Positions 1 to 64,000 of a stretch of 64,000 nucleotides of DNA are shown here, piece by piece (positions within the stretch are counted from its first letter, which is position 1; every line of letters begins with the position of its first letter). Origin of the DNA: an uncultured Lachnoclostridium sp. (GTDB lineage Bacteria > Bacillota > Clostridia > Lachnospirales > Lachnospiraceae); assembly GCA_946499505.1 (NCBI GenBank), contig CAMMSL010000001.1, forward strand, positions 62,001 through 126,000, written 5' to 3'. The translations under genes and the position numbers were made by a program. Under the pieces are notes generated by a model, which had not been told where the DNA came from, searched no databases, and saw nothing but the letters and a program-made list of their open reading frames with translations.

Positions 1-713
1 CCTTCAAATGGTACGCTCTGCTCGATCCAGTCTGCTTTTTCCTCGGCAGACAGATACATACAGAATACGAGCATCTCGCCTCTGAGCAGGATTTCATCCT
101 GTCCTGTCCGGATATCCAGTTTTCTAACATTGATATCCGTGAGCAGGAGCTGCCCGATACTCTCCTTTGTTCCCGGCAGTGTAACCTCTTCCTTGATCCG
201 GTATGTATCTTTCTTCGAGACTGCCAGGCGGAGCAGATTCATTTTCCGGGTCTTTCGATAGATTGGTATGTCGCTGTCGATATTTTCGGTCAGTTCCTCG
301 TCCCGGAGCCACTCTCTGCCGATTTCAATCTCCGCCATAATTTTCAGTCCCAGTTTTCGAGAATGGACAACAGACGCCGTGAATTCTGTCCTTACATTCC
401 TCACATAAAACGACTCGTTCCCGTCGCTCTCCGCATATACCATTTCCTCAAACGGCAGTTTTCCTTCCAGCACGGCAGGTTTTGAGTCTCCCGACGCTGT
501 CATGTAGAGAATCGTAAAGTACACTTTCCCCGAGATCTTTACATAATTTTCCACCGGCCGGATATCCTCTGTCCTGAGCTCGGCTTTTCCCTGGATGATC
601 CTCTGTACATCCTCTTTCTGATCCGGCACATTGTAATCCTCATCCAGATAAAACTGGTCGAAGATGCTCTTTCCCTCCTGTGTATAATGAATCGGTTTTC
701 TGATCAGCTCCAT
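1..713 (-). CDS. SPOCS/DUF3794 domain protein (partial, C-terminus off left edge)
   Basis: About 237 codons are open on the minus strand from an ATG at 713 to the window edge, so the C-terminus is missing. A strong ribosome binding site (GGAGGAGAG) sits just upstream of the ATG. The protein starts MELIRKPIHYTQEGKS and contains DEDYNVPDQKEDVQRI and GKVYFTILYMT, which match the SPOCS (DUF3794) family of clostridial proteins; some members carry a C-terminal LysM domain and have been linked to spore coats. No signal peptide is visible. It follows the PrcB-like lipoprotein gene by 11 bp and is probably cotranscribed with it. The family call is good; its role here is unknown. Confidence 0.8.
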   Translation of the reverse strand, partial: MELIRKPIHYTQEGKSIFDQFYLDEDYNVPDQKEDVQRIIQGKAELRTEDIRPVENYVKISGKVYFTILYMTASGDSKPAVLEGKLPFEEMVYAESDGNESFYVRNVRTEFTASVVHSRKLGLKIMAEIEIGREWLRDEELTENIDSDIPIYRKTRKMNLLRLAVSKKDTYRIKEEVTLPGTKESIGQLLLTDINVRKLDIRTGQDEILLRGEMLVFCMYLSAEEKADWIEQSVPFE

Positions 714-724
714 ATCTCTCCTCC

Positions 725-1144
725 TCAATCAAACAAGACGTCTTTGTCAATATATCCAAGCTGCACGACCACATAGGGAAATGTAGTGATTTCCTTTATA
801 TCCTCCCCTTTCTCCGGACCGAGAAGATCCGTACGGATTTGGACAGTATTTTCTGTCTCGTACAGCTCCCGCACCACTACACTGTATCCGGTGGTCGGCT
901 GTTCTCCGTACCCCTCTGCAATATAAAGCTGTCCCTGGTCCGCATAGAGCATCTGGAATGGATGTTCCTTTTCTTTTTCGATCATCGTGCTCAACTCTTC
1001 CGGTTCGTCTTCCCTGTCCACCACAGTGAAATCAAGATCCCGCAGTTTCTGCTCCTCGTTGTATTTGCTGACACAGCCGGCAGCCAGGCCGGTAATGAGG
1101 ATTGGCAGGATCCAGATGATGCAGGATGCCCTCAGACGTTTCAT
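725..1144 (-). CDS. PrcB-like lipoprotein
   Basis: A protein of about 139 aa. The start at 1144 is chosen because it gives a classic lipoprotein leader (MKRLRASC...ITGLAAGC, lipobox Cys near residue 24) and has GGGGA 7 nt upstream; an in-frame ATG at 1171 is possible but has no good ribosome binding site. The C-terminal half (GYGEQPTTGYSVVV, then FPYVVVQLG) resembles the PrcB C-terminal domain, named after a treponemal protease-complex subunit. It is predicted to be anchored outside the membrane. It lies 11 bp before the SPOCS gene, likely in one transcript. The partner protease, if any, is not in view. Confidence 0.7.
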   Translation of the reverse strand: MKRLRASCIIWILPILITGLAAGCVSKYNEEQKLRDLDFTVVDREDEPEELSTMIEKEKEHPFQMLYADQGQLYIAEGYGEQPTTGYSVVVRELYETENTVQIRTDLLGPEKGEDIKEITTFPYVVVQLGYIDKDVLFD

Positions 1145-1441
1145 TTCCCTGTCCCCGCAGCATTTTTCCATATATCATATGAAGCCTGCCCCTCAAATAT
1201 GTCAATTCATGTTTCTTGAACAAATACCGCCACAATAGTAAAATGTATTAATCGAATAGCAGCGAACGCAGAAAATCAGTCGGATACAGCCGATATGATG
1301 CACCTTTCGTGACCGGAGCCGGAAGCATCCTCTCCCCGCCCGTCACGGATACGTGAGTCAATCCCCTGTATCCGATTGATTCTCGGACACTTTACCGGGA
1401 AAATGTCTCTCAGACAAACACGAATTTCACGAGCATTTTTC

Positions 1442-1470
1442 TTGTATTTTCCATATACCGGCTGTATAAT
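1442..1470 (+). promoter_or_regulatory. sigma-A promoter for plsC
   Basis: TTGTAT, a 17-nt spacer and a perfect TATAAT (1465-1470) lie about 60 nt before the plsC start. The rest of the 1172-1529 gap shows no convincing gene; 1240-1440 contains short GC-rich inverted repeats only. Confidence 0.75.
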
Positions 1471-1529
1471 TGAACGCAGGGGCGATATTGCCCTCTTTAT
1501 TTTACAGAAAGAAAATTGAGGACTGACAC

Positions 1530-2264
1530 ATGATTCGTTTTATATGTATTGTAATTTTTGTAATCCTGTTTTTGATCGTGACCGTCCCGGTGCTGATCGT
1601 GGAACGGATTCTTCACAGATTTAACCCTCATGCAAGCGATATCAGTTCCCTGCGTATCGTACAGTGGGCTTTCAAAGTGATCTTGCGGATAACCGGAGTA
1701 AAGACGACCGTGATCGGCGAGGAAAATATACCTGACGAACCGGTACTGTTCATCGGCAATCACCGCAGCTATTTTGACATTCTGCTGACTTACAGCCGAT
1801 GCAAAAGAGTGACCGGCTATATTGCCAAAAAGGAAATGGAACGTTATCTGACTCTGACCTCATGGATGAAGAGGCTGCACTGCCTCTTTCTTGACCGGAA
1901 GAATCCAAAAGAAGGTTTAAAAACGATCCTTCAGGCAATCGATGATATCAAAAATGGCATCTCCATCTGCGTCTTCCCCGAAGGGACGCGCAACCGGGGC
2001 GAAGAGCTGTCCATGCTGCCATTCCGCGACGGCGCCCTGAAGATTGCCACGAAGACCGGATGTGCAGTGATTCCTATCTCCATGAACAATACAGCCGAAA
2101 TCTTCGAAAACCATCTTCCGAAAATCAGGAAAACTCATGTCGTAATTGAATACGGCAAACCTGTTTACCCTGACCAGCTGGACAAAGACACGAAAAAACA
2201 TATCGGAGATTATATAGAGAATATAATCCGGGAGACCATCCATAAAAATGCGGAGCTCGTCTGA
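1530..2264 (+). CDS. plsC: 1-acyl-sn-glycerol-3-phosphate acyltransferase
   Basis: A 244-aa membrane-associated acyltransferase that makes phosphatidic acid by acylating lysophosphatidic acid, an early step in phospholipid synthesis. The N-terminus is a hydrophobic segment (IRFICIVIFVILFLIVTV). The catalytic NHxxxxD motif is seen as NHRSYFD near residue 75, and the substrate-binding EGTR motif as FPEGTRNRG near residue 150. The length is normal for PlsC. It has its own promoter (1442-1470) and a terminator overlapping its stop codon, so it is probably monocistronic. Paralogues in this family can differ in acyl preference, which the sequence does not show. Confidence 0.93.
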   Translation: MIRFICIVIFVILFLIVTVPVLIVERILHRFNPHASDISSLRIVQWAFKVILRITGVKTTVIGEENIPDEPVLFIGNHRSYFDILLTYSRCKRVTGYIAKKEMERYLTLTSWMKRLHCLFLDRKNPKEGLKTILQAIDDIKNGISICVFPEGTRNRGEELSMLPFRDGALKIATKTGCAVIPISMNNTAEIFENHLPKIRKTHVVIEYGKPVYPDQLDKDTKKHIGDYIENIIRETIHKNAELV

Positions 2265-2280
2265 GCCCCGCATTTTTTCT
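2244..2280 (+). terminator. intrinsic terminator after plsC
   Basis: AAAAATGCGG pairs with CCGCATTTTTT around an inner GCTC/GAGC helix, followed by a T run. The stem overlaps the last codons of plsC. Confidence 0.85.
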
Positions 2281-2325
2281 TTCCCAAACCGAATTTCAAA
2301 ATTTGTAGAAGATTAGGCCGTCTTG

Positions 2326-2334
2326 TGCTATAAT
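2326..2334 (+). promoter_or_regulatory. extended -10 promoter for pncB
   Basis: TGCTATAAT is an extended -10 box (TG-n-TATAAT) about 65 nt before pncB. The -35 region is weak. The same TGTGC-TATAAT arrangement recurs upstream of the MerR gene at 18271. Confidence 0.65.
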
Positions 2335-2399
2335 CGAAAAGAAAATTTGTTACAGCGCCGCCATCCGGCGCCCCGCATAAACGAAAAGAGGGAAAATAT

Positions 2400-3854
2400 A
2401 TGAGCGCACAGAATCTCACCCTGCTCACAGACTTATATGAGCTGACCATGATGCAGGGCTATTTTGAGACACAGGAAAACGAGACTGTCATCTTTGATAT
2501 GTTCTTCCGGGATAACCCGAACAAGGGCGGCTATTCCATCATGGCCGGACTGGAACAGGTCATCGATTACATCAAGAATCTGAATTTCTCCTATGAAGAT
2601 GTGGATTATCTGAGAGGGCTGGGCATCTTCAGCGAAGATTTTCTTCATTATTTAAGCGGCTTCCACTTCAGCGGAGACATCTATGCCATCCCTGAGGGAA
2701 GTGTGATCTTTCCGAGAGAACCTCTGATCAAAGTTGTCGCTCCTATTATGGAGGCACAGCTTGTAGAGACCGCTATACTGACGATCATCAATCATCAGTG
2801 TCTGATCGCCACGAAAGCTTCCCGCGTAGTACATGCTGCACAGGGTGACGGCGTCATGGAATTCGGACTGCGCCGCGCGCAGGGTCCGGATGCAGGTCTG
2901 TATGGTGCCAGAGCTGCCATCATAGGGGGATGTGTAGGTACCTCCAATGTACTGGCAGGAGAAATGTTCGACGTACCGGTTCTGGGAACCCATGCGCACA
3001 GCTGGATCATGAGCTTTAAAGACGAGTACACTGCTTTCAAAGAATATGCAAGGCTGTACCCGAATGCATGTACACTGCTTGTTGACACATACGATACCCT
3101 GAAGTCCGGTGTCCCGAATGCGATCCGCGTGTTCAAGGAGATGCGCGATGCGGGCATCCATCCGAAGAGCTATGGCATCCGTCTGGATTCCGGCGACCTG
3201 GCTTATCTGTCCAAAAAAGCGAGAAAGATGCTGGACGAAGCCGGATTCACCGATGCAGTCATTGCCGCGTCAAATGATCTGGATGAATTTCTGATCAACG
3301 ACCTGAAACTTCAGGGCGCTGCCATTACATCCTGGGGTGTGGGGACAAACCTCATCACCTCCAAAGATTGTCCTTCATTCGGTGGCGTATATAAACTTGC
3401 GGCGATCCAGGATGAAAAAGGCGAATTCATTCCGAAGATCAAGATTTCCGAAAATGTAGAAAAGATCACAAATCCTGGAAACAAGACTATTTATCGTATC
3501 TACGACAAAGAGACCGGTAAGATGCGCGCCGATCTCATCTGTTTCGTGGGTGAAGAATATGACACCTCCAAAGACCTTCTGCTCTTCGACCCGAATGCAA
3601 CATGGAAGAAAACACGTCTTGAGGGTGGTACTTACACAATGAAAGAAATCTTAAAGCCTGTCTTTATCAGAGGCGAGTGTAAATACACTTCTCCGTCTGT
3701 CAAGGAGATTGCCGAATTCTGTAAACAGGAGAAGGCAACATTATGGGACGAGACAAAACGTCTCTTTAACCCGCATAAAGTATATGTAGATCTTTCTCAG
3801 AAGCTCTACGATACGAAGACAGAACTGCTCAATGAGGCAAATCAAAACATATAA
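2400..3854 (+). CDS. pncB: nicotinate phosphoribosyltransferase
   Basis: A 484-aa cytosolic enzyme that joins nicotinate to PRPP to give nicotinate mononucleotide, the entry step of the Preiss-Handler NAD salvage route. The N-terminal LLTDLYELTMMQGYF is the family hallmark, and the central GLRRAQGPDAG, GTHAHSW (catalytic His) and IRLDSGDLAYLSKKAR segments are intact. The length matches bacterial pncB of the longer type. The start has GAGGG upstream and follows an extended -10 promoter. ddl starts 24 nt downstream with its own AAGGAG site, so the NAD gene may be cotranscribed with the cell-wall genes. Confidence 0.95.
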   Translation: MSAQNLTLLTDLYELTMMQGYFETQENETVIFDMFFRDNPNKGGYSIMAGLEQVIDYIKNLNFSYEDVDYLRGLGIFSEDFLHYLSGFHFSGDIYAIPEGSVIFPREPLIKVVAPIMEAQLVETAILTIINHQCLIATKASRVVHAAQGDGVMEFGLRRAQGPDAGLYGARAAIIGGCVGTSNVLAGEMFDVPVLGTHAHSWIMSFKDEYTAFKEYARLYPNACTLLVDTYDTLKSGVPNAIRVFKEMRDAGIHPKSYGIRLDSGDLAYLSKKARKMLDEAGFTDAVIAASNDLDEFLINDLKLQGAAITSWGVGTNLITSKDCPSFGGVYKLAAIQDEKGEFIPKIKISENVEKITNPGNKTIYRIYDKETGKMRADLICFVGEEYDTSKDLLLFDPNATWKKTRLEGGTYTMKEILKPVFIRGECKYTSPSVKEIAEFCKQEKATLWDETKRLFNPHKVYVDLSQKLYDTKTELLNEANQNI

Positions 3855-3878
3855 AAAATATAAAGGAGTATAAGTATC

Positions 3879-4937
3879 ATGAAGATTATCGTACTGGCCG
3901 GAGGGTTGAGCACAGAGCGCGATGTATCCCTCGCATCTGCTGCCGGAATCTGCCGGACACTGTTGGAAAGAGGACATGATGCATTTCTTCTGGATGTATT
4001 TCTGGGACTTGAAAATGCACCTGAGAATCTGGAGGATGTATTCACGATGCCCGGGCACGGACTCGAGATTGCGAAAAACATCAGTGAGGAAGAACCGGAT
4101 CTCGCAGCCGTTAAGGCCTCCCGCCCAGACCAGTCTGACTGTTTCCTCGGGCCGAATGTGATCGAGCTCTGTCGGATGGCAGATATCACCTTTCTCGGAC
4201 TGCACGGCGGAGAAGGGGAGAACGGAAAACTTCAGGCAACATTTGACCTGCTCGGCATCCGCTATACAGGACCTGATTCTCTCGGGTGCGCAGTTGCTAT
4301 GGACAAAGGCTTTACAAAGCAGGTATTTCTCCAGACCGGGATCGATACCCCGGACGGCGTATGTCTCCACAAAAACGATGCAGACCGTTCACTTGCATCT
4401 CTGGGGCTCTCCCTTCCGGTCGTTGTCAAACCGTGTTCGGGCGGTTCCAGCATCGGCGTTTATATTGTAAATACAGAAGACGAATACAAAGATGCACTGG
4501 AAAAATCCTTCCAGTATGAAGACGAAGTTGTGATCGAAACGTTTATTAAGGGGCGGGAATTTGCCTGCGGCATCATCGACGGGAAGGCACTGCCGCCCAT
4601 CGAGATCATCCCGAAGACCGGTTTCTTCGACTATGCGAACAAATATCAGGACGGCGCGACTGACGAAGTCTGCCCCGCCGATATTCCGAAAGATGTTGAA
4701 GAGCGCATGATGGATCTTACCGTAAAAGCGTTCCATGCGCTTAAATTAAATGTCTACAGCCGGGCAGACTTCCTTCTGGATGATCAGGGCAATCTGTACT
4801 GTCTGGAAATGAATACACTGCCGGGCATGACTGCAGCCAGCCTGCTGCCGAAAGAAGCGAAAGTGGCCGGTATTGAATACGACGATCTGTGCGAACTGAT
4901 CATACAGAAGTCCATCGAAGCAAGATATTCAGACTGA
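3879..4937 (+). CDS. ddl: D-alanine-D-alanine ligase
   Basis: A 352-aa ATP-grasp enzyme that condenses two D-alanines for peptidoglycan stem peptides. It begins MKIIVLAGGLSTERDVSLAS (N-terminal ligase domain). LGLHGGEGENGKLQ and YTGPDSLGCAVAMDK (near residues 108 and 130) precede the ATP-grasp domain; PCSGGSSIGV is the glycine-rich loop and CLEMNTLPGMT, near residue 310, carries the metal-binding Glu/Asn residues. The length is normal. murF follows 37 nt downstream, so the dipeptide made here is the direct substrate of the next gene product. A D-Ala-D-Lac ligase of the vancomycin type is less likely given the murF pairing, but ligand specificity was not tested. Confidence 0.92.
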   Translation: MKIIVLAGGLSTERDVSLASAAGICRTLLERGHDAFLLDVFLGLENAPENLEDVFTMPGHGLEIAKNISEEEPDLAAVKASRPDQSDCFLGPNVIELCRMADITFLGLHGGEGENGKLQATFDLLGIRYTGPDSLGCAVAMDKGFTKQVFLQTGIDTPDGVCLHKNDADRSLASLGLSLPVVVKPCSGGSSIGVYIVNTEDEYKDALEKSFQYEDEVVIETFIKGREFACGIIDGKALPPIEIIPKTGFFDYANKYQDGATDEVCPADIPKDVEERMMDLTVKAFHALKLNVYSRADFLLDDQGNLYCLEMNTLPGMTAASLLPKEAKVAGIEYDDLCELIIQKSIEARYSD

Positions 4938-4974
4938 TCATCACGCAGGTTACCCAGGAAAGGAATTAACTTTT

Positions 4975-6381
4975 ATGAAACATATGTCATTACAGGAAAT
5001 CACGGCAGCATGCGGCGGCGTCTACCACGGCGATCCGGCTGCAGCAGCCCGCGAGGTGTCAAGCGTCGTCATCGACAGCCGGAAAGTTGAGAAGGACAGC
5101 CTCTTCGTGGCGATCAAAGGCGCCCGGGTGGACGGCCACACGTTTATTCCCCAGGTAATGGAAAAGGGTGCGCTCTGTTCCATATCTGAGCAGGATCTCG
5201 GAGATGTAGATTATCCATACATTCGTGTCACATCCTGCGAGCAGGCGCTGAAAGACATCGCTGAACATTACCGTCGTTCTCTTGATATCAAAGTGGTCGG
5301 TATTTCCGGCAGCGTAGGGAAAACAAGCACAAAAGAAATGATCGCGTCCGTCTTGTCTCAGAAATACTCTGTTCTCAAGACAGAAGGAAACTTCAACAAC
5401 GAGATCGGACTCCCGCTTACTGTATTTAATATCCGTGAGGAACATGAAATAGCTGTGCTTGAAATGGGGATCAGCAATTTCGGTGAAATGACCCGGCTTG
5501 CAAAGATCGCCCGCCCCGACATCTGCGTTTTTACGAATATCGGTGTAGCGCACATCGAAAGCCTCGGCTCCAGAGACGGGATCCTGAAGGCCAAGACCGA
5601 GATGATCGACTATATGAATCCGGAGGGCATGATCATTGTAAACGGAGATGATGATAAACTGCGCGGCTTTACTCCGCAGAATGGTCTCACTCCGGTCTGT
5701 TTCGGACTTGACAGCTCCTGCCCGTTCCACGCAGAACAGGTCACAAGCAGAGGGCTGAAAGGAACAGATGCACACTTTGTCACTCCTGTATCTTCATTTG
5801 ACGCCCATATCTCAATCCCGGGCAAACACATGGTGTACAATGCGCTTGCTGCAACTGCTGTAGGTTATGCTCTCGGACTGACAGATGAAGAAATTGCACA
5901 GGGTATTGCCTCAAACGTACCGATCGCAGGGCGCAACAACCTTATTGAAGGCAAATACTATACAGTCATTGACGACTGCTACAATGCAAATCCGGCGTCT
6001 ATGAAGTCTTCTTTAGATGTACTGGCCTATGCAGATACAAGGACTGTCGCCATCCTTGGAGATATGTTCGAACTTGGAGCAGACGAAAAAGAAATGCACT
6101 ATAATGTAGGCGTCCACGCAGCAGAAAAAGGGATCAACGTCCTGATCTGTATCGGAGATTTGAGCGCGGAAATTGCCCGCGGAGCCCGGGAGACAGTAAC
6201 CAGCACAGAAGCTGAGAATGGAACTCCGTCCGCCGGCATGGAAATACACCATTATAAGACAAAAGCCGAATTCTTTGAAGATGCCAAAAACGTGCTCAGA
6301 GAAGGCGACACCATTCTCGTAAAAGCATCCCACGGTATGGAATTTCCTGAAATCGTGGAGCGCCTCAGCAGAAAAGAATAA
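4975..6381 (+). CDS. murF: UDP-MurNAc-tripeptide-D-alanyl-D-alanine ligase
   Basis: A 468-aa cytosolic Mur ligase that adds D-Ala-D-Ala to UDP-MurNAc-tripeptide. The N-terminal domain has VVIDSRKVEKDSLFVAIKG; the ATP-binding loop is GISGSVGKTSTKEM near residue 110; NFNNEIGLP and LEMGISNFGEM are the central-domain motifs; the C-terminal domain carries DDCYNANPASMKSS and LGDMFELG. A GGAAAGGAATT ribosome binding site precedes the ATG. It is the second cell-wall gene after ddl, and the HAD gene follows after 20 nt, so the three probably form one transcript. Confidence 0.95.
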   Translation: MKHMSLQEITAACGGVYHGDPAAAAREVSSVVIDSRKVEKDSLFVAIKGARVDGHTFIPQVMEKGALCSISEQDLGDVDYPYIRVTSCEQALKDIAEHYRRSLDIKVVGISGSVGKTSTKEMIASVLSQKYSVLKTEGNFNNEIGLPLTVFNIREEHEIAVLEMGISNFGEMTRLAKIARPDICVFTNIGVAHIESLGSRDGILKAKTEMIDYMNPEGMIIVNGDDDKLRGFTPQNGLTPVCFGLDSSCPFHAEQVTSRGLKGTDAHFVTPVSSFDAHISIPGKHMVYNALAATAVGYALGLTDEEIAQGIASNVPIAGRNNLIEGKYYTVIDDCYNANPASMKSSLDVLAYADTRTVAILGDMFELGADEKEMHYNVGVHAAEKGINVLICIGDLSAEIARGARETVTSTEAENGTPSAGMEIHHYKTKAEFFEDAKNVLREGDTILVKASHGMEFPEIVERLSRKE

Positions 6382-6401
6382 CAGGCTCACAGGAAACAAT
6401 T

Positions 6402-6974
6402 ATGAAATATGAGATACTTGTTCTCGATCTGGACGGCACTCTGACCAACTCCAGGAAAGAAATCAGTGAAGCTACAAAAGAAGGCCTTCTGGAAATACAG
6501 AAGGCCGGTAAGATTATCGTACTTGCAAGCGGCAGACCGGTCAACGGAGTCGCTCCCATCGCAGAAGAACTGGAAATCATCCCGGTAAAAGATTTTCCAT
6601 CTGCGATCACGTTTCCCGTGAACAAAATGATCATTTCCGGTGATCCGTCTGTTGTAAAAACAGTGATTACCCCATTACAGGAGCAGTATCAGGATCTGCT
6701 GAATATTTATCTGTCCGAGCCATTTTTTCTTGAGATCATGCCCCGGAATATCGATAAGGCTTATGCTCTGCAAAAGCTCCTCAGTCATCTGGGACTGACT
6801 GCCGAAAACATGATCTGCTGCGGCGACGGATTTAACGATCTGTCTATGATCAAATTTGCAGGGCTGGGCGTTGCAATGGCCAATGCCCAGCCTACAGTAA
6901 AGGAAGCTGCGGATTTCGTCACTTACTCCAATGACGAAGACGGGATCCTGCATGTGATCGATCTCTTCCTTTAA
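6402..6974 (+). CDS. Cof-type HAD hydrolase with shortened cap domain
   Basis: A 190-aa HAD-superfamily phosphatase of the Cof (IIB cap) type; substrates of this family are usually sugar or nucleotide phosphates. Motif I (VLDLDGTLTNS), motif II (LASGRP), motif III Lys (PVNKMIISG) and motif IV (CGDGFNDLSMI) are all present. Family members are usually about 265-270 aa. Here the sequence jumps from AEELE near residue 57 directly to a stretch resembling the later part of the cap (IPVKDFPSAITFPVNK), so about 75 residues of the cap are missing in frame. There is no frameshift. It may be a remnant or an enzyme with altered substrate access. Its last 4 nt overlap the convergent aroE gene. Confidence 0.8.
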   Translation: MKYEILVLDLDGTLTNSRKEISEATKEGLLEIQKAGKIIVLASGRPVNGVAPIAEELEIIPVKDFPSAITFPVNKMIISGDPSVVKTVITPLQEQYQDLLNIYLSEPFFLEIMPRNIDKAYALQKLLSHLGLTAENMICCGDGFNDLSMIKFAGLGVAMANAQPTVKEAADFVTYSNDEDGILHVIDLFL

Positions 6975-7846
6975 TCAAAGAATTTCTCACGTACTTCTTC
7001 TACCGGCATCTCCTGTCCCGTAAACAGTTCAAATGCAGCCACGCCCTGCCAGAGGAGCATGCCGCTTCCGCCTACAGCCGCACGGCAGCCGGCTTCTTTT
7101 GCCTTTTTGACCAGAAGTGTCTCCTTCGGATTATACACTACGTCTGCAACTGCCAGCTCCGGACGCAGGAACTCTGCTGGGACCGGGATCACATCCTGCA
7201 TCGGGCTCATTCCCGCACGGGTTGCATTGATCAGGATATCGCTTTCTGCGATCACCTGTCCGAGAAGTTCTGTATTGTCCAGATCTTCGATATACACTTT
7301 CTGTATCGATGGTACAGCCTTTTTGATCTTCTCTACCGTCTTCTCCCCGTTTGCGTAGAATTCATCTTTTCGATTGAAGATCGCAATCTCAGCTACACCG
7401 TCCAGTGCCGCCTGTACTGCGATCGCCGTAGCAGCGCCGCCTGTACCGAGAAGAACGATTTTCTGGCCTTTAATGTCCACTCCGTGTTCCTTGAGGTTAC
7501 GCACAAATCCGATTCCGTCTGTCATATGTCCGGTCATTGTCCCATCCTCTTCAAAAACAACCGTATTGCAGGCGCCCACCAGCTCTGCTGCCGGTGACAG
7601 CTTGTCTACAAGCTGTGCCACTGCAGTTTTGCAAGGCATCGTTACATTAAATCCTCCTGCATGGAGTGTACGCAGCGCCTCGACTGCTTTCTCCGTCTTT
7701 TCAACCGGAACGTCAAAGGCAAGATATGCCGCGTCAATGCCAAGTTTATCAAAGCTGTAATTATACATCGCCGGGGATCCGGAATGTCCCACCGGAGATC
7801 CGATCAATGCATAAAGTTGTGTATGTCCGCTGATTCTACTTTCCAT
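6971..7846 (-). CDS. aroE: shikimate dehydrogenase family protein
   Basis: A 291-aa protein of the AroE/YdiB family, which reduces 3-dehydroshikimate with NAD(P)H. The substrate-binding segments are SPVGHSGSPAMYN (both Ser of the SxSP motif kept) and FNVTMPCK (catalytic Lys; many AroE have NVTIPHK). The Rossmann loop is LLGTGGAATA and the C-terminal part has NATRAGMSP and DVVYNPKETLL. It stands apart from other aro genes, so a quinate/shikimate dehydrogenase (YdiB) or another paralogue role is possible. It has its own promoter (7884-7912) directly behind rlmD. Confidence 0.85.
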   Translation of the reverse strand: MESRISGHTQLYALIGSPVGHSGSPAMYNYSFDKLGIDAAYLAFDVPVEKTEKAVEALRTLHAGGFNVTMPCKTAVAQLVDKLSPAAELVGACNTVVFEEDGTMTGHMTDGIGFVRNLKEHGVDIKGQKIVLLGTGGAATAIAVQAALDGVAEIAIFNRKDEFYANGEKTVEKIKKAVPSIQKVYIEDLDNTELLGQVIAESDILINATRAGMSPMQDVIPVPAEFLRPELAVADVVYNPKETLLVKKAKEAGCRAAVGGSGMLLWQGVAAFELFTGQEMPVEEVREKFFD

Positions 7847-7883
7847 GTCTGTTCATCCTCCAATTTAAGACTTGTTCCCGTCA

Positions 7884-7912
7884 AGTATAGCACAATCACA
7901 ATGATACTTCAA
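7884..7912 (-). promoter_or_regulatory. promoter for aroE
   Basis: On the minus strand TTGAAG, a 17-nt spacer and TATACT, with TG before the -10 box, lie just upstream of aroE and 5 bp past the rlmD stop codon. Confidence 0.7.
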
Positions 7913-7916
7913 TACT

Positions 7917-9308
7917 TTAAAGTGCGAAATCCAACAATGCCACAGTCTCCACATGCACCGACATCGGGAACTGATCCACAGCCCTGACCCGTTTCAGTTC
8001 ATACCCGTTCCCGCACAATATTTTCAGGTCCCTTGCCAATGTGGCGGGATCGCAGCTGACATATACCACTTTCTCCGGCGCCATCTTCACGATCGTATCC
8101 AGCAGCACTTTATCACAGCCTTTGCGCGGCGGATCCACCACGATCACATCTGCCCGCGCTGTCTCACCACCGTGTTTCCGGGCGTATTCTTCGTAATATC
8201 CGGGCAGTACTTCCTCCGCCTTTCCTACAAAAAACTCTGCATTCTCAATTCCGTTTATCTGTGCATTCTCCCGCGCGTTATGGATCGCCTGCGGTATGAT
8301 CTCCACTCCGTACACTTTCTCTGCACGCTGAGCCAAAAATAACGAGATCGTACCGATCCCGCAATAAAGATCCCACACAGTCTCGTTTCCTTTCAGATCC
8401 GCGTATTCCAGGGCAAGGGAATAAAGTTTTTCTGTCTGGGCCGGATTGACCTGGTAAAAGGACAGAGGAGATATCTGATATCTGATCTTTCCGATATAAT
8501 CTGTAATATAGCCCTGTCCCCACAGCACCTCATAGGAATCTCCCATGATCACATTTGTCCGTCGTGCGTTCACGCTGAACGTAATGCTGGTCATCCCCGG
8601 GATCTTTATCAAATCCTCGATCAGGTCAGCCGCATGTGGAATCTCTGTGCCGTTTATCACAAGACACACCATGATCTCCTTTGTCGTAAAACCATAGCGG
8701 ATCAACGCATGACGGATCAGTCCTTTTCCGGTCTTCTCATCATAAGAGAGAATTTTATATTTCTTCATAAAGGCAAGGATGATCTCGAGGATTTCCTTAT
8801 TTTCAGCCACTCCAAGAGCACAGTCTGTATTTGCAATGATATCGTGGGTCCGACCGGCGTAAAACCCGGTGACCGGATTGCCTTTCTTATCTGTCCCGAA
8901 CGGAAACTGTGCTTTATTGCGGTATCCAAATGGATGCTCCATGCCGACGATTGGTTCCATGACCTGGTCGATCAGCTCCGGCGCGAACCCGCCGATGCGT
9001 TCCAGATTGCCCCGGACTTTCTGTTCCTTGAATGCAAGCTGTCTGTCATAGGACATTTCCTGGATCTGGCATCCTCCGCACCGACGCGCGAACCCGCATT
9101 TGGGTTCGACACGGTACGGAGACGGCTCAATTACCTGCATAAGCCTTGCATACCCGTAATTTTTCTTTGCCTTTATGACCTTTACTTCTGCTTTGTCACC
9201 GATCACGGCGTCCTTCACAAAGAGCGTGTAGCCGTCGGCTTTTCCGATTCCTTCCCCGCCTGCGGCGATATCCGTGATCTCGATAATCGCTGTATCATTT
9301 TTCTGCAT
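7917..9308 (-). CDS. rlmD: 23S rRNA (uracil-C5)-methyltransferase, RlmD/RumA family
   Basis: A 463-aa SAM-dependent RNA uracil-5-methyltransferase. An N-terminal TRAM domain (ITDIAAGGEGIGKADGYTLFV) is followed by a [4Fe-4S] site made of CGFARRCGGCQ near residue 72 and a later Cys (NTDCALG). The catalytic domain has FYQVNPAQTEKLY, DLYCGIGTISLFLA (SAM binding), DPPRKGCD and YVSCDPATLARDL (catalytic Cys). Firmicutes often carry more than one member, with U747 or U1939 of 23S rRNA as target; the sequence does not decide which. It starts 1 nt before the end of the YhaM-like gene, suggesting cotranscription. Confidence 0.9.
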   Translation of the reverse strand: MQKNDTAIIEITDIAAGGEGIGKADGYTLFVKDAVIGDKAEVKVIKAKKNYGYARLMQVIEPSPYRVEPKCGFARRCGGCQIQEMSYDRQLAFKEQKVRGNLERIGGFAPELIDQVMEPIVGMEHPFGYRNKAQFPFGTDKKGNPVTGFYAGRTHDIIANTDCALGVAENKEILEIILAFMKKYKILSYDEKTGKGLIRHALIRYGFTTKEIMVCLVINGTEIPHAADLIEDLIKIPGMTSITFSVNARRTNVIMGDSYEVLWGQGYITDYIGKIRYQISPLSFYQVNPAQTEKLYSLALEYADLKGNETVWDLYCGIGTISLFLAQRAEKVYGVEIIPQAIHNARENAQINGIENAEFFVGKAEEVLPGYYEEYARKHGGETARADVIVVDPPRKGCDKVLLDTIVKMAPEKVVYVSCDPATLARDLKILCGNGYELKRVRAVDQFPMSVHVETVALLDFAL

Positions 9309-9309
9309 T

Positions 9310-10254
9310 TTATGCTCCCGATGTCCTTCTTAAGTTCGACTCAAACAGTCTGTTATAGCCCAGCCATTCTGTCCCGGTCTTTCCTTTGAATATCTCAGTC
9401 AGCGTCTGCATCTTAGCGTCTGCATTGTCTGCCAGATTGAGCGCCATCGCTTCTGCCAGAGCCGGTTTCTTCGGAGACCCGTATTCCAGCTCCCCGTGGT
9501 GTGCGATAATGCAGTGCTTCAGCTCATTTGCAAGACGCTCCGGGAATTCCGGAATCGAACGGATTGCCTCATCCACCATCTCCACACCGATCACAATATG
9601 CCCGATGAGCTGCCCCTCGTCTGTATAGTCATTATCCGGAAATGAAGAAAGTTCCTTTATCTTGCCGATATCATGACAGATTGCCGCAGTGATCAGAAGA
9701 TCCCTGTTCAGGATCGGATATGCTCCTGAAAAATAATCGCACATGTGGACAACGCTGAGCGTATGTTCCAGAAGACCTCCTGAAAATCCGTGATGTACAG
9801 TCTTCGCAGCGGAATGACCTTTGAATTTTTTGATAAAATCCTCATCTTTGACAAAATAATATTCCAGAAGCTGTTTCAGCCAGGAATTGGATATTTTTCC
9901 AATATACGCGGTCAGTCCTGCATACATTTTTTCTACATTCTTATCTGTTGTCGGCATATAGTCGGACGGCTCATATTCGCCCTCTTCTGCTTTGCGGATC
10001 TGTTTGATGTTGAGCTGTAGATTGCCGTTATAGCTGATCACATCACCGTAGACTTCAATAAAATCTTTCTCATCATAATCTGCAATCCCCTGAGAGTTCG
10101 GATCCCAGACCTTACCGTCCAGAGTTCCGGTCTTATCCTGCAGGATCAGATTATCGTAGGGTTTTCCGTTCCTTGTCTCCGCGGAACGCTTTCCCCTGCA
10201 GAGATAAACGTTCCTTATTGTCTCGCCTTCGTGTAATCCGTTAATATATCTCAT
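9310..10254 (-). CDS. YhaM-type 3'-5' exoribonuclease (OB + HD domains)
   Basis: A protein of about 314 aa. The start at 10254 (MRYINGLHEGETI) is chosen because AGAGGATAAAT precedes it; the longer frame from 10302 (MAELLPND...) begins inside a dispersed repeat and has no ribosome binding site. An N-terminal OB-fold segment (residues ~10-90, LILQDKTGTLDGKVWDP) precedes an HD phosphohydrolase domain with HTLSVVHMCDYF, ICHDIGKIKEL and IAHHGELEYGSP. YhaM homologues trim RNA 3' ends and can degrade ssDNA. It is immediately upstream of rlmD. Confidence 0.85.
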   Translation of the reverse strand: MRYINGLHEGETIRNVYLCRGKRSAETRNGKPYDNLILQDKTGTLDGKVWDPNSQGIADYDEKDFIEVYGDVISYNGNLQLNIKQIRKAEEGEYEPSDYMPTTDKNVEKMYAGLTAYIGKISNSWLKQLLEYYFVKDEDFIKKFKGHSAAKTVHHGFSGGLLEHTLSVVHMCDYFSGAYPILNRDLLITAAICHDIGKIKELSSFPDNDYTDEGQLIGHIVIGVEMVDEAIRSIPEFPERLANELKHCIIAHHGELEYGSPKKPALAEAMALNLADNADAKMQTLTEIFKGKTGTEWLGYNRLFESNLRRTSGA

Positions 10255-10286
10255 ATTTATCCTCTTTCTATCATTAATGTCATTTG

Positions 10287-10309
10287 GTAACAGTTCAGCC
10301 ATCTGTTAC
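10287..10309. repeat. dispersed repeat copy A (minimal)
   Basis: GTAACAG-TTCAGCCAT-CTGTTAC is a 7-bp inverted repeat containing the AACAGTTCAGCCAT left end of the repeat family described at 54795. It lies in the short gap between the HtrA-like gene and the YhaM-like gene, and supplies the out-of-place MAELL codons in front of the latter. Confidence 0.6.
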
Positions 10310-10323
10310 GCTGTCCCATACTG

Positions 10324-11640
10324 CTACTCTTTGCTGCCTGCCATCACCGTAAACTTTACATCTACATACCCGTCCGCTCCGAGACGCATACCCCTGACTA
10401 CGACCTGTTTTCCTGCCTTGATCTGAAGGACTGCACTCTGATATGTCACAATGCTGGACACACTCTCGTCTCCGACCTGACAGATAATATCGCCGCTCTG
10501 GATCCCCGCCTCCATTGCCGGAGAATCCGGATCTACATCTACGACATAAACTCCTGACGGCATTCCCTGCTCTTCTTCAAGTTCCTTTGTGACTGTGGTC
10601 CCATAAATCCCGATATACGGCACACTCTCGCCGTTTGCCAGGATCTCTATGGCCGATTTCAGATCAGAAATAGCATATGCATTTGCCGCATTACTGTCGT
10701 TATCATCCCAGACAGACGGTAAAATAAGTCCTATGACTTCCCCATCTATGTTAAACAATACGCCAGTACCTGACGTCTCTGACACGATATCTGTCGCAAG
10801 GACATCGCATTCGCCATCGTAAAACGCCGTTTTGTAATCTGTAGAACTGATCAGTCCGTAGCTCATTCCGTCCGGATATCCGAACATATTACCAAGGGCC
10901 ATTACGATATCTCCCTGCTTCACCAGATTCGAGTTGCCGAGTACTGATACTTTGATCGCATTCCATGTCGCATCCGAAATATTTCCCCGCGATACACTGA
11001 ACATAGCAAGCCCCATATTCGTGTCCTGTTTCTTAAGTGCAGCCTCATAGCTTCTCCCGTCATCAAACGTGATAGTCCACTTGGAGGCATCCGCGCAGAT
11101 CGAGCTGTCTGCAAGGATCAGGAGCTCCTGTCCGTTGTCGGCGGCGATCACCCCTGTTACACTTTTTCCGATGCCGGTCATCTCAGCATCCCAGTCAGTC
11201 TGATCGGAAAACTGCTGGACCGTCGCTATTCCTTTTCCGGCCTCTTCTGCTCTTTCATTCATGGAGTCTATGATCTGTTGATAGGTTTCTGCATCTACGG
11301 CTGTTTCCGGATTTGTTTCCGCTTCCGTTGAAGCGTCATCGCCTTCTGAAAGTGTTTCGTCTTCCGAAAGATTCTCATCTGACGAAAGTTCCTCATCTTC
11401 CGGGATGGTCACTGTCTCAAGATTCCCTCTGAACGCGTCCTGTATCCATGGTTTAAGCGCAAAAAAACCAAGGCAGGCAAAGGCTCCGAGGATCACGCCG
11501 TATATCGCGATCCGCACAAGCTGTTTTGCGAACTGCTGCCTGCTGATTGGTTTTGGTTTGATCGTCTCTTGTAAAAAAGAATATTTCTTCTCTTCCGGTA
11601 TTTCATCCGGTTTTGGAATCTGATCTTTATCGTCTGGCAT
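10324..11640 (-). CDS. HtrA-like membrane protein with degenerate protease domain and PDZ
   Basis: About 438 aa. The start at 11640 is preceded by GGAGGAAACAGATCC, and the promoter at 11663-11691 rules out the longer frame. There is a cytosolic N-terminus, one membrane segment (IAIYGVILGAFACLGFFAL), an acidic Ser/Glu/Asp-rich linker, a trypsin-fold region and a C-terminal PDZ domain (PSGVYVVDVDPDSPAMEAGIQSGDI). In active HtrA the triad is His (NNHV), Asp (DLAV) and Ser (GNSGG). The aligned segments here read LADSSIC, NMGLAMF and ETSGTGVLFNIDGEVIGL, so none of the three residues is clearly kept. It is probably a pseudoprotease that senses or scaffolds through the PDZ domain. Confidence 0.8.
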   Translation of the reverse strand: MPDDKDQIPKPDEIPEEKKYSFLQETIKPKPISRQQFAKQLVRIAIYGVILGAFACLGFFALKPWIQDAFRGNLETVTIPEDEELSSDENLSEDETLSEGDDASTEAETNPETAVDAETYQQIIDSMNERAEEAGKGIATVQQFSDQTDWDAEMTGIGKSVTGVIAADNGQELLILADSSICADASKWTITFDDGRSYEAALKKQDTNMGLAMFSVSRGNISDATWNAIKVSVLGNSNLVKQGDIVMALGNMFGYPDGMSYGLISSTDYKTAFYDGECDVLATDIVSETSGTGVLFNIDGEVIGLILPSVWDDNDSNAANAYAISDLKSAIEILANGESVPYIGIYGTTVTKELEEEQGMPSGVYVVDVDPDSPAMEAGIQSGDIICQVGDESVSSIVTYQSAVLQIKAGKQVVVRGMRLGADGYVDVKFTVMAGSKE

Positions 11641-11662
11641 GGATCTGTTTCCTCCAGATTCT

Positions 11663-11691
11663 AGTATAACCGATTCAGACGGATAGTTCAA
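11663..11691 (-). promoter_or_regulatory. promoter for the HtrA-like gene
   Basis: TTGAAC, a 17-nt spacer and TATACT on the minus strand end about 23 nt before the ATG at 11640. The region also serves as the divergent upstream region of mutS2, whose own promoter is less clear (TAGAAT near 11731). Confidence 0.75.
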
Positions 11692-11814
11692 TCATTTGGA
11701 AAAGACTTTTCTTTATTGAAAGAATGGGGTAGAATATTATGTATCAATCTGAAATTTCAGCTTACGCCATGCCGCTGCAGGCAGGGCGCAGACGATATCT
11801 ATAAAGGGGAATAT

Positions 11815-14187
11815 ATGAATCAGAAAACACTCACCAAACTTGAATTTGACAAGATCATCTCACGTCTGGAAGAAGAGGCCGGATCTTTCCGCGGCCGGCA
11901 GTTATGCCGGCGTCTGAAGCCCATGACAGACCTGGAGAAGATCAACACATATCAGGAGCAGACTGCTGCGGCATACACCCGTATCGTCAGAAAAGGACGG
12001 ATCTCTTTTTCCGACGCCGCACCAGTGGAAGAGTCCATGAAGCGCCTGGAGATTGGCGGAGCATTGAGCATTTCCGAGCTGCTGCGCATCTGCAGGCTGC
12101 TGGCAAATGCGGCACGTGCGAAGTCCTATGGGCGCCACGACACACAGGAAGATTCTGCTGACTGCCTTGACGCGTACTTTGACCAGCTTGAGCCTCTGAC
12201 CAGCCTCTCAAACGAAATCGAGAGATGCATCATTTCAGAGGATGAGATCAGCGATGACGCCAGCAGTACACTGAAGCATATCCGCCGGAGCATGGGCAGC
12301 ATCAATGATAAGATACACACGACCTTAAACGGACTGGTCAATGGTTCTCTGCGGACTTACCTGCAGGATCCTATCATTACCATGCGCGGCGACCGGTACT
12401 GCATCCCGGTAAAGTCCGAGTACCGATCACAGGTACAGGGACTGATCCATGACCAGTCTTCCACCGGTTCCACCCTGTTTATCGAGCCTATGGCAGTGGT
12501 AAAGCTGAACAACGACCTGAAAGAGCTATATGCGAAAGAGCAGGAAGAGATTCAGGTGATCCTCGCCCGGCTGAGTGAAGAAGCTGCGCAGTATATCGAA
12601 GAAATCCGTGCAGATTACCGGGCCATGACGGATCTGGACTTTATATTTGCGAGAGGTGCACTTGCACTCGCAATGAGGGGCAGCCGCCCGGTGCTCAATG
12701 AAGAGGGCCGTATCCACATCCGGGAAGGCCGTCATCCGCTGCTCGATGAGAAGACCGTTGTCCCCATCACGGTGACCCTCGGGGAAGATTTCACATTGCT
12801 CATCATCACCGGTCCGAATACCGGAGGCAAGACCGTCTCTCTGAAGACAGTCGGGCTTTTCACTCTGATGGGACAGGCCGGGCTTCACATCCCTGCGGGA
12901 GACCGCTCGGAACTGGCTGTATTCCATCAGGTATACGCGGATATCGGTGACGAGCAGAGCATTGAGCAGAGCCTGAGTACATTTTCATCACACATGACAA
13001 ATATCGTCTCTTTCCTGAAGAAAGTAGACGAACATTCCCTTGTACTCTTTGACGAGCTGGGCGCCGGCACAGATCCTACGGAAGGCGCTGCCCTTGCCAC
13101 ATCTATCCTCTCTTATCTGCATAAGAGGAATATACGCACAATGGCGACCACACACTACAGCGAACTGAAAGTATACGCCCTCTCGACGCCGGGCGTGGAG
13201 AATGCCTGCTGTGAATTCGATGTGGAGAGCCTCCGCCCGACTTACCGGCTGCTCATCGGTATTCCCGGGAAGAGCAACGCATTCGCCATCTCCGGCAAGC
13301 TGGGGCTTCCTGATTTTATCATCGAGGATGCAAAGAAGCGGCTCAGTGATCAGGATATCTCCTTTGAAGATCTGCTCACCGACCTGGAAACAAGCCGCCG
13401 GACGATTGAAAAAGAGAGGAAGGAGATCGCTGCTTACCGCCGCGAGACAGAAGCCCTGAAACAGCAGACCGAGAAACGTCAGGAGAAACTGGATGAACAG
13501 AGAGACCGTATCCTGCGCGAAGCGAATGAAAAGGCCAACGCCATCCTCCGGGAGGCAAAAGAAGTAGCTGACGAGACGATCCGTAATTTCCATAAATTCG
13601 GTAAAGAGAACATCTCTGCCGCAGAGATGGAAAAAGAAAGGGAACGCCTGCGCAAGAAAATAAAAGATACCGCACCGGCGGCTTCACCTTCCCGCAATGC
13701 AAAGAAAACGCATAAACCTGAAGAGTTCAAGCTTGGGGAAACCGTGAAGGTACTGAGTATGAATTTGACCGGAACTGTACAGTCTCTTCCTGATTCCCGC
13801 GGCAATGTCACCGTACAGATGGGAATCCTCAGATCTCAGGTCAATATCTCCGACCTTGAAATCGTGGAGGAGCCGTCGCCATATACCCCGAAGAAATTAA
13901 ACCGGACCTCAAAGGGAAAGATCGGCATGAGCAAATCCCTCTCCGTCAGCCCGGAGATCAATCTTCTCGGAAAGACTGTAGACGAAGCAGTGGCGGAACT
14001 TGACAAATATCTCGATGACGCCCTGCTCTCACATCTGAATACCGTGAGAGTTGTTCACGGCAAGGGAACCGGAGCTCTGAGGAAAGGTATCCATGAGTAC
14101 CTGCGCCGGCAGAAACATGTAAAGAACTATCATCTTGCCGAGTTCGGCGAAGGTGATGCAGGCGTAACGATCGTAGAGCTGAAATAA
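11815..14187 (+). CDS. mutS2: MutS2 family ATPase/endonuclease
   Basis: 790 aa from the ATG at 11815, which follows AAGGGGAATAT and gives the usual MutS2 length; the upstream in-frame ATG at 11716 would add 33 unrelated residues. The N-terminal core/lever domains are followed by the ATPase domain with Walker A GPNTGGKT near residue 333, the GDEQSIEQSLSTFS signature and Walker B LVLFDELGAGTDP. A long coiled coil (residues ~510-620) leads to a KOW-like segment and a C-terminal Smr nuclease domain (residues ~715-790) with VVHGKGTGALR. MutS2 acts in recombination control and rescue of collided ribosomes, not mismatch repair. It is upstream of the two-component genes. Confidence 0.93.
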   Translation: MNQKTLTKLEFDKIISRLEEEAGSFRGRQLCRRLKPMTDLEKINTYQEQTAAAYTRIVRKGRISFSDAAPVEESMKRLEIGGALSISELLRICRLLANAARAKSYGRHDTQEDSADCLDAYFDQLEPLTSLSNEIERCIISEDEISDDASSTLKHIRRSMGSINDKIHTTLNGLVNGSLRTYLQDPIITMRGDRYCIPVKSEYRSQVQGLIHDQSSTGSTLFIEPMAVVKLNNDLKELYAKEQEEIQVILARLSEEAAQYIEEIRADYRAMTDLDFIFARGALALAMRGSRPVLNEEGRIHIREGRHPLLDEKTVVPITVTLGEDFTLLIITGPNTGGKTVSLKTVGLFTLMGQAGLHIPAGDRSELAVFHQVYADIGDEQSIEQSLSTFSSHMTNIVSFLKKVDEHSLVLFDELGAGTDPTEGAALATSILSYLHKRNIRTMATTHYSELKVYALSTPGVENACCEFDVESLRPTYRLLIGIPGKSNAFAISGKLGLPDFIIEDAKKRLSDQDISFEDLLTDLETSRRTIEKERKEIAAYRRETEALKQQTEKRQEKLDEQRDRILREANEKANAILREAKEVADETIRNFHKFGKENISAAEMEKERERLRKKIKDTAPAASPSRNAKKTHKPEEFKLGETVKVLSMNLTGTVQSLPDSRGNVTVQMGILRSQVNISDLEIVEEPSPYTPKKLNRTSKGKIGMSKSLSVSPEINLLGKTVDEAVAELDKYLDDALLSHLNTVRVVHGKGTGALRKGIHEYLRRQKHVKNYHLAEFGEGDAGVTIVELK

Positions 14188-14240
14188 AAGGATGTCCGCT
14201 ACTTCCAATACAGATTTTGACAATATAAGGAGGACTCAAC

Positions 14241-14942
14241 ATGATAGGGAAACAGAAGATCCTGATCGTCGATGACGATGAAAATATCGCTGAGCTTATT
14301 TCACTTTATCTTACCAAGGAATGTTTTGACACTAAAATCGTATACAACGGTGAAGATGCGCTGACTGCTTTTGACACATATCAGCCCAACCTGATCCTTC
14401 TGGATCTGATGCTCCCCGGCATCGACGGTTATCAGGTATGCCGAGAGATCCGTGCCCGTTCTGCCACCCCGATCATTATGCTCTCCGCCAAAGGCGAAGT
14501 ATTTGATAAGGTACTCGGGCTGGAGCTGGGGGCCGACGATTACATCATGAAACCCTTTGACTCCAAGGAAATGGTGGCCAGGGTCCGGGCTGTCCTGAGG
14601 CGGTATCAGCCGGCCAAGTCCGACACAGATGACAAAGAAAAGACAAAATGTGTAGAGTATGAGGGCCTTGTGATCAATCTGACAAACTACTCTGTTGTCT
14701 GCGATGACAGACATGTGGAAATGCCTCCGAAGGAACTCGAACTCCTCTACTGCCTGGCAGCCTCACCGAATCAGGTCTTTACGCGAGAACAGCTTCTGGA
14801 CAGGATCTGGGGATATGAATATGTGGGAGATACCCGTACTGTTGACGTACATATCAAACGTCTTCGCGAGAAGATCAAGGATCATCCGCACTGGAGCCTG
14901 AGCACAGTCTGGGGGATCGGATATAAATTTGAAACGAAATAA
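14241..14942 (+). CDS. OmpR/PhoB-family response regulator
   Basis: 233 aa. The receiver domain (residues 1-120) has the acidic pair VDDDEN, phospho-acceptor Asp in LILLDLMLPG near residue 54, and the switch Lys in DDYIMKPFD. A winged-helix DNA-binding domain follows (residues ~135-230: LTPR-like KELELLYCLAASPNQVFTRE replaced motif, then RTVDVHIKRLREKI and TVWGIGYKFE). The ATG has AAGGAGGA upstream. The histidine kinase gene begins 15 nt downstream, so the pair is one operon. The regulon is not evident from the sequence. Confidence 0.9.
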   Translation: MIGKQKILIVDDDENIAELISLYLTKECFDTKIVYNGEDALTAFDTYQPNLILLDLMLPGIDGYQVCREIRARSATPIIMLSAKGEVFDKVLGLELGADDYIMKPFDSKEMVARVRAVLRRYQPAKSDTDDKEKTKCVEYEGLVINLTNYSVVCDDRHVEMPPKELELLYCLAASPNQVFTREQLLDRIWGYEYVGDTRTVDVHIKRLREKIKDHPHWSLSTVWGIGYKFETK

Positions 14943-14957
14943 CGGATTTGAGATAAG

Positions 14958-16364
14958 ATGAAAAGTATACTACACCTGAAATTTATTGCACTTTATATCA
15001 TATTTGGCTTTCTGTGCCTGTTTACAACTGCTACGCTCACGACACAGCTTGTGACAAACCGGCTTATGGAAGACTCATCACAGACATTATACGGAGAGGC
15101 TACGCTTATTGCCAGTGACTACCTGCCCTCTTATTTCTCAGATGATTCTTCTCTGTATGCCGTACAGGCGCAGCTTGCAGCCATGCGCCTGTATCTGGAA
15201 TCCTCCCTCTGGTTTGTAGATGCTTCCGGTACGATGATCACTTCTTCTAATCTGGAAAATACGTCATCGCCTGATGAGATTGAAAATTTTAATCCGGCCG
15301 AGATCGGCGGAAACCAGTACATCTCCGGCACTTATCACGGATATTTCAACGAAGAAGTCATCACCGTGATGGCTCCCGTAACAGAAGGATTTTCTACAAA
15401 GGGATACCTTCTGATCCACAGCCCGGTCTCGAATATCGAGGAACGCTGCCGCTCCATTATGATCCCTGTGTATATTACGCTGGGCGTCATTTTTCTGCTC
15501 TCTTTTATCTTTCTGCTGGGATTCCAGTTCTTTGTGTACCGCCCCTTAAGGAAGATCTCCGAGGCAGCGCAGCAGTATGCTATGGGAAATCTCGACTATG
15601 AAATCCCGGTTTACACTCATGATGAAATGGGATATCTGTCAGCTTCGCTCAACTACATGGCTGCACAGCTCAAAGATATGGATGACTACCAGAAAAAAAT
15701 CGTGGCAAATGTATCCCACGACTTCCGCTCACCGCTCACTTCCATCAAAGGCTACGTGGAAGCCATGGCGGATGGTACGATCCCGCCGGAACTGTACAGC
15801 AAATATCTGAACATCATCCTGTTTGAGACAGAACGGCTCACAGACCTGACCGGGGATCTGCTGACTTTAAATGAATTTGATACTAAGGAATTAATGCTTA
15901 ACAAGACAGAATTTGATATTCAGGAAGTGATCAAAGGGACCGCGGAGTCTTTCGAGGCCGTATGTACCCCGAAGCATATTTCGATCGAACTGCTCCTGAT
16001 GCCCGGCTCCGTGATCGTCTATGCAGATAAGCGCAAGATACAGCAGGTACTCTATAACCTGATCGACAATGCGATCAAATTCAGTGAAAATGAGTCCTCC
16101 ATAACCATCGAGGTAAGCCTGAAAAATGAAAAAGCTTTTATCTCCGTAAAAGACAATGGGATCGGTATCCCGCGGAAAGATCTGAATAAGATATGGGAAC
16201 GTTTCTATAAATCAGACCTCTCCCGCGGCAAAGACAAGAAAGGGACCGGCCTTGGCCTCTCCATCGTAAAAGAAGTGATCCAGGCCCACGATGAACATGT
16301 CAATGTCATCAGCACCGAGGGAGTGGGCACTGAATTTATCTTCTCCCTCAGCAGAGTACTCTAG
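14958..16364 (+). CDS. HAMP-domain sensor histidine kinase
   Basis: 468 aa. Two membrane segments (residues ~10-32 and ~168-192) flank an extracytoplasmic sensor domain of about 135 residues. A HAMP segment (RPLRKISEAAQQYAMGNLDYE) leads to the dimerisation domain with the phospho-His in ANVSHDFRSPLTSIKGY near residue 253 and an ATPase domain with the N box (LYNLIDNAIKF), G1 (VKDNGIGIP) and G2 (KGTGLGLSIVKE). It pairs with the response regulator just upstream. Behind it lies a convergent solute-binding lipoprotein gene, which might be a target or unrelated. A GC-rich inverted repeat (16346-16374) spans its stop codon. Confidence 0.9.
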   Translation: MKSILHLKFIALYIIFGFLCLFTTATLTTQLVTNRLMEDSSQTLYGEATLIASDYLPSYFSDDSSLYAVQAQLAAMRLYLESSLWFVDASGTMITSSNLENTSSPDEIENFNPAEIGGNQYISGTYHGYFNEEVITVMAPVTEGFSTKGYLLIHSPVSNIEERCRSIMIPVYITLGVIFLLSFIFLLGFQFFVYRPLRKISEAAQQYAMGNLDYEIPVYTHDEMGYLSASLNYMAAQLKDMDDYQKKIVANVSHDFRSPLTSIKGYVEAMADGTIPPELYSKYLNIILFETERLTDLTGDLLTLNEFDTKELMLNKTEFDIQEVIKGTAESFEAVCTPKHISIELLLMPGSVIVYADKRKIQQVLYNLIDNAIKFSENESSITIEVSLKNEKAFISVKDNGIGIPRKDLNKIWERFYKSDLSRGKDKKGTGLGLSIVKEVIQAHDEHVNVISTEGVGTEFIFSLSRVL

Positions 16365-16406
16365 CTGAGTACTGCTGCCAAGTGCTGTCGCTGCTGAGTG
16401 CTGTGA

Positions 16407-17705
16407 TCATTCATACAGCATTGCCTGTATGCTTTCATCCTCCATATTCTCAGCGTCCACCCACACAAATCCGGTATCTACCTGAGCTTCATTTCCGATC
16501 TCGAGGACAGTTCTCGCTGCCGCCACGACCGTCGCATATCCCATGCCGAAAGGATTCTGGACAACAAGTCCGTCAATGCTTCCGTCCGACAGAGCGTTCA
16601 GCTGGTCCTGTCCTGCATCAAACCCCATCATAACAATGTCTTCCGTTTTTTCCATACTCTTAAGCGCCTGTGCCCCGAGCAGGACTGTCTCGTCGTTTGT
16701 CCCGAAACATCCCTTCAGATCCGGATGCTTCTCAAGATAATAGATGATCGCATCTTCATCGCTCATCCGGCCTGCAATGGAATCAATATCTTCCAGACGT
16801 GTTCTTGCCTCTTCGGATATATTTTCTCCGGAAGCGTCTCCGTCCACATCCGATTCTTCCACCTCCGTCTCGGCTTCATCAAGCGCTGTCTGCTCGCCTG
16901 CCGCCTCGGCGGTCCATGTCGCCAGATCTTCCGCAGACACGCCCAGTTCTTCTGCAGCAGCCTCTCGCTTCAACTCATCGATCTGATCCATATAGATTGT
17001 TTCCACAATCGATACTCCCGTATGATTCTCCGATATCTCCTGCTGGAACGCAGACACCCGGGCTTTCGCATTGCCGGAAACAGAATCCGGGACGATCAGG
17101 GCAACCTCGCCGCTTTCGCCGATAGCCTCACACAGCTTTTGCGCCCCCAGTGCTGCCGCCTCGGTATTATTTGTCATGCAGGTACACTGGATATCCTGGT
17201 AGCTGTTGCCTGAGTCAAAGGCCACGATCGGGATTCCGTTCCCCATGGCAAGGTCGAACTGTACTTCCGATGCATTTTCGTCGATACTTGCGATCGCGAT
17301 CACATCAGGATATCTCGCCATCTCTTCATCCAGAATATTGACCTGCTCATCGATATCCTCTCCGTCCGCGGGCGCGTTAAAAAGCACCTTGACAGCGTCA
17401 TTTCCGCTGTATCCGAGCCTTTCATTGATATCAGCGGCCGCCTGCTGCACGCCTGCCGCCACCTGCCGCCAATAAGGAGAATTCTCTGTCTTCCCGATCA
17501 CCGAGATATAGGTTCCCGGCTCAAGGTCAAGATCCTCGATATCCGCATACACTGCAGGTGAAATTGCGTCCAGATTTTCCTGCCATTCAGGAACTTCCGG
17601 AGTATTCCCTGTAAAAACATCTTCTTCATCCGCAGAACTGCAGCCGCAGGCTCCTACTGCCATGCAGGCTGCAAGAAAAACTGCCATAAATCCTCTTTTT
17701 TTCAT
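16407..17705 (-). CDS. periplasmic-binding-protein-like sugar-type lipoprotein
   Basis: 432 aa. The leader MKKRGFMAVFLAACMAVGACGC has a lipobox Cys near residue 20-22. The body resembles type I periplasmic binding proteins of the ribose/galactose family (VIGKTENSPYWRQVAAGVQQAA, DVIAIASIDEN, IPIVAFDSGN, GCFGTNDETVLLGAQAL, MMGFDAGQDQLNAL). Between the two lobes there is an unusual acidic insertion (residues ~225-300, rich in Glu, Asp and Ala) ahead of the second-lobe strands. No transporter permease or ATPase genes are adjacent, so it may deliver ligand to a distant ABC importer or act as a sensor lipoprotein for the neighbouring histidine kinase; both are inferences. Confidence 0.78.
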   Translation of the reverse strand: MKKRGFMAVFLAACMAVGACGCSSADEEDVFTGNTPEVPEWQENLDAISPAVYADIEDLDLEPGTYISVIGKTENSPYWRQVAAGVQQAAADINERLGYSGNDAVKVLFNAPADGEDIDEQVNILDEEMARYPDVIAIASIDENASEVQFDLAMGNGIPIVAFDSGNSYQDIQCTCMTNNTEAAALGAQKLCEAIGESGEVALIVPDSVSGNAKARVSAFQQEISENHTGVSIVETIYMDQIDELKREAAAEELGVSAEDLATWTAEAAGEQTALDEAETEVEESDVDGDASGENISEEARTRLEDIDSIAGRMSDEDAIIYYLEKHPDLKGCFGTNDETVLLGAQALKSMEKTEDIVMMGFDAGQDQLNALSDGSIDGLVVQNPFGMGYATVVAAARTVLEIGNEAQVDTGFVWVDAENMEDESIQAMLYE

Positions 17706-17851
17706 ACTCTGCCTCCATATGATCTAAACCACCGTCTGTTCGGTTGTTGATATCCTATACCATTGTACTATCATACACCAAAATTCCGAAAAAAAAAGTG
17801 ATTTTTTTCTAAATTTTCAAATAAGTACTAAATTTAGAACATCTAAATCTC

Positions 17852-17880
17852 TTGTATATTCATCTGCATTGTATTAAAAT
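17852..17880 (+). promoter_or_regulatory. promoter for the ferredoxin gene
   Basis: TTGTAT, 17-nt spacer and TAAAAT, about 55 nt upstream of the ATG in an AT-rich stretch (17770-17880). Confidence 0.7.
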
Positions 17881-17937
17881 GAGAGTAGCGAAAAGGGACA
17901 AGACTTTTTCGGAAATCAAAAAAGGAGGGTACATACT

Positions 17938-18108
17938 ATGGCACACGTAATTAGTGATGAATGCGTAAGCTGTGGTTCTTGCGAAGGCGAATGTCCAGTA
18001 GGCGCTATCTCCGAAGGCGATGGCAAATATGAGATCGATGCTGATGCTTGTGTAGACTGCGGAGCATGCGAAGCTGCATGTCCTACAGGTGCTATCTCAG
18101 CAGAGTAA
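17938..18108 (+). CDS. 2[4Fe-4S] ferredoxin
   Basis: A 56-aa clostridial-type ferredoxin. Two Cys motifs are intact: CVSCGSCEGECP and CVDCGACEAACP, each followed by a GAIS segment, as expected from the internal duplication of this family. It is a low-potential one-electron carrier for cytosolic redox enzymes. The ATG has a strong AAAGGAGGG site, codon use is highly biased, and translation ends at three consecutive in-frame stops (TAA TAA TAG), all pointing to high expression. It is monocistronic between its own promoter and terminator. Confidence 0.96.
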   Translation: MAHVISDECVSCGSCEGECPVGAISEGDGKYEIDADACVDCGACEAACPTGAISAE

Positions 18109-18140
18109 TAATAGAAAATCGCAGAGTGATCACACGCAGA

Positions 18141-18186
18141 AGAGACACTGTATCCGGGAAGTTTCCCGTTGCAGTGTCTCTTTTTT
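18141..18186 (+). terminator. intrinsic terminator after the ferredoxin gene
   Basis: AGAGACACTG pairs with CAGTGTCTCT around a loop that itself contains CGGGAA/TTCCCG, followed by TTTTTT. Confidence 0.92.
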
Positions 18187-18270
18187 GTCAGACTGACTGA
18201 CGATGATGCAAGGTGCGAAAATCAGGTAACAATTTGACGAACGATTGTTTGAAGCGTCCTGACATGCCTG

Positions 18271-18279
18271 TGCTATAAT
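18271..18279 (+). promoter_or_regulatory. extended -10 promoter for the MerR gene
   Basis: TGCTATAAT, an extended -10, about 70 nt upstream of the MerR-type gene; the upstream TTGAAG is 19 nt away, which is long for a -35 box. Confidence 0.6.
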
Positions 18280-18349
18280 ACCCTTATAGTTGAGGGCGTT
18301 TTGATCTGCTCCCAACATGTTGAGGCTGATAAAGGAGGTATAAATATTA

Positions 18350-19033
18350 ATGGGTGAAGTCAGATTCATGATTTCTGAAGCCGCGAAACAGGTCGATGTA
18401 GAATCCCATGTATTAAGATACTGGGAAGAAGAACTTGGCCTTACGATCGGGCGGACAGAAATGGGCCATCGATATTATACGAAAGATGATATTCAGCTTT
18501 TCCGCTGCATTAAGAAGCTAAAAGATGAAGGCATGCTGCTCCGGGACTTAAAACCGCTCATACCTGAGCTGAAAGCTACGCGTCTCAGGCTGCGTGCATC
18601 AGAACCAGAGAACATTAATTCCAAAGATCCGAAAACTGCATCTTCTGCCGGACCTGTTGCACCTAAGACAGAACCTGCCTCCACAGACACGGCCGTAGCT
18701 CTGCAGGCTGCCGCGGCCGTTCGATCTGAGACTGCCGATCCGGAAGCGGCGGAAGTCGTGATCCCGCTGGAGAAGCTGGATCAGATACGCGCCTTATTTG
18801 CAGATGTATTCCGGGAAGTATTAAATGAGAATAACACTGTATTAAAAAAAGACATCAGCAGTACAGTGACTACTGATGTCATGCATGAAATGGATTATCT
18901 TCTTCAAGCTAAGGACCGCCAGCAGGAGGAGCATTTCCGCAAGCTGGACACTCTGATCCGACAGCAGCAGGCAAACCGGAAGGAGTCTGCAAAAGCAAAT
19001 CCCATCATGAAACTCCGAAAGATCTTTACATAA
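18350..19033 (+). CDS. MerR-type HTH regulator with long Ala-rich linker
   Basis: 227 aa. The N-terminal 70 residues form a MerR winged helix (MISEAAKQVDVESHVLRYWEEELG, GHRYYTKDDIQLFRCIKKLK). No effector-binding domain is recognisable. An Ala/Pro/Thr/Glu-rich low-complexity linker (~80-140) leads to a helical, probably coiled-coil C-terminus (~150-227). Such MerR-like proteins with coiled-coil tails are common in Lachnospiraceae and are often next to dnaB, as here, where dnaB ends 4 nt beyond its stop on the other strand. Start supported by AAAGGAGGT. Target unknown. Confidence 0.8.
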   Translation: MGEVRFMISEAAKQVDVESHVLRYWEEELGLTIGRTEMGHRYYTKDDIQLFRCIKKLKDEGMLLRDLKPLIPELKATRLRLRASEPENINSKDPKTASSAGPVAPKTEPASTDTAVALQAAAAVRSETADPEAAEVVIPLEKLDQIRALFADVFREVLNENNTVLKKDISSTVTTDVMHEMDYLLQAKDRQQEEHFRKLDTLIRQQQANRKESAKANPIMKLRKIFT

Positions 19034-19036
19034 ATC

Positions 19037-20383
19037 TTACTGCTGCCGCAGTTCATTTCCAAAGCGTGTGTACTGCGGCATCCATGCAAGCCGGACGGTC
19101 CCGATCGGGCCGTTCCTCTGCTTTGCAATGATAATCTCCGCAATATTTTTATCCTCAGTATCCGGATTATAATAGTCGTCTCTGTAGATGAACATACATA
19201 CATCGGCATCCTGCTCGATAGCTCCGGACTCACGGAGGTCAGAAAGCATCGGACGCTTATCGGTACGCTGCTCCACCGCACGGCTCAACTGGGACAGTGC
19301 GATGACAGGCACGTTCAGCTCACGCGCGAGACCTTTGAGGGAACGGGAGATCTCGGAAATCTCCTGCTGACGACTCTCATTCTTTCGGCCGCCGCTGCCG
19401 CTCATCAGCTGCAGGTAGTCGATAATGATGAGATCCAGTCCTATCTCCAGTTTATATTTCCTGCATTTTGAACGCATCTCCGATATCGAGATACCGGATG
19501 TATCATCAATGATCATACGGGAATTACCAATAGTACCCGCACCTTCGATCAGCTTTTCCCAGTCGGTATCTGAAAGATTACCTGTCCTGAGCACCTGAGC
19601 ATCTACGTGGGATTCCAGTGAAAAGAGACGGTTTACAAGCTGCTCTTTTGACATCTCCAGACTGAAGATCGCCACTGCAAGATTCTGTCGGAAAGCCACG
19701 TGCTGTGCGATATTCAAAACAAACGCCGTCTTTCCCATAGACGGTCTTGCCGCGATCAGAACAAGATCCGATCTCTGCAGACCGGACAATTTATAGTCAA
19801 GATCGATAAATCCCGTCGGAATACCTGTTACATTTCCTTTTGTCTTTGAAGCTTTCTCGATCACGTCAAGCGCATTCAGGACGACCTGCCGGATCGGCAC
19901 ATACTCCTGGGAATTTCCATGCTCTACCAGTTCAAAGACCTGTTTCTCTGTTTTCTCCAGGATTTCCTCAAGAGGCTGGTTTTCCAGATAACACGTGTTG
20001 GCAGTTTCTTCATTGATCCTGATCAGTTTACGGAGTATCGCCTTGTCTCTCACGATCTCCGCATAATATTTTACATTTGCCGACGTCTGTGTTCCTTCGA
20101 GAAGGTCTTTTACGAATTCCATATTGCTGATCTCCGGCGGAACATTCTTCTCCTTTAACTGCTCCTGCAGGGTGATCAGATCAACCGGTTTCCCCTCTTT
20201 GAAAAGATCCACTACACTGTCAAATATAATACCGTAAGCTGTCTGATAGAAATCCTCTCCTGTTATGATTTCGGATGCGACCATAACAGCATCCTTATTC
20301 AGCAACATCGCCCCGAGCACAGCCTGTTCGGCCTCTATGCTGTGGGGCGGGATCCGTTTCATTGCCGCTTCTATATTTTCCAT
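19037..20383 (-). CDS. dnaB: replicative DNA helicase DnaB
   Basis: 448 aa, normal length. The N-terminal dimerisation domain (PHSIEAEQAVLGAMLLNKDA) is followed by the RecA-like helicase domain with Walker A ARPSMGKTAFVLNIA near residue 210 and Walker B LIIIDYLQLMSG, then SRQQEISEISRSLKGLA and the arginine-finger region. It unwinds the fork ahead of DNA polymerase III as a hexamer. It is the last gene of a gdpP-rplI-dnaB group, an arrangement conserved in many Firmicutes. Confidence 0.96.
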   Translation of the reverse strand: MENIEAAMKRIPPHSIEAEQAVLGAMLLNKDAVMVASEIITGEDFYQTAYGIIFDSVVDLFKEGKPVDLITLQEQLKEKNVPPEISNMEFVKDLLEGTQTSANVKYYAEIVRDKAILRKLIRINEETANTCYLENQPLEEILEKTEKQVFELVEHGNSQEYVPIRQVVLNALDVIEKASKTKGNVTGIPTGFIDLDYKLSGLQRSDLVLIAARPSMGKTAFVLNIAQHVAFRQNLAVAIFSLEMSKEQLVNRLFSLESHVDAQVLRTGNLSDTDWEKLIEGAGTIGNSRMIIDDTSGISISEMRSKCRKYKLEIGLDLIIIDYLQLMSGSGGRKNESRQQEISEISRSLKGLARELNVPVIALSQLSRAVEQRTDKRPMLSDLRESGAIEQDADVCMFIYRDDYYNPDTEDKNIAEIIIAKQRNGPIGTVRLAWMPQYTRFGNELRQQ

Positions 20384-20430
20384 TAAGAAGTCTCCTCTGT
20401 GCTTCTGCTTCGTTTATGATAAAGATTTCC

Positions 20431-20880
20431 TTACGCTTCCTCTTTCACGACAACTTTCAACTCGGCAGTAACTTCCGGGTGAAGCTTTACATTCACGATA
20501 TGGATGCCGAGCGTCTTAATATTCTCTTTAAGAACGATCTTCTTCTTATCCACGTCAAGATTCATCTGCTCTTTGACTGCCGCTGCGATCTCCTTGCTGG
20601 ACACTGAACCGAATGTCCTGCCGCCTTCTCCTACTTTGATGGCAAGTTCTACTTTTCCGGCTGCCAGCTCTGCCGCAAGTTCTTTTGCTGCGTCCAGATT
20701 CTCCTGAGCCACTTTCTTTTCATTATTCTTCTGAAGCTTCAGGTCATTGAGATTCTTAGGTGTCGCCTCTGCCCCGAGCTTTTTCGGCAGGATAAAGTTT
20801 CTTGCATATCCGTCATTTACATTTACGATCTCTCCTTTTTTACCGAGAGATTTTACATCCTGTAATAATATTACTTTCAT
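20431..20880 (-). CDS. rplI: 50S ribosomal protein L9
   Basis: 149 aa. The N-terminal [21 protein letters not shown] with [13 protein letters not shown] binds 23S rRNA; a long central helix (~40-75) connects to the C-terminal domain with [13 protein letters not shown]. Length and domain layout are typical of L9. It lies 4 nt after gdpP and 47 nt before dnaB in one probable operon. Confidence 0.97.
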
Positions 20881-20883
20881 TTT

Positions 20884-22932
20884 TTAAATATCTCCTTCCT
20901 CGATCATCTGGTCGATCGTTGCTTTCAACGCTTTGATCGCCTCGTCCATATTTGTATGGTCAAACTGTGCTCCTGCAGAGTTGATATGACCTCCGCCGCC
21001 CAGTTTCTCCGCAATGATCTGCACGTTCACCTCATCGATGGACCTCGCGCTCAAGTAAATCTTTCCGTCATAGATGGTCAGGACAAACGATGCCTTGATA
21101 CCGCTGATATCCAGCAGCTCGTTGGCCGCCTGAGCCGCCAGTACCGTCGGGCTGTCAATATTGCTCGGACACTGGGCGATCGCAAATTCTTTTCTGTATA
21201 CTTCCGCCATGCGGACCGCCTCCGCCTTTGCGCGGTATGATTCCATATCATCACGGAACATCTTACGCACACGGGTGATATCCGCACCGCATCTTCTCAG
21301 AAATGCCGCCGCCTCAAAAGTGCGCACTCCGGTACGGTTCATAAAGTTTCTCGTGTCGATCATGATGCCCGCGTACAGACAGTCAGCCTCTACGGACGGA
21401 ATCTTAATATCATCTGCAATGTACTGGAGCACCTCCGCCACCATCTCACAGGTGGAGGATGAATAAGGCTCTACATATGACAGCACGGCGTTCTCTATGA
21501 CATTACTGCTCTGGCGGTGATGATCGAGCACTGCGATCATCCGCGAGCGTCTCAGAAGTTCCGGACACTCCGTCATCTGCGGTTTATTTGTATCGACCAC
21601 GATCACCATCGTACTGTCAGTAATATAATCCAAGGCCTGATCAGATGTCAGGAAAATATCATCCTCATACGCCGGGCTCTCTGCGATCTCGTCATACAGA
21701 GGACGCACGGATTCTGTCACTGTATTGACCACAATATGGGCTTTCTTCTCCAGGCTTACGACTGCCCTGTAAATACCCATACACGCTCCGAACGAATCCG
21801 GATCCGCAATCTTATGGCCCATAACGATGACCTGATCCTTCGTCACGATAAACTCTCTTAAGGCCTCTGCCTTTACACGGGCCTTTACACGGGTGTTCTT
21901 AGCCGTCTGCTCTTTCTTTCCGCCAAAATATGTGATGCCGTTGCAGTCTTTGATGACCGCCTGGTCACCGCCTCTGGCAAGTGCAAGGTCGATGGCTACA
22001 CGGGCAAACTGATAACTCAGTGCATAAGTTGCAGTATTCAGTCCCAGACCGATACTGAGCGTTGCCGAGCGGGCATTTCCGATATTGACCTGTTTTACTT
22101 CTTCCAGGATGGAGAATTTATCTTCTGCAATCTGACGGTAACTGGACTTACGGATGACGACAAAATACTTGTCTTTCTCCATTTTCTTGACAATGCCGTC
22201 CACGTCTCCGATATACTTGTTGATCTTTCTGTCAATAAGAGCCACAAGCAGCGACTGACGCACTTCCTCGACACTCTCCATCACTTCATCATAGTTATCG
22301 ATATAGATCAGGCCGGCAATCATACGCTGGTCTTCATTTTCTTTGATATATGCATTCAGCTCCGTCACATCCTGCATGGAGACTGCCACGAAATACTCTT
22401 CCTCTTCCGGAATCTGCAGAAGCTCTTCCTTCTGGCTGAAGCCCTGGAGCGATACCCGGCGAAGCTCGACCTGATAGTCTCTGTCGTGATAGGTCACTTC
22501 CAGCTCCACATGTTCCATATCTTCTTTCGGGAACACACCAGGATGCAGTTCCGGGATCATCCTGTTCAGATATTTTTCTTTTCTCGGGCCGTCCATGAGA
22601 GAAGCAAAAGCATCGTTCTTCCACAGGATACGCCCGTCCTCAAGTGTAATGGCATAAGGAACTGCAAGCTCTTTTAAGAGCGTATGCTCGATCCCTTTAT
22701 ACTGCGCTGAAAACTGGATCAGATCGGCAAGGATCAGAGACCGGTTATAAAAATACAAGCCCCCTGCGATCGCCAGATAGATCAGGATGAATACAGTCAT
22801 GATAAAGCCGGCTTTTTTATCGATCACATAGACCCAGATATCCACTGCGGCCAGCAGGATCGTCATGATCAGCGGCCAGCTCATATACATTCTGAGTTGT
22901 CCTTTCAAGCGCATTCTGTTTTTCTTTTTCAT
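20884..22932 (-). CDS. gdpP: cyclic-di-AMP phosphodiesterase GdpP (DHH/DHHA1)
   Basis: 682 aa. Two N-terminal membrane segments (~12-55) are followed by a PAS-like region, a degenerate GGDEF domain (SATLSIGLGLNTATYALSYQ; catalytic motif lost) and a DHH phosphoesterase domain with GHKIADPDSFGACMG, VIVVDTNKP and VLDHHRQ, then DHHA1 with GGGGHINSAGAQF. GdpP hydrolyses c-di-AMP to pApA and so affects cell wall, potassium and osmotic control. The order gdpP-rplI-dnaB is typical. A minus-strand TATAAT (23024-23029) lies upstream. Confidence 0.92.
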   Translation of the reverse strand: MKKKNRMRLKGQLRMYMSWPLIMTILLAAVDIWVYVIDKKAGFIMTVFILIYLAIAGGLYFYNRSLILADLIQFSAQYKGIEHTLLKELAVPYAITLEDGRILWKNDAFASLMDGPRKEKYLNRMIPELHPGVFPKEDMEHVELEVTYHDRDYQVELRRVSLQGFSQKEELLQIPEEEEYFVAVSMQDVTELNAYIKENEDQRMIAGLIYIDNYDEVMESVEEVRQSLLVALIDRKINKYIGDVDGIVKKMEKDKYFVVIRKSSYRQIAEDKFSILEEVKQVNIGNARSATLSIGLGLNTATYALSYQFARVAIDLALARGGDQAVIKDCNGITYFGGKKEQTAKNTRVKARVKAEALREFIVTKDQVIVMGHKIADPDSFGACMGIYRAVVSLEKKAHIVVNTVTESVRPLYDEIAESPAYEDDIFLTSDQALDYITDSTMVIVVDTNKPQMTECPELLRRSRMIAVLDHHRQSSNVIENAVLSYVEPYSSSTCEMVAEVLQYIADDIKIPSVEADCLYAGIMIDTRNFMNRTGVRTFEAAAFLRRCGADITRVRKMFRDDMESYRAKAEAVRMAEVYRKEFAIAQCPSNIDSPTVLAAQAANELLDISGIKASFVLTIYDGKIYLSARSIDEVNVQIIAEKLGGGGHINSAGAQFDHTNMDEAIKALKATIDQMIEEGDI

Positions 22933-23063
22933 ATCATTCTCACCTCATCCGCGCCTGTCTGCAGGCAGCGCATAATGCTTGTTTTAAGAAAAATTTTCAG
23001 CAGGTTCTCAATACTAACGTCTTATTATACCATTATTTCAAAAAATATGCCACTGTATAATCT

Positions 23064-23107
23064 AAAAAGCCGGACAGAGCATGGTATCACGTCCCTCTCT
23101 GTCCGGC
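23064..23107 (-). terminator. terminator after the CoADR-rhodanese-siroheme fusion gene
   Basis: GCCGGACAGAG pairs perfectly with CTCTGTCCGGC; on the minus strand a TTTTTAG tract follows. It closes the minus-strand transcript that ends at 23153. Confidence 0.88.
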
Positions 23108-23152
23108 CTGTATGATTTTTCTTTGTTCAATATTTTAGTTTAGTATAGATAC

Positions 23153-25738
23153 CTAGCAGGTTGCTCCGCCCTTCAGATGCTTCTGCGCTTTCAGGTTTTC
23201 TTCTTTCCTTGAAAGGAGATCATTGCTCAGGAGCTGTTCCTGCACATTTTCAAATCCGAGTCTTGCAACCGTATCGGCAAATCTCTCTCCCGTGATTCCC
23301 TGCTCGCGGAACAGAAGGATTGCCTTTTCCACGATCTCAAACACTTCGTCTTTATCTGTAAATACTTTGTCCAGATATCTTCCCTGAGCCACTTTCTTGC
23401 CCCAGCGTCCGCCGATGTAAATGCGGTATCCGTTCGTGTAATCCTCAACCGCGTGGAACGGGCATTTGCCGACGCAGCGGCCGCAGTGGTTGCATGCGGT
23501 CTCATCGACCGTGATCTTTCCGTCAGCCATCTTCGCCACGCCAATCGGGCAGTTGTTCTCAATCTGGCAGACCTTGCAGCCGCGGCACTTCTCCAGATCG
23601 ATCTGTGGAACTCTCTGGCCGATGATACCGAGGTCATTCAGATCCGGTTTTACACAGTTATTCGGACATCCGCCGACCGCGATCTTGAACTTGTGCGGCA
23701 GCTTCACTTCCCGGTATCCGTGATAGAATCTCTCGTGGATCTCCTCAGACAGCGCGAATGTATCGATCAGTCCGTACTGGCAGGTTGTTCCCTTACAGGA
23801 TACGACCGGGCGGACTTTAGAACCTGTACCTCCAGTCTCAAGTCCTGCCTGCATCAGATACTCTCTCAGAGGTTCGATATTGTCAAACGGTACTCCCTGG
23901 ATTTCCATCGTCAGACGGGAAGTCATGGTCACCTCGCCGCTTCCGAACTTCTCGGCCGCCTCTGCGATCACTCTCGCCTCATCTGCCGTGATCTTTCCAT
24001 TCCTTGTAATAACACGTCCGTTAAATTTATCCGGTGTGCGCTTATCTTTCAGGAAGCCGAGTGCTTTCACTCTTGTCTCCTCTTCCTTGGAAACCGCGCC
24101 TTCGGCGTTCTCTACTTTAACATCGTTAAAGAATGTAGCGCCTTCAAGCACAACCGTGTTTTTATATCCATAATAACGCATTCTGTTCTGCAGGAAATAT
24201 GCTCTCTTTCCTTTTGCGCATACAAGCAGGAGCTTCTCGTCCTTGCCCAGCCCTTCGATTTCTCCGTTCACCTGAGCCAGATTTACAAAGAAGGCTCCGC
24301 GGATACCCGGCTCGGGCTGCACATCCACTACATGGTATCCTTTCGCCGCACCTGCCGCATACTCCGCCGGCGTCATGCTCACAAATGTACCGTCGATCTT
24401 GTTCATCAGCACATATACTGCCTGCACGAACGGATGGATCGCAGTGGAGAACGGCGGAGCATATGCGAAGTCCGCATTTTCGAAATCATCCAGTTTGGCA
24501 TCCATATTGATGCCCATGACCGCGATATCCACCATCTTATCTACTTCGCCCGGTCCGAACACCTGAACTCCGAGCAGCTTCCTTGTCGTCTTGTCCGCAA
24601 TCACCTTCGTAATGAAGAAGGATGCATCCGGATAATAATGCGCCTTGTCATCGGTCGGCACAAGTGCGGTAATGACATCGTATCCCGCCTCTTTCGCCTG
24701 CGCCTCTGTCAGACCGGTGCGTCCTACATTTAAGCCCGGAAGTTTAACCACGCCGGTTCCGAGCACTCCCGGATAAGTCTTCTGCGCGCCCGCGAGCACC
24801 TGCGCCAGTGTACGGCCTTCCATATTTGCAGAGGAACCCATGGGGGACCACTGTCTCTTTCCTGTAATCCGGTTTGTTACCATCACACAGTCTCCTGCCG
24901 CATAAACGTCGTCAAGATTTGTCTTCATCTGCCCGTCCACAAGGATGGTTCCCTTAAACATCTCGATTCCTGTATTTTCGAGGAATCCGGTATTCGGACG
25001 GATACCTGCAGCCATGATCAGCATCTCGCAGGGCATCGTCCCGGCAGATGTCTTCACGCCTGTCACCTTATCTGTCCCGAGCACTTCCTCCGCACTTGTC
25101 CCTGTAATTACCCGAATACCACTGTTGAGAAGATGCTTCTTCGCATAAGCAGCCATCTCCGGATCAAGAATATTGGGCAGGATCTGGGAAGCAAAATCAA
25201 TGACCGTCACATTAATTCCTCTGGCATGCAGATTTTCAGCAGCCTCAAGGCCGATAAATCCGGCGCCGATCACAACCGCTTTCTTCACGCCGTTTGTCTC
25301 TGCATATGTACGCATCGCTTCCGCGTCGTCCGGCGTTCTCATCTTAAATACACCCGGCAGTTCCTTTCCTTTGATCGGCAGTTCTGCAGCGGAAGCACCG
25401 ACTGCGAGTACCAGCTTATCATAGGAACAGACCTCTGTATTACCGGTCTGCACATCTTTTACCGTAACTTCTTTCTTGTCCGCATCAAGGGCAACCGCCT
25501 CTTTTCCGGTGCGCACCTCAACCCCAGTAAGTCCCGAATACTTCTGAGGTGTATTTACGATCAGCTCGTCTCTGCTCTCGATAAATCCTCCTACATAATA
25601 CGGAAGTCCGCATCCGGCATAAGAGATATCCTGATCTTTTGTGATGACTGTCACTTCAATACTTCTGTCTTCTCTTTTTAACTTTGCCGCAGTTTTGGTC
25701 CCGGCAGCGACGCCGCCGATAATGAGTACCTTCATCAT
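23153..25738 (-). CDS. fusion: CoA-disulfide reductase-like flavoprotein + rhodanese + siroheme sulfite/nitrite-reductase-like + 2[4Fe-4S]
   Basis: 861 aa. Residues ~1-445 are a pyridine nucleotide-disulfide oxidoreductase of the CoADR/persulfide-reductase type, with FAD/NAD loops and the redox Cys in SYAGCGLPYY near 43. Residues ~455-545 are a rhodanese domain with its active Cys in LLLVCAKGKRA near 505. Residues ~560-705 resemble a siroheme [4Fe-4S] reductase, with CKGTTC near 647 and GGCPNNC near 690. The tail has two ferredoxin motifs (CRGCKVC and CNHCGRC). CoADR-rhodanese fusions reduce persulfides with NADH; addition of a siroheme module suggests a single-chain enzyme reducing sulfane sulfur or sulfite. 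The DUF134 regulator gene precedes it by 51 bp. Confidence 0.85.
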   Translation of the reverse strand: MMKVLIIGGVAAGTKTAAKLKREDRSIEVTVITKDQDISYAGCGLPYYVGGFIESRDELIVNTPQKYSGLTGVEVRTGKEAVALDADKKEVTVKDVQTGNTEVCSYDKLVLAVGASAAELPIKGKELPGVFKMRTPDDAEAMRTYAETNGVKKAVVIGAGFIGLEAAENLHARGINVTVIDFASQILPNILDPEMAAYAKKHLLNSGIRVITGTSAEEVLGTDKVTGVKTSAGTMPCEMLIMAAGIRPNTGFLENTGIEMFKGTILVDGQMKTNLDDVYAAGDCVMVTNRITGKRQWSPMGSSANMEGRTLAQVLAGAQKTYPGVLGTGVVKLPGLNVGRTGLTEAQAKEAGYDVITALVPTDDKAHYYPDASFFITKVIADKTTRKLLGVQVFGPGEVDKMVDIAVMGINMDAKLDDFENADFAYAPPFSTAIHPFVQAVYVLMNKIDGTFVSMTPAEYAAGAAKGYHVVDVQPEPGIRGAFFVNLAQVNGEIEGLGKDEKLLLVCAKGKRAYFLQNRMRYYGYKNTVVLEGATFFNDVKVENAEGAVSKEEETRVKALGFLKDKRTPDKFNGRVITRNGKITADEARVIAEAAEKFGSGEVTMTSRLTMEIQGVPFDNIEPLREYLMQAGLETGGTGSKVRPVVSCKGTTCQYGLIDTFALSEEIHERFYHGYREVKLPHKFKIAVGGCPNNCVKPDLNDLGIIGQRVPQIDLEKCRGCKVCQIENNCPIGVAKMADGKITVDETACNHCGRCVGKCPFHAVEDYTNGYRIYIGGRWGKKVAQGRYLDKVFTDKDEVFEIVEKAILLFREQGITGERFADTVARLGFENVQEQLLSNDLLSRKEENLKAQKHLKGGATC

Positions 25739-25789
25739 CTTCTACCTCTCTTCTTTTTCAATTTCCTGACACTGAGCTCTCTGACGCTT

Positions 25790-26179
25790 TCACTCGTCCG
25801 CCGGATCATCTTCAAACGTCCTGACGCCTCGCGACAGCTCCGGATCCTTATGACAGCAGTGTTCTTCTCCGGCACACTCGGGCCGCATCGCCGGGCAGAC
25901 GAACACGTCTCCTCCGCCGATCGTAAGCGATTTGCCGTCCACAAGCATATCCGCTATCTTCCGGCGTGCTTCGTCATAGATCCTCGTCACAGTCGGGCGG
26001 GAGATCTGCATTCTCTGCGCGCACTGTTCCTGCGTCATCTGCAGATGATCCAGCAGACGGAGCACTTCGTATTCGTCATATGTAAGATTAATACTGCCGG
26101 ACGGCTCACAGCCCTGCGGACTGAATCCTGTCACACGGGGCACCGAACAGATACAGCGCTGTTTCTGCGGTCTTGCCAT
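25790..26179 (-). CDS. DUF134 (UPF0251) family HTH regulator
   Basis: 129 aa. It begins MARPQKQRCICSVPRVTGFSP, the typical DUF134 opening with paired Cys, and has a sigma-like HTH (LTYDEYEVLRLLDHLQMTQEQ, then ISRPTVTRIYDEARRKIA). The C-terminus has more Cys/His (CPAMRPECAGEEHCCHKDP), a plausible metal or cluster site. DUF134 proteins are commonly beside redox or metal genes. Here it precedes the sulfur-redox fusion gene in one operon and has a palindrome in its own promoter, so it probably controls both. Confidence 0.85.
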   Translation of the reverse strand: MARPQKQRCICSVPRVTGFSPQGCEPSGSINLTYDEYEVLRLLDHLQMTQEQCAQRMQISRPTVTRIYDEARRKIADMLVDGKSLTIGGGDVFVCPAMRPECAGEEHCCHKDPELSRGVRTFEDDPADE

Positions 26180-26218
26180 GATCTTCTCCTCCCTTCCATT
26201 TCTATAGCTCTGATTATA

Positions 26219-26246
26219 AGTATACTATGTTATGAACATATGTCAA
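26219..26246 (-). promoter_or_regulatory. promoter with central palindromic operator, DUF134 operon
   Basis: Minus-strand TTGACA (26241-26246), 16-nt spacer and TATACT (26219-26224). The whole spacer is the inverted repeat TATGTT-ATG-AACATA (26226-26240), an ideal repressor site; autoregulation by the DUF134 protein is inferred. Confidence 0.75.
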
Positions 26247-26261
26247 TAATATTTCCGCACC

Positions 26262-26300
26262 AAAAAAAGAGACCACCGCACCATGGCGACAGCCTCTTTC
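26262..26300 (-). terminator. terminator after rpsR
   Basis: On the minus strand AGAGGCTGTCGCC pairs with GCGGTGGTCTCT (several G-U pairs) and is followed by a run of seven T. Confidence 0.8.
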
Positions 26301-26309
26301 TATTCTCAA

Positions 26310-26576
26310 TTAGTCCTGAACGTACGGCATCAGTGCAATGTGTCTTGCTCTCTTGATTGCTACTGTAAGAGCTCTCTGATGCTTTGCACAGTTTCCTGTG
26401 ATTCTTCTCGGAAGAATTTTTCCTCTCTCGGAAATATACTTCTTAAGCTTTGCTACGTCCTTGTAATCGATCTCGTTATTCTCTTTACCACAGAATACGC
26501 AGACTTTTTTTCTTCTGCGGGCCGGTCCTCTTCTCTTATAACCGCCCTCTGGTCTGCTTCCCTTTTCGTAAGCCAT
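26310..26576 (-). CDS. rpsR: 30S ribosomal protein S18
   Basis: 88 aa. The core motifs [33 protein letters not shown] (read in two parts: [15 protein letters not shown] and [15 protein letters not shown]) and [20 protein letters not shown] are typical of S18, which binds S6 on the 30S platform. The N-terminus is Arg/Lys-rich. A CxxC pair suggests the zinc-containing C+ form. It is the last gene of rpsF-ssb-rpsR. Confidence 0.96.
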
Positions 26577-26594
26577 GATGGTTATCTCCTTTCC

Positions 26595-27038
26595 TTAATT
26601 GAACGGTAACTCCTCATCAATGCCATCCGGGATATTCATAAATCCGTCGCCTGCCGGTGCGCTCGGCGCCGATGCCGGTGCAGAATGCTGGTAGGATGCT
26701 CTGTTTGCCTCGCTCTCAGCTCTGCTCTCTGCGAATTCCTGCTCCTCCACGATCACTTCCGTTGTGTATACTTTCACACCGTCTTTGTTCGTGTAGCTTC
26801 CGGTCTGGATACGGCCGGAAATGGAAACGCGCATTCCCTGACGGAAATATTTCTCTGCAAACTCTGCGGAACGTCCGAACACGACACACGGAATGAAATC
26901 TGCTGTCGGCTCTCCGTCTCTCTTGAATCTGCGGTCAACGGCAACTGTATATCTTGCAACTGCCGTTGCATTTTCTCCCTGTGAATATCTGACTTCAGGA
27001 TCTCTTGTCAACCGTCCTACTAATACTGCTTTATTCAT
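26595..27038 (-). CDS. ssb: single-stranded DNA-binding protein
   Basis: 147 aa. An OB fold spans residues 1-105 (MNKAVLVGRLTRDPEVRYSQ, VDRRFKRDGEPTADFIPCVVF, RISGRIQTGSY-like segment). A disordered Ala/Pro/Ser linker leads to an acidic tail ending DEELPFN, the conserved docking peptide for replication and repair partners (usually DDDIPF). Position between rpsF and rpsR is conserved in Firmicutes and ties expression to ribosomal proteins. Confidence 0.95.
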   Translation of the reverse strand: MNKAVLVGRLTRDPEVRYSQGENATAVARYTVAVDRRFKRDGEPTADFIPCVVFGRSAEFAEKYFRQGMRVSISGRIQTGSYTNKDGVKVYTTEVIVEEQEFAESRAESEANRASYQHSAPASAPSAPAGDGFMNIPDGIDEELPFN

Positions 27039-27054
27039 ATATACCTCTTTCCGC

Positions 27055-27342
27055 TTATGCTTCCTGTTTCACGCATAAATATCTGAGCACGTTGTCCATA
27101 ATGCGGATACGCTGTTCCACTTCGCCCGGAACCGTAGTCTCAGCCTCGAAGTGTACGAAGTAGTAATATCCTTCTGTCATCTTCTGGATCTCGTAAGCGA
27201 ATCTTCTCTTGCCCCACTCATCCACGTCTGTCACGTTGCCGCCGAAACGTGTGATAAGAGCTTTAACCTTCTCGATTACGTCTGCTCTTGCTTCGTCTTC
27301 GAGTTTTGCGCTCACAACAACAGCTAATTCATACTTATTCAT
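27055..27342 (-). CDS. rpsF: 30S ribosomal protein S6
   Basis: 95 aa starting MNKYELAVVVSAKLEDEARA, with WGKRRFAYEIQKMTEGYYYFVHF, all typical of S6. AAGGAGGTGCAGGACC precedes the ATG. First gene of the rpsF-ssb-rpsR operon. Its leader (27343-27437) contains a GC-rich hairpin (GCTCCCG/CGGGGGC with a loop) that could be the autoregulatory S6-S18 leader known in bacteria, but I could not confirm the conserved CCG arrangement. Confidence 0.96.
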   Translation of the reverse strand: MNKYELAVVVSAKLEDEARADVIEKVKALITRFGGNVTDVDEWGKRRFAYEIQKMTEGYYYFVHFEAETTVPGEVEQRIRIMDNVLRYLCVKQEA

Positions 27343-27443
27343 GGTCCTGCACCTCCTTATGGTCTCTGGCCCCCGTCCTTACGCGGGAGCAAGGAATTTA
27401 TGAAACTGTTCAGATGTAATCCGACAGTATGTCACGGTTATTC

Positions 27444-27472
27444 ATGATACCATAAGAAAGTTGAAGTTTCAA
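27444..27472 (-). promoter_or_regulatory. promoter for rpsF-ssb-rpsR
   Basis: Minus-strand TTGAAA, 17-nt spacer and TATCAT, followed by a leader of about 95 nt before rpsF. Confidence 0.8.
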
Positions 27473-27490
27473 GTGTTTTTTATTTTTTAT

Positions 27491-27558
27491 GAGCAAAGAT
27501 GCGGCGCAGCCGCGCTAAGCACGCCAGTGCGGCTTTGCGAATGGCGCGGGCTGAACTG
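27491..27558. repeat. dispersed repeat copy B (right half)
   Basis: Homologous to the right half of the full copy at 54795-54954. It keeps the outer stem GCAAAG/CTTTGC, the hairpins GCGGC-GCA-GCCGC and GCAC-GCCA-GTGC, and the right end GAATGGCGCGGGCTGAACTG. The left half is absent. It lies between the ABC ATPase stop codon and the rpsF promoter. Confidence 0.75.
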
Positions 27559-27561
27559 CTT

Positions 27562-28167
27562 TCAGTCAAGAGTGATTATCCTCGTACACACTTTCTCGAG
27601 CAGCGCCTCACTGTGGCTCACGACCAGCATCCCCATCTCCCGTCTCCGGCTCTCTTCCAGCAGGAATTCCCAGATTTGTGCCTGAGTCACCAGATCCAGC
27701 ATGGCCGTGATCTCATCGCACAACAGAATCTTAGTCTCGGGCCGGAGAGCTCTTGCAAGGCAGAATCTCTGCAGTTCCCCGCCGGAGAGCTCGGACGGGT
27801 AGCGTTCCATCCATTCTCTTTCTATATGAAGCTTTTCCACGAGCCTCTTGTCTATACCTCCGGCTTCCGCCATAGTTTCCTTCAGCTTCAGCAGCGGATC
27901 TACTACTGTCTCGGGATGCTGCCACACCATCTGTACCGGGCAGGCGCCGCGGTATTCGCCGACCGGCTTTCCGTCCAGAAGTACCTGCCCCTGCTTCGGC
28001 CGTTCATATCCTGCCAGCAGCCGGCATAATGTCGTCTTCCCTCTCCCGCTGGGCCCTTTGAGCCCCACACGCTCACCGGGCGGGATTGTCAGTTCAAAAC
28101 TGTCGATGATAGGATTTTTCTTTCGGTTCCGATAATAAAAGGTAAGATTATGCGCTTCCAGTATCAT
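27562..28167 (-). CDS. ABC transporter ATP-binding protein (Ni/peptide type, second ATPase)
   Basis: 201 aa, short and consisting of the nucleotide-binding domain only. Walker A is GPSGRGKTTLCRLL near residue 40, the signature LSGGELQRFCLARAL near 130, and Walker B ILLCDEITAMLD. It resembles NikE/OppF ATPases but lacks the C-terminal oligopeptide/dipeptide extension. It is the last gene of the lar-Ni transporter cluster, 66 nt after the first ATPase. It should form a heterodimer with that protein and energise the two permeases. Confidence 0.85.
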   Translation of the reverse strand: MILEAHNLTFYYRNRKKNPIIDSFELTIPPGERVGLKGPSGRGKTTLCRLLAGYERPKQGQVLLDGKPVGEYRGACPVQMVWQHPETVVDPLLKLKETMAEAGGIDKRLVEKLHIEREWMERYPSELSGGELQRFCLARALRPETKILLCDEITAMLDLVTQAQIWEFLLEESRRREMGMLVVSHSEALLEKVCTRIITLD

Positions 28168-28233
28168 AGCTATGCTCCATTTTCCCTTCCTGTTCTATCG
28201 CTCTATTCCCAGTCTCCGGATGCATTCCGGCCA

Positions 28234-29184
28234 TTACCGCATCTCATCCGGATGCAGACACCGGACTTCACCGCCCCGATACTCCACAAGCGGAATCTGC
28301 CCTTCTGTACGACAGTCTTCTCTGCATGCGGTACACTGGCCGGCATAAGGGCACCCTTTTCTGTCATCTCCGGCATAAGGCTGCAGGCCTCCCACAGCCC
28401 GGAAGCCGTGCTCCGGCATAGCGTACCACAGAGCCCGTGTATAAGGGTGCCGCAGATTCTCCGGTTTGCCAAAGTCTTCTGCCTTTGCCTTCTCGATCGT
28501 CTCTCCGGCATAAAAGACCGCTACTTCATCCGCAATGGAGAGCGCCAGTTCCAGATCATGTGTAATGAACAGAATCCCCGCGCCTTCGTCCGCCAGTTCC
28601 CGAAAATGGCTCAGAATCCGTTTTGCCGAGCGCGCATCCAGCCCCGGCGTCGGTTCGTCCGCTATAATGAGCCTCGGCTTCTCTGTCACCGCCGAGGCGA
28701 TCAGCACCCGGCGCGCCATTCCTCCGGACAACTCAAAGGGATACAGCTCCTCCACATCCGCTCCCAGCCCGTACCTCTCAAGCGCTGACCGGCAGCGCCG
28801 CTTCGTTTCCGGATCCTTCTTTCCTTTCCTCAGCTGCGCTCCCACTTTCATGAGCGGATCAAGATAGGTGACTCCCTGCGGGATCAGGAAGATCTCTTTC
28901 CCTCTTAATTTCCTGGCCTTTTTTTCCGTTAACGTTTCTCCGTTATAGCGTATTTTGCCCTCCATATGGCTGTTATAGGGAAGGATTCCAAGTATGCTGT
29001 GGGCGAGCAGACTTTTTCCCGACCCGCTTGCTCCCACAACCGCAACGATCTGTCCCGGAGTTATCTCAAGCGACAGATCCTTTACCGCTGCCAGCTGCCT
29101 CTTCTGAAATGCAGACGAGCGTGGGCCGTGTTCGTATTGTGTAAAATAAACGGATAAATGTTCTATCTGTAATATAGGTTCCAT
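28234..29184 (-). CDS. ABC transporter ATP-binding protein (NikD/OppD type)
   Basis: About 316 aa from the ATG at 29184, which has GAAGGAGATAAG upstream; an ATG 18 nt earlier is less well placed. Walker A GASGSGKSLLAHSIL, signature LSGGMARRVLIASAV, Walker B LIIADEPTPGLD. The C-terminal extension (RHPYTRALWYAMPE, then a Cys-rich end CPYAGQCTACREDC and a final CLHPDE) is typical of the OppD/NikD group and has been linked to an Fe-S site in some members. Pairs with the shorter ATPase downstream. Confidence 0.88.
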   Translation of the reverse strand: MEPILQIEHLSVYFTQYEHGPRSSAFQKRQLAAVKDLSLEITPGQIVAVVGASGSGKSLLAHSILGILPYNSHMEGKIRYNGETLTEKKARKLRGKEIFLIPQGVTYLDPLMKVGAQLRKGKKDPETKRRCRSALERYGLGADVEELYPFELSGGMARRVLIASAVTEKPRLIIADEPTPGLDARSAKRILSHFRELADEGAGILFITHDLELALSIADEVAVFYAGETIEKAKAEDFGKPENLRHPYTRALWYAMPEHGFRAVGGLQPYAGDDRKGCPYAGQCTACREDCRTEGQIPLVEYRGGEVRCLHPDEMR

Positions 29185-29208
29185 CTTATCTCCTTCTGTC
29201 ATATGGGT

Positions 29209-30048
29209 TCACTCATGCGCACTTGACGGATCGAGCAGGCGCCTCACCCGCTCTCCGAGAAGGGCGAACAATGCGACTACCAGAACAAGCGCCAGACCGG
29301 GGAAAAGGGCAAGCCACCATTTTCCTGTAGTCAGGTACTGCATGCTCTCTGACAGGATCACTCCGATGGCGGGCTGTTCCGAAGAAAGCCCGAATCCGAG
29401 GAATGTCACGCTGGACTCATGCAGGATTGCATGAGGGAACAAAAGGATCAGCCCTGTAAGAAACTGCGGCAGAAGATGGGGCAGCATATGCCGCCTCACA
29501 TTCTGCAGCTTTGACACACCCATTCTCTCCGCCACAAGGATATAAGGTGCCTGTCGAAGCTGTATCAGCTCCCCGCGTATCACTCTCGCCAGAGACGGCC
29601 AGTGGCTTAGAGCTACTCCTGCCACAACACCGGTAAACCCTCTCCCGCACGCCAGAGAGATCAGCATAACAAGCAGAATATGAGGGATTCCCATAACAAG
29701 GTCGATGCACCATGAGATCACAGCATCTGCTTTCCGGCCGAGCACCACGGACGCCGTCCCGAGAAGAAGAGCCGCCGCCGCACTGACTGCCGCCGTCAGA
29801 ATACCGATACGGATGCTCAGGGAAAGCCCTGATAATGTACGGGCCAGCATATCTCTTCCCATCCAGTCCGTACCAAAGAGATGCTGCAGGCTGGGGCTTA
29901 AGTTTCGCCGGGAGAAGTCTGTCTCCACGGCACAGCCTTCTGTCAGGATGCCGGCCGCTGTCACCGCTGCCAGTATCATCACTGCCACGATCAGAAAGAA
30001 TACTGTCCGGCGCCTCTGATTGGTTTCTGTCTGTGTCATGTTTTTCAT
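29209..30048 (-). CDS. ABC transporter permease (NikC/DppC type)
   Basis: 279 aa with about six membrane segments. The N-terminal hydrophobic helix (TVFFLIVAVMILAAVTAAG) precedes a typical DppC segment (HLFGTDWMGRDMLARTLSG). The EAA-like coupling motif is near residue 185 (VAERMGVSKLQNVRRHMLP). The start overlaps the stop of the upstream permease in ATGA, a sign of translational coupling. It forms the transmembrane channel with the NikB-like permease. Confidence 0.88.
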   Translation of the reverse strand: MKNMTQTETNQRRRTVFFLIVAVMILAAVTAAGILTEGCAVETDFSRRNLSPSLQHLFGTDWMGRDMLARTLSGLSLSIRIGILTAAVSAAAALLLGTASVVLGRKADAVISWCIDLVMGIPHILLVMLISLACGRGFTGVVAGVALSHWPSLARVIRGELIQLRQAPYILVAERMGVSKLQNVRRHMLPHLLPQFLTGLILLFPHAILHESSVTFLGFGLSSEQPAIGVILSESMQYLTTGKWWLALFPGLALVLVVALFALLGERVRRLLDPSSAHE

Positions 30049-31043
30049 CCTCTGGACGCCCCCTTCCGTATCTTCGGGTCGATCACTCCGTAAAGGAGAT
30101 CCGCGATCAGATTGCCGGCAAATACGATTGCCGCCGTAACGACCGTAATGCCCAGAAGAAGAGGCAGATCACTCCCAAGGCCCGCTGTTACCGCTGCCTG
30201 GCCAAGCCCCGGATAGGAGAATACCTGTTCCACCAGTACAGATCCCCCGATGATCTCACTGACAGAAGCGAACTGCAGTGTGAGCGCCGGAAGAGCCACG
30301 TTGCGCAGGCCATGGCGCAGGATGATGGATATTTCTGATTCTCCCCGCGCCCGGGCGAAGAGTACATAATCCGACTCCAGCACATCGATCATCTTCTCCC
30401 TCGTATGGAGCGCGATATTTGCAACGCCGGTGATGCTCAGGGTCAGTGCGGGAAGTATGGCATGACGAAGCCGGTCTGCGGCGGTTACTGCAGCCGCGTC
30501 CATCCCCGCAGGCACAGAGAGTCCGATGGGCAGCCAGCCCAGCCATACGGCGAAGATCAAAAGCAGCAGGATTGCCAGCCAGAAAGACGGTGTACTGGAG
30601 ATCAGAAAACAATATCCTCTGATCAGCCGATCCGGCCATCTGCCCCGGAATGCTCCCGCGATCACGCCCATGGCAAGACCAAGCACGCCCGAGATCACCC
30701 ACGCAGACAGCAGAAGCCAGAAAGAACTGACAAGCCTCTGTCCGATGACCGAAATCACCGGCTGCCGGTAGAGAAGCGACGTGCCGAAATCACCTTTCAG
30801 CACATCCGAGAGCCATCCCAGATATCTGGTAAGGGGCGGAGTATCCACGCCCCAGTACGCTTCCAGTTTCGCGATCTGCTCCGGGCTCATGGTTCCAAGC
30901 GCCGCCTGTCCCACATTCGTCTGAAGGGGATCAAGGGGCGACGCGCACATCAGAAGAAACGTGACGATACTGACTCCAAGAAGGAGCAGCGCCATGCGAA
31001 TTAATTTTTTACCGGTAAACTGAAGACGATGCTTCAAACTCAA
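30045..31043 (-). CDS. ABC transporter permease (NikB/DppB type)
   Basis: 332 aa, six predicted membrane segments. The N-terminal MALLLLGVSIVTFLLMCASPLDP and the GDFGTSLLYRQPV segment are typical of DppB/NikB permeases; the coupling motif is FARARGESEISIILRHGLRN near residue 230. It starts directly after the stop of the solute-binding lipoprotein gene. Confidence 0.88.
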   Translation of the reverse strand: MSLKHRLQFTGKKLIRMALLLLGVSIVTFLLMCASPLDPLQTNVGQAALGTMSPEQIAKLEAYWGVDTPPLTRYLGWLSDVLKGDFGTSLLYRQPVISVIGQRLVSSFWLLLSAWVISGVLGLAMGVIAGAFRGRWPDRLIRGYCFLISSTPSFWLAILLLLIFAVWLGWLPIGLSVPAGMDAAAVTAADRLRHAILPALTLSITGVANIALHTREKMIDVLESDYVLFARARGESEISIILRHGLRNVALPALTLQFASVSEIIGGSVLVEQVFSYPGLGQAAVTAGLGSDLPLLLGITVVTAAIVFAGNLIADLLYGVIDPKIRKGASRG

Positions 31044-32660
31044 TCATCCTTTCCAACTCCACTGATCTACATTATTAACGATGGACCATCCGTGTCCATG
31101 GGGATGGATCTTCTGCTCCGCCACATTCAGACCGTCTCTCACCCAGTAAAGATGATCGATATTGACAAGCCACACCCACGGAATATCTCCGTCCTGTGTC
31201 ACGCCTGTGGTTCCGTCCCACTGCGCCTGCTGCCACAGCTTATAGGACTCTTCCAGATCATTGGAGGCAAGAGCCTGATCCATATACGAGTCCACCGTGC
31301 TGTTTGAATAAGGCGAATACTGTGCCGAACCCGTCCCTTCAATGGTGTGATAAATATTGTAGAGTTCCATCGGAGTATGGGCTCCCCAGCCCCAGATCAG
31401 CGGATCGGAAAGGGCACGGTCATACGCCGTATCCCAGCCGACGCCTTCAAGGCTGCAGGATATCCCGAGTTCCCCGAGCTGGTCTGCAAAATCCGCGGCG
31501 AGAGCCTGACGGACCGAATCTCCGGTGGAATAGAGCAGGTTCAATTCTGCCTTTACGCCGTCTTTCTCCCGGACGCCGTCATCCCCCATTGTCCATCCCG
31601 CCTCATCCAGCAGCGCCGCCGCTCCCTCGGGATCATACTCTACTTCCGAGGCTTCATTGTACCATGGAAGCCGGTCGCAGACACTGTATGCCGGACTTCC
31701 GTATCCGTTTAACACATTGTCGATCATCTCCTGCCGGTCAATGCCGATATTGACAGCGCGGCGGACCAGCACATCGGAGGTAAAGTCATTTCCCACTGTG
31801 CGGCTTTCAGAGTCCGTGCTCTCTTCCACAGCCGGAAGGTTAAAGCCTCTGTTGTCTACACTTGCATATGCGGCGAGCTCATATCCGTCAATCTCCTGAT
31901 CCGAATACGTGGCCGATGTATATGCCAGATCCACCTCTCCTGCCTGAGCCGCGAGAAATGCCGCGTCCTCCTCCATAAACAGGATAGTGACCTGTTTCAT
32001 CTGCGGCGCTTCGCCGTAATAATCCGGATTCGCCTCAAGGATCACCTGCTGCCCCCGGTCCCACTGCTTCAGGATGTACCTGCCCGAACCAATAGGATTG
32101 GAACCGTAAGACGCACTGTCGTAAGCGTGTTCCGGCACGATTCCCACGATTGCCATCGTATAAGGCCAGATGGAGAACGGACGTGTCATATGAAAGACAG
32201 CCGTCGTCTCATCTATGGCCTCCGCATAATCCAGCATGGTAAAATCATTGACTGAGCTGGATTCTTTTACCGTATTATATGTAAACGCCACATCTTCCGC
32301 GGTCAGCGGCTCCCCGTCGGTAAACTTCACGTCATCGCGGATCGTCACTGTCCATGTCAGACCGTCTTCACTGACTGTGTAGTCTGTCGCAAGATCATAT
32401 CCTATCGTCAGGTCTGTATTTGTCACCAGAAGCGTACTCTGGATCAGCGGTTCATGGACATGCTCTCCCGCGCCCCAGCCATAAGCCGGGTCGAATCCTG
32501 CCTCAGGCTCGGAGTTGGGATCCATGGCGATCACTACAGAAGAGTCCGCCATCCGCTGCTGTACTGCCGACTGCTTTTCCGAATTGCCCCCCTGACATCC
32601 GGCAAGGACTGATGCTGTCATGGCCAGTACGAGCAATAAAGGAATCCACCGCTTTCTCAT
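31044..32660 (-). CDS. ABC transporter solute-binding lipoprotein (SBP family 5, probable nickel/metal complex)
   Basis: 538 aa. Lipoprotein leader MRKRWIPLLLVLAMTASVLAGC. Family-5 binding protein landmarks: LATDYTVSEDGLTWTVTIRDDVKFTDGEPLTAEDV (in parts), NPIGSGRYILKQW and RRAVNIGIDRQEMI. The C-terminus carries a His cluster (KIHPHGHGW), compatible with metal binding. Its ATG overlaps the larC stop codon (TAATG), tying it to nickel-pincer cofactor genes. This context, rather than the family itself, suggests nickel or a nickel chelate as ligand; peptides remain possible. Confidence 0.8.
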   Translation of the reverse strand: MRKRWIPLLLVLAMTASVLAGCQGGNSEKQSAVQQRMADSSVVIAMDPNSEPEAGFDPAYGWGAGEHVHEPLIQSTLLVTNTDLTIGYDLATDYTVSEDGLTWTVTIRDDVKFTDGEPLTAEDVAFTYNTVKESSSVNDFTMLDYAEAIDETTAVFHMTRPFSIWPYTMAIVGIVPEHAYDSASYGSNPIGSGRYILKQWDRGQQVILEANPDYYGEAPQMKQVTILFMEEDAAFLAAQAGEVDLAYTSATYSDQEIDGYELAAYASVDNRGFNLPAVEESTDSESRTVGNDFTSDVLVRRAVNIGIDRQEMIDNVLNGYGSPAYSVCDRLPWYNEASEVEYDPEGAAALLDEAGWTMGDDGVREKDGVKAELNLLYSTGDSVRQALAADFADQLGELGISCSLEGVGWDTAYDRALSDPLIWGWGAHTPMELYNIYHTIEGTGSAQYSPYSNSTVDSYMDQALASNDLEESYKLWQQAQWDGTTGVTQDGDIPWVWLVNIDHLYWVRDGLNVAEQKIHPHGHGWSIVNNVDQWSWKG

Positions 32661-34072
32661 TACTGTTCTCCTCCCTGCTTTGTTTTCCCGGTCTGTTCCT
32701 TTCTGAGCATCAACGCCTGTTCATACGCTTCCCTGTAAGGTATCTGAGCCTTTCGCGCACAGGCTGCCGTATCCTCATATTCCGGCTTCTCATGGCGGAT
32801 CCCGAAGCCCTCCGCCGTCTTGATGCGCACTTTACCTCGCTCTGTATGTATCCTTTCGATACCGGGCGTGAGAAAATATTTCTCACAGATCCGCACCCTG
32901 ACTCCGTTGGTCGTTGTCTCTCTCATAATATTCTTCGCCGTCTCATCGGTCCGGTCCGTCTCACAGAGCACTGTAAGCTCCCAGCCCGGGCGCCCCTTCT
33001 TCATAGTGCCCGCCACTGTATACGCATCCAGAGCGCCGAGCTCTATCAGCCTGGCCGTGGCAAATGCAAGGGCTTCCGGCGTCATATCATCGATATTGCA
33101 CACTAACTCCGCAATACGTCCGTTTCCCGCAGCCGCGTCTTTGAACTGCTTCTCTGTGGTTTCTCCTGCGGTTTCAGTTTCATCCGTTTCTTTCATTGAC
33201 TGTGCTTCACCCAGAAACACCCGCACACAGTTTGCCTGCTCAAACTCCTTCGTGCCCACGCCAATGCCCACGCTCGTTTTCGACATGACCGGCATATCGC
33301 CAAAGCTGTCAGCAAAGTGTACAAGCAATGCCGCACCTGTAGGTGTACACAGTTCTCCCCGGATGCTGCCGCCGTACATCGGCACATCCGCCAGCAGATT
33401 TGCCGTGGCCGGCGCCGGCACCGGCATAATTCCGTGGGCGCAGCGCACAGTTCCGCTCCCCACATGGACAGGAGAGGCCACAATCCGCTCCGGTTTCAGC
33501 AGATATATGGCATAACACACCCCCGTGACGTCAGCTACCGCATCCAGCGCGCCCACCTCATGGAAATGTACCTGTTCTACCGGGCAGCCATGGGCTTTCG
33601 CCTCAGCGCCCGCGATCGCATCGTAGATCTGTCCCGCATTGGCACGCACCTCCTCCGGCAGATCCAGGCCGGCGATCAGCTCCGCAATGTGCAGGGGATC
33701 CGCATGATGATGGCCGGGATGCGTTCCGCCATGCTCATGTCCGTGATGATTGCCGTGCATTTCCCCATGTCCATGTCCGTGACAGCCATGGAGCGTTTCC
33801 CCGTGTTCATGACCGTGATGGTCTCCGTGCAGCCCGGCATGATCGTCTCCCAGCTCATGTTCTTCCTCTCCATATACGGTTACCTCCATATGTGTGCCGG
33901 ATATGCCGCATGTAACTGCCTCGCGGGGTATGATGCTGACGCCGGGCAGCCCCAGTCCGTTCATACGTTTCAGGAACTCTTCTTTCTGCGTTTCATCCAT
34001 CAGCTCATACAGGGCGGACATGAGCATATCGCCCGCCGCTCCCATATTGCATTCTATATAAAGTGTTCTCAT
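32660..34072 (-). CDS. larC: nickel insertion protein LarC (single ORF)
   Basis: 470 aa. LarC uses CTP to place nickel into the pyridinium-dithiocarboxylate mononucleotide (pincer) cofactor. The N-terminus MRTLYIECNMGAAGDMLMSAL and HFHEVGALDAVADVTGVCYA are family signatures; CNIDDMTPEALAFATARL begins the C-terminal (LarC2) part. In Lactobacillus plantarum the two parts are joined by programmed frameshifting, but here they are one continuous frame. Residues ~70-128 form a His-rich stretch with about 21 His, encoded by a 72-bp DNA repeat (copies beginning near 33729 and 33801), a likely nickel store. larB lies 5 nt upstream. Confidence 0.92.
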   Translation of the reverse strand: MRTLYIECNMGAAGDMLMSALYELMDETQKEEFLKRMNGLGLPGVSIIPREAVTCGISGTHMEVTVYGEEEHELGDDHAGLHGDHHGHEHGETLHGCHGHGHGEMHGNHHGHEHGGTHPGHHHADPLHIAELIAGLDLPEEVRANAGQIYDAIAGAEAKAHGCPVEQVHFHEVGALDAVADVTGVCYAIYLLKPERIVASPVHVGSGTVRCAHGIMPVPAPATANLLADVPMYGGSIRGELCTPTGAALLVHFADSFGDMPVMSKTSVGIGVGTKEFEQANCVRVFLGEAQSMKETDETETAGETTEKQFKDAAAGNGRIAELVCNIDDMTPEALAFATARLIELGALDAYTVAGTMKKGRPGWELTVLCETDRTDETAKNIMRETTTNGVRVRICEKYFLTPGIERIHTERGKVRIKTAEGFGIRHEKPEYEDTAACARKAQIPYREAYEQALMLRKEQTGKTKQGGEQ

Positions 34073-34077
34073 GTATC

Positions 34078-34842
34078 TTAGTCCTCCTTTATCCCTTCCA
34101 TCTGATTGATCATACTAGCCAGATATCCCGCTCCGAAGCCGTTATCTATATTCACGACACTGCAGCCGGACGCGCAGGAGTTGAGCATGGACAGAAGAGC
34201 TGACAGCCCTCCGAAGCTTGCGCCGTATCCCACGCTTGTAGGCACCGCGATCACCGGGCAGTCCGCCAGGCCGCCGATCACCGATGCAAGCGCGCCTTCC
34301 ATTCCCGCCACTGCCACAACGCATCGGGCGCTCATGAGCGGATCCAGATTCGAGAGCAGGCGGTGGAGCCCCGCCACCCCTACATCGTAGAGACGGGTGA
34401 CTTTATTTCCCATGGTCTCCGCAGTCAGTGCAGCCTCTTCCGCAACCGGAATATCGCTCGTGCCTCCGGTAGCCACTACAATACTGCCCCGGTGTTCCTG
34501 TTCCTCCGGATAGGCGACGGCAAGCTTGGGAAGAGGATAATACTCTGCCGGCACTGCCCTGCGCAGAATGTCCGCGGCTTCCTGACCGATCCGCGTGACA
34601 AGTATGTTCCGGCACCCCCGTTCTCCCATGGCGGTGACGATTCCTTTAATCTGTTCCGGAGTCTTTCCGGCGCCGTAGATCACTTCGGACGCTCCCTGCC
34701 GTATGCTCCTGTGGTAATCTATCTTGGCATAATCCAGATCCTCAAAAGGTTCCTCTTTTAAGTTCAGGAGCGCATCCTCCGGCGAAGTCGTCCCGTCTGC
34801 CACACTCCGCAGCAATTGTAGAATATCACGTTTATTATCCAT
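34078..34842 (-). CDS. larB: pyridinium-3,5-biscarboxylic acid mononucleotide synthase LarB
   Basis: 254 aa. LarB carboxylates and hydrolyses NaAD, the first step of nickel-pincer cofactor synthesis. The C-terminal half is PurE-like (RLYDVGVAGLHRLLSNL, VVAVAGMEGALASVIGGL, VPTSVGYGASFGGLSALLSMLNSCA), and the N-terminal ~100 residues include DYAKIDYHRSIRQGASEVIYG. Length normal. Placed between larE and larC. NaAD connects to NAD synthesis, so the distant pncB is metabolically related but not linked. Confidence 0.92.
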   Translation of the reverse strand: MDNKRDILQLLRSVADGTTSPEDALLNLKEEPFEDLDYAKIDYHRSIRQGASEVIYGAGKTPEQIKGIVTAMGERGCRNILVTRIGQEAADILRRAVPAEYYPLPKLAVAYPEEQEHRGSIVVATGGTSDIPVAEEAALTAETMGNKVTRLYDVGVAGLHRLLSNLDPLMSARCVVAVAGMEGALASVIGGLADCPVIAVPTSVGYGASFGGLSALLSMLNSCASGCSVVNIDNGFGAGYLASMINQMEGIKED

Positions 34843-34923
34843 ACCGAATCTCCTTATCTATCCTCTGATATTGTCCGCATATAAGTCTTTCTGTGATTCT
34901 TTTCCACTGTCAGATCAGGGTGC

Positions 34924-35680
34924 TTAGTCCGACGGCTTTCTTTCATCCAGATCAAGCAGCACCGCCGGGAACAGGCCGCCCAGCTTGTCACAGATCTGTT
35001 TTCTCTTCTTCAAGGCAAGATGCATCTGGTCTCCCGTAACCTGAATCCGCGCCCCGTCTCCGTACAGACGCACACGGAAATCCCGGAAACCCAGTTCAGA
35101 CATAGCGTTCTCCGCCTGCTCCACTCTTTCAAGATCTCTGGTCCTGATCCGCGTCCCGGTGGGAATACGCGTGGCAAGACATGCATACGCCGGCTTCTTC
35201 CATGTAAAAAGCCCTGCCTCTTCGGACCGTTTTCTCACCTCTGCTTTTGTAAGCCCGCACTCTCTCAGCGGGGAACGCACCTCCAGTTCACGCAGCGCCC
35301 GCATACCCGGTCGGTCTCCTGCGTCGTCCGATGCATTCGTCCCATCCAGAATGACAGAATATCCGCCGGCCTGCGCTGCTTCCCGCAGACGTGTAAAAAT
35401 AGCCCGCTTACAGTAATAACAGCGCTCCGGTCCGTTTTCTTCCGCTTCGGGCACAGAAAGGATATCCATATCCACTACGGTCATGGGAATATCCAGTTCT
35501 TCTGCCAGACGCCTTGCGTCTTCCAGTTCAAATTCAGGCTGAAAATCGGTCTTCACATAATAGGCGTGAATGTCACAGCCATACTCCCTGGCCGCCCAGA
35601 GTACAAACGCCGAGTCCGTCCCTCCGGAAAACGCGGCCGCCGCTTTCGGCACCTGTTCAAAAAAATCTTTTAGCGTCATA
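34924..35680 (-). CDS. larE: ATP-dependent sulfur transferase LarE
   Basis: About 251 aa from an ATG at 35680 with GAGGAGTGAAGAT upstream; the longer frame to 35844 runs through the hairpin-rich leader. PP-loop motif AFSGGTDSAFVLWAA adenylates the carboxylate of the cofactor precursor. Three cysteines are conserved: CYYC (near residues 86 and 89) and PAYACLATRI (near 167). This pattern matches LarE proteins that use a [4Fe-4S] cluster to carry sulfur, rather than giving up a single Cys sulfur. First lar gene in the transcript; 81 nt separate it from larB. Confidence 0.9.
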
Positions 35681-35689
35681 TCTTCACTC

Positions 35690-35835
35690 CTCTCGCCAAA
35701 TGTCCGTTTGTACAGCGCACGCTGTTCGCTGTACCGCTCAGCTCGGAACCACGTTCCTCGCTGACCGTTGCCCGTCAAATGTCCACATGGGTCTTCAGGC
35801 AAGCCTGACCACCCATGCGGCCGCTCTCCGGGCTT
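35690..35835 (-). promoter_or_regulatory. multi-hairpin leader upstream of larE
   Basis: On the minus strand, 5' to 3': hairpin CATGGGT-GG-TCAGGC-TT-GCCTGA-AG-ACCCATG, then hairpin TCAGC-GA-GGAAC-GTG-GTTCC-GA-GCTGA, then hairpin GTACAGCG/CGCTGTAC. GGACATTTG occurs twice as a direct repeat around the last two. The first hairpin has the same layout as the capped hairpin of the dispersed repeat at 54795. It may be a repeat copy, a regulatory leader, or both. The rest of the 35836-36052 gap shows no convincing gene. Confidence 0.5.
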
Positions 35836-36052
35836 ATCGCACAAAAAAGAAAGTACCCGCCCTCTTCCGAAAGCAGATACCTTCCTGATATCTCATATAT
35901 AGATCAATATAATGCCGGGGTAATACTCCCCTCTGTCATACACGCGGATTGTTTCACGCCTCCATTCCGCGCAGACGCTGATGCCCCTCAGACCGATCAC
36001 AGCGGCTTCTGCCGTTTCCGCCGGCTTCCTGCCGTTACGGTTTTTAATGATT

Positions 36053-36469
36053 TTATCTGATCTCCTGAGTAAAGCGCGCCAGTGCTTCCACTGCATTCTG
36101 TACATTTTTTCCCATGGACGCGTCGGAAACGCCCACGACAATATTATCACAGAGATTCACGGGAATCAAGATTCTCTTTGCACTGCTCTGTCCTACCGCC
36201 ACGGCCATACGCGGGGTAATCTCCCCCAGCATGGAGTCCGCGATCACGATTCCGACAGGTCCCATGATCACATCCGCTTTTTTCGAGGCAACGGCAACGG
36301 AATTTTCCCCGGTTGCCGCCTGATCCGCTCCTGCCCTGAGCATTGCATTGGTGGCGGCGCTGTTCGTTCCCACGGCCAGCACTTCAATGCCGGGATCATA
36401 TTCTTTTACAGCTCCCACAAGCTGGCGTCCGAGACCGCCGCCCTGTCCGTCTATAATCAGGACTCTCAT
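36053..36469 (-). CDS. DUF3842 family protein
   Basis: 138 aa starting MRVLIIDGQGGGLGRQLVGAV (GGGGTGR-like nucleotide-binding loop) with VLAVGTNSAATNAMLRAGAD and ADVIMGPVGIVIADSMLGEIT. These are typical of DUF3842, a small clostridial protein of unknown function with a Rossmann-like start. The ATG at 36469 fits family length; the longer frame to 36649 overlaps DUF951. It follows the DUF951 gene by 23 nt. Confidence 0.8.
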   Translation of the reverse strand: MRVLIIDGQGGGLGRQLVGAVKEYDPGIEVLAVGTNSAATNAMLRAGADQAATGENSVAVASKKADVIMGPVGIVIADSMLGEITPRMAVAVGQSSAKRILIPVNLCDNIVVGVSDASMGKNVQNAVEALARFTQEIR

Positions 36470-36492
36470 CCTATAAGCCCCCTTGTCTTCTG

Positions 36493-36702
36493 TCACTGCA
36501 CGCCGCCGTCCGGCTGCGCCTTCTTTGTAATCTGTCTTGTATTCTTCTCCACCAGTTTTCTCGATACCATGATCTGATGGCCGCATCCCATGCACTTCAG
36601 ACGGAAATCCGCGCCCGTCCGCAGGACTTCCCACTCGCTGCTCCCGCATGGATGAGGCTTTTTCATCCTGATGATATCCCCCACGTCAAATCTGTCCGCC
36701 AT
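36493..36702 (-). CDS. DUF951 domain protein
   Basis: 69 aa. FDVGDIIRMKKPHPCGSSEWEVLRTGADFRLKCMGCGHQIMV (in parts: KKPHPCGSSEWEVLRTGAD, LKCMGCGHQIM) is the DUF951 signature, with a probable zinc knuckle from Cys in HPCG and CMGC. Function unknown; widespread in Firmicutes. Preceded by AAAGGAAAT and located between the sortase and DUF3842 genes on the same strand. Confidence 0.88.
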   Translation of the reverse strand: MADRFDVGDIIRMKKPHPCGSSEWEVLRTGADFRLKCMGCGHQIMVSRKLVEKNTRQITKKAQPDGGVQ

Positions 36703-36758
36703 ATTTATTTCCTTTCCGCTGTGCGCGATTCATATAGAATCACAATATAGAATAACCG

Positions 36759-37682
36759 CTAGTCAACCGCAGTGAGTACTCCCTGCAGCAGGAAACGCTC
36801 ATCTCTCTGGTCACCGGTACAGGTCGAGAGACTTAGGATCTGTGACTGCGCGTTTACATCCACATCTACCTGATAGTTAGAAGACTCACGGCAGAGCTCT
36901 ATATACTGCTCAAACTCTTCATCAGAAGCGAATTCAATATCATAATTGTCCGCCGCCGCATTTACAACCCCCGCTGAAAATACTGTATAAGTTCTCACCT
37001 TTCCATCCGGTGTATAGATGTAAAAATCAGGATGTTCTTTACAGAATTCTTCATCCTCATACAGGTGAAGACGCGAGAACATATCCGGACTCACATTGAG
37101 ATGGTGTCCGTAGATAATGGTATTTCTGTCGGAAAAATCGCTGCTGTTCCTCATATCCATGAAGATTGCGCCCAGTTTATTGTCATTCTCCGCAAATGTC
37201 TTTGTGAGATATTCATTATTATCCGCACTCTTTACCACAGGATAATTGATAATGGACGGTTCATCGAACCTGATCCACGCGATCGTATCCGGATTGATTT
37301 CCAGGAGCGCGTCAAAATCGACAGAGAACCCGGTACCGTCACTGTCCGCCGAAATTGCCAGATCCTGAATTTCCTCATACTCCTTTCCGCCGGTATGATA
37401 CGGAATCAGCATCATCACAAGCTGATAGAGCGAAAATACAAAGACACAGACCGCCACAATAAGGATCGTGCCGGAAAGGATATCGAACGTTGCCCGTTTC
37501 TGTTTCTTTTTTTTGCTGCTTCTGACCGCAGTGCGGGAATCTGATATTTTTCTATTTCTGGTGCCACCGCCGGCTGATATCGTCTGTACCTCGTCCGGTG
37601 CTCTCCGGCGGCTGCTCCGTCTGCTGTGCCTGCGGCGTCTCCTCCTGTCAGCAGCGGCTTTCTTTTCTCTGTCTGTTCCCAT
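36759..37682 (-). CDS. srtB: class B sortase
   Basis: About 307 aa from the ATG at 37682 (AAAGGA upstream); a GTG at 37706 that overlaps the LUD stop codon is an alternative. An Arg-rich cytosolic N-terminus precedes one membrane helix (FDILSGTILIVAVCVFVFSLY). The sortase fold shows catalytic His in IIYGHHLNVSPD, Cys in LSLSTCTGDQRDERF and Arg in the same segment. SrtB enzymes attach surface proteins to peptidoglycan; no substrate with a sorting signal is visible nearby. Confidence 0.9.
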   Translation of the reverse strand: MGTDREKKAAADRRRRRRHSRRSSRRRAPDEVQTISAGGGTRNRKISDSRTAVRSSKKKKQKRATFDILSGTILIVAVCVFVFSLYQLVMMLIPYHTGGKEYEEIQDLAISADSDGTGFSVDFDALLEINPDTIAWIRFDEPSIINYPVVKSADNNEYLTKTFAENDNKLGAIFMDMRNSSDFSDRNTIIYGHHLNVSPDMFSRLHLYEDEEFCKEHPDFYIYTPDGKVRTYTVFSAGVVNAAADNYDIEFASDEEFEQYIELCRESSNYQVDVDVNAQSQILSLSTCTGDQRDERFLLQGVLTAVD

Positions 37683-37705
37683 TGCAATAAATCCTTTCTC
37701 TCTCA

Positions 37706-38341
37706 CTAAAAGCCGAGATTGTCATCTACAAGAATAATCTTGAAACGCTTCGGTATCCTGCTGAATCTTGTGACCATGATCTGACAGCAGATACAGTCCG
37801 GACTCTTACAGTCAAAGCAGCTTCCGTTTTTCACGCACGGTGTATCAATGCCGAATCTCTGCGTATTGATAGGTGCCGCCTCATTTCTTGCCCTGTGCAT
37901 GGCGTCCTCTTCCGTCTTTACGATCTTGTTCATCCCGACGATCAGAAGGACGTTCTTCGGCCCGAACGCATATGCTGCCACACGGTTTGCATTGCCGTCG
38001 ATATTTACAAACACACCGTCCTCGCTCATGGCATTTACGCTTCCGAGGAACCAGTCGCAGGTAAATGCTTTCAGGGCTATCTCCTGTTTTTCCTCCGGTG
38101 TCGCAGCTTTATCCCTGTCATAGAACACATAATTCCCTGCATTGATGGCGTCGATCAGTCCTACCTCGCGTACAGACGCCGAACCGCCCATATTGATCGT
38201 GCTCCCTTCCGCGATCAGTTCAAGAGCTTTCTTGACAGCCTCTTCCTTGTCGGCCGCGTAATAAGCCTCCATATTTCTCGACTCAAGCGCCTTTACGATA
38301 CGTTTCCCGAGAGCCTCATTTCTCATCTGCCTTACATCCAT
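37706..38341 (-). CDS. LUD-domain protein (lactate utilization/YkgG-like)
   Basis: 211 aa. The LUD domain has MRNEALGKRIVKALESRNM, INMGGSASVREVGLIDA and FGPKNVLLIVGMNKIV. A Cys-rich segment near the C-terminus (CVKNGSCFDCKSPDCICC) is suited to bind an Fe-S cluster or metal. Family members take part in lactate oxidation (LutC) or are of unknown role. GTGAGG precedes the ATG. Just upstream is a promoter with a 31-bp palindrome at its start site. Confidence 0.82.
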   Translation of the reverse strand: MDVRQMRNEALGKRIVKALESRNMEAYYAADKEEAVKKALELIAEGSTINMGGSASVREVGLIDAINAGNYVFYDRDKAATPEEKQEIALKAFTCDWFLGSVNAMSEDGVFVNIDGNANRVAAYAFGPKNVLLIVGMNKIVKTEEDAMHRARNEAAPINTQRFGIDTPCVKNGSCFDCKSPDCICCQIMVTRFSRIPKRFKIILVDDNLGF

Positions 38342-38379
38342 CGCAATGACCTCACTTTCATAATATCAAACGCCAAAGT

Positions 38380-38433
38380 TATAATGATTGCGCTTAGCGC
38401 AATCATTATATCATATGTCATGTCTATATTGCA
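38380..38433 (-). promoter_or_regulatory. promoter with 31-bp palindrome upstream of the LUD gene
   Basis: Minus-strand TTGCAA, 18-nt spacer and TATAAT (38405-38410). The -10 box is the edge of a perfect 14-bp inverted repeat, TATAATGATTGCGC-TTA-GCGCAATCATTATA (38380-38410; loop TTA), covering the predicted start site. It could be an operator or a 5' hairpin. There is no T run, so a terminator for the preceding MoxR gene is less likely. Confidence 0.6.
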
Positions 38434-38492
38434 AAAACAGTTCCGTCACAGGAAGCACATCCGTATGGTTTTCCGAATGCGGAGCTGCCCTG

Positions 38493-40007
38493 TCACGATT
38501 TCAGCGCATTATTGAACATATTTTCCGCTTCTTCCATCTGCCTTATCACGTTCTCATGCCGCTCTTCAAATAACAGCCCTTTATTATGCCGGAAATACAG
38601 ATCATTCCCGTTCTCATTGATAAACCATACACTGTAATAGTTCGCGTTGAGCTCCGTGACAAAGGCTACCATCTCCTGGCTCTCTCCGAACGCATCTTCC
38701 AGAAAACGGAATGCATTGTCAAGAGCGTCCGATGTCTCTTCCGTCATCCGGTCAAGTTCTTCTCTCTCCTGCCCGAACATTTCTCTTACTTCATCCAGTA
38801 CACCGTCGCCGACAAAGATTTCTCCTTTCACCTCAAGTGCAAACCTGTTCAATGTCCCGATCACGCGGTTGAGAATCTGCTCCTGTTCGCGGGTGAGCAG
38901 TTCTGCTCTTTTCTGGTCTTCCAGATCTTTCTCCGCCATGGCGCGCACATCGTCCAGCATCATGATTGCCTGATTGTCACGATAATAGATCAGGTATTCA
39001 TACAATTTCGCCACATACGCATCCTGAAGAAAGCACTCCTGAAACAGACTTCCGAGCCTGCCGTTTAACAGACTGATGATGCTCAGATGCTCGTCAAAGG
39101 CCGCAGCCTGTATCTTCTGAAGGGTCACCGGATCCCACTTTCCATTCAAGATCTCTCCGACGTTATAATCTGTCTTGTATTTATAGTAGAGTTCCAGATA
39201 ATTTGCGAAGTCCTTTGCTATCGTCCGGTGCTGGATATACTGGAAGATCACTTCCCTGTCCGCCGTCTTGCCCAGCATCTCATAGACCTGGATCAGCCGC
39301 GAGAGGTCTTCCCATCCTCTGGCGGTGGCAAAACGCTTCCCGTCCACTGTATTTTCAATGCGGCAGAAATTCTCCCTGCGCGCATCCAGATAAGAGATCA
39401 CCGCCTGATGGATTCCCTGACGGTAGGCATATTCTTTCCACACGGGGAAATCCGCCTCTACATCAATCTTCTTCAGACGGTCCAGCGTAACAACATCAAA
39501 CTCACGCACAGATTTATTGTACTCCGGCGGATTGCCCGCCGCTACGATGATCCAGCCGTCCGGCAGTTTATGAGTGCCGAACGTCTTTCCCTGAAGAAAC
39601 TGGAGCATAGCCGGCGCCAGCGTCTCAGAGACGCAGTTGATCTCGTCGAGGAACAGAATCCCCTCACTGTTTCCGGTCTGCTCCATCTTGTCATAGACAG
39701 GCGCTATGATCTCACTCATCGTATATTCGGTCACAGAATATGTCCTGCCTCCGTACTCCTTTTCCCGGATAAACGGCAGGCCCACCGCGCTCTGTCTCGT
39801 GTGGTGGGTGATCGTGTAAGATACCAGTCCGATCCTCATCTCTTTCGCTATCTGCTCCATAACCTGCGTCTTTCCGATTCCCGGCGGTCCCATAAGAAGG
39901 ATCGGTCTCTGCCTGATCGCGGGAATCTGATACTCCCCGAAGGCGTCCTTTAAAAGATATGCCTCCACGGCATCTTTAATCTCCTGTTTTGCACGTTTAA
40001 TATCCAA
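38493..40007 (-). CDS. MoxR-type AAA+ ATPase
   Basis: About 504 aa. A TTG start at 40007 is preferred because GGAGGAACATT precedes it and it gives the start (M)DIKRAKQEIKDAVEAYLL; the ATG at 40034 lies inside the VWA gene without a good site. Walker A is LLMGPPGIGKTQVMEQIA near residue 35, Walker B GILFLDEINCVSETLAPAML, sensor-1 IIVAAGNPPEYNKSVREFD. The C-terminal half is helical and specific to this family. MoxR ATPases act as chaperones with VWA proteins; the VWA gene immediately upstream overlaps it. Confidence 0.85.
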   Translation of the reverse strand: MDIKRAKQEIKDAVEAYLLKDAFGEYQIPAIRQRPILLMGPPGIGKTQVMEQIAKEMRIGLVSYTITHHTRQSAVGLPFIREKEYGGRTYSVTEYTMSEIIAPVYDKMEQTGNSEGILFLDEINCVSETLAPAMLQFLQGKTFGTHKLPDGWIIVAAGNPPEYNKSVREFDVVTLDRLKKIDVEADFPVWKEYAYRQGIHQAVISYLDARRENFCRIENTVDGKRFATARGWEDLSRLIQVYEMLGKTADREVIFQYIQHRTIAKDFANYLELYYKYKTDYNVGEILNGKWDPVTLQKIQAAAFDEHLSIISLLNGRLGSLFQECFLQDAYVAKLYEYLIYYRDNQAIMMLDDVRAMAEKDLEDQKRAELLTREQEQILNRVIGTLNRFALEVKGEIFVGDGVLDEVREMFGQEREELDRMTEETSDALDNAFRFLEDAFGESQEMVAFVTELNANYYSVWFINENGNDLYFRHNKGLLFEERHENVIRQMEEAENMFNNALKS

Positions 40008-41418
40008 AATGTTCCTCCTGTATTTTTCCGTCACGGCTGTAAACGGAAAGATCTTGTTCGTTTAAAATCAGTCTGATCGCCCACGGCGGCACATCCGCAT
40101 CCCGGTAATCCTCTTCCAGAAAAACAAACGCGGTCCGCCACGCCGGCATTCTCTCCGGATAGATCCCGTATCCGTCCGTAAAATAGATCATGCCTTTCAG
40201 ATCCGTAAACTCTCTGTTCTGCCGCAGTTCTTCCACATATTCAAAGGCAGGGCGGAAGTCGGTGCCACCCTCGCCGTACAGTTGAAAATGTTCCATGTAA
40301 TCCTCAAGTTCTTCCTCAGAGGTTATCTTCACGTCCTGATGCACTTTCTCGTCACACTGTATGATGTGGATATTCACCTTCTGGAAGAAACTTTCATTTT
40401 CCGTCAGGACACTGTATGTCTCTTCTAAAAACTTCCGGATCAGCTCGCCGGAACAGGACATGGAAGTATCGATCACAACAGCGAATTCCTCGATCCGGTG
40501 TTCTTCCCGGGTCTCAAGCGGTTCGATCAGCGGCATATTCCCATACAGTGACATGCCGTAACTGTAAAAGCCGTAGTCAAATGTATCCGGATCAGCTTTC
40601 AACTCTTCTCGGAATACGGAAAATTTTCTCAAAAACTCCCTGTAATCATGGTGCTCTCTGTTCTCCACACGCAGACCGCCCAGAAAATCTCCGTTTTTCT
40701 CCGATGCCTCTTTGGAAAATGTCTCCAGATCTGTCTCCATCTTTTCATCGATATCTTTCCATTTCTGCTGCATCTGCTGATCCGGCGGCCTTTTCCGGTC
40801 ATCCTTTTCCCAATACCTGTGGTCGTCCACACGGAACTCTTCTTCCAGCATGTTGAATTCTTTCTCCGTCAGTTCCCACTCGGACAGCAGGCTGCATACT
40901 CTCTCGGCGTTGAGCACATGTCCGGATAGTTCCAGCTTCCGGTATGTCTCCCGCCGGAGCAGACTTCTGGAAAACCGCACCGGGCGCAGATCATACCCGT
41001 CGATAATATGTTCCACAGCGATATCACAGCCCAGATTCCAGAGCCTCTTGCCATCCTCCGCCCCGCCGCCTGCAGAGCCTCTGTTCCCGCCCGTCTTCCA
41101 GATATGGCGGAAGATGCAGTGCAGGACCATATGAAGGTAGCCTCTGTTTACAAGGATCCTGTTCTCCCGGTACAGCCCGCCCAGCTCCCGGGGATGAAAA
41201 TACATATGATACCCGTCTGTCCCGAAAGGACTTACCCCCGCATCCATCGTATAGACAAAACTGCTCAGCGCCACGTCCAGAAACCGCATGGAAAAATACA
41301 GCTCGTCCCGGCAGATTCCAAGGATCTCCCTGCCGATCTGCTGCAGCCTCCGCGCCGCCTGTTCTGACGTTCTTTCTTCTATTTTATCTGTTGTCCCGCG
41401 CAATGTTCTTTCTATCAT
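39997..41418 (-). CDS. DUF2201-type metallopeptidase-like/VWA domain protein
   Basis: 473 aa. The N-terminal half resembles DUF2201 (putative metallopeptidase), with a possible zinc motif HMVLHCIFRH near residue 95. The C-terminal third is a VWA-like domain: FAVVIDTSMSCSGELIRKFL (DxSxS metal site), VNIHIIQCDEKVH and LYGEGGTDFRPAFEYVE. It overlaps the MoxR gene by 11 nt and follows the LRR gene by 26 nt. MoxR-VWA pairs typically assemble or activate other proteins; the target is not evident. Confidence 0.85.
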   Translation of the reverse strand: MIERTLRGTTDKIEERTSEQAARRLQQIGREILGICRDELYFSMRFLDVALSSFVYTMDAGVSPFGTDGYHMYFHPRELGGLYRENRILVNRGYLHMVLHCIFRHIWKTGGNRGSAGGGAEDGKRLWNLGCDIAVEHIIDGYDLRPVRFSRSLLRRETYRKLELSGHVLNAERVCSLLSEWELTEKEFNMLEEEFRVDDHRYWEKDDRKRPPDQQMQQKWKDIDEKMETDLETFSKEASEKNGDFLGGLRVENREHHDYREFLRKFSVFREELKADPDTFDYGFYSYGMSLYGNMPLIEPLETREEHRIEEFAVVIDTSMSCSGELIRKFLEETYSVLTENESFFQKVNIHIIQCDEKVHQDVKITSEEELEDYMEHFQLYGEGGTDFRPAFEYVEELRQNREFTDLKGMIYFTDGYGIYPERMPAWRTAFVFLEEDYRDADVPPWAIRLILNEQDLSVYSRDGKIQEEHFGY

Positions 41419-41444
41419 TTTTTACTGCTGCCTTCCCCGCTGTC

Positions 41445-42449
41445 TCACAGTTCATATTTTTTCTTTTTCTCCGGGAACAGGCGATGCTTTTCATCCATAA
41501 GAAAAGTCAGAATCTCCCGTTTTCCGTGCGAAGCCGCATAATCCACCGCTCCGGCCAGAGTCTGCGCCGTCCAGAAGCTTCTTTCGGAAAATTCCTTCAG
41601 CGCCGCCATATCTTCCACGTTTATCAGATACTCCGACGCCTGCGCCGCATGTTCTCTGATATAATCCTCATATGCCTTCCGGGCCTCTTCGGTCAGTCCG
41701 GCCGGATACATCAGCCTCGAAAATACAAGATCCGTGATCACATCTGTTTTATCCTGTGCCCGCGCCGAATAAAACAGACTGTCATACTTTCGGAAATCTA
41801 TCTCTTTGTTGTAAAAACACTGCCTGTAATTATTTCCGGACCCGTGATGCTGTGTAAAAAGGATACGAGCCGGCGTGTTTTCCACGGCTTCCTCATAGTG
41901 TTCGGGAAATACAAGCCTGGCTGATATTTTATCCTGTTCCCTGCCTTCGCCGGCTCCATATTTGCCGTCTCCATATTTGGCGCCCCCATAAAAAGTCACA
42001 TCGATCCGCTGCCACAGATCTCCAAGAATTTCCGGCACGCAGGAACGGTTTCCATCCAGAAGCCGGACAGACAGATCGGACAGATTACGGCAGCCGGTAA
42101 ACGCACCGCTCCCGATATTTTTCAACCGGTCCGAGAACCCGAGTTTCCTCAGGTTCCGACAGCCATAAAAAATATAACGTCCAAGCTCTTCCATCGTATC
42201 CGGCAGATTTACGCTCTCCACCAGCTCACCGGCCAGAAGCTGTTCTGTGTCACGGAACATACGGTCTTCCTCTGTCGAAAAGACAAGGACGTCCTCATCC
42301 TCATGATCCTTTCTCGCGGAAAAAGCGTATGGAGCCATACGCTTTACCGTTCTGCCGTCGATCACTTCCGGGATCACGATCTCCGGATCCGCCCCGAAGC
42401 ACCGCACGATCTCGATTCCGTCATCTATGATCCTGTAATGAACTTTCAT
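41445..42449 (-). CDS. BspA-type leucine-rich repeat protein
   Basis: About 334 aa from the ATG at 42449 (GAGAGGAATATT upstream). The N-terminal half has LRR_5-type repeats (ESVNLPDTMEELGRYIFYGC, LGFSDRLKNIGSGAFTGC). No signal peptide is present, so it is probably cytosolic. The C-terminus (ALKEFSERSFWTAQTLAGAVDYAASHGKREIL in parts) has ankyrin-like helices. Its start overlaps the phosphatase gene by 29 nt. It is probably an adaptor in the MoxR-VWA system. Confidence 0.75.
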   Translation of the reverse strand: MKVHYRIIDDGIEIVRCFGADPEIVIPEVIDGRTVKRMAPYAFSARKDHEDEDVLVFSTEEDRMFRDTEQLLAGELVESVNLPDTMEELGRYIFYGCRNLRKLGFSDRLKNIGSGAFTGCRNLSDLSVRLLDGNRSCVPEILGDLWQRIDVTFYGGAKYGDGKYGAGEGREQDKISARLVFPEHYEEAVENTPARILFTQHHGSGNNYRQCFYNKEIDFRKYDSLFYSARAQDKTDVITDLVFSRLMYPAGLTEEARKAYEDYIREHAAQASEYLINVEDMAALKEFSERSFWTAQTLAGAVDYAASHGKREILTFLMDEKHRLFPEKKKKYEL

Positions 42450-43104
42450 AATATTCCTCTCCTGTGTCAAGACACAGACAGCCGAGCCTTCCGCCCATAT
42501 CCCCGAATACGGCTCCGCAGTCCATATCTATAAGACGTCCGTCCGTACTGTGCCAGATAGCGGCAGGTTCTCTCGGGTATCCCCGTATAATAAAAGTCGG
42601 GACATGGCCCACAATTGAGACATATCCCGGTATCCCTCTCTGCCGGTCGATCAGCGACGTATCCCATATGAGCCGTTCCTTCCGCTTCCACACGCGCAGG
42701 ATCTCCTCTGTAGAGGCATGTGCCATGAGATAACAGTTCCCATTCATCTTTAATTTTCTATACAGCGGAAGCCTTTTCATGAAACTCACATATTCCGGGA
42801 TCTTTTTTCTCGTCACTTCGCAGTCCATCAGCACATCATACGTATTATAGTAATACCTCTGCTGTACTTTATCTTCCACATTATCATACCATTCCGCAAA
42901 GCCGTCCTCGTGATTTCCTCTTAAGGCGATCACATTCTTATGGGACATAACAAAATCCAGAATTCCCGCAGGATCCGGTCCCCTGTCGATCATATCCCCG
43001 AGAATATACAGGGTATCCTCATCACTGAATCCGATCTGCTCAAGCATCCGTTTGAAAAGATCCGCCATTCCATGAATGTCGGACATCACATAAGTCCGTC
43101 CCAT
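42421..43104 (-). CDS. PPP-family metallophosphoesterase
   Basis: 227 aa. It has the three metal motifs of PPP Ser/Thr phosphatases: MSDIHG, GDMIDRGPDP and RGNHEDGF, plus a C-terminal GHVPT and MDCGAVFG. It is close to bacterial PrpA/ApaH-like enzymes that dephosphorylate proteins or dinucleoside polyphosphates. First gene of a compact four-gene operon with the LRR, VWA and MoxR genes, which suggests a phosphatase role in that system. Confidence 0.88.
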   Translation of the reverse strand: MGRTYVMSDIHGMADLFKRMLEQIGFSDEDTLYILGDMIDRGPDPAGILDFVMSHKNVIALRGNHEDGFAEWYDNVEDKVQQRYYYNTYDVLMDCEVTRKKIPEYVSFMKRLPLYRKLKMNGNCYLMAHASTEEILRVWKRKERLIWDTSLIDRQRGIPGYVSIVGHVPTFIIRGYPREPAAIWHSTDGRLIDMDCGAVFGDMGGRLGCLCLDTGEEYYESSLQDHR

Positions 43105-43130
43105 ATCTCCACCGCCTTTTCCGGAAATCT

Positions 43131-43169
43131 TAACAGTTCAGCCCGCGCCATTCCATGGCTGAACTGTTA
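43131..43169. repeat. dispersed repeat copy C (internally deleted)
   Basis: TAACAGTTCAGCC and GGCTGAACTGTTA form perfect 13-bp terminal inverted repeats. The left part CAGTTCAGCCCGCGCCATTC is the exact reverse complement of the right end of copy B (27539-27558); the right part matches the left end of copies A and E. So it is the two ends joined without the middle. Confidence 0.75.
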
Positions 43170-43176
43170 CTCAACA

Positions 43177-43938
43177 TCAGGTGTGACGTTTGATCGTCTC
43201 TTTTAAGATGTATTTCTTATCATTATACCGTTCTACGATATAATCATTCGCTTTTTTCTCCATTTCATCCGGCAGCGGCTCCAGCACCGCGTCTTCACCG
43301 TATTTTCTCTTCAACGCGCGCTCCAGAAGATAATCGCACACATGCGGGTTCTTCGGCAGGAGCGGTCCGTGCAGATAAGTGGCGATCACATTTTTATATA
43401 TAACGCCCTCATATCCGGATTTCCCGTTATTTCCGAAACCGTAGGTCACCTTCCCGAAAGGAGTGTGGTCTCCGATCTCCGTGCGTCCCCCGTGATTTTC
43501 AAATCCCACTACCGGACGGTCAAACAGAGGGCTGTCCAGCACAATGTCGCGGATCAGGCGCTCCGGCTCCCAGTCTGTCGTAATATTGAGCACGCCCAGT
43601 CCCTCTATCGTCTTCTTGTCTGTTTTATAGTACTTTCCGAGGAGCTGGTAGCCGCCGCACACTGCCAGCACGACGCCGCCGTCCTCCACATAATTTCTGA
43701 AGTCATCCTTGATATTCTGCAGGAATCCGCAGACCAGTTCCTGCTCTCTGTCGGAGCCGCCCCCGAGCAGAACGATATCAAGCTTCGTAAAGTCAATCTC
43801 ATCTCCCGACAGGAACGGGATTACTTCCGCTTCGATCCCGCGCCATTCCAGTCTTTTGCGGAAGCACTGGATATTGCCTCTGTCGCCGTACAGGTTCAGA
43901 AGATCCGGGTATAAATGTCCGATCGTCAGTTTCATCAC
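43177..43938 (-). CDS. gatD: lipid II isoglutaminyl synthase glutaminase subunit GatD
   Basis: 253 aa CobB/CobQ-type class I glutaminase. The nucleophile Cys is in VVLAVCGGYQLLGKYY near residue 94 and the catalytic His in IATYLHGPLLPKNPH. It releases ammonia for MurT, which amidates the alpha-carboxylate of D-Glu in lipid II. Its ATG overlaps the murT stop codon, the usual coupled arrangement. Confidence 0.93.
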   Translation of the reverse strand: MMKLTIGHLYPDLLNLYGDRGNIQCFRKRLEWRGIEAEVIPFLSGDEIDFTKLDIVLLGGGSDREQELVCGFLQNIKDDFRNYVEDGGVVLAVCGGYQLLGKYYKTDKKTIEGLGVLNITTDWEPERLIRDIVLDSPLFDRPVVGFENHGGRTEIGDHTPFGKVTYGFGNNGKSGYEGVIYKNVIATYLHGPLLPKNPHVCDYLLERALKRKYGEDAVLEPLPDEMEKKANDYIVERYNDKKYILKETIKRHT

Positions 43939-45287
43939 TTATCCGCGCCTCCTTTCTCCAGCTCTGCCAGCATATGGTTGGTCCGGTACAGACCGGAATA
44001 GTTCACGATCACATACAGGTTCTTCGTGCCGTTCTTCGCGCAGTCCTCCACGACCGCTTTCAGATCCGTCGTCGTCTCGCAGGGAATATCCTCGTATTTC
44101 AGTCGAAGCCCCATATCATAACGCCGTGTTCCCGCCGTGATGATCCGGCTTGCATTGCTGTCTGCAAGATACTGGAAGTCCACATCCCACAGCCAGGATA
44201 TGTCCCGGCCGTCCTGAGCCGTATCGTTGATCTGGATAATAATATCTTTCGGCTTTTCATCTTTGAGCACAAGAGAAATCTTCTGCTGGAATCCGATAGG
44301 ATTCTTTGCCAGATGCAGCTGCACTCTCGCGCCGTCGATCGTAAAAATACTCTCTCTGTTATTGCCGTAATCAAAAGCCTCGATCATGTCTTTGAATCCG
44401 GCGTATCCCGCCCCCATCGTCTTCAGAGCCGTATAAGCCGAAAGGGTATTGTAGACATTGTATGGCGTGCGCGCAGTGGAATCGATATGCATTCCGTCAA
44501 GGTCAAAAGAATACACTTCATCCTGCAGCTCAATATTCTGAGCCGTGTAATCCGGTTCCGGCCGCTCCCATCCGCAGTTCGGACAGTGGTAGATGCCGAG
44601 CTGTCCGTAATGGAAGAATTTATATTCCAGCTTCTTTCCGCATTTGCGGCAGAAGATGCTCTCACGTATCTCAGAACGGGAAATGTCATCAAAGATCTGT
44701 TCGCTGATGCCGCATGTCACAAACTTGTTTCCGCTCTCTTCCGCAAGAGAATAAGACAGAATATCATCGCAGTTGATGATCAGCGTCGTATCCGGAACAC
44801 TTTTTACAGCGGTCAGCAGTTTGTTATAAGTAATATCCACTTCACCGAAACGGTCCAGCTGGTCTCTAGAAATATTTGTGAGCAGCGCACAGTCAGGTTT
44901 AAGCTTCGGAAGTACGCCGACCGAAGAGATTTCATCCACTTCGATGCATGCAAAATCCGCATCCAGCTTTCCTTTTCTGTCTGTAGCCAGAACAAACGCC
45001 GAAATAATGCCGTTGAGCATATTCGCTCCGGTCCGGTTGATGATCACTTTATGGCCCTCAGACTCCAGCGCCCTGCACAGGATCGCATTGGTCGTCGTCT
45101 TCCCGTTTGTTCCCATGGTAACAATGATCTTGCCCCTGACCTGTTCCGCCATGGCGGTTAAAATATTGGGGTCGATCCGGCGGGCTACATATCCCGGAAG
45201 TGTAACCCCGCTTCCTCTTTTCATCTTTTTGATCAGAATGCTCGTCAGTTTCGCGGCTCTGATCGCTAATTTACTTCTTAATCTCAT
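43935..45287 (-). CDS. murT: lipid II isoglutaminyl synthase subunit MurT
   Basis: About 450 aa from MRLRSKLAIRAAKL at 45287; the longer start at 45332 (MAELL) is encoded by a repeat end and is doubtful. The Mur ligase core has VTMGTNGKTTTNAI and CIEVDEISSVGVLPKLKP (in part). A zinc ribbon is visible as CRKCGKK and CPNCGWERPEPDY. The C-terminal DUF1727 region contacts GatD. It activates the D-Glu carboxylate with ATP for amidation, needed for transpeptidase recognition. Confidence 0.92.
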   Translation of the reverse strand: MRLRSKLAIRAAKLTSILIKKMKRGSGVTLPGYVARRIDPNILTAMAEQVRGKIIVTMGTNGKTTTNAILCRALESEGHKVIINRTGANMLNGIISAFVLATDRKGKLDADFACIEVDEISSVGVLPKLKPDCALLTNISRDQLDRFGEVDITYNKLLTAVKSVPDTTLIINCDDILSYSLAEESGNKFVTCGISEQIFDDISRSEIRESIFCRKCGKKLEYKFFHYGQLGIYHCPNCGWERPEPDYTAQNIELQDEVYSFDLDGMHIDSTARTPYNVYNTLSAYTALKTMGAGYAGFKDMIEAFDYGNNRESIFTIDGARVQLHLAKNPIGFQQKISLVLKDEKPKDIIIQINDTAQDGRDISWLWDVDFQYLADSNASRIITAGTRRYDMGLRLKYEDIPCETTTDLKAVVEDCAKNGTKNLYVIVNYSGLYRTNHMLAELEKGGADK

Positions 45288-45320
45288 TTTTATACCAACT
45301 CTTTTGTCTTTTTTATTTAA

Positions 45321-45398
45321 AAGTTCAGCCATCGGGAAGGAGTGGGATGGTTTATGCTTGCATAAGGACCAGCCTGCTCCGTTCCCATGGGGGATATT
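45321..45398. repeat. dispersed repeat copy D (left half)
   Basis: AAGTTCAGCCATC left end, then a hairpin CCATCGGGAAGGAG/CTCCGTTCCCATGG, an inner GGT/ACC stem with a 2-nt 3' bulge (GG), and the cap TTATGC-TT-GCATAA. The layout is the same as copy E but the arm sequences differ with pairing kept. A further small hairpin GGGATAT/ATATCCC follows (45391-45412). Confidence 0.75.
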
Positions 45399-45442
45399 AT
45401 ACGTGATATCCCTCCTGATGGCAAGGGCTGTCCGCCCCTGTT

Positions 45443-46324
45443 TCAGCTCTCTTCTGCTCTCTGGTTCTCCAGCAGACGGTCGATGGCATACGCCACGCCG
45501 AACTCCGTATTAGACTTTGTAATATACTTTGCGGCGTCCTTTACCTCGGGTTCTGCATTTGCCATAGCCACCGTTGCGCCGAAATCCATCTCTATCATGG
45601 AGAGATCATTCAGGCTGTCCCCCAGCGCCATCACTTCATCCATGGTGTACCCGAGCGACTCAATATACTCTTTGAGCACCGGCCCCTTCTGTGCTCTGAC
45701 ATCCGTGATCTCAAGATTCGTAGGGAATGAAGAGGCTACTGCAATCTCTTTGTTCTGCTCCAGTCTCTGCTTCAGCTCGCCCAGCATTCCCTTATCCTCA
45801 GAATAAAGGAACAATTTGTAAATCGGAACTTTCGCAGCTTCCAGCTCATCCATATCAGACACCGTTTTCGTCGATCTTATAATACGCTGATATGTCTCCG
45901 TCTGCACCAGCTCCTCCCTGGGAAGATCCGAGAAGAAAAGATGCATCTGAAGCATCAGACTCTCCTCGATCTCCTCGGGCGTTCCGATCTTATAGTCATT
46001 TCCATCCGTACAGAAAGTAACCGAGATCGGATATTCCTTTATCTCTTCATAGATTGTCCGGCACAGTTCCATGCTGATCGGATGTACAGCAACGACCTGC
46101 TGCCGCGGATTTCTCACCTCGGCTCCGCTGCTCACGATATAATCGCATACCAGTCCGCAATCTTTTAACTCAGCCATTGCCCCCGGGAAGTTTCTCCCCG
46201 TTGCTATCATAAAACGGATCCCGGAATCACATGCCCTCTGCACCGCTGCCAGCGTCTCCGGCGCCGGCTTGTGATCGTCTCCCAGAAGGGTGCCGTCCAT
46301 ATCACTCGCTATTACTTTGATCAT
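45443..46324 (-). CDS. Cof-type HAD-IIB hydrolase
   Basis: 293 aa, full length. Motif I ASDMDGTLLGDDH, motif II MIATGRNFPGA, motif III Lys near PTNLEITDVRAQKGP and motif IV ALGDSLNDLSMIEM are all present with a complete IIB cap, in contrast to the shortened paralogue at 6402. Probably a phosphatase for sugar or nucleotide phosphates. It is downstream of the Rpn-like gene on the same strand (21-nt gap). Confidence 0.9.
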   Translation of the reverse strand: MIKVIASDMDGTLLGDDHKPAPETLAAVQRACDSGIRFMIATGRNFPGAMAELKDCGLVCDYIVSSGAEVRNPRQQVVAVHPISMELCRTIYEEIKEYPISVTFCTDGNDYKIGTPEEIEESLMLQMHLFFSDLPREELVQTETYQRIIRSTKTVSDMDELEAAKVPIYKLFLYSEDKGMLGELKQRLEQNKEIAVASSFPTNLEITDVRAQKGPVLKEYIESLGYTMDEVMALGDSLNDLSMIEMDFGATVAMANAEPEVKDAAKYITKSNTEFGVAYAIDRLLENQRAEES

Positions 46325-46345
46325 GATGTCTCTCCTTTGTTGTGT

Positions 46346-47341
46346 TTATACTCCATACTGAACCATCAGCTCTTCGCACAGTGCAGGATCATCCTGTATC
46401 TGCTCAAGAAGATCGTACTTCCTTTCCCGGACCAGGATACGGTTTAACTCAAGAAGGCGCTCCTGATCCCGGATCGTCTCCTGCTGCCGGCGCATTTGAC
46501 TGTCCTGCTCCTCGATTTGCCCCTGCTGCCGGCGCATTCTGTCTTCCTGCTCCTTTATCCGTTTTTCCTGCTGTTCTAATTCTTTCCGGACGAGTCTATC
46601 ATATTGTTTCTCTGTACATGATAATACCATATTCATAATCGCCGCCCTTTCTTTGATCAGTATATCCCGCAGTACTCCCTTTTCGATACAGATATCAATC
46701 GCATCGTCTACTGCCTGCCTTTGATCGCCGCCTTCTTCCAGCGCCTTGCGCACCTCTGCCACAAATACGGAATACTCTTCAAGCCGTCTGCATTTCTCCA
46801 TCAATTCATAATTATGCCCGTAGTTGATATTCAGCATTGTTGCACAGCACTCCAGACATGATTCTTCGGGTGCCCCCTCTTCTGCAAACGCATCCGTCAG
46901 TCTGAGGAGCTTCTGGTCCGGCTCATCCTTCGATCCGTTATAAAATACGATAAATTTAGGGCTGGGCAGATGTTTTAACACCGGACTGAACACATTGATC
47001 TCACAGTCGTCGATGTAGTTCTGGTACAGCCTTGCGAGATACATCAGCCCTCTTATTGGCATATTCGGATTGTAAGAGCTCTGATGTTCGTACAGATTCA
47101 TCGTACCGCCAAGCAGAAAAGAAACGTCATTTTTTATCGAGATATAAATCACATCTTCCAATGTTGTGACGGTCAGTTCTTCTTCATCTGTATACTGCGT
47201 GCCATTCAGAGCATTGTAGAGATCCAGCAGATCTTTTCTGTCCGAAAATATCTTTCGGAACAGGGAATCTTTATACTTGCGGTTAACTCTGTGTTCATAC
47301 TGCCTTCTCGCATTTCTCTTTTTCAGTTTTCTGATGTTCAT
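46346..47341 (-). CDS. Rpn/PD-(D/E)XK family recombination-promoting nuclease
   Basis: 331 aa. The N-terminal two thirds match the Rpn/PDDEXK transposase-like family (YKDSLFRKIFSDRKDLLDLYNAL, LYEHQSSYNPNMPIRGLMYL, FIVFYNG). The C-terminal part is a highly charged coiled coil built from 14-residue repeats (EQEDRMRRQQGQI, EEQDSQMRRQQETI), encoded by a 42-bp DNA repeat beginning at 46481 and 46523. Rpn nucleases promote DNA breaks and recombination; some behave like toxins. Such genes are abundant in Lachnospiraceae. Confidence 0.85.
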   Translation of the reverse strand: MNIRKLKKRNARRQYEHRVNRKYKDSLFRKIFSDRKDLLDLYNALNGTQYTDEEELTVTTLEDVIYISIKNDVSFLLGGTMNLYEHQSSYNPNMPIRGLMYLARLYQNYIDDCEINVFSPVLKHLPSPKFIVFYNGSKDEPDQKLLRLTDAFAEEGAPEESCLECCATMLNINYGHNYELMEKCRRLEEYSVFVAEVRKALEEGGDQRQAVDDAIDICIEKGVLRDILIKERAAIMNMVLSCTEKQYDRLVRKELEQQEKRIKEQEDRMRRQQGQIEEQDSQMRRQQETIRDQERLLELNRILVRERKYDLLEQIQDDPALCEELMVQYGV

Positions 47342-47566
47342 TTTTCCTCCTTATTATAAATTCTTTCGTGTGTTCCTGCAACCACTGATATCCCTGCTGA
47401 AAACCGGCTGAATAAGCCTCCTGAAAAAAATAGAATTCCTCAATTCCATCACGCCTGCAAAAGATCCTGCCCGGAGCGGACACTGCAGGTAAGTAATCCT
47501 ATTATATAAAGGTGCGGAAAATGATACAAGATGTAATACTGCACAAAATAATACAGGGAATTATGG

Positions 47567-47673
47567 TATAATGATCGACGTAATGATCGCGAAGAACGTG
47601 ATCCGAAGCGATTACACCGCTTCGCCCTGTTACACAGGGTTTATACCGCTAATCCAGATCAGAGGTAAGAACT
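47567..47673 (+). promoter_or_regulatory. extended -10 promoter and hairpin-rich leader of the second MoxR gene
   Basis: TGGTATAAT (extended -10, TATAAT at 47567-47572) precedes a leader of about 95 nt with two perfect hairpins, CGAAGCG-ATTACAC-CGCTTCG and CCCTG-TTACA-CAGGG. No ORF. The segment 47342-47566 upstream has no convincing gene. Confidence 0.55.
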
Positions 47674-48579
47674 ATGCTTGATTTTTTAAGAGAAGAACAC
47701 GTCGATGAACATATCATAAAGGGGATCGAGGACTTCCGGCGGGAACATCCGTCTCCGGAGGGAGCCCTGAGCGTCCGCCCGCGTTATGTATATTATGGGA
47801 AGGAAGTATGGGAGCAGGCGGCCGAGGCGCTTCTCTGCGGAGAGAATCTTCTGCTGGCAGGTTCTAAGGCGACAGGCAAGAATGTCCTCGCTGAGAATCT
47901 CGCCGCTCTCTTCGGGCGCCCCTCTTACAATGTATCATTTCATATCAATATGGACGCGTCGTATATGATCGGAACCGATACGTTCCGGGACGGGCAGGTC
48001 GTATTCCGCCCCGGCCCGATCTGTCAGTGCGCGGTTCAGGGCGGTTTCTGCATACTGGACGAGATCAATATGGCGCGCAATGAAGCCCTGGCGGTCCTTC
48101 ACTCGGTCCTTGACTTCCGCCGTGTGATCAATGTGCCCGGCTACGACACAATCCGGGTGCATGACGCGGCGCGTTTTATTGCGACAATGAATTACGGCTA
48201 TGCCGGCACACGCGAATTAAATGAAGCCCTTGCCTCCCGTTTTATGGTGATCCATATGCCGGAGATCACACAGGAAAATCTGGAGAAACTGCTCCGGCGC
48301 GAATTTCCGGATATGAACCGGCAGTTCACCGGACAATTCTCCGGACTGTTTGCCGATATCGACAGGAAATGCCGGAACGGAGAGCTGACGCCGAAAGTCC
48401 TTGATCTGCGGGGACTTCTGGACGCTATCCGCCTGATCCGCGCCGGTCTTCCGCCGCGTTCAGCGCTCGACATGGGAATCACCAATAAGACCTTTGACGA
48501 CTACGAGCAGTCCCTTGTCCGCGACATCATCTCCTCAAGAATATCCCCGAAAGCGGACAGAAACACTATATTTCACTGA
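47674..48579 (+). CDS. MoxR/CbbQ-type AAA+ ATPase
   Basis: 301 aa. Walker A is LLAGSKATGKNVLAENLA near residue 70 (GxxxxGKN, a slightly unusual P-loop), Walker B GGFCILDEINMARNEAL, and sensor FIATMNYGYAGTRELNEALASRF. The length and layout resemble CbbQ/NirQ-type ATPases, which remodel an enzyme together with a NorD/CbbO VWA protein. The next gene encodes just such a protein 83 nt downstream. Confidence 0.87.
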   Translation: MLDFLREEHVDEHIIKGIEDFRREHPSPEGALSVRPRYVYYGKEVWEQAAEALLCGENLLLAGSKATGKNVLAENLAALFGRPSYNVSFHINMDASYMIGTDTFRDGQVVFRPGPICQCAVQGGFCILDEINMARNEALAVLHSVLDFRRVINVPGYDTIRVHDAARFIATMNYGYAGTRELNEALASRFMVIHMPEITQENLEKLLRREFPDMNRQFTGQFSGLFADIDRKCRNGELTPKVLDLRGLLDAIRLIRAGLPPRSALDMGITNKTFDDYEQSLVRDIISSRISPKADRNTIFH

Positions 48580-48662
48580 TATTCTTCCGTCCGGCATACC
48601 GGAAAGCAGAGAGGGAAACTCAGAGAGGAAAAACGGAAAACACAGAAGGAGCCAGAATCAGA

Positions 48663-50450
48663 ATGAGCAGCACAGACTACGGCGTCCCCGCACGGAGGCG
48701 GGCTTTAAACATCATATGGACAGCAGCCGGCGAATATGGATTTGAGCCCGCATTTATGGCGTTTACGCAGAACGGGCAGCCGGATCTCTACATGGATTCC
48801 ATCATAGGGTACGTACGGAAATGGTATGACCGCGAAACCATGCAGGAACTCTTTGACACGACCGGCTCTTCACTGATGAGGGAGACCTTTGACGGCATCC
48901 TCTGGATCGGTCTGGAGAACTGCGCCTTCGAGCGTGAGGTCAGGGAACGTCCTGTCCTCTCCGAACTGCGTCATGCCTGCGCCGAAATATTCTTTGAGCA
49001 GCAGTTCACCAAGTCCCGCCAGCAGTGGATGGCACAGAACAGTCTTGTCTACGCCCTCCAGTCCGCAAGATGGAATACAGTCCTCGGGAAAGAACCCGGT
49101 CTTGTAAATCCGTGGGAGAAAAATCTTTTTCAGGAACTGGCATTCAGCGGAGACTGGGACGCACGTCAGATTGCGGACCATGCATACTCCGTCCTGCACC
49201 GGTATTTTCGTTTCAGCCCCGGGCGGGCAGAGCACTCTCTTCTGCTTCTTTTAAAAAACAGGCTTTTCTCATTTTCCACCCGTATCCTTCCCTCCCGCAT
49301 GATGCGGACAGAAGATCTTACCTTTTCCCGGGACAGCTCAGGAAATGGTATCATCACGGCACGTAAGTCCCGGAATGCAGGGCTGCTCACGGCAGCAGAG
49401 GAAGAAAACAACCGCATTTATATCCAAAACTGCTTCGGGCTGCCGCTGTATAACACGGAAGAAAGCAGCCGGATTGAACAGCTTCTTTGCTCAGGCAGAC
49501 ATCAGGGCTGTCATATCTACTTTACAGACGGACGTCGCCAGGCAGAAGAAAGCATCGATGTACAGACCGGAAAAGAGCCAAAGAATCCTGCCAGTGACGG
49601 ACAGATCCGCGAAACCATCCGCGGAGCGCAGGCCCAGGCAGATCGGAACCGGACGCACTATAAAGAAAGACTTCATTTCTATGAAAACTGCATTGCCCGT
49701 CTGTCACAGCAGATCCGCAACGCACTGTTAGTATATCCGCAGCCATCGAGAGTGGCGGGACGGAACGGCCGGATCGCATCGGAGAAGATCTGGCGTGCCG
49801 TTTATCTTAATGATGAGAGAATATTCACCGAGAAATTTGAAGAAGAGCAGCCGGATTTTTCTGTAGATCTGATGCTGGATGCCTCCGCATCAAGACTGCA
49901 GAGCCAGGAGACGATCGCAGCCCAGGCGTATGTGATCGCGCGCAGCCTGCACCTCTGCCGGATCCCGGTGCAGGTCACTTCTTTCTTAAGCCTCAGAGGT
50001 TATACTGTCATCCGCCGGTTCTGCGGTTATGATGAAATGGATAAAGACGGACGGATCTTCGACTATTTTGCCGCCGGATGGAACCGCGACGGACTGGCCT
50101 TAAGAGGCGCAGGGCATCTGATGCAGGACTCTCCCGCAAAGAACAAGCTGCTCATTATCCTGACGGACGCCAGCCCGAATGACGACCGGAAAATCCCGTC
50201 TGACCGTGCAGGAGGACATCCTTTAAGCCGGGACTACTCCGGCGAGGCAGGGATCAGGGACACATCATCTGAAGTGCGCGCCTTAAAGAAATCCGGCGTA
50301 CAGGTCATGGCCGTCTTAAACGGAGAAGATGGCAGTTCAGAAGCCGCGCGCAGGATCTACGGTGATGACTTTGTGCGTATTGAAAATATACGCCGTCTGT
50401 CGGACGCTGTGGGAACTTTTCTTCAGAAAAAGATTGAAAGATTCTTTTGA
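48663..50450 (+). CDS. NorD/CobT-like VWA domain protein
   Basis: 595 aa. The N-terminal 370 residues are helical and not recognisable beyond this family; the C-terminal VWA domain has FSVDLMLDASASRLQSQE (DxSxS metal site near residue 395), VQVTSFLSLRGYTV and LLIILTDASPND. It resembles NorD/CbbO-type partners of MoxR ATPases. It differs in sequence and gene order from the VWA protein at 39997, so the two systems are not a recent duplication. The substrate enzyme is not adjacent. Confidence 0.83.
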   Translation: MSSTDYGVPARRRALNIIWTAAGEYGFEPAFMAFTQNGQPDLYMDSIIGYVRKWYDRETMQELFDTTGSSLMRETFDGILWIGLENCAFEREVRERPVLSELRHACAEIFFEQQFTKSRQQWMAQNSLVYALQSARWNTVLGKEPGLVNPWEKNLFQELAFSGDWDARQIADHAYSVLHRYFRFSPGRAEHSLLLLLKNRLFSFSTRILPSRMMRTEDLTFSRDSSGNGIITARKSRNAGLLTAAEEENNRIYIQNCFGLPLYNTEESSRIEQLLCSGRHQGCHIYFTDGRRQAEESIDVQTGKEPKNPASDGQIRETIRGAQAQADRNRTHYKERLHFYENCIARLSQQIRNALLVYPQPSRVAGRNGRIASEKIWRAVYLNDERIFTEKFEEEQPDFSVDLMLDASASRLQSQETIAAQAYVIARSLHLCRIPVQVTSFLSLRGYTVIRRFCGYDEMDKDGRIFDYFAAGWNRDGLALRGAGHLMQDSPAKNKLLIILTDASPNDDRKIPSDRAGGHPLSRDYSGEAGIRDTSSEVRALKKSGVQVMAVLNGEDGSSEAARRIYGDDFVRIENIRRLSDAVGTFLQKKIERFF

Positions 50451-50636
50451 AAATTTGTCGAATTTATGATAATATACTTACCTGTCAGGACATTCCCTGA
50501 CGATTTACATTAGAAAACATAAAATGAATTTGCGAACAAGCAACGAGCAGTATCAGAAACGTAAGTCCAGTTGTCTGATACCGTTCGTTGCTTTTATTTT
50601 GCCGCAAAATCAGGATTGTTACGAGGAGGAATCACA
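50447..50636 (+). promoter_or_regulatory. promoter and structured leader of the DUF2798 gene
   Basis: TTGAAA, 17-nt spacer and TAATAT (50470-50475) overlap the end of the VWA gene. The leader holds a hairpin GTCAGG-ACATT-CCCTGAC, then a long stem: AAGCAACGA and GTATCAGA pair with TCTGATAC and TCGTTGCTT around a 16-nt loop, followed by TTATTTTG. The second hairpin looks like an attenuator. Confidence 0.55.
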
Positions 50637-51110
50637 ATGCCACAGACAAAATTTCAGGATCTTACATTTACCTGTATCATGGTACTCATCTTTGTGTATG
50701 TCATGACATTCTACAACGCGGGACTGGAAAGCGGCGTCACATTCGCCACTTTCGGCTACGCCCTGACCCATATGTGGGTCGAGGTGATCGGAGCTTTCAT
50801 CGCACAGCGCTACATAGCCGCCCCGATCGTAAAACGGCTCGTCCGCCGGGTATTTACACCGGGTGAGGACAAGCCGGTCTTCATCATTCTCGCCACTGCC
50901 GGATTCACGGTATCCATGATGGCGCCCATGATGACACTGTATGTATCTGTTTATCATATGGGACTCTGTCCGGAACTTCTGGGGCACTGGCTGATGAAGC
51001 TGGTCCAGAACTTCCCGTTCGCACTGTGCGCCCAGGTGTTCTATGTAGGGCCGCTTGTACGTCTCATTTTCCGTACGATCTTCAAGAAACAGCTAAGGGC
51101 TACAGCTTAA
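50637..51110 (+). CDS. DUF2798 family membrane protein
   Basis: 157 aa from the ATG at 50637, which has ACGAGGAGGAATCACA upstream. Four predicted membrane segments form two similar halves (LTFTCIMVLIFVYVMTFYN, FATFGYALTHMWVEVIGAF; IILATAGFTVSMMAPMMTL, LMKLVQNFPFALCAQVFYV), as expected for a duplicated DUF2798. Function unknown. The gene has a structured leader and ends 11 nt inside the convergent MATE gene. Confidence 0.82.
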   Translation: MPQTKFQDLTFTCIMVLIFVYVMTFYNAGLESGVTFATFGYALTHMWVEVIGAFIAQRYIAAPIVKRLVRRVFTPGEDKPVFIILATAGFTVSMMAPMMTLYVSVYHMGLCPELLGHWLMKLVQNFPFALCAQVFYVGPLVRLIFRTIFKKQLRATA

Positions 51111-52473
51111 TTGCGCCAAGACGTCCCTCTCCTTGCAGATATTTTCTGTAGATAAAGAAGAATACTGTGCAGGAGAGGCACGCCGCTATCCCGTCGCACA
51201 CCGGCTCGGCATAGAAGGCAGCCCGCGCCACAAATAAGAGCGGCAGAATACATGTCGCGCCGAAATAGATTCCTTTTCTGAGCAGAGAAAGGCTCAGGGA
51301 TATCTTTGTCATTCCAAGAGCAGTCAGCCCGTCCACGATCACATACTGAAAACTCAACGGAACGATCATCAGTGTAAACACTTTGATGCCCCATACCGCA
51401 AGCTTTGTATATTCCGGCTCATCTGTAAAAATGCGCACAAAATACTGGGGCATGAATCTGGAAATAAGGAACATGACCGCCGTAAAACAGAAGCACAGCA
51501 TGAGTACCCAGAAAAATGTCTTCCGGATCCGGTCCGGCCTGTTTGCCCCGTAATTAAAACTGATCAGAGGCTGGGAGCCCCCGGTGATCCCCAGCATGGG
51601 CGAGGTGATCAGGAGCATGTAGCTCTGCACGATCGTCGCCGCCGTGATCAGCGTATCTCCGTACTCGTCACCGCCGTAATACTGGAGCACCGCGTTCAGC
51701 GCAATGATAATGATGCTGTCGGTCGCCAGAATCAGGAACGGAGAAAAGCCGATCTTCACAATCTGTTTTCCCACAGAGAGTTCCGGCTTCACAAGCCCCA
51801 GCCGGATCTGCATCTTCTTCCGACGCAGCGTACACAGTACAAACGCACAGGAGCAGATCTGGGCAAGCACGGTTGCGGCCGCAGCCCCTGCCACACCCAT
51901 ATCCATGAGAAAGATAAACACTGGATCAAGGATAATGTTGATGACCGCGCCGATCAGGGTGGTCGTCATCCCGAGGAGCGGGAATCCCTGAGCCGTGATA
52001 AAATAATTCATTCCCGTGGATAAAAGCGCAAAGAAAGTTCCCGCCGTGTAGATCGTCATGTAAGTATCTGCATAGGGAAATGTCACATCGCTTGCGCCGA
52101 ACCAGTTCAGGAGCTGTTCTTTCGTCAGAAGAAAAATCAGCGTCAGCGCCAGCGAGACAATGATCAGGTAAGAAAAACTGTTCGCCAGAATCTTCCGGGC
52201 GTTCTTTTCATCTCCGGCGCCCATCCTGACCGAAAACAGGACAGAACCGCCGATGCCGAACAATGTCCCGAAAGACGACAGCAGCGTAACAATAGGCGCG
52301 CATACTCCCACTCCTGCCAGCGCGTCCGCCCCTGTCACCGGAATGTTGCCCACATAAATACGGTCCACGATGCTGTACAGCACATTTACGAGCTGTGCGA
52401 ACATAAACGGGACCGATATCTTCAGCACGAGCAGGGGTATAGAATCCCTGCCGAAATCATTTGTTTTTTTCAT
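51100..52473 (-). CDS. MATE family efflux transporter
   Basis: 457 aa with about 12 membrane helices in two halves. The opening (IPLLVLKISVPFMFAQLVNVLYSIVDRIYVG in parts) and GLTALGMTKISLSLSLLRKG are typical of NorM/DinF-like exporters, which use Na+ or H+ gradients to expel drugs and metabolites. No substrate clue. It is convergent with the DUF2798 gene (11-nt overlap) and has no partner gene. Confidence 0.9.
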   Translation of the reverse strand: MKKTNDFGRDSIPLLVLKISVPFMFAQLVNVLYSIVDRIYVGNIPVTGADALAGVGVCAPIVTLLSSFGTLFGIGGSVLFSVRMGAGDEKNARKILANSFSYLIIVSLALTLIFLLTKEQLLNWFGASDVTFPYADTYMTIYTAGTFFALLSTGMNYFITAQGFPLLGMTTTLIGAVINIILDPVFIFLMDMGVAGAAAATVLAQICSCAFVLCTLRRKKMQIRLGLVKPELSVGKQIVKIGFSPFLILATDSIIIIALNAVLQYYGGDEYGDTLITAATIVQSYMLLITSPMLGITGGSQPLISFNYGANRPDRIRKTFFWVLMLCFCFTAVMFLISRFMPQYFVRIFTDEPEYTKLAVWGIKVFTLMIVPLSFQYVIVDGLTALGMTKISLSLSLLRKGIYFGATCILPLLFVARAAFYAEPVCDGIAACLSCTVFFFIYRKYLQGEGRLGAIKL

Positions 52474-52564
52474 CTTATATTCCCTCTTTTTTCATTACCG
52501 CCAGAACATTATAGCAGAAAATGGGAAAGAGGGAAGTACTCTGCAGAAAAAAACTCTATGAAAC

Positions 52565-52598
52565 AAAGAAAAGCCCGGCGCCTTACCGGCACCGAGCC
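52565..52598 (-). terminator. terminator after hsp20
   Basis: Minus-strand GCTCGGTGCC pairs with GGCGCCGGGC (with G-U pairs) around a short loop and is followed by TTTTCTTTG. Confidence 0.8.
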
Positions 52599-52619
52599 CT
52601 TCTTTATCTTAACTTATCA

Positions 52620-53072
52620 TTATCCTTCGATGGCGATGGTCTTCTTCGTCTCTACAGCCTGTGCATCCTTCTTCGGAATGCTCAGTCTTAAGATACCATC
52701 CTCGAATTTTGCTTTGATATCTTCCTGTGTAACTTCATCACCTACATAGAAGCTTCTCTGCATTGCTCCTGCATAACGCTCCTTGCGGATGTATTTACCT
52801 TTCTTATCCTGCTCGTCTTTATCAAGACCTTTTGCTGCGGATATGGTCAGGTAACCATTCTCAAGCTCCACATTGATCTCATCTTTCTTGAATCCCGGGA
52901 GATCTACATCAAGTTCATATCCTGTATCATGCTCCCTGATATCAGTCTTCATCACTCTATTGGCATTCTTGCCGTACAACGGATTCTTCTTTCCCCAGAA
53001 ATTTCTCTCAAACGGGAAATCCATCCAATCATCATCAAATAAATTCTCTCCAAAAATACTAGGCATCAACAT
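52620..53072 (-). CDS. Hsp20/alpha-crystallin small heat-shock protein
   Basis: 150 aa. The alpha-crystallin domain (residues ~40-140) contains GYELDVDLPGFKKDEINVEL and GYLTISA, ending with KFEDGILRLSIPKKD (IxI-like tail motif). It is an ATP-independent holdase chaperone. AAGGAG precedes the first ATG; another ATG lies two codons in. Transcription starts about 165 nt upstream at a promoter overlapped by a CIRCE element, so it is predicted to be repressed by HrcA. Confidence 0.94.
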   Translation of the reverse strand: MLMPSIFGENLFDDDWMDFPFERNFWGKKNPLYGKNANRVMKTDIREHDTGYELDVDLPGFKKDEINVELENGYLTISAAKGLDKDEQDKKGKYIRKERYAGAMQRSFYVGDEVTQEDIKAKFEDGILRLSIPKKDAQAVETKKTIAIEG

Positions 53073-53244
53073 AAGTCATTTCTCCTTTCATTTATATGAA
53101 TCTCTGAAATAATCTATGGACTGCTTACGCAGCCTTATCAGCACCCTCGATGTAATCTCGGATGTTGGTTTCAGGGGAACCGGATTTGGAATTGCCGGAA
53201 CTCTTTTGGATTCCTTTTTGTTCCTCTTCCTTTGTTCTAGTTGT

Positions 53245-53288
53245 ACTATAGCACTTGTTTGTTAGCACTGTCAAGGGGCGAGTGCTAA
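53245..53288 (-). promoter_or_regulatory. CIRCE element overlapping the hsp20 promoter
   Basis: TTAGCACTG-N9-GAGTGCTAA (53262-53288) matches the CIRCE consensus in 17 of 18 arm positions. On the minus strand TTGACA (53269-53274), an 18-nt spacer and TATAGT (53245-53250) form the promoter, with the -35 box inside CIRCE. The leader (53073-53238) has no ORF but several short GGAA/TTCC inverted repeats. Confidence 0.9.
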
Positions 53289-53384
53289 TTTTTTAAAAAT
53301 TTTTTTGGAAAACCTCAAAAAAGCTTGATTTTACGGGCTTTTTCGGGCTTTCCAAATTTTTGATTTTTTCAAAAAATGGCTTAC

Positions 53385-53480
53385 TACACCATTTTTACAC
53401 CATTTCTACACCAATTTCAGAATCGGGGACCTCCAAAATCCCCTGTAAATTCAAGGAAATCTGAGTTAATTTACTACACC
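53385..53480. repeat. integrase arm-type repeats (TACACCA)
   Basis: TACACCATTT or a close variant begins at 53385, 53396 and 53407, an exact 11-bp period, and TACACCA recurs at 53475. They lie between CIRCE and the integrase gene in AT-rich DNA, as expected for arm-binding sites of a tyrosine integrase. The element boundary is probably in the AT-rich run near 53289-53320. Nothing else is seen in 53289-53564. Confidence 0.6.
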
Positions 53481-53564
53481 ATCAAAAGCAGAAAAATCCG
53501 ATTATTTTCATAATTTTCACTCCAAGGCGATCAAAAATCTCTGATTTAGAGACTGAAAATCCAG

Positions 53565-54776
53565 TCACATGATCTGAACCAGATCCATCTTCGCAATCTC
53601 TTTTTCAATCCTGGACCGGTCTGTAATATGGTTATAAACTTCCATCGTGACACTGATGTTGGCATGTCCCATCACATACTGAACGACCTTCATATCCAGA
53701 TCTGTCTCTGCCATCCGGGTACAGGCCGTATGTCTGAGAATATGGGCGGAAATATGAGGCAGCTCTTCCGGCTTTCTCCTCTCCCGCTTTGCCCGCTCAT
53801 TTTCTTCCTCGTTATACGCCTTCACAATATCCCGGAGAATAAAGTTCACGGTAGTGGGCATCATCGGACGCCCGCTCCTGCTCATGAATACGAAATTCGA
53901 AAGCCCTTCGATCTTCACATCCCTGGGAATCCCCATCTGAAAATTCAGCCGTCTCTGGGTCTCAAAGGCTTTTGCCACCATCTTGCTCATGGGTATCTCC
54001 CGGATCCCGGCTTCTGTCTTCGGCATGGTCACATGAAAATCACACCCGTCTCCATAGTTCTTATAGATCAGCTGATGATTCACGTATACGGTCCTGGTCT
54101 TCAGATCTACATCCTTCCAGGTAAGACCGATCAGTTCTCCACATCGGAGTCCCGTTCCGATCATCACCTGCAAAAGCGGCAGATAGATATGGAATACCTC
54201 ACTGTTCTTTACATAGTTCAACAGATTTTTCTGCTGGTCAAAGGACAGGGCGGTGCGTTTCTTTTCCGGTTCTCCATAATCTCCCAGCGTTCTCTTGGCC
54301 GGATTCTTCCGGATGATATCATCATCTACAGCCACCTCAAAGCTCGGTAAGATCATATTATGGAGAAACTTGATGGTACTGTGGGAATATTTCTGTTTGC
54401 TCAGCCGAGAATAAAACAGGCGTACATGAGATGGTCTTACCTGTACCACTTTCATCTGTCCGAGTTCATTCCTCACAAGACTGTTCCACATCCTTCTGTA
54501 ATTAGCCTGTGTACTCTCTGCCAGCTTTCTGGTATCCATGTGGATCTCAAACAGGTCATTGAGAGTCATGTTCTTGCATTGGGTATCGGTCATAATTCCT
54601 TCGCTCTGGTCTTTCTCAATCTCTTTTTCTTTTTTCCTGAGTTCAGCCAGATCCGGAGAATAAACGGCCAGGCGTCTGCCAGTCCGTTCATCTTTATACC
54701 GGTACATATAGAGTCCATCCTTGCGCTGGGATTCCCCGGTCCTCAGATTTCTTCCTCTATTGTCTTTTCTTGCCAC
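53565..54776 (-). CDS. int: tyrosine integrase (Tn916/ICE type)
   Basis: 403 aa. An N-terminal arm-binding AP2-like segment (GLYMYRYKDERTGRR) is followed by a SAM-like core-binding domain (~70-165) and a catalytic domain with Arg in GTGLRCGELIGLTWKD near 208, HILRHTACTR near 346, and the tail MGHANISVTMEVYNHI with the nucleophile Tyr near 380. It integrates and, with the excisionase gene behind it, excises the element that fills the rest of the window. All catalytic residues are present. Confidence 0.93.
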   Translation of the reverse strand: MARKDNRGRNLRTGESQRKDGLYMYRYKDERTGRRLAVYSPDLAELRKKEKEIEKDQSEGIMTDTQCKNMTLNDLFEIHMDTRKLAESTQANYRRMWNSLVRNELGQMKVVQVRPSHVRLFYSRLSKQKYSHSTIKFLHNMILPSFEVAVDDDIIRKNPAKRTLGDYGEPEKKRTALSFDQQKNLLNYVKNSEVFHIYLPLLQVMIGTGLRCGELIGLTWKDVDLKTRTVYVNHQLIYKNYGDGCDFHVTMPKTEAGIREIPMSKMVAKAFETQRRLNFQMGIPRDVKIEGLSNFVFMSRSGRPMMPTTVNFILRDIVKAYNEEENERAKRERRKPEELPHISAHILRHTACTRMAETDLDMKVVQYVMGHANISVTMEVYNHITDRSRIEKEIAKMDLVQIM

Positions 54777-54794
54777 AAAACCATTCCTTTCTGG

Positions 54795-54954
54795 AACAGT
54801 TCAGCCATCTGGTGTCAGGAGACGGATTTATGCTTGCATAAAAATCCGGTGACTGACATCCAGATGTGGTGAGCGCCCGTGAATGAGCAAAACAATGGCG
54901 GCAGCCATCATTAGCACGTAGTGCGGTTTTGCGAATGGCGCGTACTGAACTGTT
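54795..54954. repeat. dispersed structured repeat, full copy E
   Basis: 160 bp with 10-bp terminal inverted repeats AACAGTTCAG/CTGAACTGTT. Left half: long hairpin CATCTGGTGTCAG/CTGACATCCAGATG, inner CGGAT/ATCCG with a 2-nt bulge, cap TTATGC-TT-GCATAA. Right half: outer stem GCAAAAC/GTTTTGC enclosing two hairpins (AATGGC/GCCAT and GCAC-GTA-GTGC), then GAATGGCGCG and the right end. It lies between int and xis. Confidence 0.8.
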
Positions 54955-55052
54955 GCTTCTGTAATAATCACACCTCCCTGTTGTGGGGAATGGTCTTGTC
55001 CTGTCTATGAAAAGTATAGCACAAAACCATCCCCACGCACATCCGTATTCCT

Positions 55053-55247
55053 CTATTCCGCTATTGCTTCCAGGTATTTCTCCACTTTCTGTACGGAGTA
55101 CAATACCCGGCGGCCGATGGTGATCCGGGCTCCCGCATCTTCCGCAATCTTCCTTGCAGTCATCTGTCCGCAGGAAAGCATAGCGGCCAGCCCTTCAATA
55201 TCCACTGCCAGACGGCAGCTGCTCTCTCTTTCTTTTGTCTGTCTCAT
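55053..55247 (-). CDS. excisionase-like HTH protein
   Basis: 64 aa with a MerR/Xis-like helix-turn-helix (VDIEGLAAMLSCGQMTARKI, GARITIGRRVLYSVQKVEKYL). This is typical of the small excisionases next to Tn916-type integrases. It would bend DNA at the ends and steer Int toward excision. Its start abuts the stop codon of the DnaC-like gene. Confidence 0.85.
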   Translation of the reverse strand: MRQTKERESSCRLAVDIEGLAAMLSCGQMTARKIAEDAGARITIGRRVLYSVQKVEKYLEAIAE

Positions 55248-56102
55248 TTACCTCATCTCCTCCTTTATTCTTTTCTGCATCCGCCCCAGCTTTTCCTGAG
55301 CCGTACGTTTTCGAAAACTCTCACCTTTAAACTGAACCGGCACGCACATCTCCAACAACCGGTCATAAATCCTGGCATGCGCTGTATCCTGCGGATTCTT
55401 TAACTCCTGCAGCGTCAGATTGGTCGTCGCAATCAGAGGCTTCCCGCTCCGATATCTGCTGTCGATCACCGCATAGATCTGTTCCAGTCCGTACTCTGTC
55501 CCCCGCTCCATTCCAAAATCATCCAGAATCAGCAGCGGAACTCTGCACAGATTTTTTATGTATGTGTTCTTCTCTGAAAAATTAGCAGACAGATCATTCA
55601 GCACTTCCGCAAAATTGTTCATACGTACTTCTATCTCCTGTTCCAACAGTGCATTGGCAATACAGCCCGCCAGAAAACTTTTCCCGGTTCCCACTGCTCC
55701 CCAGAAGAGGTAGCCTGTATTTTCGGCCTTCATTGTTTCCCAGTCTTTCACATAAAACTTTGCAAGCACTGTATTTTCGGAAAGTCCCTTATCATTCTTA
55801 AATGTCCATTCCTTCATGGATCTATCCGAGAAACAATGTTCCTTCAATTCTCTGACTACAGCTTCATGGCGCTGCTGTTCCCAGTACTGTTCCTCCTCTT
55901 TTCTCTTTTGCCTCCGGCACTCACATTCACGCGGATGTTTTTTTATTCCCAAAACTCCAACTTTCTCCTGATCGAAATAAGCCTCCTTCGGTTCATGGCA
56001 TTGTCCACAATACAGAAGCCCGTCTTCTCCGATGTAATCCTCCTTGGTTCTTTCTCCCGGCTGCATCATGTTCTTTACTGTTTCTTCTACCACCTTGTTC
56101 AT
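55248..56102 (-). CDS. DnaC/IstB-like AAA+ ATP-binding protein
   Basis: 284 aa. An N-terminal Cys-containing segment (LLYCGQCHEPKE, ECECRRQK-like) suggests a zinc site. The ATPase domain has Walker A FWGAVGTGKSFLAGCIA near residue 130, Walker B LLILDDFGMERGTE and a sensor ATTNLTLQEL. DnaC-type proteins load the replicative helicase; in mobile elements they pair with a RepA-type initiator, here the overlapping upstream gene (4-nt overlap). Confidence 0.88.
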   Translation of the reverse strand: MNKVVEETVKNMMQPGERTKEDYIGEDGLLYCGQCHEPKEAYFDQEKVGVLGIKKHPRECECRRQKRKEEEQYWEQQRHEAVVRELKEHCFSDRSMKEWTFKNDKGLSENTVLAKFYVKDWETMKAENTGYLFWGAVGTGKSFLAGCIANALLEQEIEVRMNNFAEVLNDLSANFSEKNTYIKNLCRVPLLILDDFGMERGTEYGLEQIYAVIDSRYRSGKPLIATTNLTLQELKNPQDTAHARIYDRLLEMCVPVQFKGESFRKRTAQEKLGRMQKRIKEEMR

Positions 56103-56845
56103 AGACTTTCCTCCTCACTGCAGGTATAATCCGGAATGTTTTTTACCGGGACTGACCGTTCTGCCCATCTTCTCAAGGTAACGGCATGATCAGCATATTG
56201 CCTTCCACTGGAACGCATATAACTGGACAGCTCCTCGATCAGCCTGTCTATTTCCCGGATCTCCTGTTTCAATTCTCCATATTCTGTTTCGGAGAGAAAC
56301 ACATTGTGATATTTTCCATAGGCAGAGTGCGCTTCTCTCTCTTTATTTGTTTGACTATATATCAAGTAACTATTATTTAAGTAATTAGGGGATACTTTTC
56401 TATCCATCACAGGGACAGGTTTCTTTCCCTCATAAGTGTCATTTTCTTTCCCTTTGAGGGACACTTTTCTTTCCTTCACAGGGAAACTTTTCTTTCCCTC
56501 TGCCGGGGTTTTGATATACAGCAGATTCGGTTTGGAAAATCCCTGTTTTTTTCTCACCAGAAGTCCGGCTTCTTCCAGTTCATTTAATGCCTTTTTTACA
56601 GTCATGTGACTCTTTCTAAGATCGTCAGCCAGATAAGCAATGGGATAAACCACAAAAATGTGGCCTTCCTCATCCTTCCACCCTGTCTTCCTGGAAAGAC
56701 TCGCCCGATCCAGCAACAGAGCATACAGGACCTTGGCTGTCTGAGTCAGATCCATCCCCAGCATAAACCGTGGGTAAGGAAGATATACCGGAATCTGGGT
56801 CTGATCCGTCATGTATATCATCTGATCTTTATTCTTCACATCCAT
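56099..56845 (-). CDS. replication initiator RepA (N-terminal winged-helix type)
   Basis: About 248 aa. The segment QTQIPVYLPYPRFMLGMDL, then TAKVLYALLLDRASLS and VYPIAYLADDLRKSHMTVKKALNELEEAGLL, is typical of RepA_N/RepA initiators of Gram-positive plasmids and ICEs. The exact start is uncertain (ATG at 56845 or 56821), as no site is ideal. With the DnaC-like protein it suggests autonomous replication of the excised circle. Origin-like repeats lie upstream at 57093-57224 and 57952-58148. Confidence 0.82.
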   Translation of the reverse strand: MDVKNKDQMIYMTDQTQIPVYLPYPRFMLGMDLTQTAKVLYALLLDRASLSRKTGWKDEEGHIFVVYPIAYLADDLRKSHMTVKKALNELEEAGLLVRKKQGFSKPNLLYIKTPAEGKKSFPVKERKVSLKGKENDTYEGKKPVPVMDRKVSPNYLNNSYLIYSQTNKEREAHSAYGKYHNVFLSETEYGELKQEIREIDRLIEELSSYMRSSGRQYADHAVTLRRWAERSVPVKNIPDYTCSEEESL

Positions 56846-57044
56846 CCTTTTGTTTCTGTCTGATCTTCCGCCGGCGGCTTCGCTTGGATTCATAACAGGG
56901 GCAACAGACAATCATAGTCCGGAAACTCTGCTTGCAGACTCCGACGCATTTCCTGCAGGTGTCATTGTGGGCAACCCGCCCTCTTTCATTGAGAAAAAAA
57001 GCCAATTCCTGTTTCCTTTTCTTGCTCATTCTCGGCACAGACAT
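56829..57044 (-). CDS. small Cys-rich conserved protein of mobile elements
   Basis: Up to 71 aa; a GTG at 57038 is better spaced from AAGGAGGA than the ATG at 57044. The protein (MSKKRKQELAFFLNERGRV, CRKCVGVCKQSF, VCCPCYESKRSRRRK) has six or more Cys, suited to a zinc-binding fold, and a basic tail. I recognise similar proteins beside RepA genes in clostridial elements but know no function. It overlaps the repA start. Confidence 0.65.
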   Translation of the reverse strand: MSVPRMSKKRKQELAFFLNERGRVAHNDTCRKCVGVCKQSFRTMIVCCPCYESKRSRRRKIRQKQKDGCEE

Positions 57045-57092
57045 TCCTCCTTCCTGCCATCCTGCCAGTGTCCAGCACAGGACAGCGAAATA

Positions 57093-57224
57093 TGGTCACG
57101 TTTCGGTATCATTTTTTGCATTTTTTGCCCTTTACGACAGGCTTTTTTGACCTCAAATATATTTGCCTGGGGTTTATCCTGTCTGACGGCAGAAAACGCT
57201 GTTTGGTCATGTTTCGGTATCGTT
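57093..57224. repeat. paired direct repeat between mobC and the Cys-rich gene
   Basis: TGGTCACGTTTCGGTATC (from 57093) and TGGTCATGTTTCGGTATC (from 57204) differ at one position and lie 111 bp apart. The 57045-57248 gap has no convincing gene. They may be origin iterons or relaxosome sites. Confidence 0.5.
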
Positions 57225-57248
57225 TTGGAACAATTCATCTGGACTACT

Positions 57249-57635
57249 TTAACTGCTCCGGTAATCCCGTTCAAAATCCCCTGACATCTTCAACACTTCT
57301 TCCCTGAGTGCAAACAATTCCGCGATGCAGTGACGGATTTCATCTTCCATAGCCAGCGAACGTTCCCCGCCCGTATTGAAGTACCGTGCGATCTGATTCA
57401 GGTTCACACCGATCTTTCCATATGCCCCCACCAGACTTCTCAGTTCTTCCATATCGGCGACCACTTCTACCCGATGCACGATTTCCTTTTTCACCAAAAG
57501 TTCCCGCAGACATTCGGATCTGGACACTCCCAGGATCTCCGCCTTCCTGTCCAGAAGTTCCAGTTCAATATCCGACAGCCGGACTCCGACAAAATGCGGA
57601 TGGTTCAGTTCCCGTTCCATTCTCTTTTTTCTCAT
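57249..57635 (-). CDS. mobC: relaxosome accessory protein MobC
   Basis: 128 aa. The N-terminal ribbon-helix-helix region (VGVRLSDIELELLDRKAEIL, SRSECLREL) and the C-terminal MobC motif LVGAYGKIGVNLNQIARYFNTG are clear. MobC melts DNA at oriT so a relaxase can nick. A relaxase gene usually follows, but downstream are only 200 bp of gap and the Cys-rich gene. The element may use a relaxase in trans or one outside the window. Confidence 0.88.
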   Translation of the reverse strand: MRKKRMERELNHPHFVGVRLSDIELELLDRKAEILGVSRSECLRELLVKKEIVHRVEVVADMEELRSLVGAYGKIGVNLNQIARYFNTGGERSLAMEDEIRHCIAELFALREEVLKMSGDFERDYRSS

Positions 57636-57793
57636 GGCTTCTTCTCCTTTCTTGTTTCTGTTACTTCAGTAACATCACAAATGGGAGAACCGGCAGTCCT
57701 GCCGGAATCTTCCTTTTGTGCTGCGTCTCACTTTTCAGTGGACGCCAATATCGGCCAGATTGACAGATCATCGAGGGTATGGGGAGTCGAAAT

Positions 57794-57937
57794 CCCTGGC
57801 AAGAGCCCTACACAGGAAAACACGATAGTGTATTACGGGGTGGATCTTGCCCTGGGAAAATCCCCATCAAGAGCTCAACCTGTAAGTTAGTGGACTGCCA
57901 GGAATGGCATAACCGCTTAACACGGGTGGATCTTGCT
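57794..57937. other. candidate origin of transfer (oriT)
   Basis: Upstream of mobC: an inverted repeat CCCTGGCAAGA/TCTTGCCCTGGG (57794-57804 and 57845-57856), a TATTACGGGG segment between the arms and a 13-bp direct repeat GGGTGGATCTTGC at 57838 and 57925. Position and layout fit an oriT; the nick site is not known. Confidence 0.5.
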
Positions 57938-57951
57938 CTATAATATCTACC

Positions 57952-58148
57952 CCCTCACTTAACGTAACCGGGAGCGGCCATTATACAGGGTCAAAAAGAA
58001 ATAAATTTTATTCTTATCAACCAGATCCGCTCTTATCTTTTTTATTCTTTAAAGATCCCCTCACTTAACCCAATCGTCAGAGGCAGAAATACAAGGAGAT
58101 TCGAAAAATCTTTTAATTTTCTACTACAAAAAAATTTCCCCTCACTTA
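57952..58148. repeat. iteron-like CCCCTCACTTA repeats
   Basis: CCCTCACTTAA or CCCCTCACTTA occurs at 57952, 58057 and 58138 in AT-rich DNA without genes. Regular sites of this kind next to repA and mobC suggest a replication origin or regulator sites. Confidence 0.5.
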
Positions 58149-58206
58149 TAGAAAGGAAATTCGAGGATTATACAGTGTTTGGAGACAAAGTCTTTAATAA
58201 AGTGCA

Positions 58207-58239
58207 CAAAAAAACATCCCGTCTTTTTTGACAGGATGC
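58207..58239 (-). terminator. minus-strand terminator
   Basis: Minus-strand CATCCTGTC-AAAAAA-GACGGGATG is followed by seven T. It backs up the terminator at 58266 and isolates the iteron region. Confidence 0.75.
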
Positions 58240-58265
58240 AAGATTTTAATTCATAGATTTCTGTT

Positions 58266-58306
58266 ATAAAAAATAGCCACCAGATTTTCCGGCAGCTATT
58301 CGCATA
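58266..58306 (-). terminator. terminator after orf117
   Basis: Minus-strand AATAGCTGCCGG pairs with CTGGTGGCTATT (with G-U pairs), then TTTTTT. It overlaps the orf117 stop codon. Confidence 0.75.
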
Positions 58307-58649
58307 TTAAATCATCACCATATTCTTTTTTTATCCTTTCGCACAATCGATTCCAGCTTTCTTCTTCCTCCTCTGGAGTTCTTTCCGGCAATGCCACATC
58401 CTTTATATCTTCATCGATAGCTTTTATGTATTTATCCGATAATTCCGAATACTCATCCAACAACCTTTCGAAAAGTTTATAGAGTCCCCACTCCGTACAC
58501 TTAGCCAGACATGAAGAAAAAAGTTCCATTGTCATTGGCTTTTTCTTATCGATTGCCGCCAGCTCATCTTCGGAAAACTCGAATGTTAAGATAAGGAATT
58601 CTTCAAAATTATGTTTTTCTTTGTTGGATAGTTCATCATATTTTTTCAT
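58296..58649 (-). CDS. hypothetical acidic helical protein (orf117)
   Basis: 117 aa, starting MKKYDELSNKEKHNFEEFLI with GGAGGGAGAACTGGG upstream. It is strongly acidic and predicted mostly helical (FERLLDEYSELSDKYIKAID, PEEEEESWNRLCERIKKEYG). No family recognised. It is divergent from the XRE regulator gene and followed by two terminators, so it stands alone. Antirestriction or immunity roles are possible in an element like this but unsupported. Confidence 0.6.
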   Translation of the reverse strand: MKKYDELSNKEKHNFEEFLILTFEFSEDELAAIDKKKPMTMELFSSCLAKCTEWGLYKLFERLLDEYSELSDKYIKAIDEDIKDVALPERTPEEEEESWNRLCERIKKEYGDDLICE

Positions 58650-58756
58650 CCCAGTTCTCCCTCCATATGCCTCTATTATAGATACATTTTTCAGTATAGT
58701 AAACCATTATTTTTACCATGATAATGATTATATTACAAACTGGGAAGTGAGCAGAA

Positions 58757-58957
58757 ATGATAAACTATTCTCCATTGTGGGAAACTATGCGCCAACGGGA
58801 TATCTCCACCTATACACTGATTCATAAGTATGGGATCAATCCCCGGACAATCAACAATTTAAAACATAATAAGTCTATTACCATGTTTACACTGGAAAGG
58901 CTATGTGAGATTTTGAATTGTGAACCGAATGATATTATCAAGTTTGAGAAAGAATAA
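58757..58957 (+). CDS. XRE/Cro-type HTH regulator
   Basis: 66 aa, essentially one helix-turn-helix domain: SPLWETMRQRDISTYTLIHK, YGINPRTINNLKHNKSITMF and LERLCEILNCEPNDII. It resembles small Cro/C.AhdI-like regulators found with mobile elements and restriction systems. It is divergent from orf117 and convergent with the hsdM end of the restriction operon, sharing a terminator with it. It may repress element genes or act as a control protein for the restriction system. Confidence 0.85.
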   Translation: MINYSPLWETMRQRDISTYTLIHKYGINPRTINNLKHNKSITMFTLERLCEILNCEPNDIIKFEKE

Positions 58958-58992
58958 AAGCTACTGGAATTAATTATTGTCCAGTAGCTTTT
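58956..58992. terminator. bidirectional terminator between XRE gene and hsdM
   Basis: AAAAGCTACTGGA and TCCAGTAGCTTTT form a perfect 13-bp stem around an 11-nt loop, with T runs readable in both directions. Confidence 0.85.
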
Positions 58993-59062
58993 CATCATAT
59001 CTAATATTTCAATCACAAAACGTTGTGAATTTTTAACACATCGTATTATTCAATTTTTAAAT

Positions 59063-60553
59063 CTAATTTTTATTTAGCTTTTCTTGCAACCGGCTAAAAC
59101 TCTCAAGAGCACTTTGCAAATTTTCAATGATATCACTTGCAAGCTCATCAGGAGACGGAAGATTATCAAGATCTGCTAATGACTTATCTTTGATCCAGAA
59201 AATATCCAAGCTTGTCTTGTCCCGCTCCATAATTTCATCTACTGAGAATTTGCGAAAACGACCATCCGGATTATCTGCCGAATAGGTTTCTGTTCGTTCG
59301 TATCGGTTTTCAGGATTATAGCAACAAATAAAATCTTCAAGATCAGCGTCGCTCATTGGGTGCTGTTTGAGCGTGAAATGCATATTGGTACGGAAATCAT
59401 AAATCCATACATCTTTTGTCTGGCGATGAGCGCTGGCAGGACGCTTGTCAAAAAACAAAACATTTGCTTTTACTCCCGGTTTATAAAAAATACCGGTTGG
59501 CAAGCGAAGAATGGTATGTAAATCGGTTGTTTCAAGCAGCTTTTTTCGAATTGTTTCACCTGCACCGCCCTCAAACAGGACATTATCTGGCACAACGACT
59601 GCTGCCTTTCCGGTAGCTTTGAGAATCGTGTTGATATGCTGTACGAAATTCAACTGCTTGTTTGAACTGGTTGTCCAGAAATCCTGCCGATTATAGACAA
59701 GGTCTTCGTCCTCTTGCTCGCCTCTCTCGTTGGTAAAAGTGATAGACGACTTTTTACCGAAAGGTGGGTTTGTCAGCACATAGTCTACACGGTATCCCGG
59801 ATCTGTCAGTAATGCATCTCCTAGCGTAACCGGAACATTTCCATAAATATCCCCTATATTGTGTAAATATAGGTTCATCAGTGCGGTTTTATAGGTTGCC
59901 GGCACAATTTCATTTCCGTAAAAGGTCTCGTTTTTCAGAAATTCTTTCTGTTCTCTGTCCAGCGTATAATTGTTTGGATTAGCAAGGAAAGACTGAGCCG
60001 CAAGGAAGAAACCGCCGCTACCGCAGCAGGGGTCGGCAATGGTTTTCATCGGTTCGGGACGTAGACAGCGCACCATAGCACGAATAAGCGGACGGGGAGT
60101 AAAATACTGTCCTGCACCGCTTTTAATATCCTCTGCGTTCTTTTGCAATAATCCCTCGTAAATTTCACCTTTTACATCGGACGACATCGCCACCCATTTT
60201 TCTTTGTCGATCATCTGCACCACACGGTACAAAATCGCCACATTGCTGATTTTATTGACAGCGCCTTTGAAGATCTGGCCGAGAATACCGCCCTGTTCGC
60301 CTAATTTTTCCAGCGTAGCTTTGTATTGATCCTCAAGCTCCGCACCTTTCAGCATATTCATATCTGACCAAGCATAACCGGCAGGAATACCGGTATCCCG
60401 TTTATAGGGCGGTTTTGCATATTCGTCAGACATTTTCAAAAAGATGAGGTAGGTGAGCTGTTCGAGATAATCGCCGTAAGATACGCCGTCATCCCGAAGC
60501 GGATTGCACAGCCCCCATACTTTTGAGATTATTGTTGTGGTTTGTTCTGACAT
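59063..60553 (-). CDS. hsdM: type I restriction-modification methyltransferase subunit HsdM
   Basis: 496 aa N6-adenine methyltransferase. An N-terminal helical domain (VWGLCNPLRDDGVSYGDYLEQLTYLIFLKM in parts) is followed by the SAM site (ADPCCGSGGFFLAA near 176) and the catalytic NPPF (VLTNPPFGKK near 261). With HsdS it methylates host DNA; with HsdR it forms the restriction complex. AATGGGAGAATTTATTT precedes the ATG. It is the last gene of a compact five-gene operon. Confidence 0.94.
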   Translation of the reverse strand: MSEQTTTIISKVWGLCNPLRDDGVSYGDYLEQLTYLIFLKMSDEYAKPPYKRDTGIPAGYAWSDMNMLKGAELEDQYKATLEKLGEQGGILGQIFKGAVNKISNVAILYRVVQMIDKEKWVAMSSDVKGEIYEGLLQKNAEDIKSGAGQYFTPRPLIRAMVRCLRPEPMKTIADPCCGSGGFFLAAQSFLANPNNYTLDREQKEFLKNETFYGNEIVPATYKTALMNLYLHNIGDIYGNVPVTLGDALLTDPGYRVDYVLTNPPFGKKSSITFTNERGEQEDEDLVYNRQDFWTTSSNKQLNFVQHINTILKATGKAAVVVPDNVLFEGGAGETIRKKLLETTDLHTILRLPTGIFYKPGVKANVLFFDKRPASAHRQTKDVWIYDFRTNMHFTLKQHPMSDADLEDFICCYNPENRYERTETYSADNPDGRFRKFSVDEIMERDKTSLDIFWIKDKSLADLDNLPSPDELASDIIENLQSALESFSRLQEKLNKN

Positions 60554-60568
60554 AAATAAATTCTCCCA

Positions 60569-61429
60569 TTATTGATATAGTGCAATAATTTCCAGTTGAT
60601 ATACCGGTTTATCTTTAATAGACGATACAGCCGTAGCTTCAAAATCAAATATATTTCCGGAAGTCAATCCTTGAACCGATGTAATTAGACTGTCCTTGGA
60701 AACAGTATCCTTAATTTTTGTGAAAATAGTATTCTTCATAAGCTCTGTTCCATCTGGAAAAACACGCTTTACCTGTGCAAGACAGGTAAGATTTACGTTT
60801 ATCAGATCGGAACGGTTTCCTTGATACAGATTTTCATCCAGGATATTACCTGTAATGGCAAACTCATCAGTTTCAAAAAGGATTTCTTCACCTGCAAACA
60901 GTATTTGAATAGATTTTAGGATATCCTCATACTTTTTTATGTCTTGTTTGTTACTCTGAATCTGTGCTCCAACTTTCTGCATATTAGTAATAAGTTTTAG
61001 AATATCAGTCATCTCAGTAAGCAGGGACTTAATGGAGTTAATTTGAAGATTCACAGGCAAGCAGACAAAATTTCCGGGTTCAGATTTCAAAAGATCAACA
61101 AGATATCCTTTATCTGCAAGTGAGGTTTTAACCATACTCAAAATTGAGGTGATGGTCTGAACTTTTTTCTCACGATTTTCTCTGGATTCTCCATTCGTTT
61201 TTGCAAGCTCGCCATCCAGTGTGCCACCTAAATTTACTAACTTAAACCCTCCACTGATCTGACCATTAAGCTTTCCAGATTTTGTTTTTTCTGAGGAAAT
61301 ACCTGTGGTAATTTCAGCATATTCAGAATACCCGCCATTCAAAATAGCATAAATATCCAATAAACGACTTTGATTGATATAATAAGGAAAAAACAATTCT
61401 ACTTTTGTCTCTTTATCGTTGTTCGTCAA
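60569..61429 (-). CDS. unrecognised protein embedded in type I RM operon (orf286)
   Basis: 286 aa. It starts 2 nt after hsdS ends and stops 15 nt before hsdM starts. The N-terminal part (ELFFPYYINQSRLLDIYAIL, GGYSEYAEITTGISSE) may match DUF6414, but I am unsure. A central helical region (~95-185: VQTITSILSMVKTSLADKGY, IKSLLTEMTDILKLITNMQK) and a C-terminal beta-rich part follow. No catalytic motif or membrane segment is seen. Base composition is more AT-rich than hsdM and hsdR. Its position suggests an accessory or regulatory role in the restriction system, or an embedded second defence gene. Confidence 0.7.
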   Translation of the reverse strand: MTNNDKETKVELFFPYYINQSRLLDIYAILNGGYSEYAEITTGISSEKTKSGKLNGQISGGFKLVNLGGTLDGELAKTNGESRENREKKVQTITSILSMVKTSLADKGYLVDLLKSEPGNFVCLPVNLQINSIKSLLTEMTDILKLITNMQKVGAQIQSNKQDIKKYEDILKSIQILFAGEEILFETDEFAITGNILDENLYQGNRSDLINVNLTCLAQVKRVFPDGTELMKNTIFTKIKDTVSKDSLITSVQGLTSGNIFDFEATAVSSIKDKPVYQLEIIALYQ

Positions 61430-61431
61430 AG

Positions 61432-62577
61432 TTACAGCCTCCCTTCAAACGCCTGTTTTAAAATACTCTGTCGCATAGCTTCAGCTTGTTGCAAAGCGGT
61501 ATCAACTGTTTTTTCTATGCTGTCGCAGACGGATAACTTAATTTCAATTTCCTCAACAATCTTTGATTGCATATCTATATTTGGTAAGTATACAGTAGTT
61601 TTCTTTATATCTGCACCTGCAATACCATTTTGTCCTGAAGTGGTTTTAATTTTACTACGGAGATATTTACGGACATCACCTTGACTCATATAGTAGGCAA
61701 GAAATTTTGAATGAATGGTATTTTGAACCTTGGGTCTGCATTTTATTAGTTTATCTGGATATGCGTATGGTTCAGTAAGTGTCGGTACCACAGCACAAAT
61801 GCCGACATATTCTTTACTGCCATTATATCGTGTAAATAAAATATCATTTTCTGCAATGGTGTCCTCATCTGAAAATCGTGTCTTGTTCAATCGGTTTTCT
61901 GACAAGTCTAAACTAAGCGGACGAACTGCACTAATTTTTAAAATACGATATTCACCGCTATCGTCTGGTTTTAATCCATAACCATTTCTCACTTCACTCA
62001 TTAAATCAGAAAAATAATACTTATCCCAGATTTTACAACCGATAAACGCCTCTTTCAGCACTGTCTGACGATAGACGGCAAGCTGCTGCTTGATGGTTTT
62101 CAGTGTCTCAACCGCCTTATCAAGCTCGGAAAACAACTCCTCAATTCGTGCGACAATCCGTTCCTGCTCGGGCAAAGGGGGGACGATCAATTTAGATTGT
62201 TTTAGAATTTGAGCATTGAGATGTGGTGTACCTGTTCCCTTTTTTTGAGTATTCAACAATGTGTATTTGCTTTGAATAAAGTATCTGAGATATTCTGTTG
62301 TTAAACCGTCTGCACTTATTTTTGAGAGAGTAGAGCCAACTACTCCTTTAATGGCTCGTCCGGTAAGACCGGATCGAGATCCATCACATACGATCAGCAA
62401 ATCTCCATCATCGCAAAGCACGCACTTTTCCGGGAAAGCGTAGCTGTCAACAATGCCTTTTTCAAAAGCTTTTATATCCACATACGGAAGAAAGCCATCT
62501 TCTATTTCTTTGCTTTGCTTTCTAGGCTTCTTGCCTTTTTCCATATGCAAAATTGTTCCAAGTTCAATTTGTTTCAA
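61432..62577 (-). CDS. hsdS: type I restriction-modification specificity subunit HsdS
   Basis: 381 aa with the two-repeat layout of HsdS: target domain 1 (residues ~1-130), conserved helix (PPLPEQERIVARIEELFSEL, LKEAFIG), target domain 2 (~180-320) and C-terminal helix (LPNIDMQSKIVEEIEIKLSV, ILKQAFEGRL). Each target domain reads one half of a bipartite DNA site. One hsdS copy only; no inverted duplicate for phase variation is visible here. Confidence 0.92.
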   Translation of the reverse strand: MKQIELGTILHMEKGKKPRKQSKEIEDGFLPYVDIKAFEKGIVDSYAFPEKCVLCDDGDLLIVCDGSRSGLTGRAIKGVVGSTLSKISADGLTTEYLRYFIQSKYTLLNTQKKGTGTPHLNAQILKQSKLIVPPLPEQERIVARIEELFSELDKAVETLKTIKQQLAVYRQTVLKEAFIGCKIWDKYYFSDLMSEVRNGYGLKPDDSGEYRILKISAVRPLSLDLSENRLNKTRFSDEDTIAENDILFTRYNGSKEYVGICAVVPTLTEPYAYPDKLIKCRPKVQNTIHSKFLAYYMSQGDVRKYLRSKIKTTSGQNGIAGADIKKTTVYLPNIDMQSKIVEEIEIKLSVCDSIEKTVDTALQQAEAMRQSILKQAFEGRL

Positions 62578-62590
62578 TTGTATTTTCTCC

Positions 62591-63379
62591 TTAGTTACAT
62601 TTTGTTTCTTTTAATTCAACATCTGCCCATTGATAGTTTCTCATAATCATATATGTATCTTTTAAAGGAGAGATTAACGATTCGTCAATGTTTGATATCA
62701 ATTTTTTATAATCACTTTCACTTATTGAAAATGTAAAAGTATACTTCACGGACTTGTTTTCATAGAAAGTTGTTAACTCTATATTATACTGTCCTATATT
62801 CCAAAAGAAATCTTTTTCGATAATCGATTTAACCCTTTTGTATTCAGCAGAAGATTGATATTTACTTAAAGCTTCTGAATATTCGACATATTCTTTTTGT
62901 ATTTGCGATATGCTTTTAAACAAATTTTTTGTTTCTTGATTGAATGTTTTTCCAAAAGAATCAAAATTATCAGCAAATTCTATGAAAGCACACATGATAC
63001 TATTTGCGTCAATTCGGAATGGATGTGCTGTTTCCGTTGTTTGCAGTGCATTTCCTGCGATATTTTGATAAACTGGAGATCTAAATGTCGACCAAGACAA
63101 ATTTAGTCTGTCATTATTTTTTTCACAATTCACTTGTATAGAAACTTTTTTAACTGAAACAGGCTTATTTATTGCTTCATATACACCATCAACCTGTAAA
63201 TAAGATCCACTTTGATTGAATAAAAGTCTTGCCTTACCATTTGAAATATAATTAAGTTGAGGTTTTTGAATCCATTTTTTCCAAATTACCTGTACTATAG
63301 GAATAACGATTGCTATTGCTGCTAATATAATCGCCAGCAATTCATAAAAAGTCATTGGAGTTTTAAAATCAATTATCAT
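62591..63379 (-). CDS. unrecognised membrane-anchored protein embedded in type I RM operon (orf262)
   Basis: 262 aa. One N-terminal membrane helix (YELLAIILAAIAIVIPIVQVI, residues ~12-33) followed by a basic KKW stretch, then a mainly beta soluble domain of about 210 residues. No enzyme motif recognised. It starts 12 nt after hsdR (GTAAAGGAGAAATAAT site) and ends 13 nt before hsdS. Its DNA is strikingly AT-rich, roughly 30% G+C, against more balanced hsdR and hsdM. This suggests a later insertion into the restriction operon. Confidence 0.7.
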   Translation of the reverse strand: MIIDFKTPMTFYELLAIILAAIAIVIPIVQVIWKKWIQKPQLNYISNGKARLLFNQSGSYLQVDGVYEAINKPVSVKKVSIQVNCEKNNDRLNLSWSTFRSPVYQNIAGNALQTTETAHPFRIDANSIMCAFIEFADNFDSFGKTFNQETKNLFKSISQIQKEYVEYSEALSKYQSSAEYKRVKSIIEKDFFWNIGQYNIELTTFYENKSVKYTFTFSISESDYKKLISNIDESLISPLKDTYMIMRNYQWADVELKETKCN

Positions 63380-63391
63380 ATTATTTCTCCT

Positions 63392-64000
63392 TTACGCCAC
63401 CAATTCTACATTCATTTCCTGTAAAATTTCCTCATATTGACCCCCGAACGCATCATAAAAGGCAAGCAGTCCGCCTTTTTTATCAAAGGGGGTCAGGTCT
63501 AAATCCTCCGGCAGAATACTCAAGGAACTTGCAATGTGGTCTTTGATCAGCCGCAGCCATTCCATCTGTTCTTCGGTAAAATGAACGGCACCTGCGTTTC
63601 GCTTAAGTGTCCACTGCATAAAATTGTAATTCACCTTGTCTGCGAATGGAGAAAGCTGAGCCGCATAACCCATTTCAAAACGGATAATAGAAATCAGGTC
63701 GGCAAGCTGAGCCATTATACCCTTTTTCACTTTATCTGGCTTCTTAATGGCATAGCAATCCCACAGGCGTTCCACAGTAACGCCCTTTGACCTTAGCTTT
63801 TCATACAGCGCTTTCAGCTGTTCCACCGCCATTGCACGATTTGCATACGGTTCGCTGTAAATAATCCGCAGGGCAAGGATTTCGTCCCGGTTCTCCTCAA
63901 TAAAGGTGCGGAATGTCTGTATCACACGGTCAGCATTTTCTTCCTTCTGCGTGTCATATCCGGCAAACAAAACCGAATCGAGATTTACATTGTCGATGAT
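63392..64000 (-). CDS. hsdR: type I restriction endonuclease subunit HsdR (partial, C-terminal end)
   Basis: About 202 codons are open to the right edge, so the N-terminal nuclease and helicase domains lie outside. The visible part (IIDNVNLDSVLFAGYDTQKE, VIQTFRTFIEENRDEILALR, MQWTLKRNAGAVHFTEEQMEWL) matches the C-terminal helical domain of EcoEI-type HsdR, which docks on the methyltransferase. First visible gene of the operon, read right to left. Confidence 0.88.
   Translation of the reverse strand: MIDNVNLDSVLFAGYDTQKEENADRVIQTFRTFIEENRDEILALRIIYSEPYANRAMAVEQLKALYEKLRSKGVTVERLWDCYAIKKPDKVKKGIMAQLADLISIIRFEMGYAAQLSPFADKVNYNFMQWTLKRNAGAVHFTEEQMEWLRLIKDHIASSLSILPEDLDLTPFDKKGGLLAFYDAFGGQYEEILQEMNVELVA

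Follow-up and report, generated by a model that had tools for sequence, protein, structure and literature searches.

The BOX, RUP, and SPRITE repeats of pneumococcus are portrayed, in portions of PMC3049150, as short, structured, and MITE-like, with a resident IS believed to mobilise some of them. There BOX and RUP are described also as having terminal inverted repeats (TIRs) that are paired in the fold, with repeats affecting transcripts. Correia and ERIC elements similarly are presented as short, structured, MITE-like repeats in part of a review (PMC10969869). For the IS66 family, sections of PMC11946415 give ends of GTAAGCG and describe 8-bp duplications, while portions of PMC3189936 and PMC9769881 mention IS66 and MITEs separately. 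Lastly, the Rfam family Clostridiales-1 (RF01699) is viewed by Weinberg et al. 2010 (PMC2864571), in the portion treating it, as probably an RNA but not a cis-regulatory one.

The element considered here lies within a ‘window’, i.e., the whole 64,000-nucleotide stretch of DNA that was analyzed. It resembles BOX, RUP, SPRITE, Correia, and ERIC in being short, structured, and MITE-like, but BOX, RUP, ERIC, and Correia have other ends and other partners (RUP, for example, goes with IS630-Spn1), a separation based on what those same portions describe. Overall it is, with considerable confidence, best explained as an IS66-mobilised MITE possessing a fold-conserved core, with a proposed RNA step included.

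The window copy and its surroundings

The window's 160-bp element is a complete representative of a non-coding, dispersed element (Table 1). The 10-bp inverted repeats (AACAGTTCAG at 54795-54804 versus CTGAACTGTT at 54945-54954), the capped hairpin, and the branched right half reported in the initial annotation are all found, its coordinates being exact, and parts of the element do recur at four other places in the window. The element's termini proper, GTAACAGTTCAGCC...GGCTGAACTGTTAC, are two bases longer per side (GT...AC) than those 10-bp repeats, with the added bases degenerate in the window copy, i.e., GG on the left and GC on the right. That no ORF is found inside holds in the sense that ORFs there are short and mechanically called, but does not hold literally, as one of 26 codons, the only one of at least 20 codons within the element, spans hairpin 1 (minus strand, 54815-54895). 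Further mechanical ORFs enter from outside.

Table 1. Window coordinates of the element, its parts, its gene neighbors, and its other copies
Feature	Position	Strand	Basis or remark
Full element copy (AACAG...CTGTT)	54795..54954	+	covariance model (CM) R1, 172.7 bits; copy itself among the model's building sequences
Probable left target duplication CCTTTCTG	54786..54793		deduced by comparison with orthologue L032 and the unoccupied L293-L295
Left terminal inverted repeat AACAGTTCAGCC	54795..54806	+	same 12 bp in IS66 L266
Hairpin 1, variable arms	54806..54866	+	cap TTATGC-TT-GCATAA at 54828-54841
Conserved GAGCGCC	54871..54877	+	its GCGCC pairs with GGCGC 54937-54941, closing the right domain (helix 4)
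ATGAGC, 5' side of symmetric tandem G-A motif	54883..54888	+	motif read by eye
Hairpin 2, right domain	54895..54908	+	helix 6
Hairpin 3, right domain	54914..54924	+	helix 7
GCGAAT, 3' side of tandem G-A motif	54931..54936	+	motif read by eye
Right terminal inverted repeat CTGAACTGTT	54945..54954	+	sequence
Tn916-type tyrosine integrase (PF02920, PF00589)	53565..54776	-	18 nt between integrase start and element
64-aa ORF (DUF6462, weak helix-turn-helix)	55053-55247	-	other side of element from integrase
Diverged copy, right domain kept	27404..27560	+	E 1e-13
Partial copy, mostly left half	45319..45437	+	E 1e-6
Miniature derivative, scarcely beyond both ends	43130..43170		match 43132-43168, E 0.003
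23-bp derivative, both ends only	10287..10309		sequence match

The element is upstream of, and antisense to, the neighboring integrase gene, a neighbor that the initial annotation had named and which is of Tn916 type. Beyond the 64-aa ORF on the other side, at most a putative excisionase, are IstB-like, RepA_N, and NikA/MobC-like genes. Given this collection, that is, the integrase, the DUF6462 ORF, and those further genes, the element's host looks like an integrative mobilisable element. Near the genes of that integrative element, at 59063-62577, there are as well type I restriction-modification genes (HsdM by Pfam, the specificity subunit by eye).

Ends, target duplications, and empty sites

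Perfect 8-bp target duplications are seen in 18 of 74 rows (73 copies), versus 0.20 expected upon swapping flanks, and mean identity over those 8 bp is 0.59 versus 0.33 with swapped flanks. Other duplication lengths give no signal save for windows nested within this same 8-bp repeat, e.g., 18 perfect 6-bp rows all at one offset; perfect 4-bp rows reach 4 versus about 1. Among own-genome rows, one of 11 (L058) has a perfect 8-bp duplication. Two alternative readings of the ends were rejected. A TA duplication of the IS630/mariner type, as the flanks T-AACAG...CTGTT-A might imply, fails because that T and A belong to the GT...AC ends and because the perfect repeats are of 8 bp. An integron attC, as might be imagined from AAC...GTT ends, was set aside given dispersed copies and 8-bp duplications.

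Empty sites are found as well. The rplJ leader was matched in 49 of 58 genus genomes, and of 30 such loci fetched, 21 are empty and nine carry a copy or remnant (five full), all at one point. Comparison of these loci suggests GT-AACAG...CTGTT-AC ends along with an 8-bp duplication. At this site the copies and remnants (e.g., L007 1505-1664; L211-L240) sit beside the ribosomal L10 leader (RF00557, seen in L007 and L042), upstream of a probable rplJ. An empty site was found likewise for L003.

The window's own site is empty in two integrative elements (L293, L294) that are 98-99% identical over 231 bp, and also in a third (L295), matched over 75 bp. The orthologous site L032 has a full copy, while L292 and L303, both of genome G328, have a short derivative there, with the missing part lying between two CAGCCATC repeats. 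The initial annotation had the element moving after, or with, its mobile element. As related integrative elements that are 98-99% identical are empty at this site, that choice resolves, so far as such comparisons go, to insertion after the host element had diverged, with the ‘with’ falling away. In the window copy, if CCTTTCTG is the left duplication, then one GT base is missing; on the right, its partner TTCTG (54957-54961) appears to be short by 3 nt, and by a strict rule four of eight duplication bases match. The orthologues suggest that this imperfection may represent small losses at the junctions.

A probable IS66 partner

The case is strong that the element is a MITE of IS66 type. It is less than 300 bp (160 bp), lacks a transposase gene, has terminal inverted repeats starting with GTAA (GTAACAGTTCAGCC in copies, with the window copy degenerate), shows an 8-bp target duplication across copies, and has ends which match those of an autonomous IS66 (L266, plus one end at L288). 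The GTAAGCG reported for IS66 in those sections of PMC11946415 therefore agrees with the element's ends over its first four letters.

L266 is a complete, 1,820-bp IS66-family element of a congener, with a single 485-aa transposase (PF03050, E 6e-21; NF033517, E 2e-42 but below the NF033517 cut-off). Its ends are of 23 bp, with the first 14 identical to the MITE ends (14/14), and it has a perfect 8-bp duplication. It is because of these shared ends and this duplication that the element is best read as an IS66-mobilised MITE, and in this way the ‘non-autonomous mobile element’ of the initial annotation, for which target-site duplications, empty sites, and an associated IS transposase had been suggested as checks, is borne out on all three. 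A RAYT partner, by contrast, does not fit the 8-bp duplication and was rejected.

IS66 genes are present in 18 of 58 genus genomes; 30 loci were fetched from 34 matches, and among these 30 matching ends are seen in L266 only. In another genus, L288 has one end that is the same as that of L266 at 22 of 23 positions, beside a 66%-identical transposase fragment, and no such end is seen in the surrounding sequence examined for L290, a related fragment (67%). The IS66 partner thus rests on two loci, i.e., L266 as the one of 30 with matching ends, and L288 with its single end. In the assembly to which the element belongs, PF03050 finds nothing at E 1e-10. Homologues of the L266 transposase number 2270 among 7999 scored candidates. 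What the element shares with the IS66 family (PF03050) is its GTAA-starting ends and its 8-bp duplication. Unlike that family it is without a transposase, has about 14 bp per end in common with it, and possesses a core absent inside L266: within that IS are its end and one chance-level model hit, with the clear model hits at the locus falling in a neighboring MITE copy. From the shared ends we infer that an L266-type transposase may move the element in trans.

Copies in the own genome and in relatives

Further copies, as expected of a dispersed element, are plentiful. In the own genome (3.08 Mb, 84 contigs) there are at least 51 matches at E up to 10, a lower bound as 40 of 70 candidates were scored, and 21 full-length copies were found. 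Among 60 relatives, DNA matches occur in 26 of 36 congeners and in none of 24 genomes from other families. A covariance model built from 39 copies was positive in 11 genomes, the own one among them, out of 246 from across the order. Some of the positives belong to another family (f11), where the ends are the same and the interior is different. Pattern scanning of named genomes gave, among the at least 113 stretches listed, chiefly Mediterraneibacter, with Claveliimonas bilis, Ca. Blautia, Ca. Dorea, Lacrimispora, and the isolate GAM79 among the matches listed beyond it. Carriage of the element is common among Mediterraneibacter genomes and less frequent outside that genus.

Two candidates were dropped. 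Supposed solo right-half families, with matches such as L045 and L047, turn out to be complete 160-bp copies whose hairpin 1 differs in sequence, and viral carriage finds zero exact core matches in viral contigs. A viral scan with the bare 14-bp end returned 120 stretches, which were taken as chance and were unused.

Relation to Clostridiales-1

The window copy matches RF01699 end to end (1-166 of 166), at 23.4 bits, and so has its architecture in full while lying below its gathering cut-off of 48. Of 13 element loci scanned with RF01699, eight match at E up to 1, the best at 39.9 bits; the match of any single element copy is weak. The own genome has two RF01699 members above cut-off (138 and 115 bits) plus one relative (C28) at 45.5. 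Searching the other way, the element's model recovers 19 of the 22 RF01699 sites, each in the correct orientation, at E 1 or lower (best 7e-7), and for 13 of those 19 E is 0.05 or better. There are also nine hits outside RF01699 sites, one of them at E 0.002. The initial annotation, which recognised no named family, calls for correction here, as Clostridiales-1 is a relative, with the element below its cut-off.

RF01699 itself is found in 60 of 120 genomes of the family (above cut-off in 53), with at least 21 copies in each of eight. Its copies sit within TIR-bounded, dispersed units of 185-224 bp, for which perfect 5-bp duplications are seen in 15 of 21 versus 0.47 expected, though 12 of these 21 are from one genome. 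RF01699 seems short at its 3' end, with many units (L304-L329, L333-L352) continuing via an extra hairpin to an inverted end. A pattern search of seven genomes for a transposase associated with RF01699 ends gave nine single ends, in three genomes, and no autonomous element was recognised.

The two families thus are alike in having an outer stem, a hairpin with a GCTTGC-type cap, and an ATGAG.../...GCGAAT helix, in the same order; in the model of each finding the other; and in both being TIR-bounded, dispersed repeats. They are unlike in that RF01699 has ends of TGATACCAGGGTCAAAAGGT..., a duplication of 5 bp versus the element's 8 bp, and the extra 3' hairpin. It is quite probable that a core is common to the two, and common descent of these cores is likely. 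With RF01699 units TIR-bounded and flanked by 5-bp duplications, a single folded core seems to be carried by two distinct sorts of transposon ends. Loci L064, L065, L188, L191, and L192 have a similar core between other inverted ends (e.g., CCAGTTTCGCC) and are possible further carriers of the core.

Fold, strand, and gene context

The window element folds at -67.5 kcal/mol (z -5.4) as the + strand and at -65.5 kcal/mol (z -6.7) as the - strand, with none of 200 dinucleotide shuffles as good in either case. In an alignment of 62 copies less than 88% identical, plus the window copy, 93.4% of 3,149 cells are paired, under a structure computed from the same alignment. Double changes are found in 33 of 50 pairs, again with an alignment-derived structure and with relatedness not removed, and zero of 500 shuffles reach any of the measures. 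The ‘selected DNA or RNA structure’ of the initial annotation, for which covariation was to be the check, is upheld by these counts. The right half is the conserved part; hairpin 1 varies.

The mismatches of hairpin 1 (109 of 121 copies), as read on the + strand, are of G-U type in 84 instances versus A-C type in 25, or 73 versus 23 as distinct events (p 3e-7). Purine-purine mismatches number 194 versus 16 pyrimidine-pyrimidine, an excess due partly to one inherited internal loop. The + strand also gives the more stable fold in 56 of 63 copies. One strand thus is favored, whether as RNA or as single-stranded DNA, and there are good grounds for a strand-specific fold being under selection.

Which of these two forms matters is where the leading alternative comes in. 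It supposes the same MITE, but with the fold needed as single-stranded DNA rather than RNA, i.e., at a replication fork or as a hairpin recognised by a host or transposition protein. The G-U and purine excess and the stabler + fold would likewise be expected of single-stranded DNA, and DNA-parameter folding prefers the + strand in 61 of 63 copies. Gene context speaks to this too. Among the 121 copies, 98 are flanked on both sides by mechanically called ORFs, 16 more overlap one, and seven are at contig ends. The 98 intergenic copies are tandem antisense (39), tandem sense (22), divergent (30), or convergent (7), such that copies favor regions upstream of genes. The left neighbor points away in 69 of 98, at sites that are not all independent, and so the + strand is not obviously transcribed. 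The 39 versus 22 of tandem contexts, a weak contrast, argues mildly against a role in sense transcripts. IS66 transposases, however, are DDE enzymes, not single-strand transposases, and an 8-bp duplication fits DDE. The 22 copies of GAM79, moreover, show no clear bias either by strand (15 versus 7) or by replichore (12 of 22, with origin position assumed). A need for the fold as single-stranded DNA we consider unlikely.

Change at shared sites

Grouped by insertion site, the 121 distinct full copies form 93 clusters, allowing copies at the same site to be compared. Fifteen same-site pairs together show 11 compensated double changes versus 1.7 expected (0 of 1000 simulations), with pairing taken from the folded first copy and thereby favoring its pairs. 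Pairs broken by one change number 31 versus 52 expected, pair-breaking double changes 5 versus 1.7, and one-sided changes that keep the pair 28 versus 32.2, i.e., no excess. Paired positions change at a rate of 0.053 versus 0.107 for unpaired. In 24 of 31 same-site comparisons, similarity is lower in hairpin 1 than in the right domain, with the reverse in five and ties in two (one of the 31, L176/L049, has poorly matching flanks). The first stem, that is, diverges faster than the remainder, with pairing kept. In L169/L166 and L127/L181, hairpin 1 is nearly unrelated even though the left flanks agree at 0.88 and the copies share uncommon letters at their termini. L048 and L141, also among same-site copies, similarly have rare terminal letters in common with hairpin-1 letters nearly unrelated.

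Such replacement invites a mutational account of the covariation, again with the same MITE, in which replication template switching would repair the palindrome, with the stem exchanged by gene conversion between the many copies. Hairpin 1 being almost wholly different at the same insertion site, with the rest unchanged, is as this account would have it, and adjacent partial copies do have arms in common (L139, L018). Template switching should result, though, in perfect pairs and in both strands being alike, and alone would not give 73 versus 23 G-U to A-C events. The stems of the right domain show double changes too, and no donor with matching arms is seen for L151, L169, L166, L127, or L181 among the copies compared, an incomplete sample. 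Mutation as the source of the covariation thus strikes us as improbable. It is very improbable that the element is an independent small RNA gene or regulator, the kind under which Rfam lists Clostridiales-1, and just happens to be repeated: its unpaired letters are conserved, and the view of Clostridiales-1 as a probable RNA in that portion of the 2010 paper is in keeping with this, but orientation to neighboring ORFs is mixed, empty sites speak against it, and the target duplications refute it as sole explanation. A REP/RAYT or IS200/IS605-type palindromic element, despite the hairpins and copies dispersed mostly between ORFs, is scarcely credible given 8-bp duplications, as such transposases are not known to leave any.

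What the core may be doing

For the IS66-mobilised MITE, the mechanism proposed is as follows. An IS66-family (DDE) transposase would recognize the GTAACAGTTCAGCC ends, move the MITE in trans, and duplicate 8 bp of target. The core, a long capped hairpin plus a branched domain on a tandem G-A motif, has its fold kept on one strand, including post-insertion. The + strand may then be transcribed, by read-through or from flanking promoters, with the core acting as folded RNA. That RNA could soften insertion damage near gene starts, whether through RNA processing, protein binding, or polarity relief. As between forms, RNA is slightly favored as the working form of the fold.

The core probably predates the ends it has now, as Clostridiales-1 has a related core with different ends and a 5-bp duplication. 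A bolder and quite tentative suggestion, one perhaps more apt to be wrong than right, is that the folded core is the true selfish unit. It would have come to sit inside the ends of two or more transposases that are not related (IS66-type, 8-bp; Clostridiales-1-type, 5-bp), reaching tens of copies per genome in Lachnospiraceae. Its + fold would be kept by function, with its first stem turning over at the insertion site more quickly than the flanks, as though new letters there were favored, whether to evade recombination between copies, RNA silencing, or a sequence-specific nuclease.

In the open-licence literature, no paper was found on Clostridiales-1 as mobile nor on IS66-type MITEs of this kind. 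Those portions of PMC3049150 and PMC10969869 drawn upon above make no mention of one core between two kinds of ends, and the word ‘compensatory’ is absent from the main text of PMC3049150. What is new here is the link of RF01699 to mobile DNA, the in-place turnover of a stem, and whatever use the fold may have. Both Clostridiales-1, which entered the literature in 2010 as a probable RNA, and the cousin described here look like miniature-transposon cargo, which changes how Clostridiales-1 should be annotated and tested. The element offers also a natural experiment on what leads certain MITEs to retain elaborate folds, with many same-site comparisons in which letters change and pairing stays. 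These same-site stems make selection versus mutation, and RNA versus DNA, directly testable in gut commensals. GAM79 (G513), with a complete genome and 22 model matches, is a convenient isolate for transcript studies.
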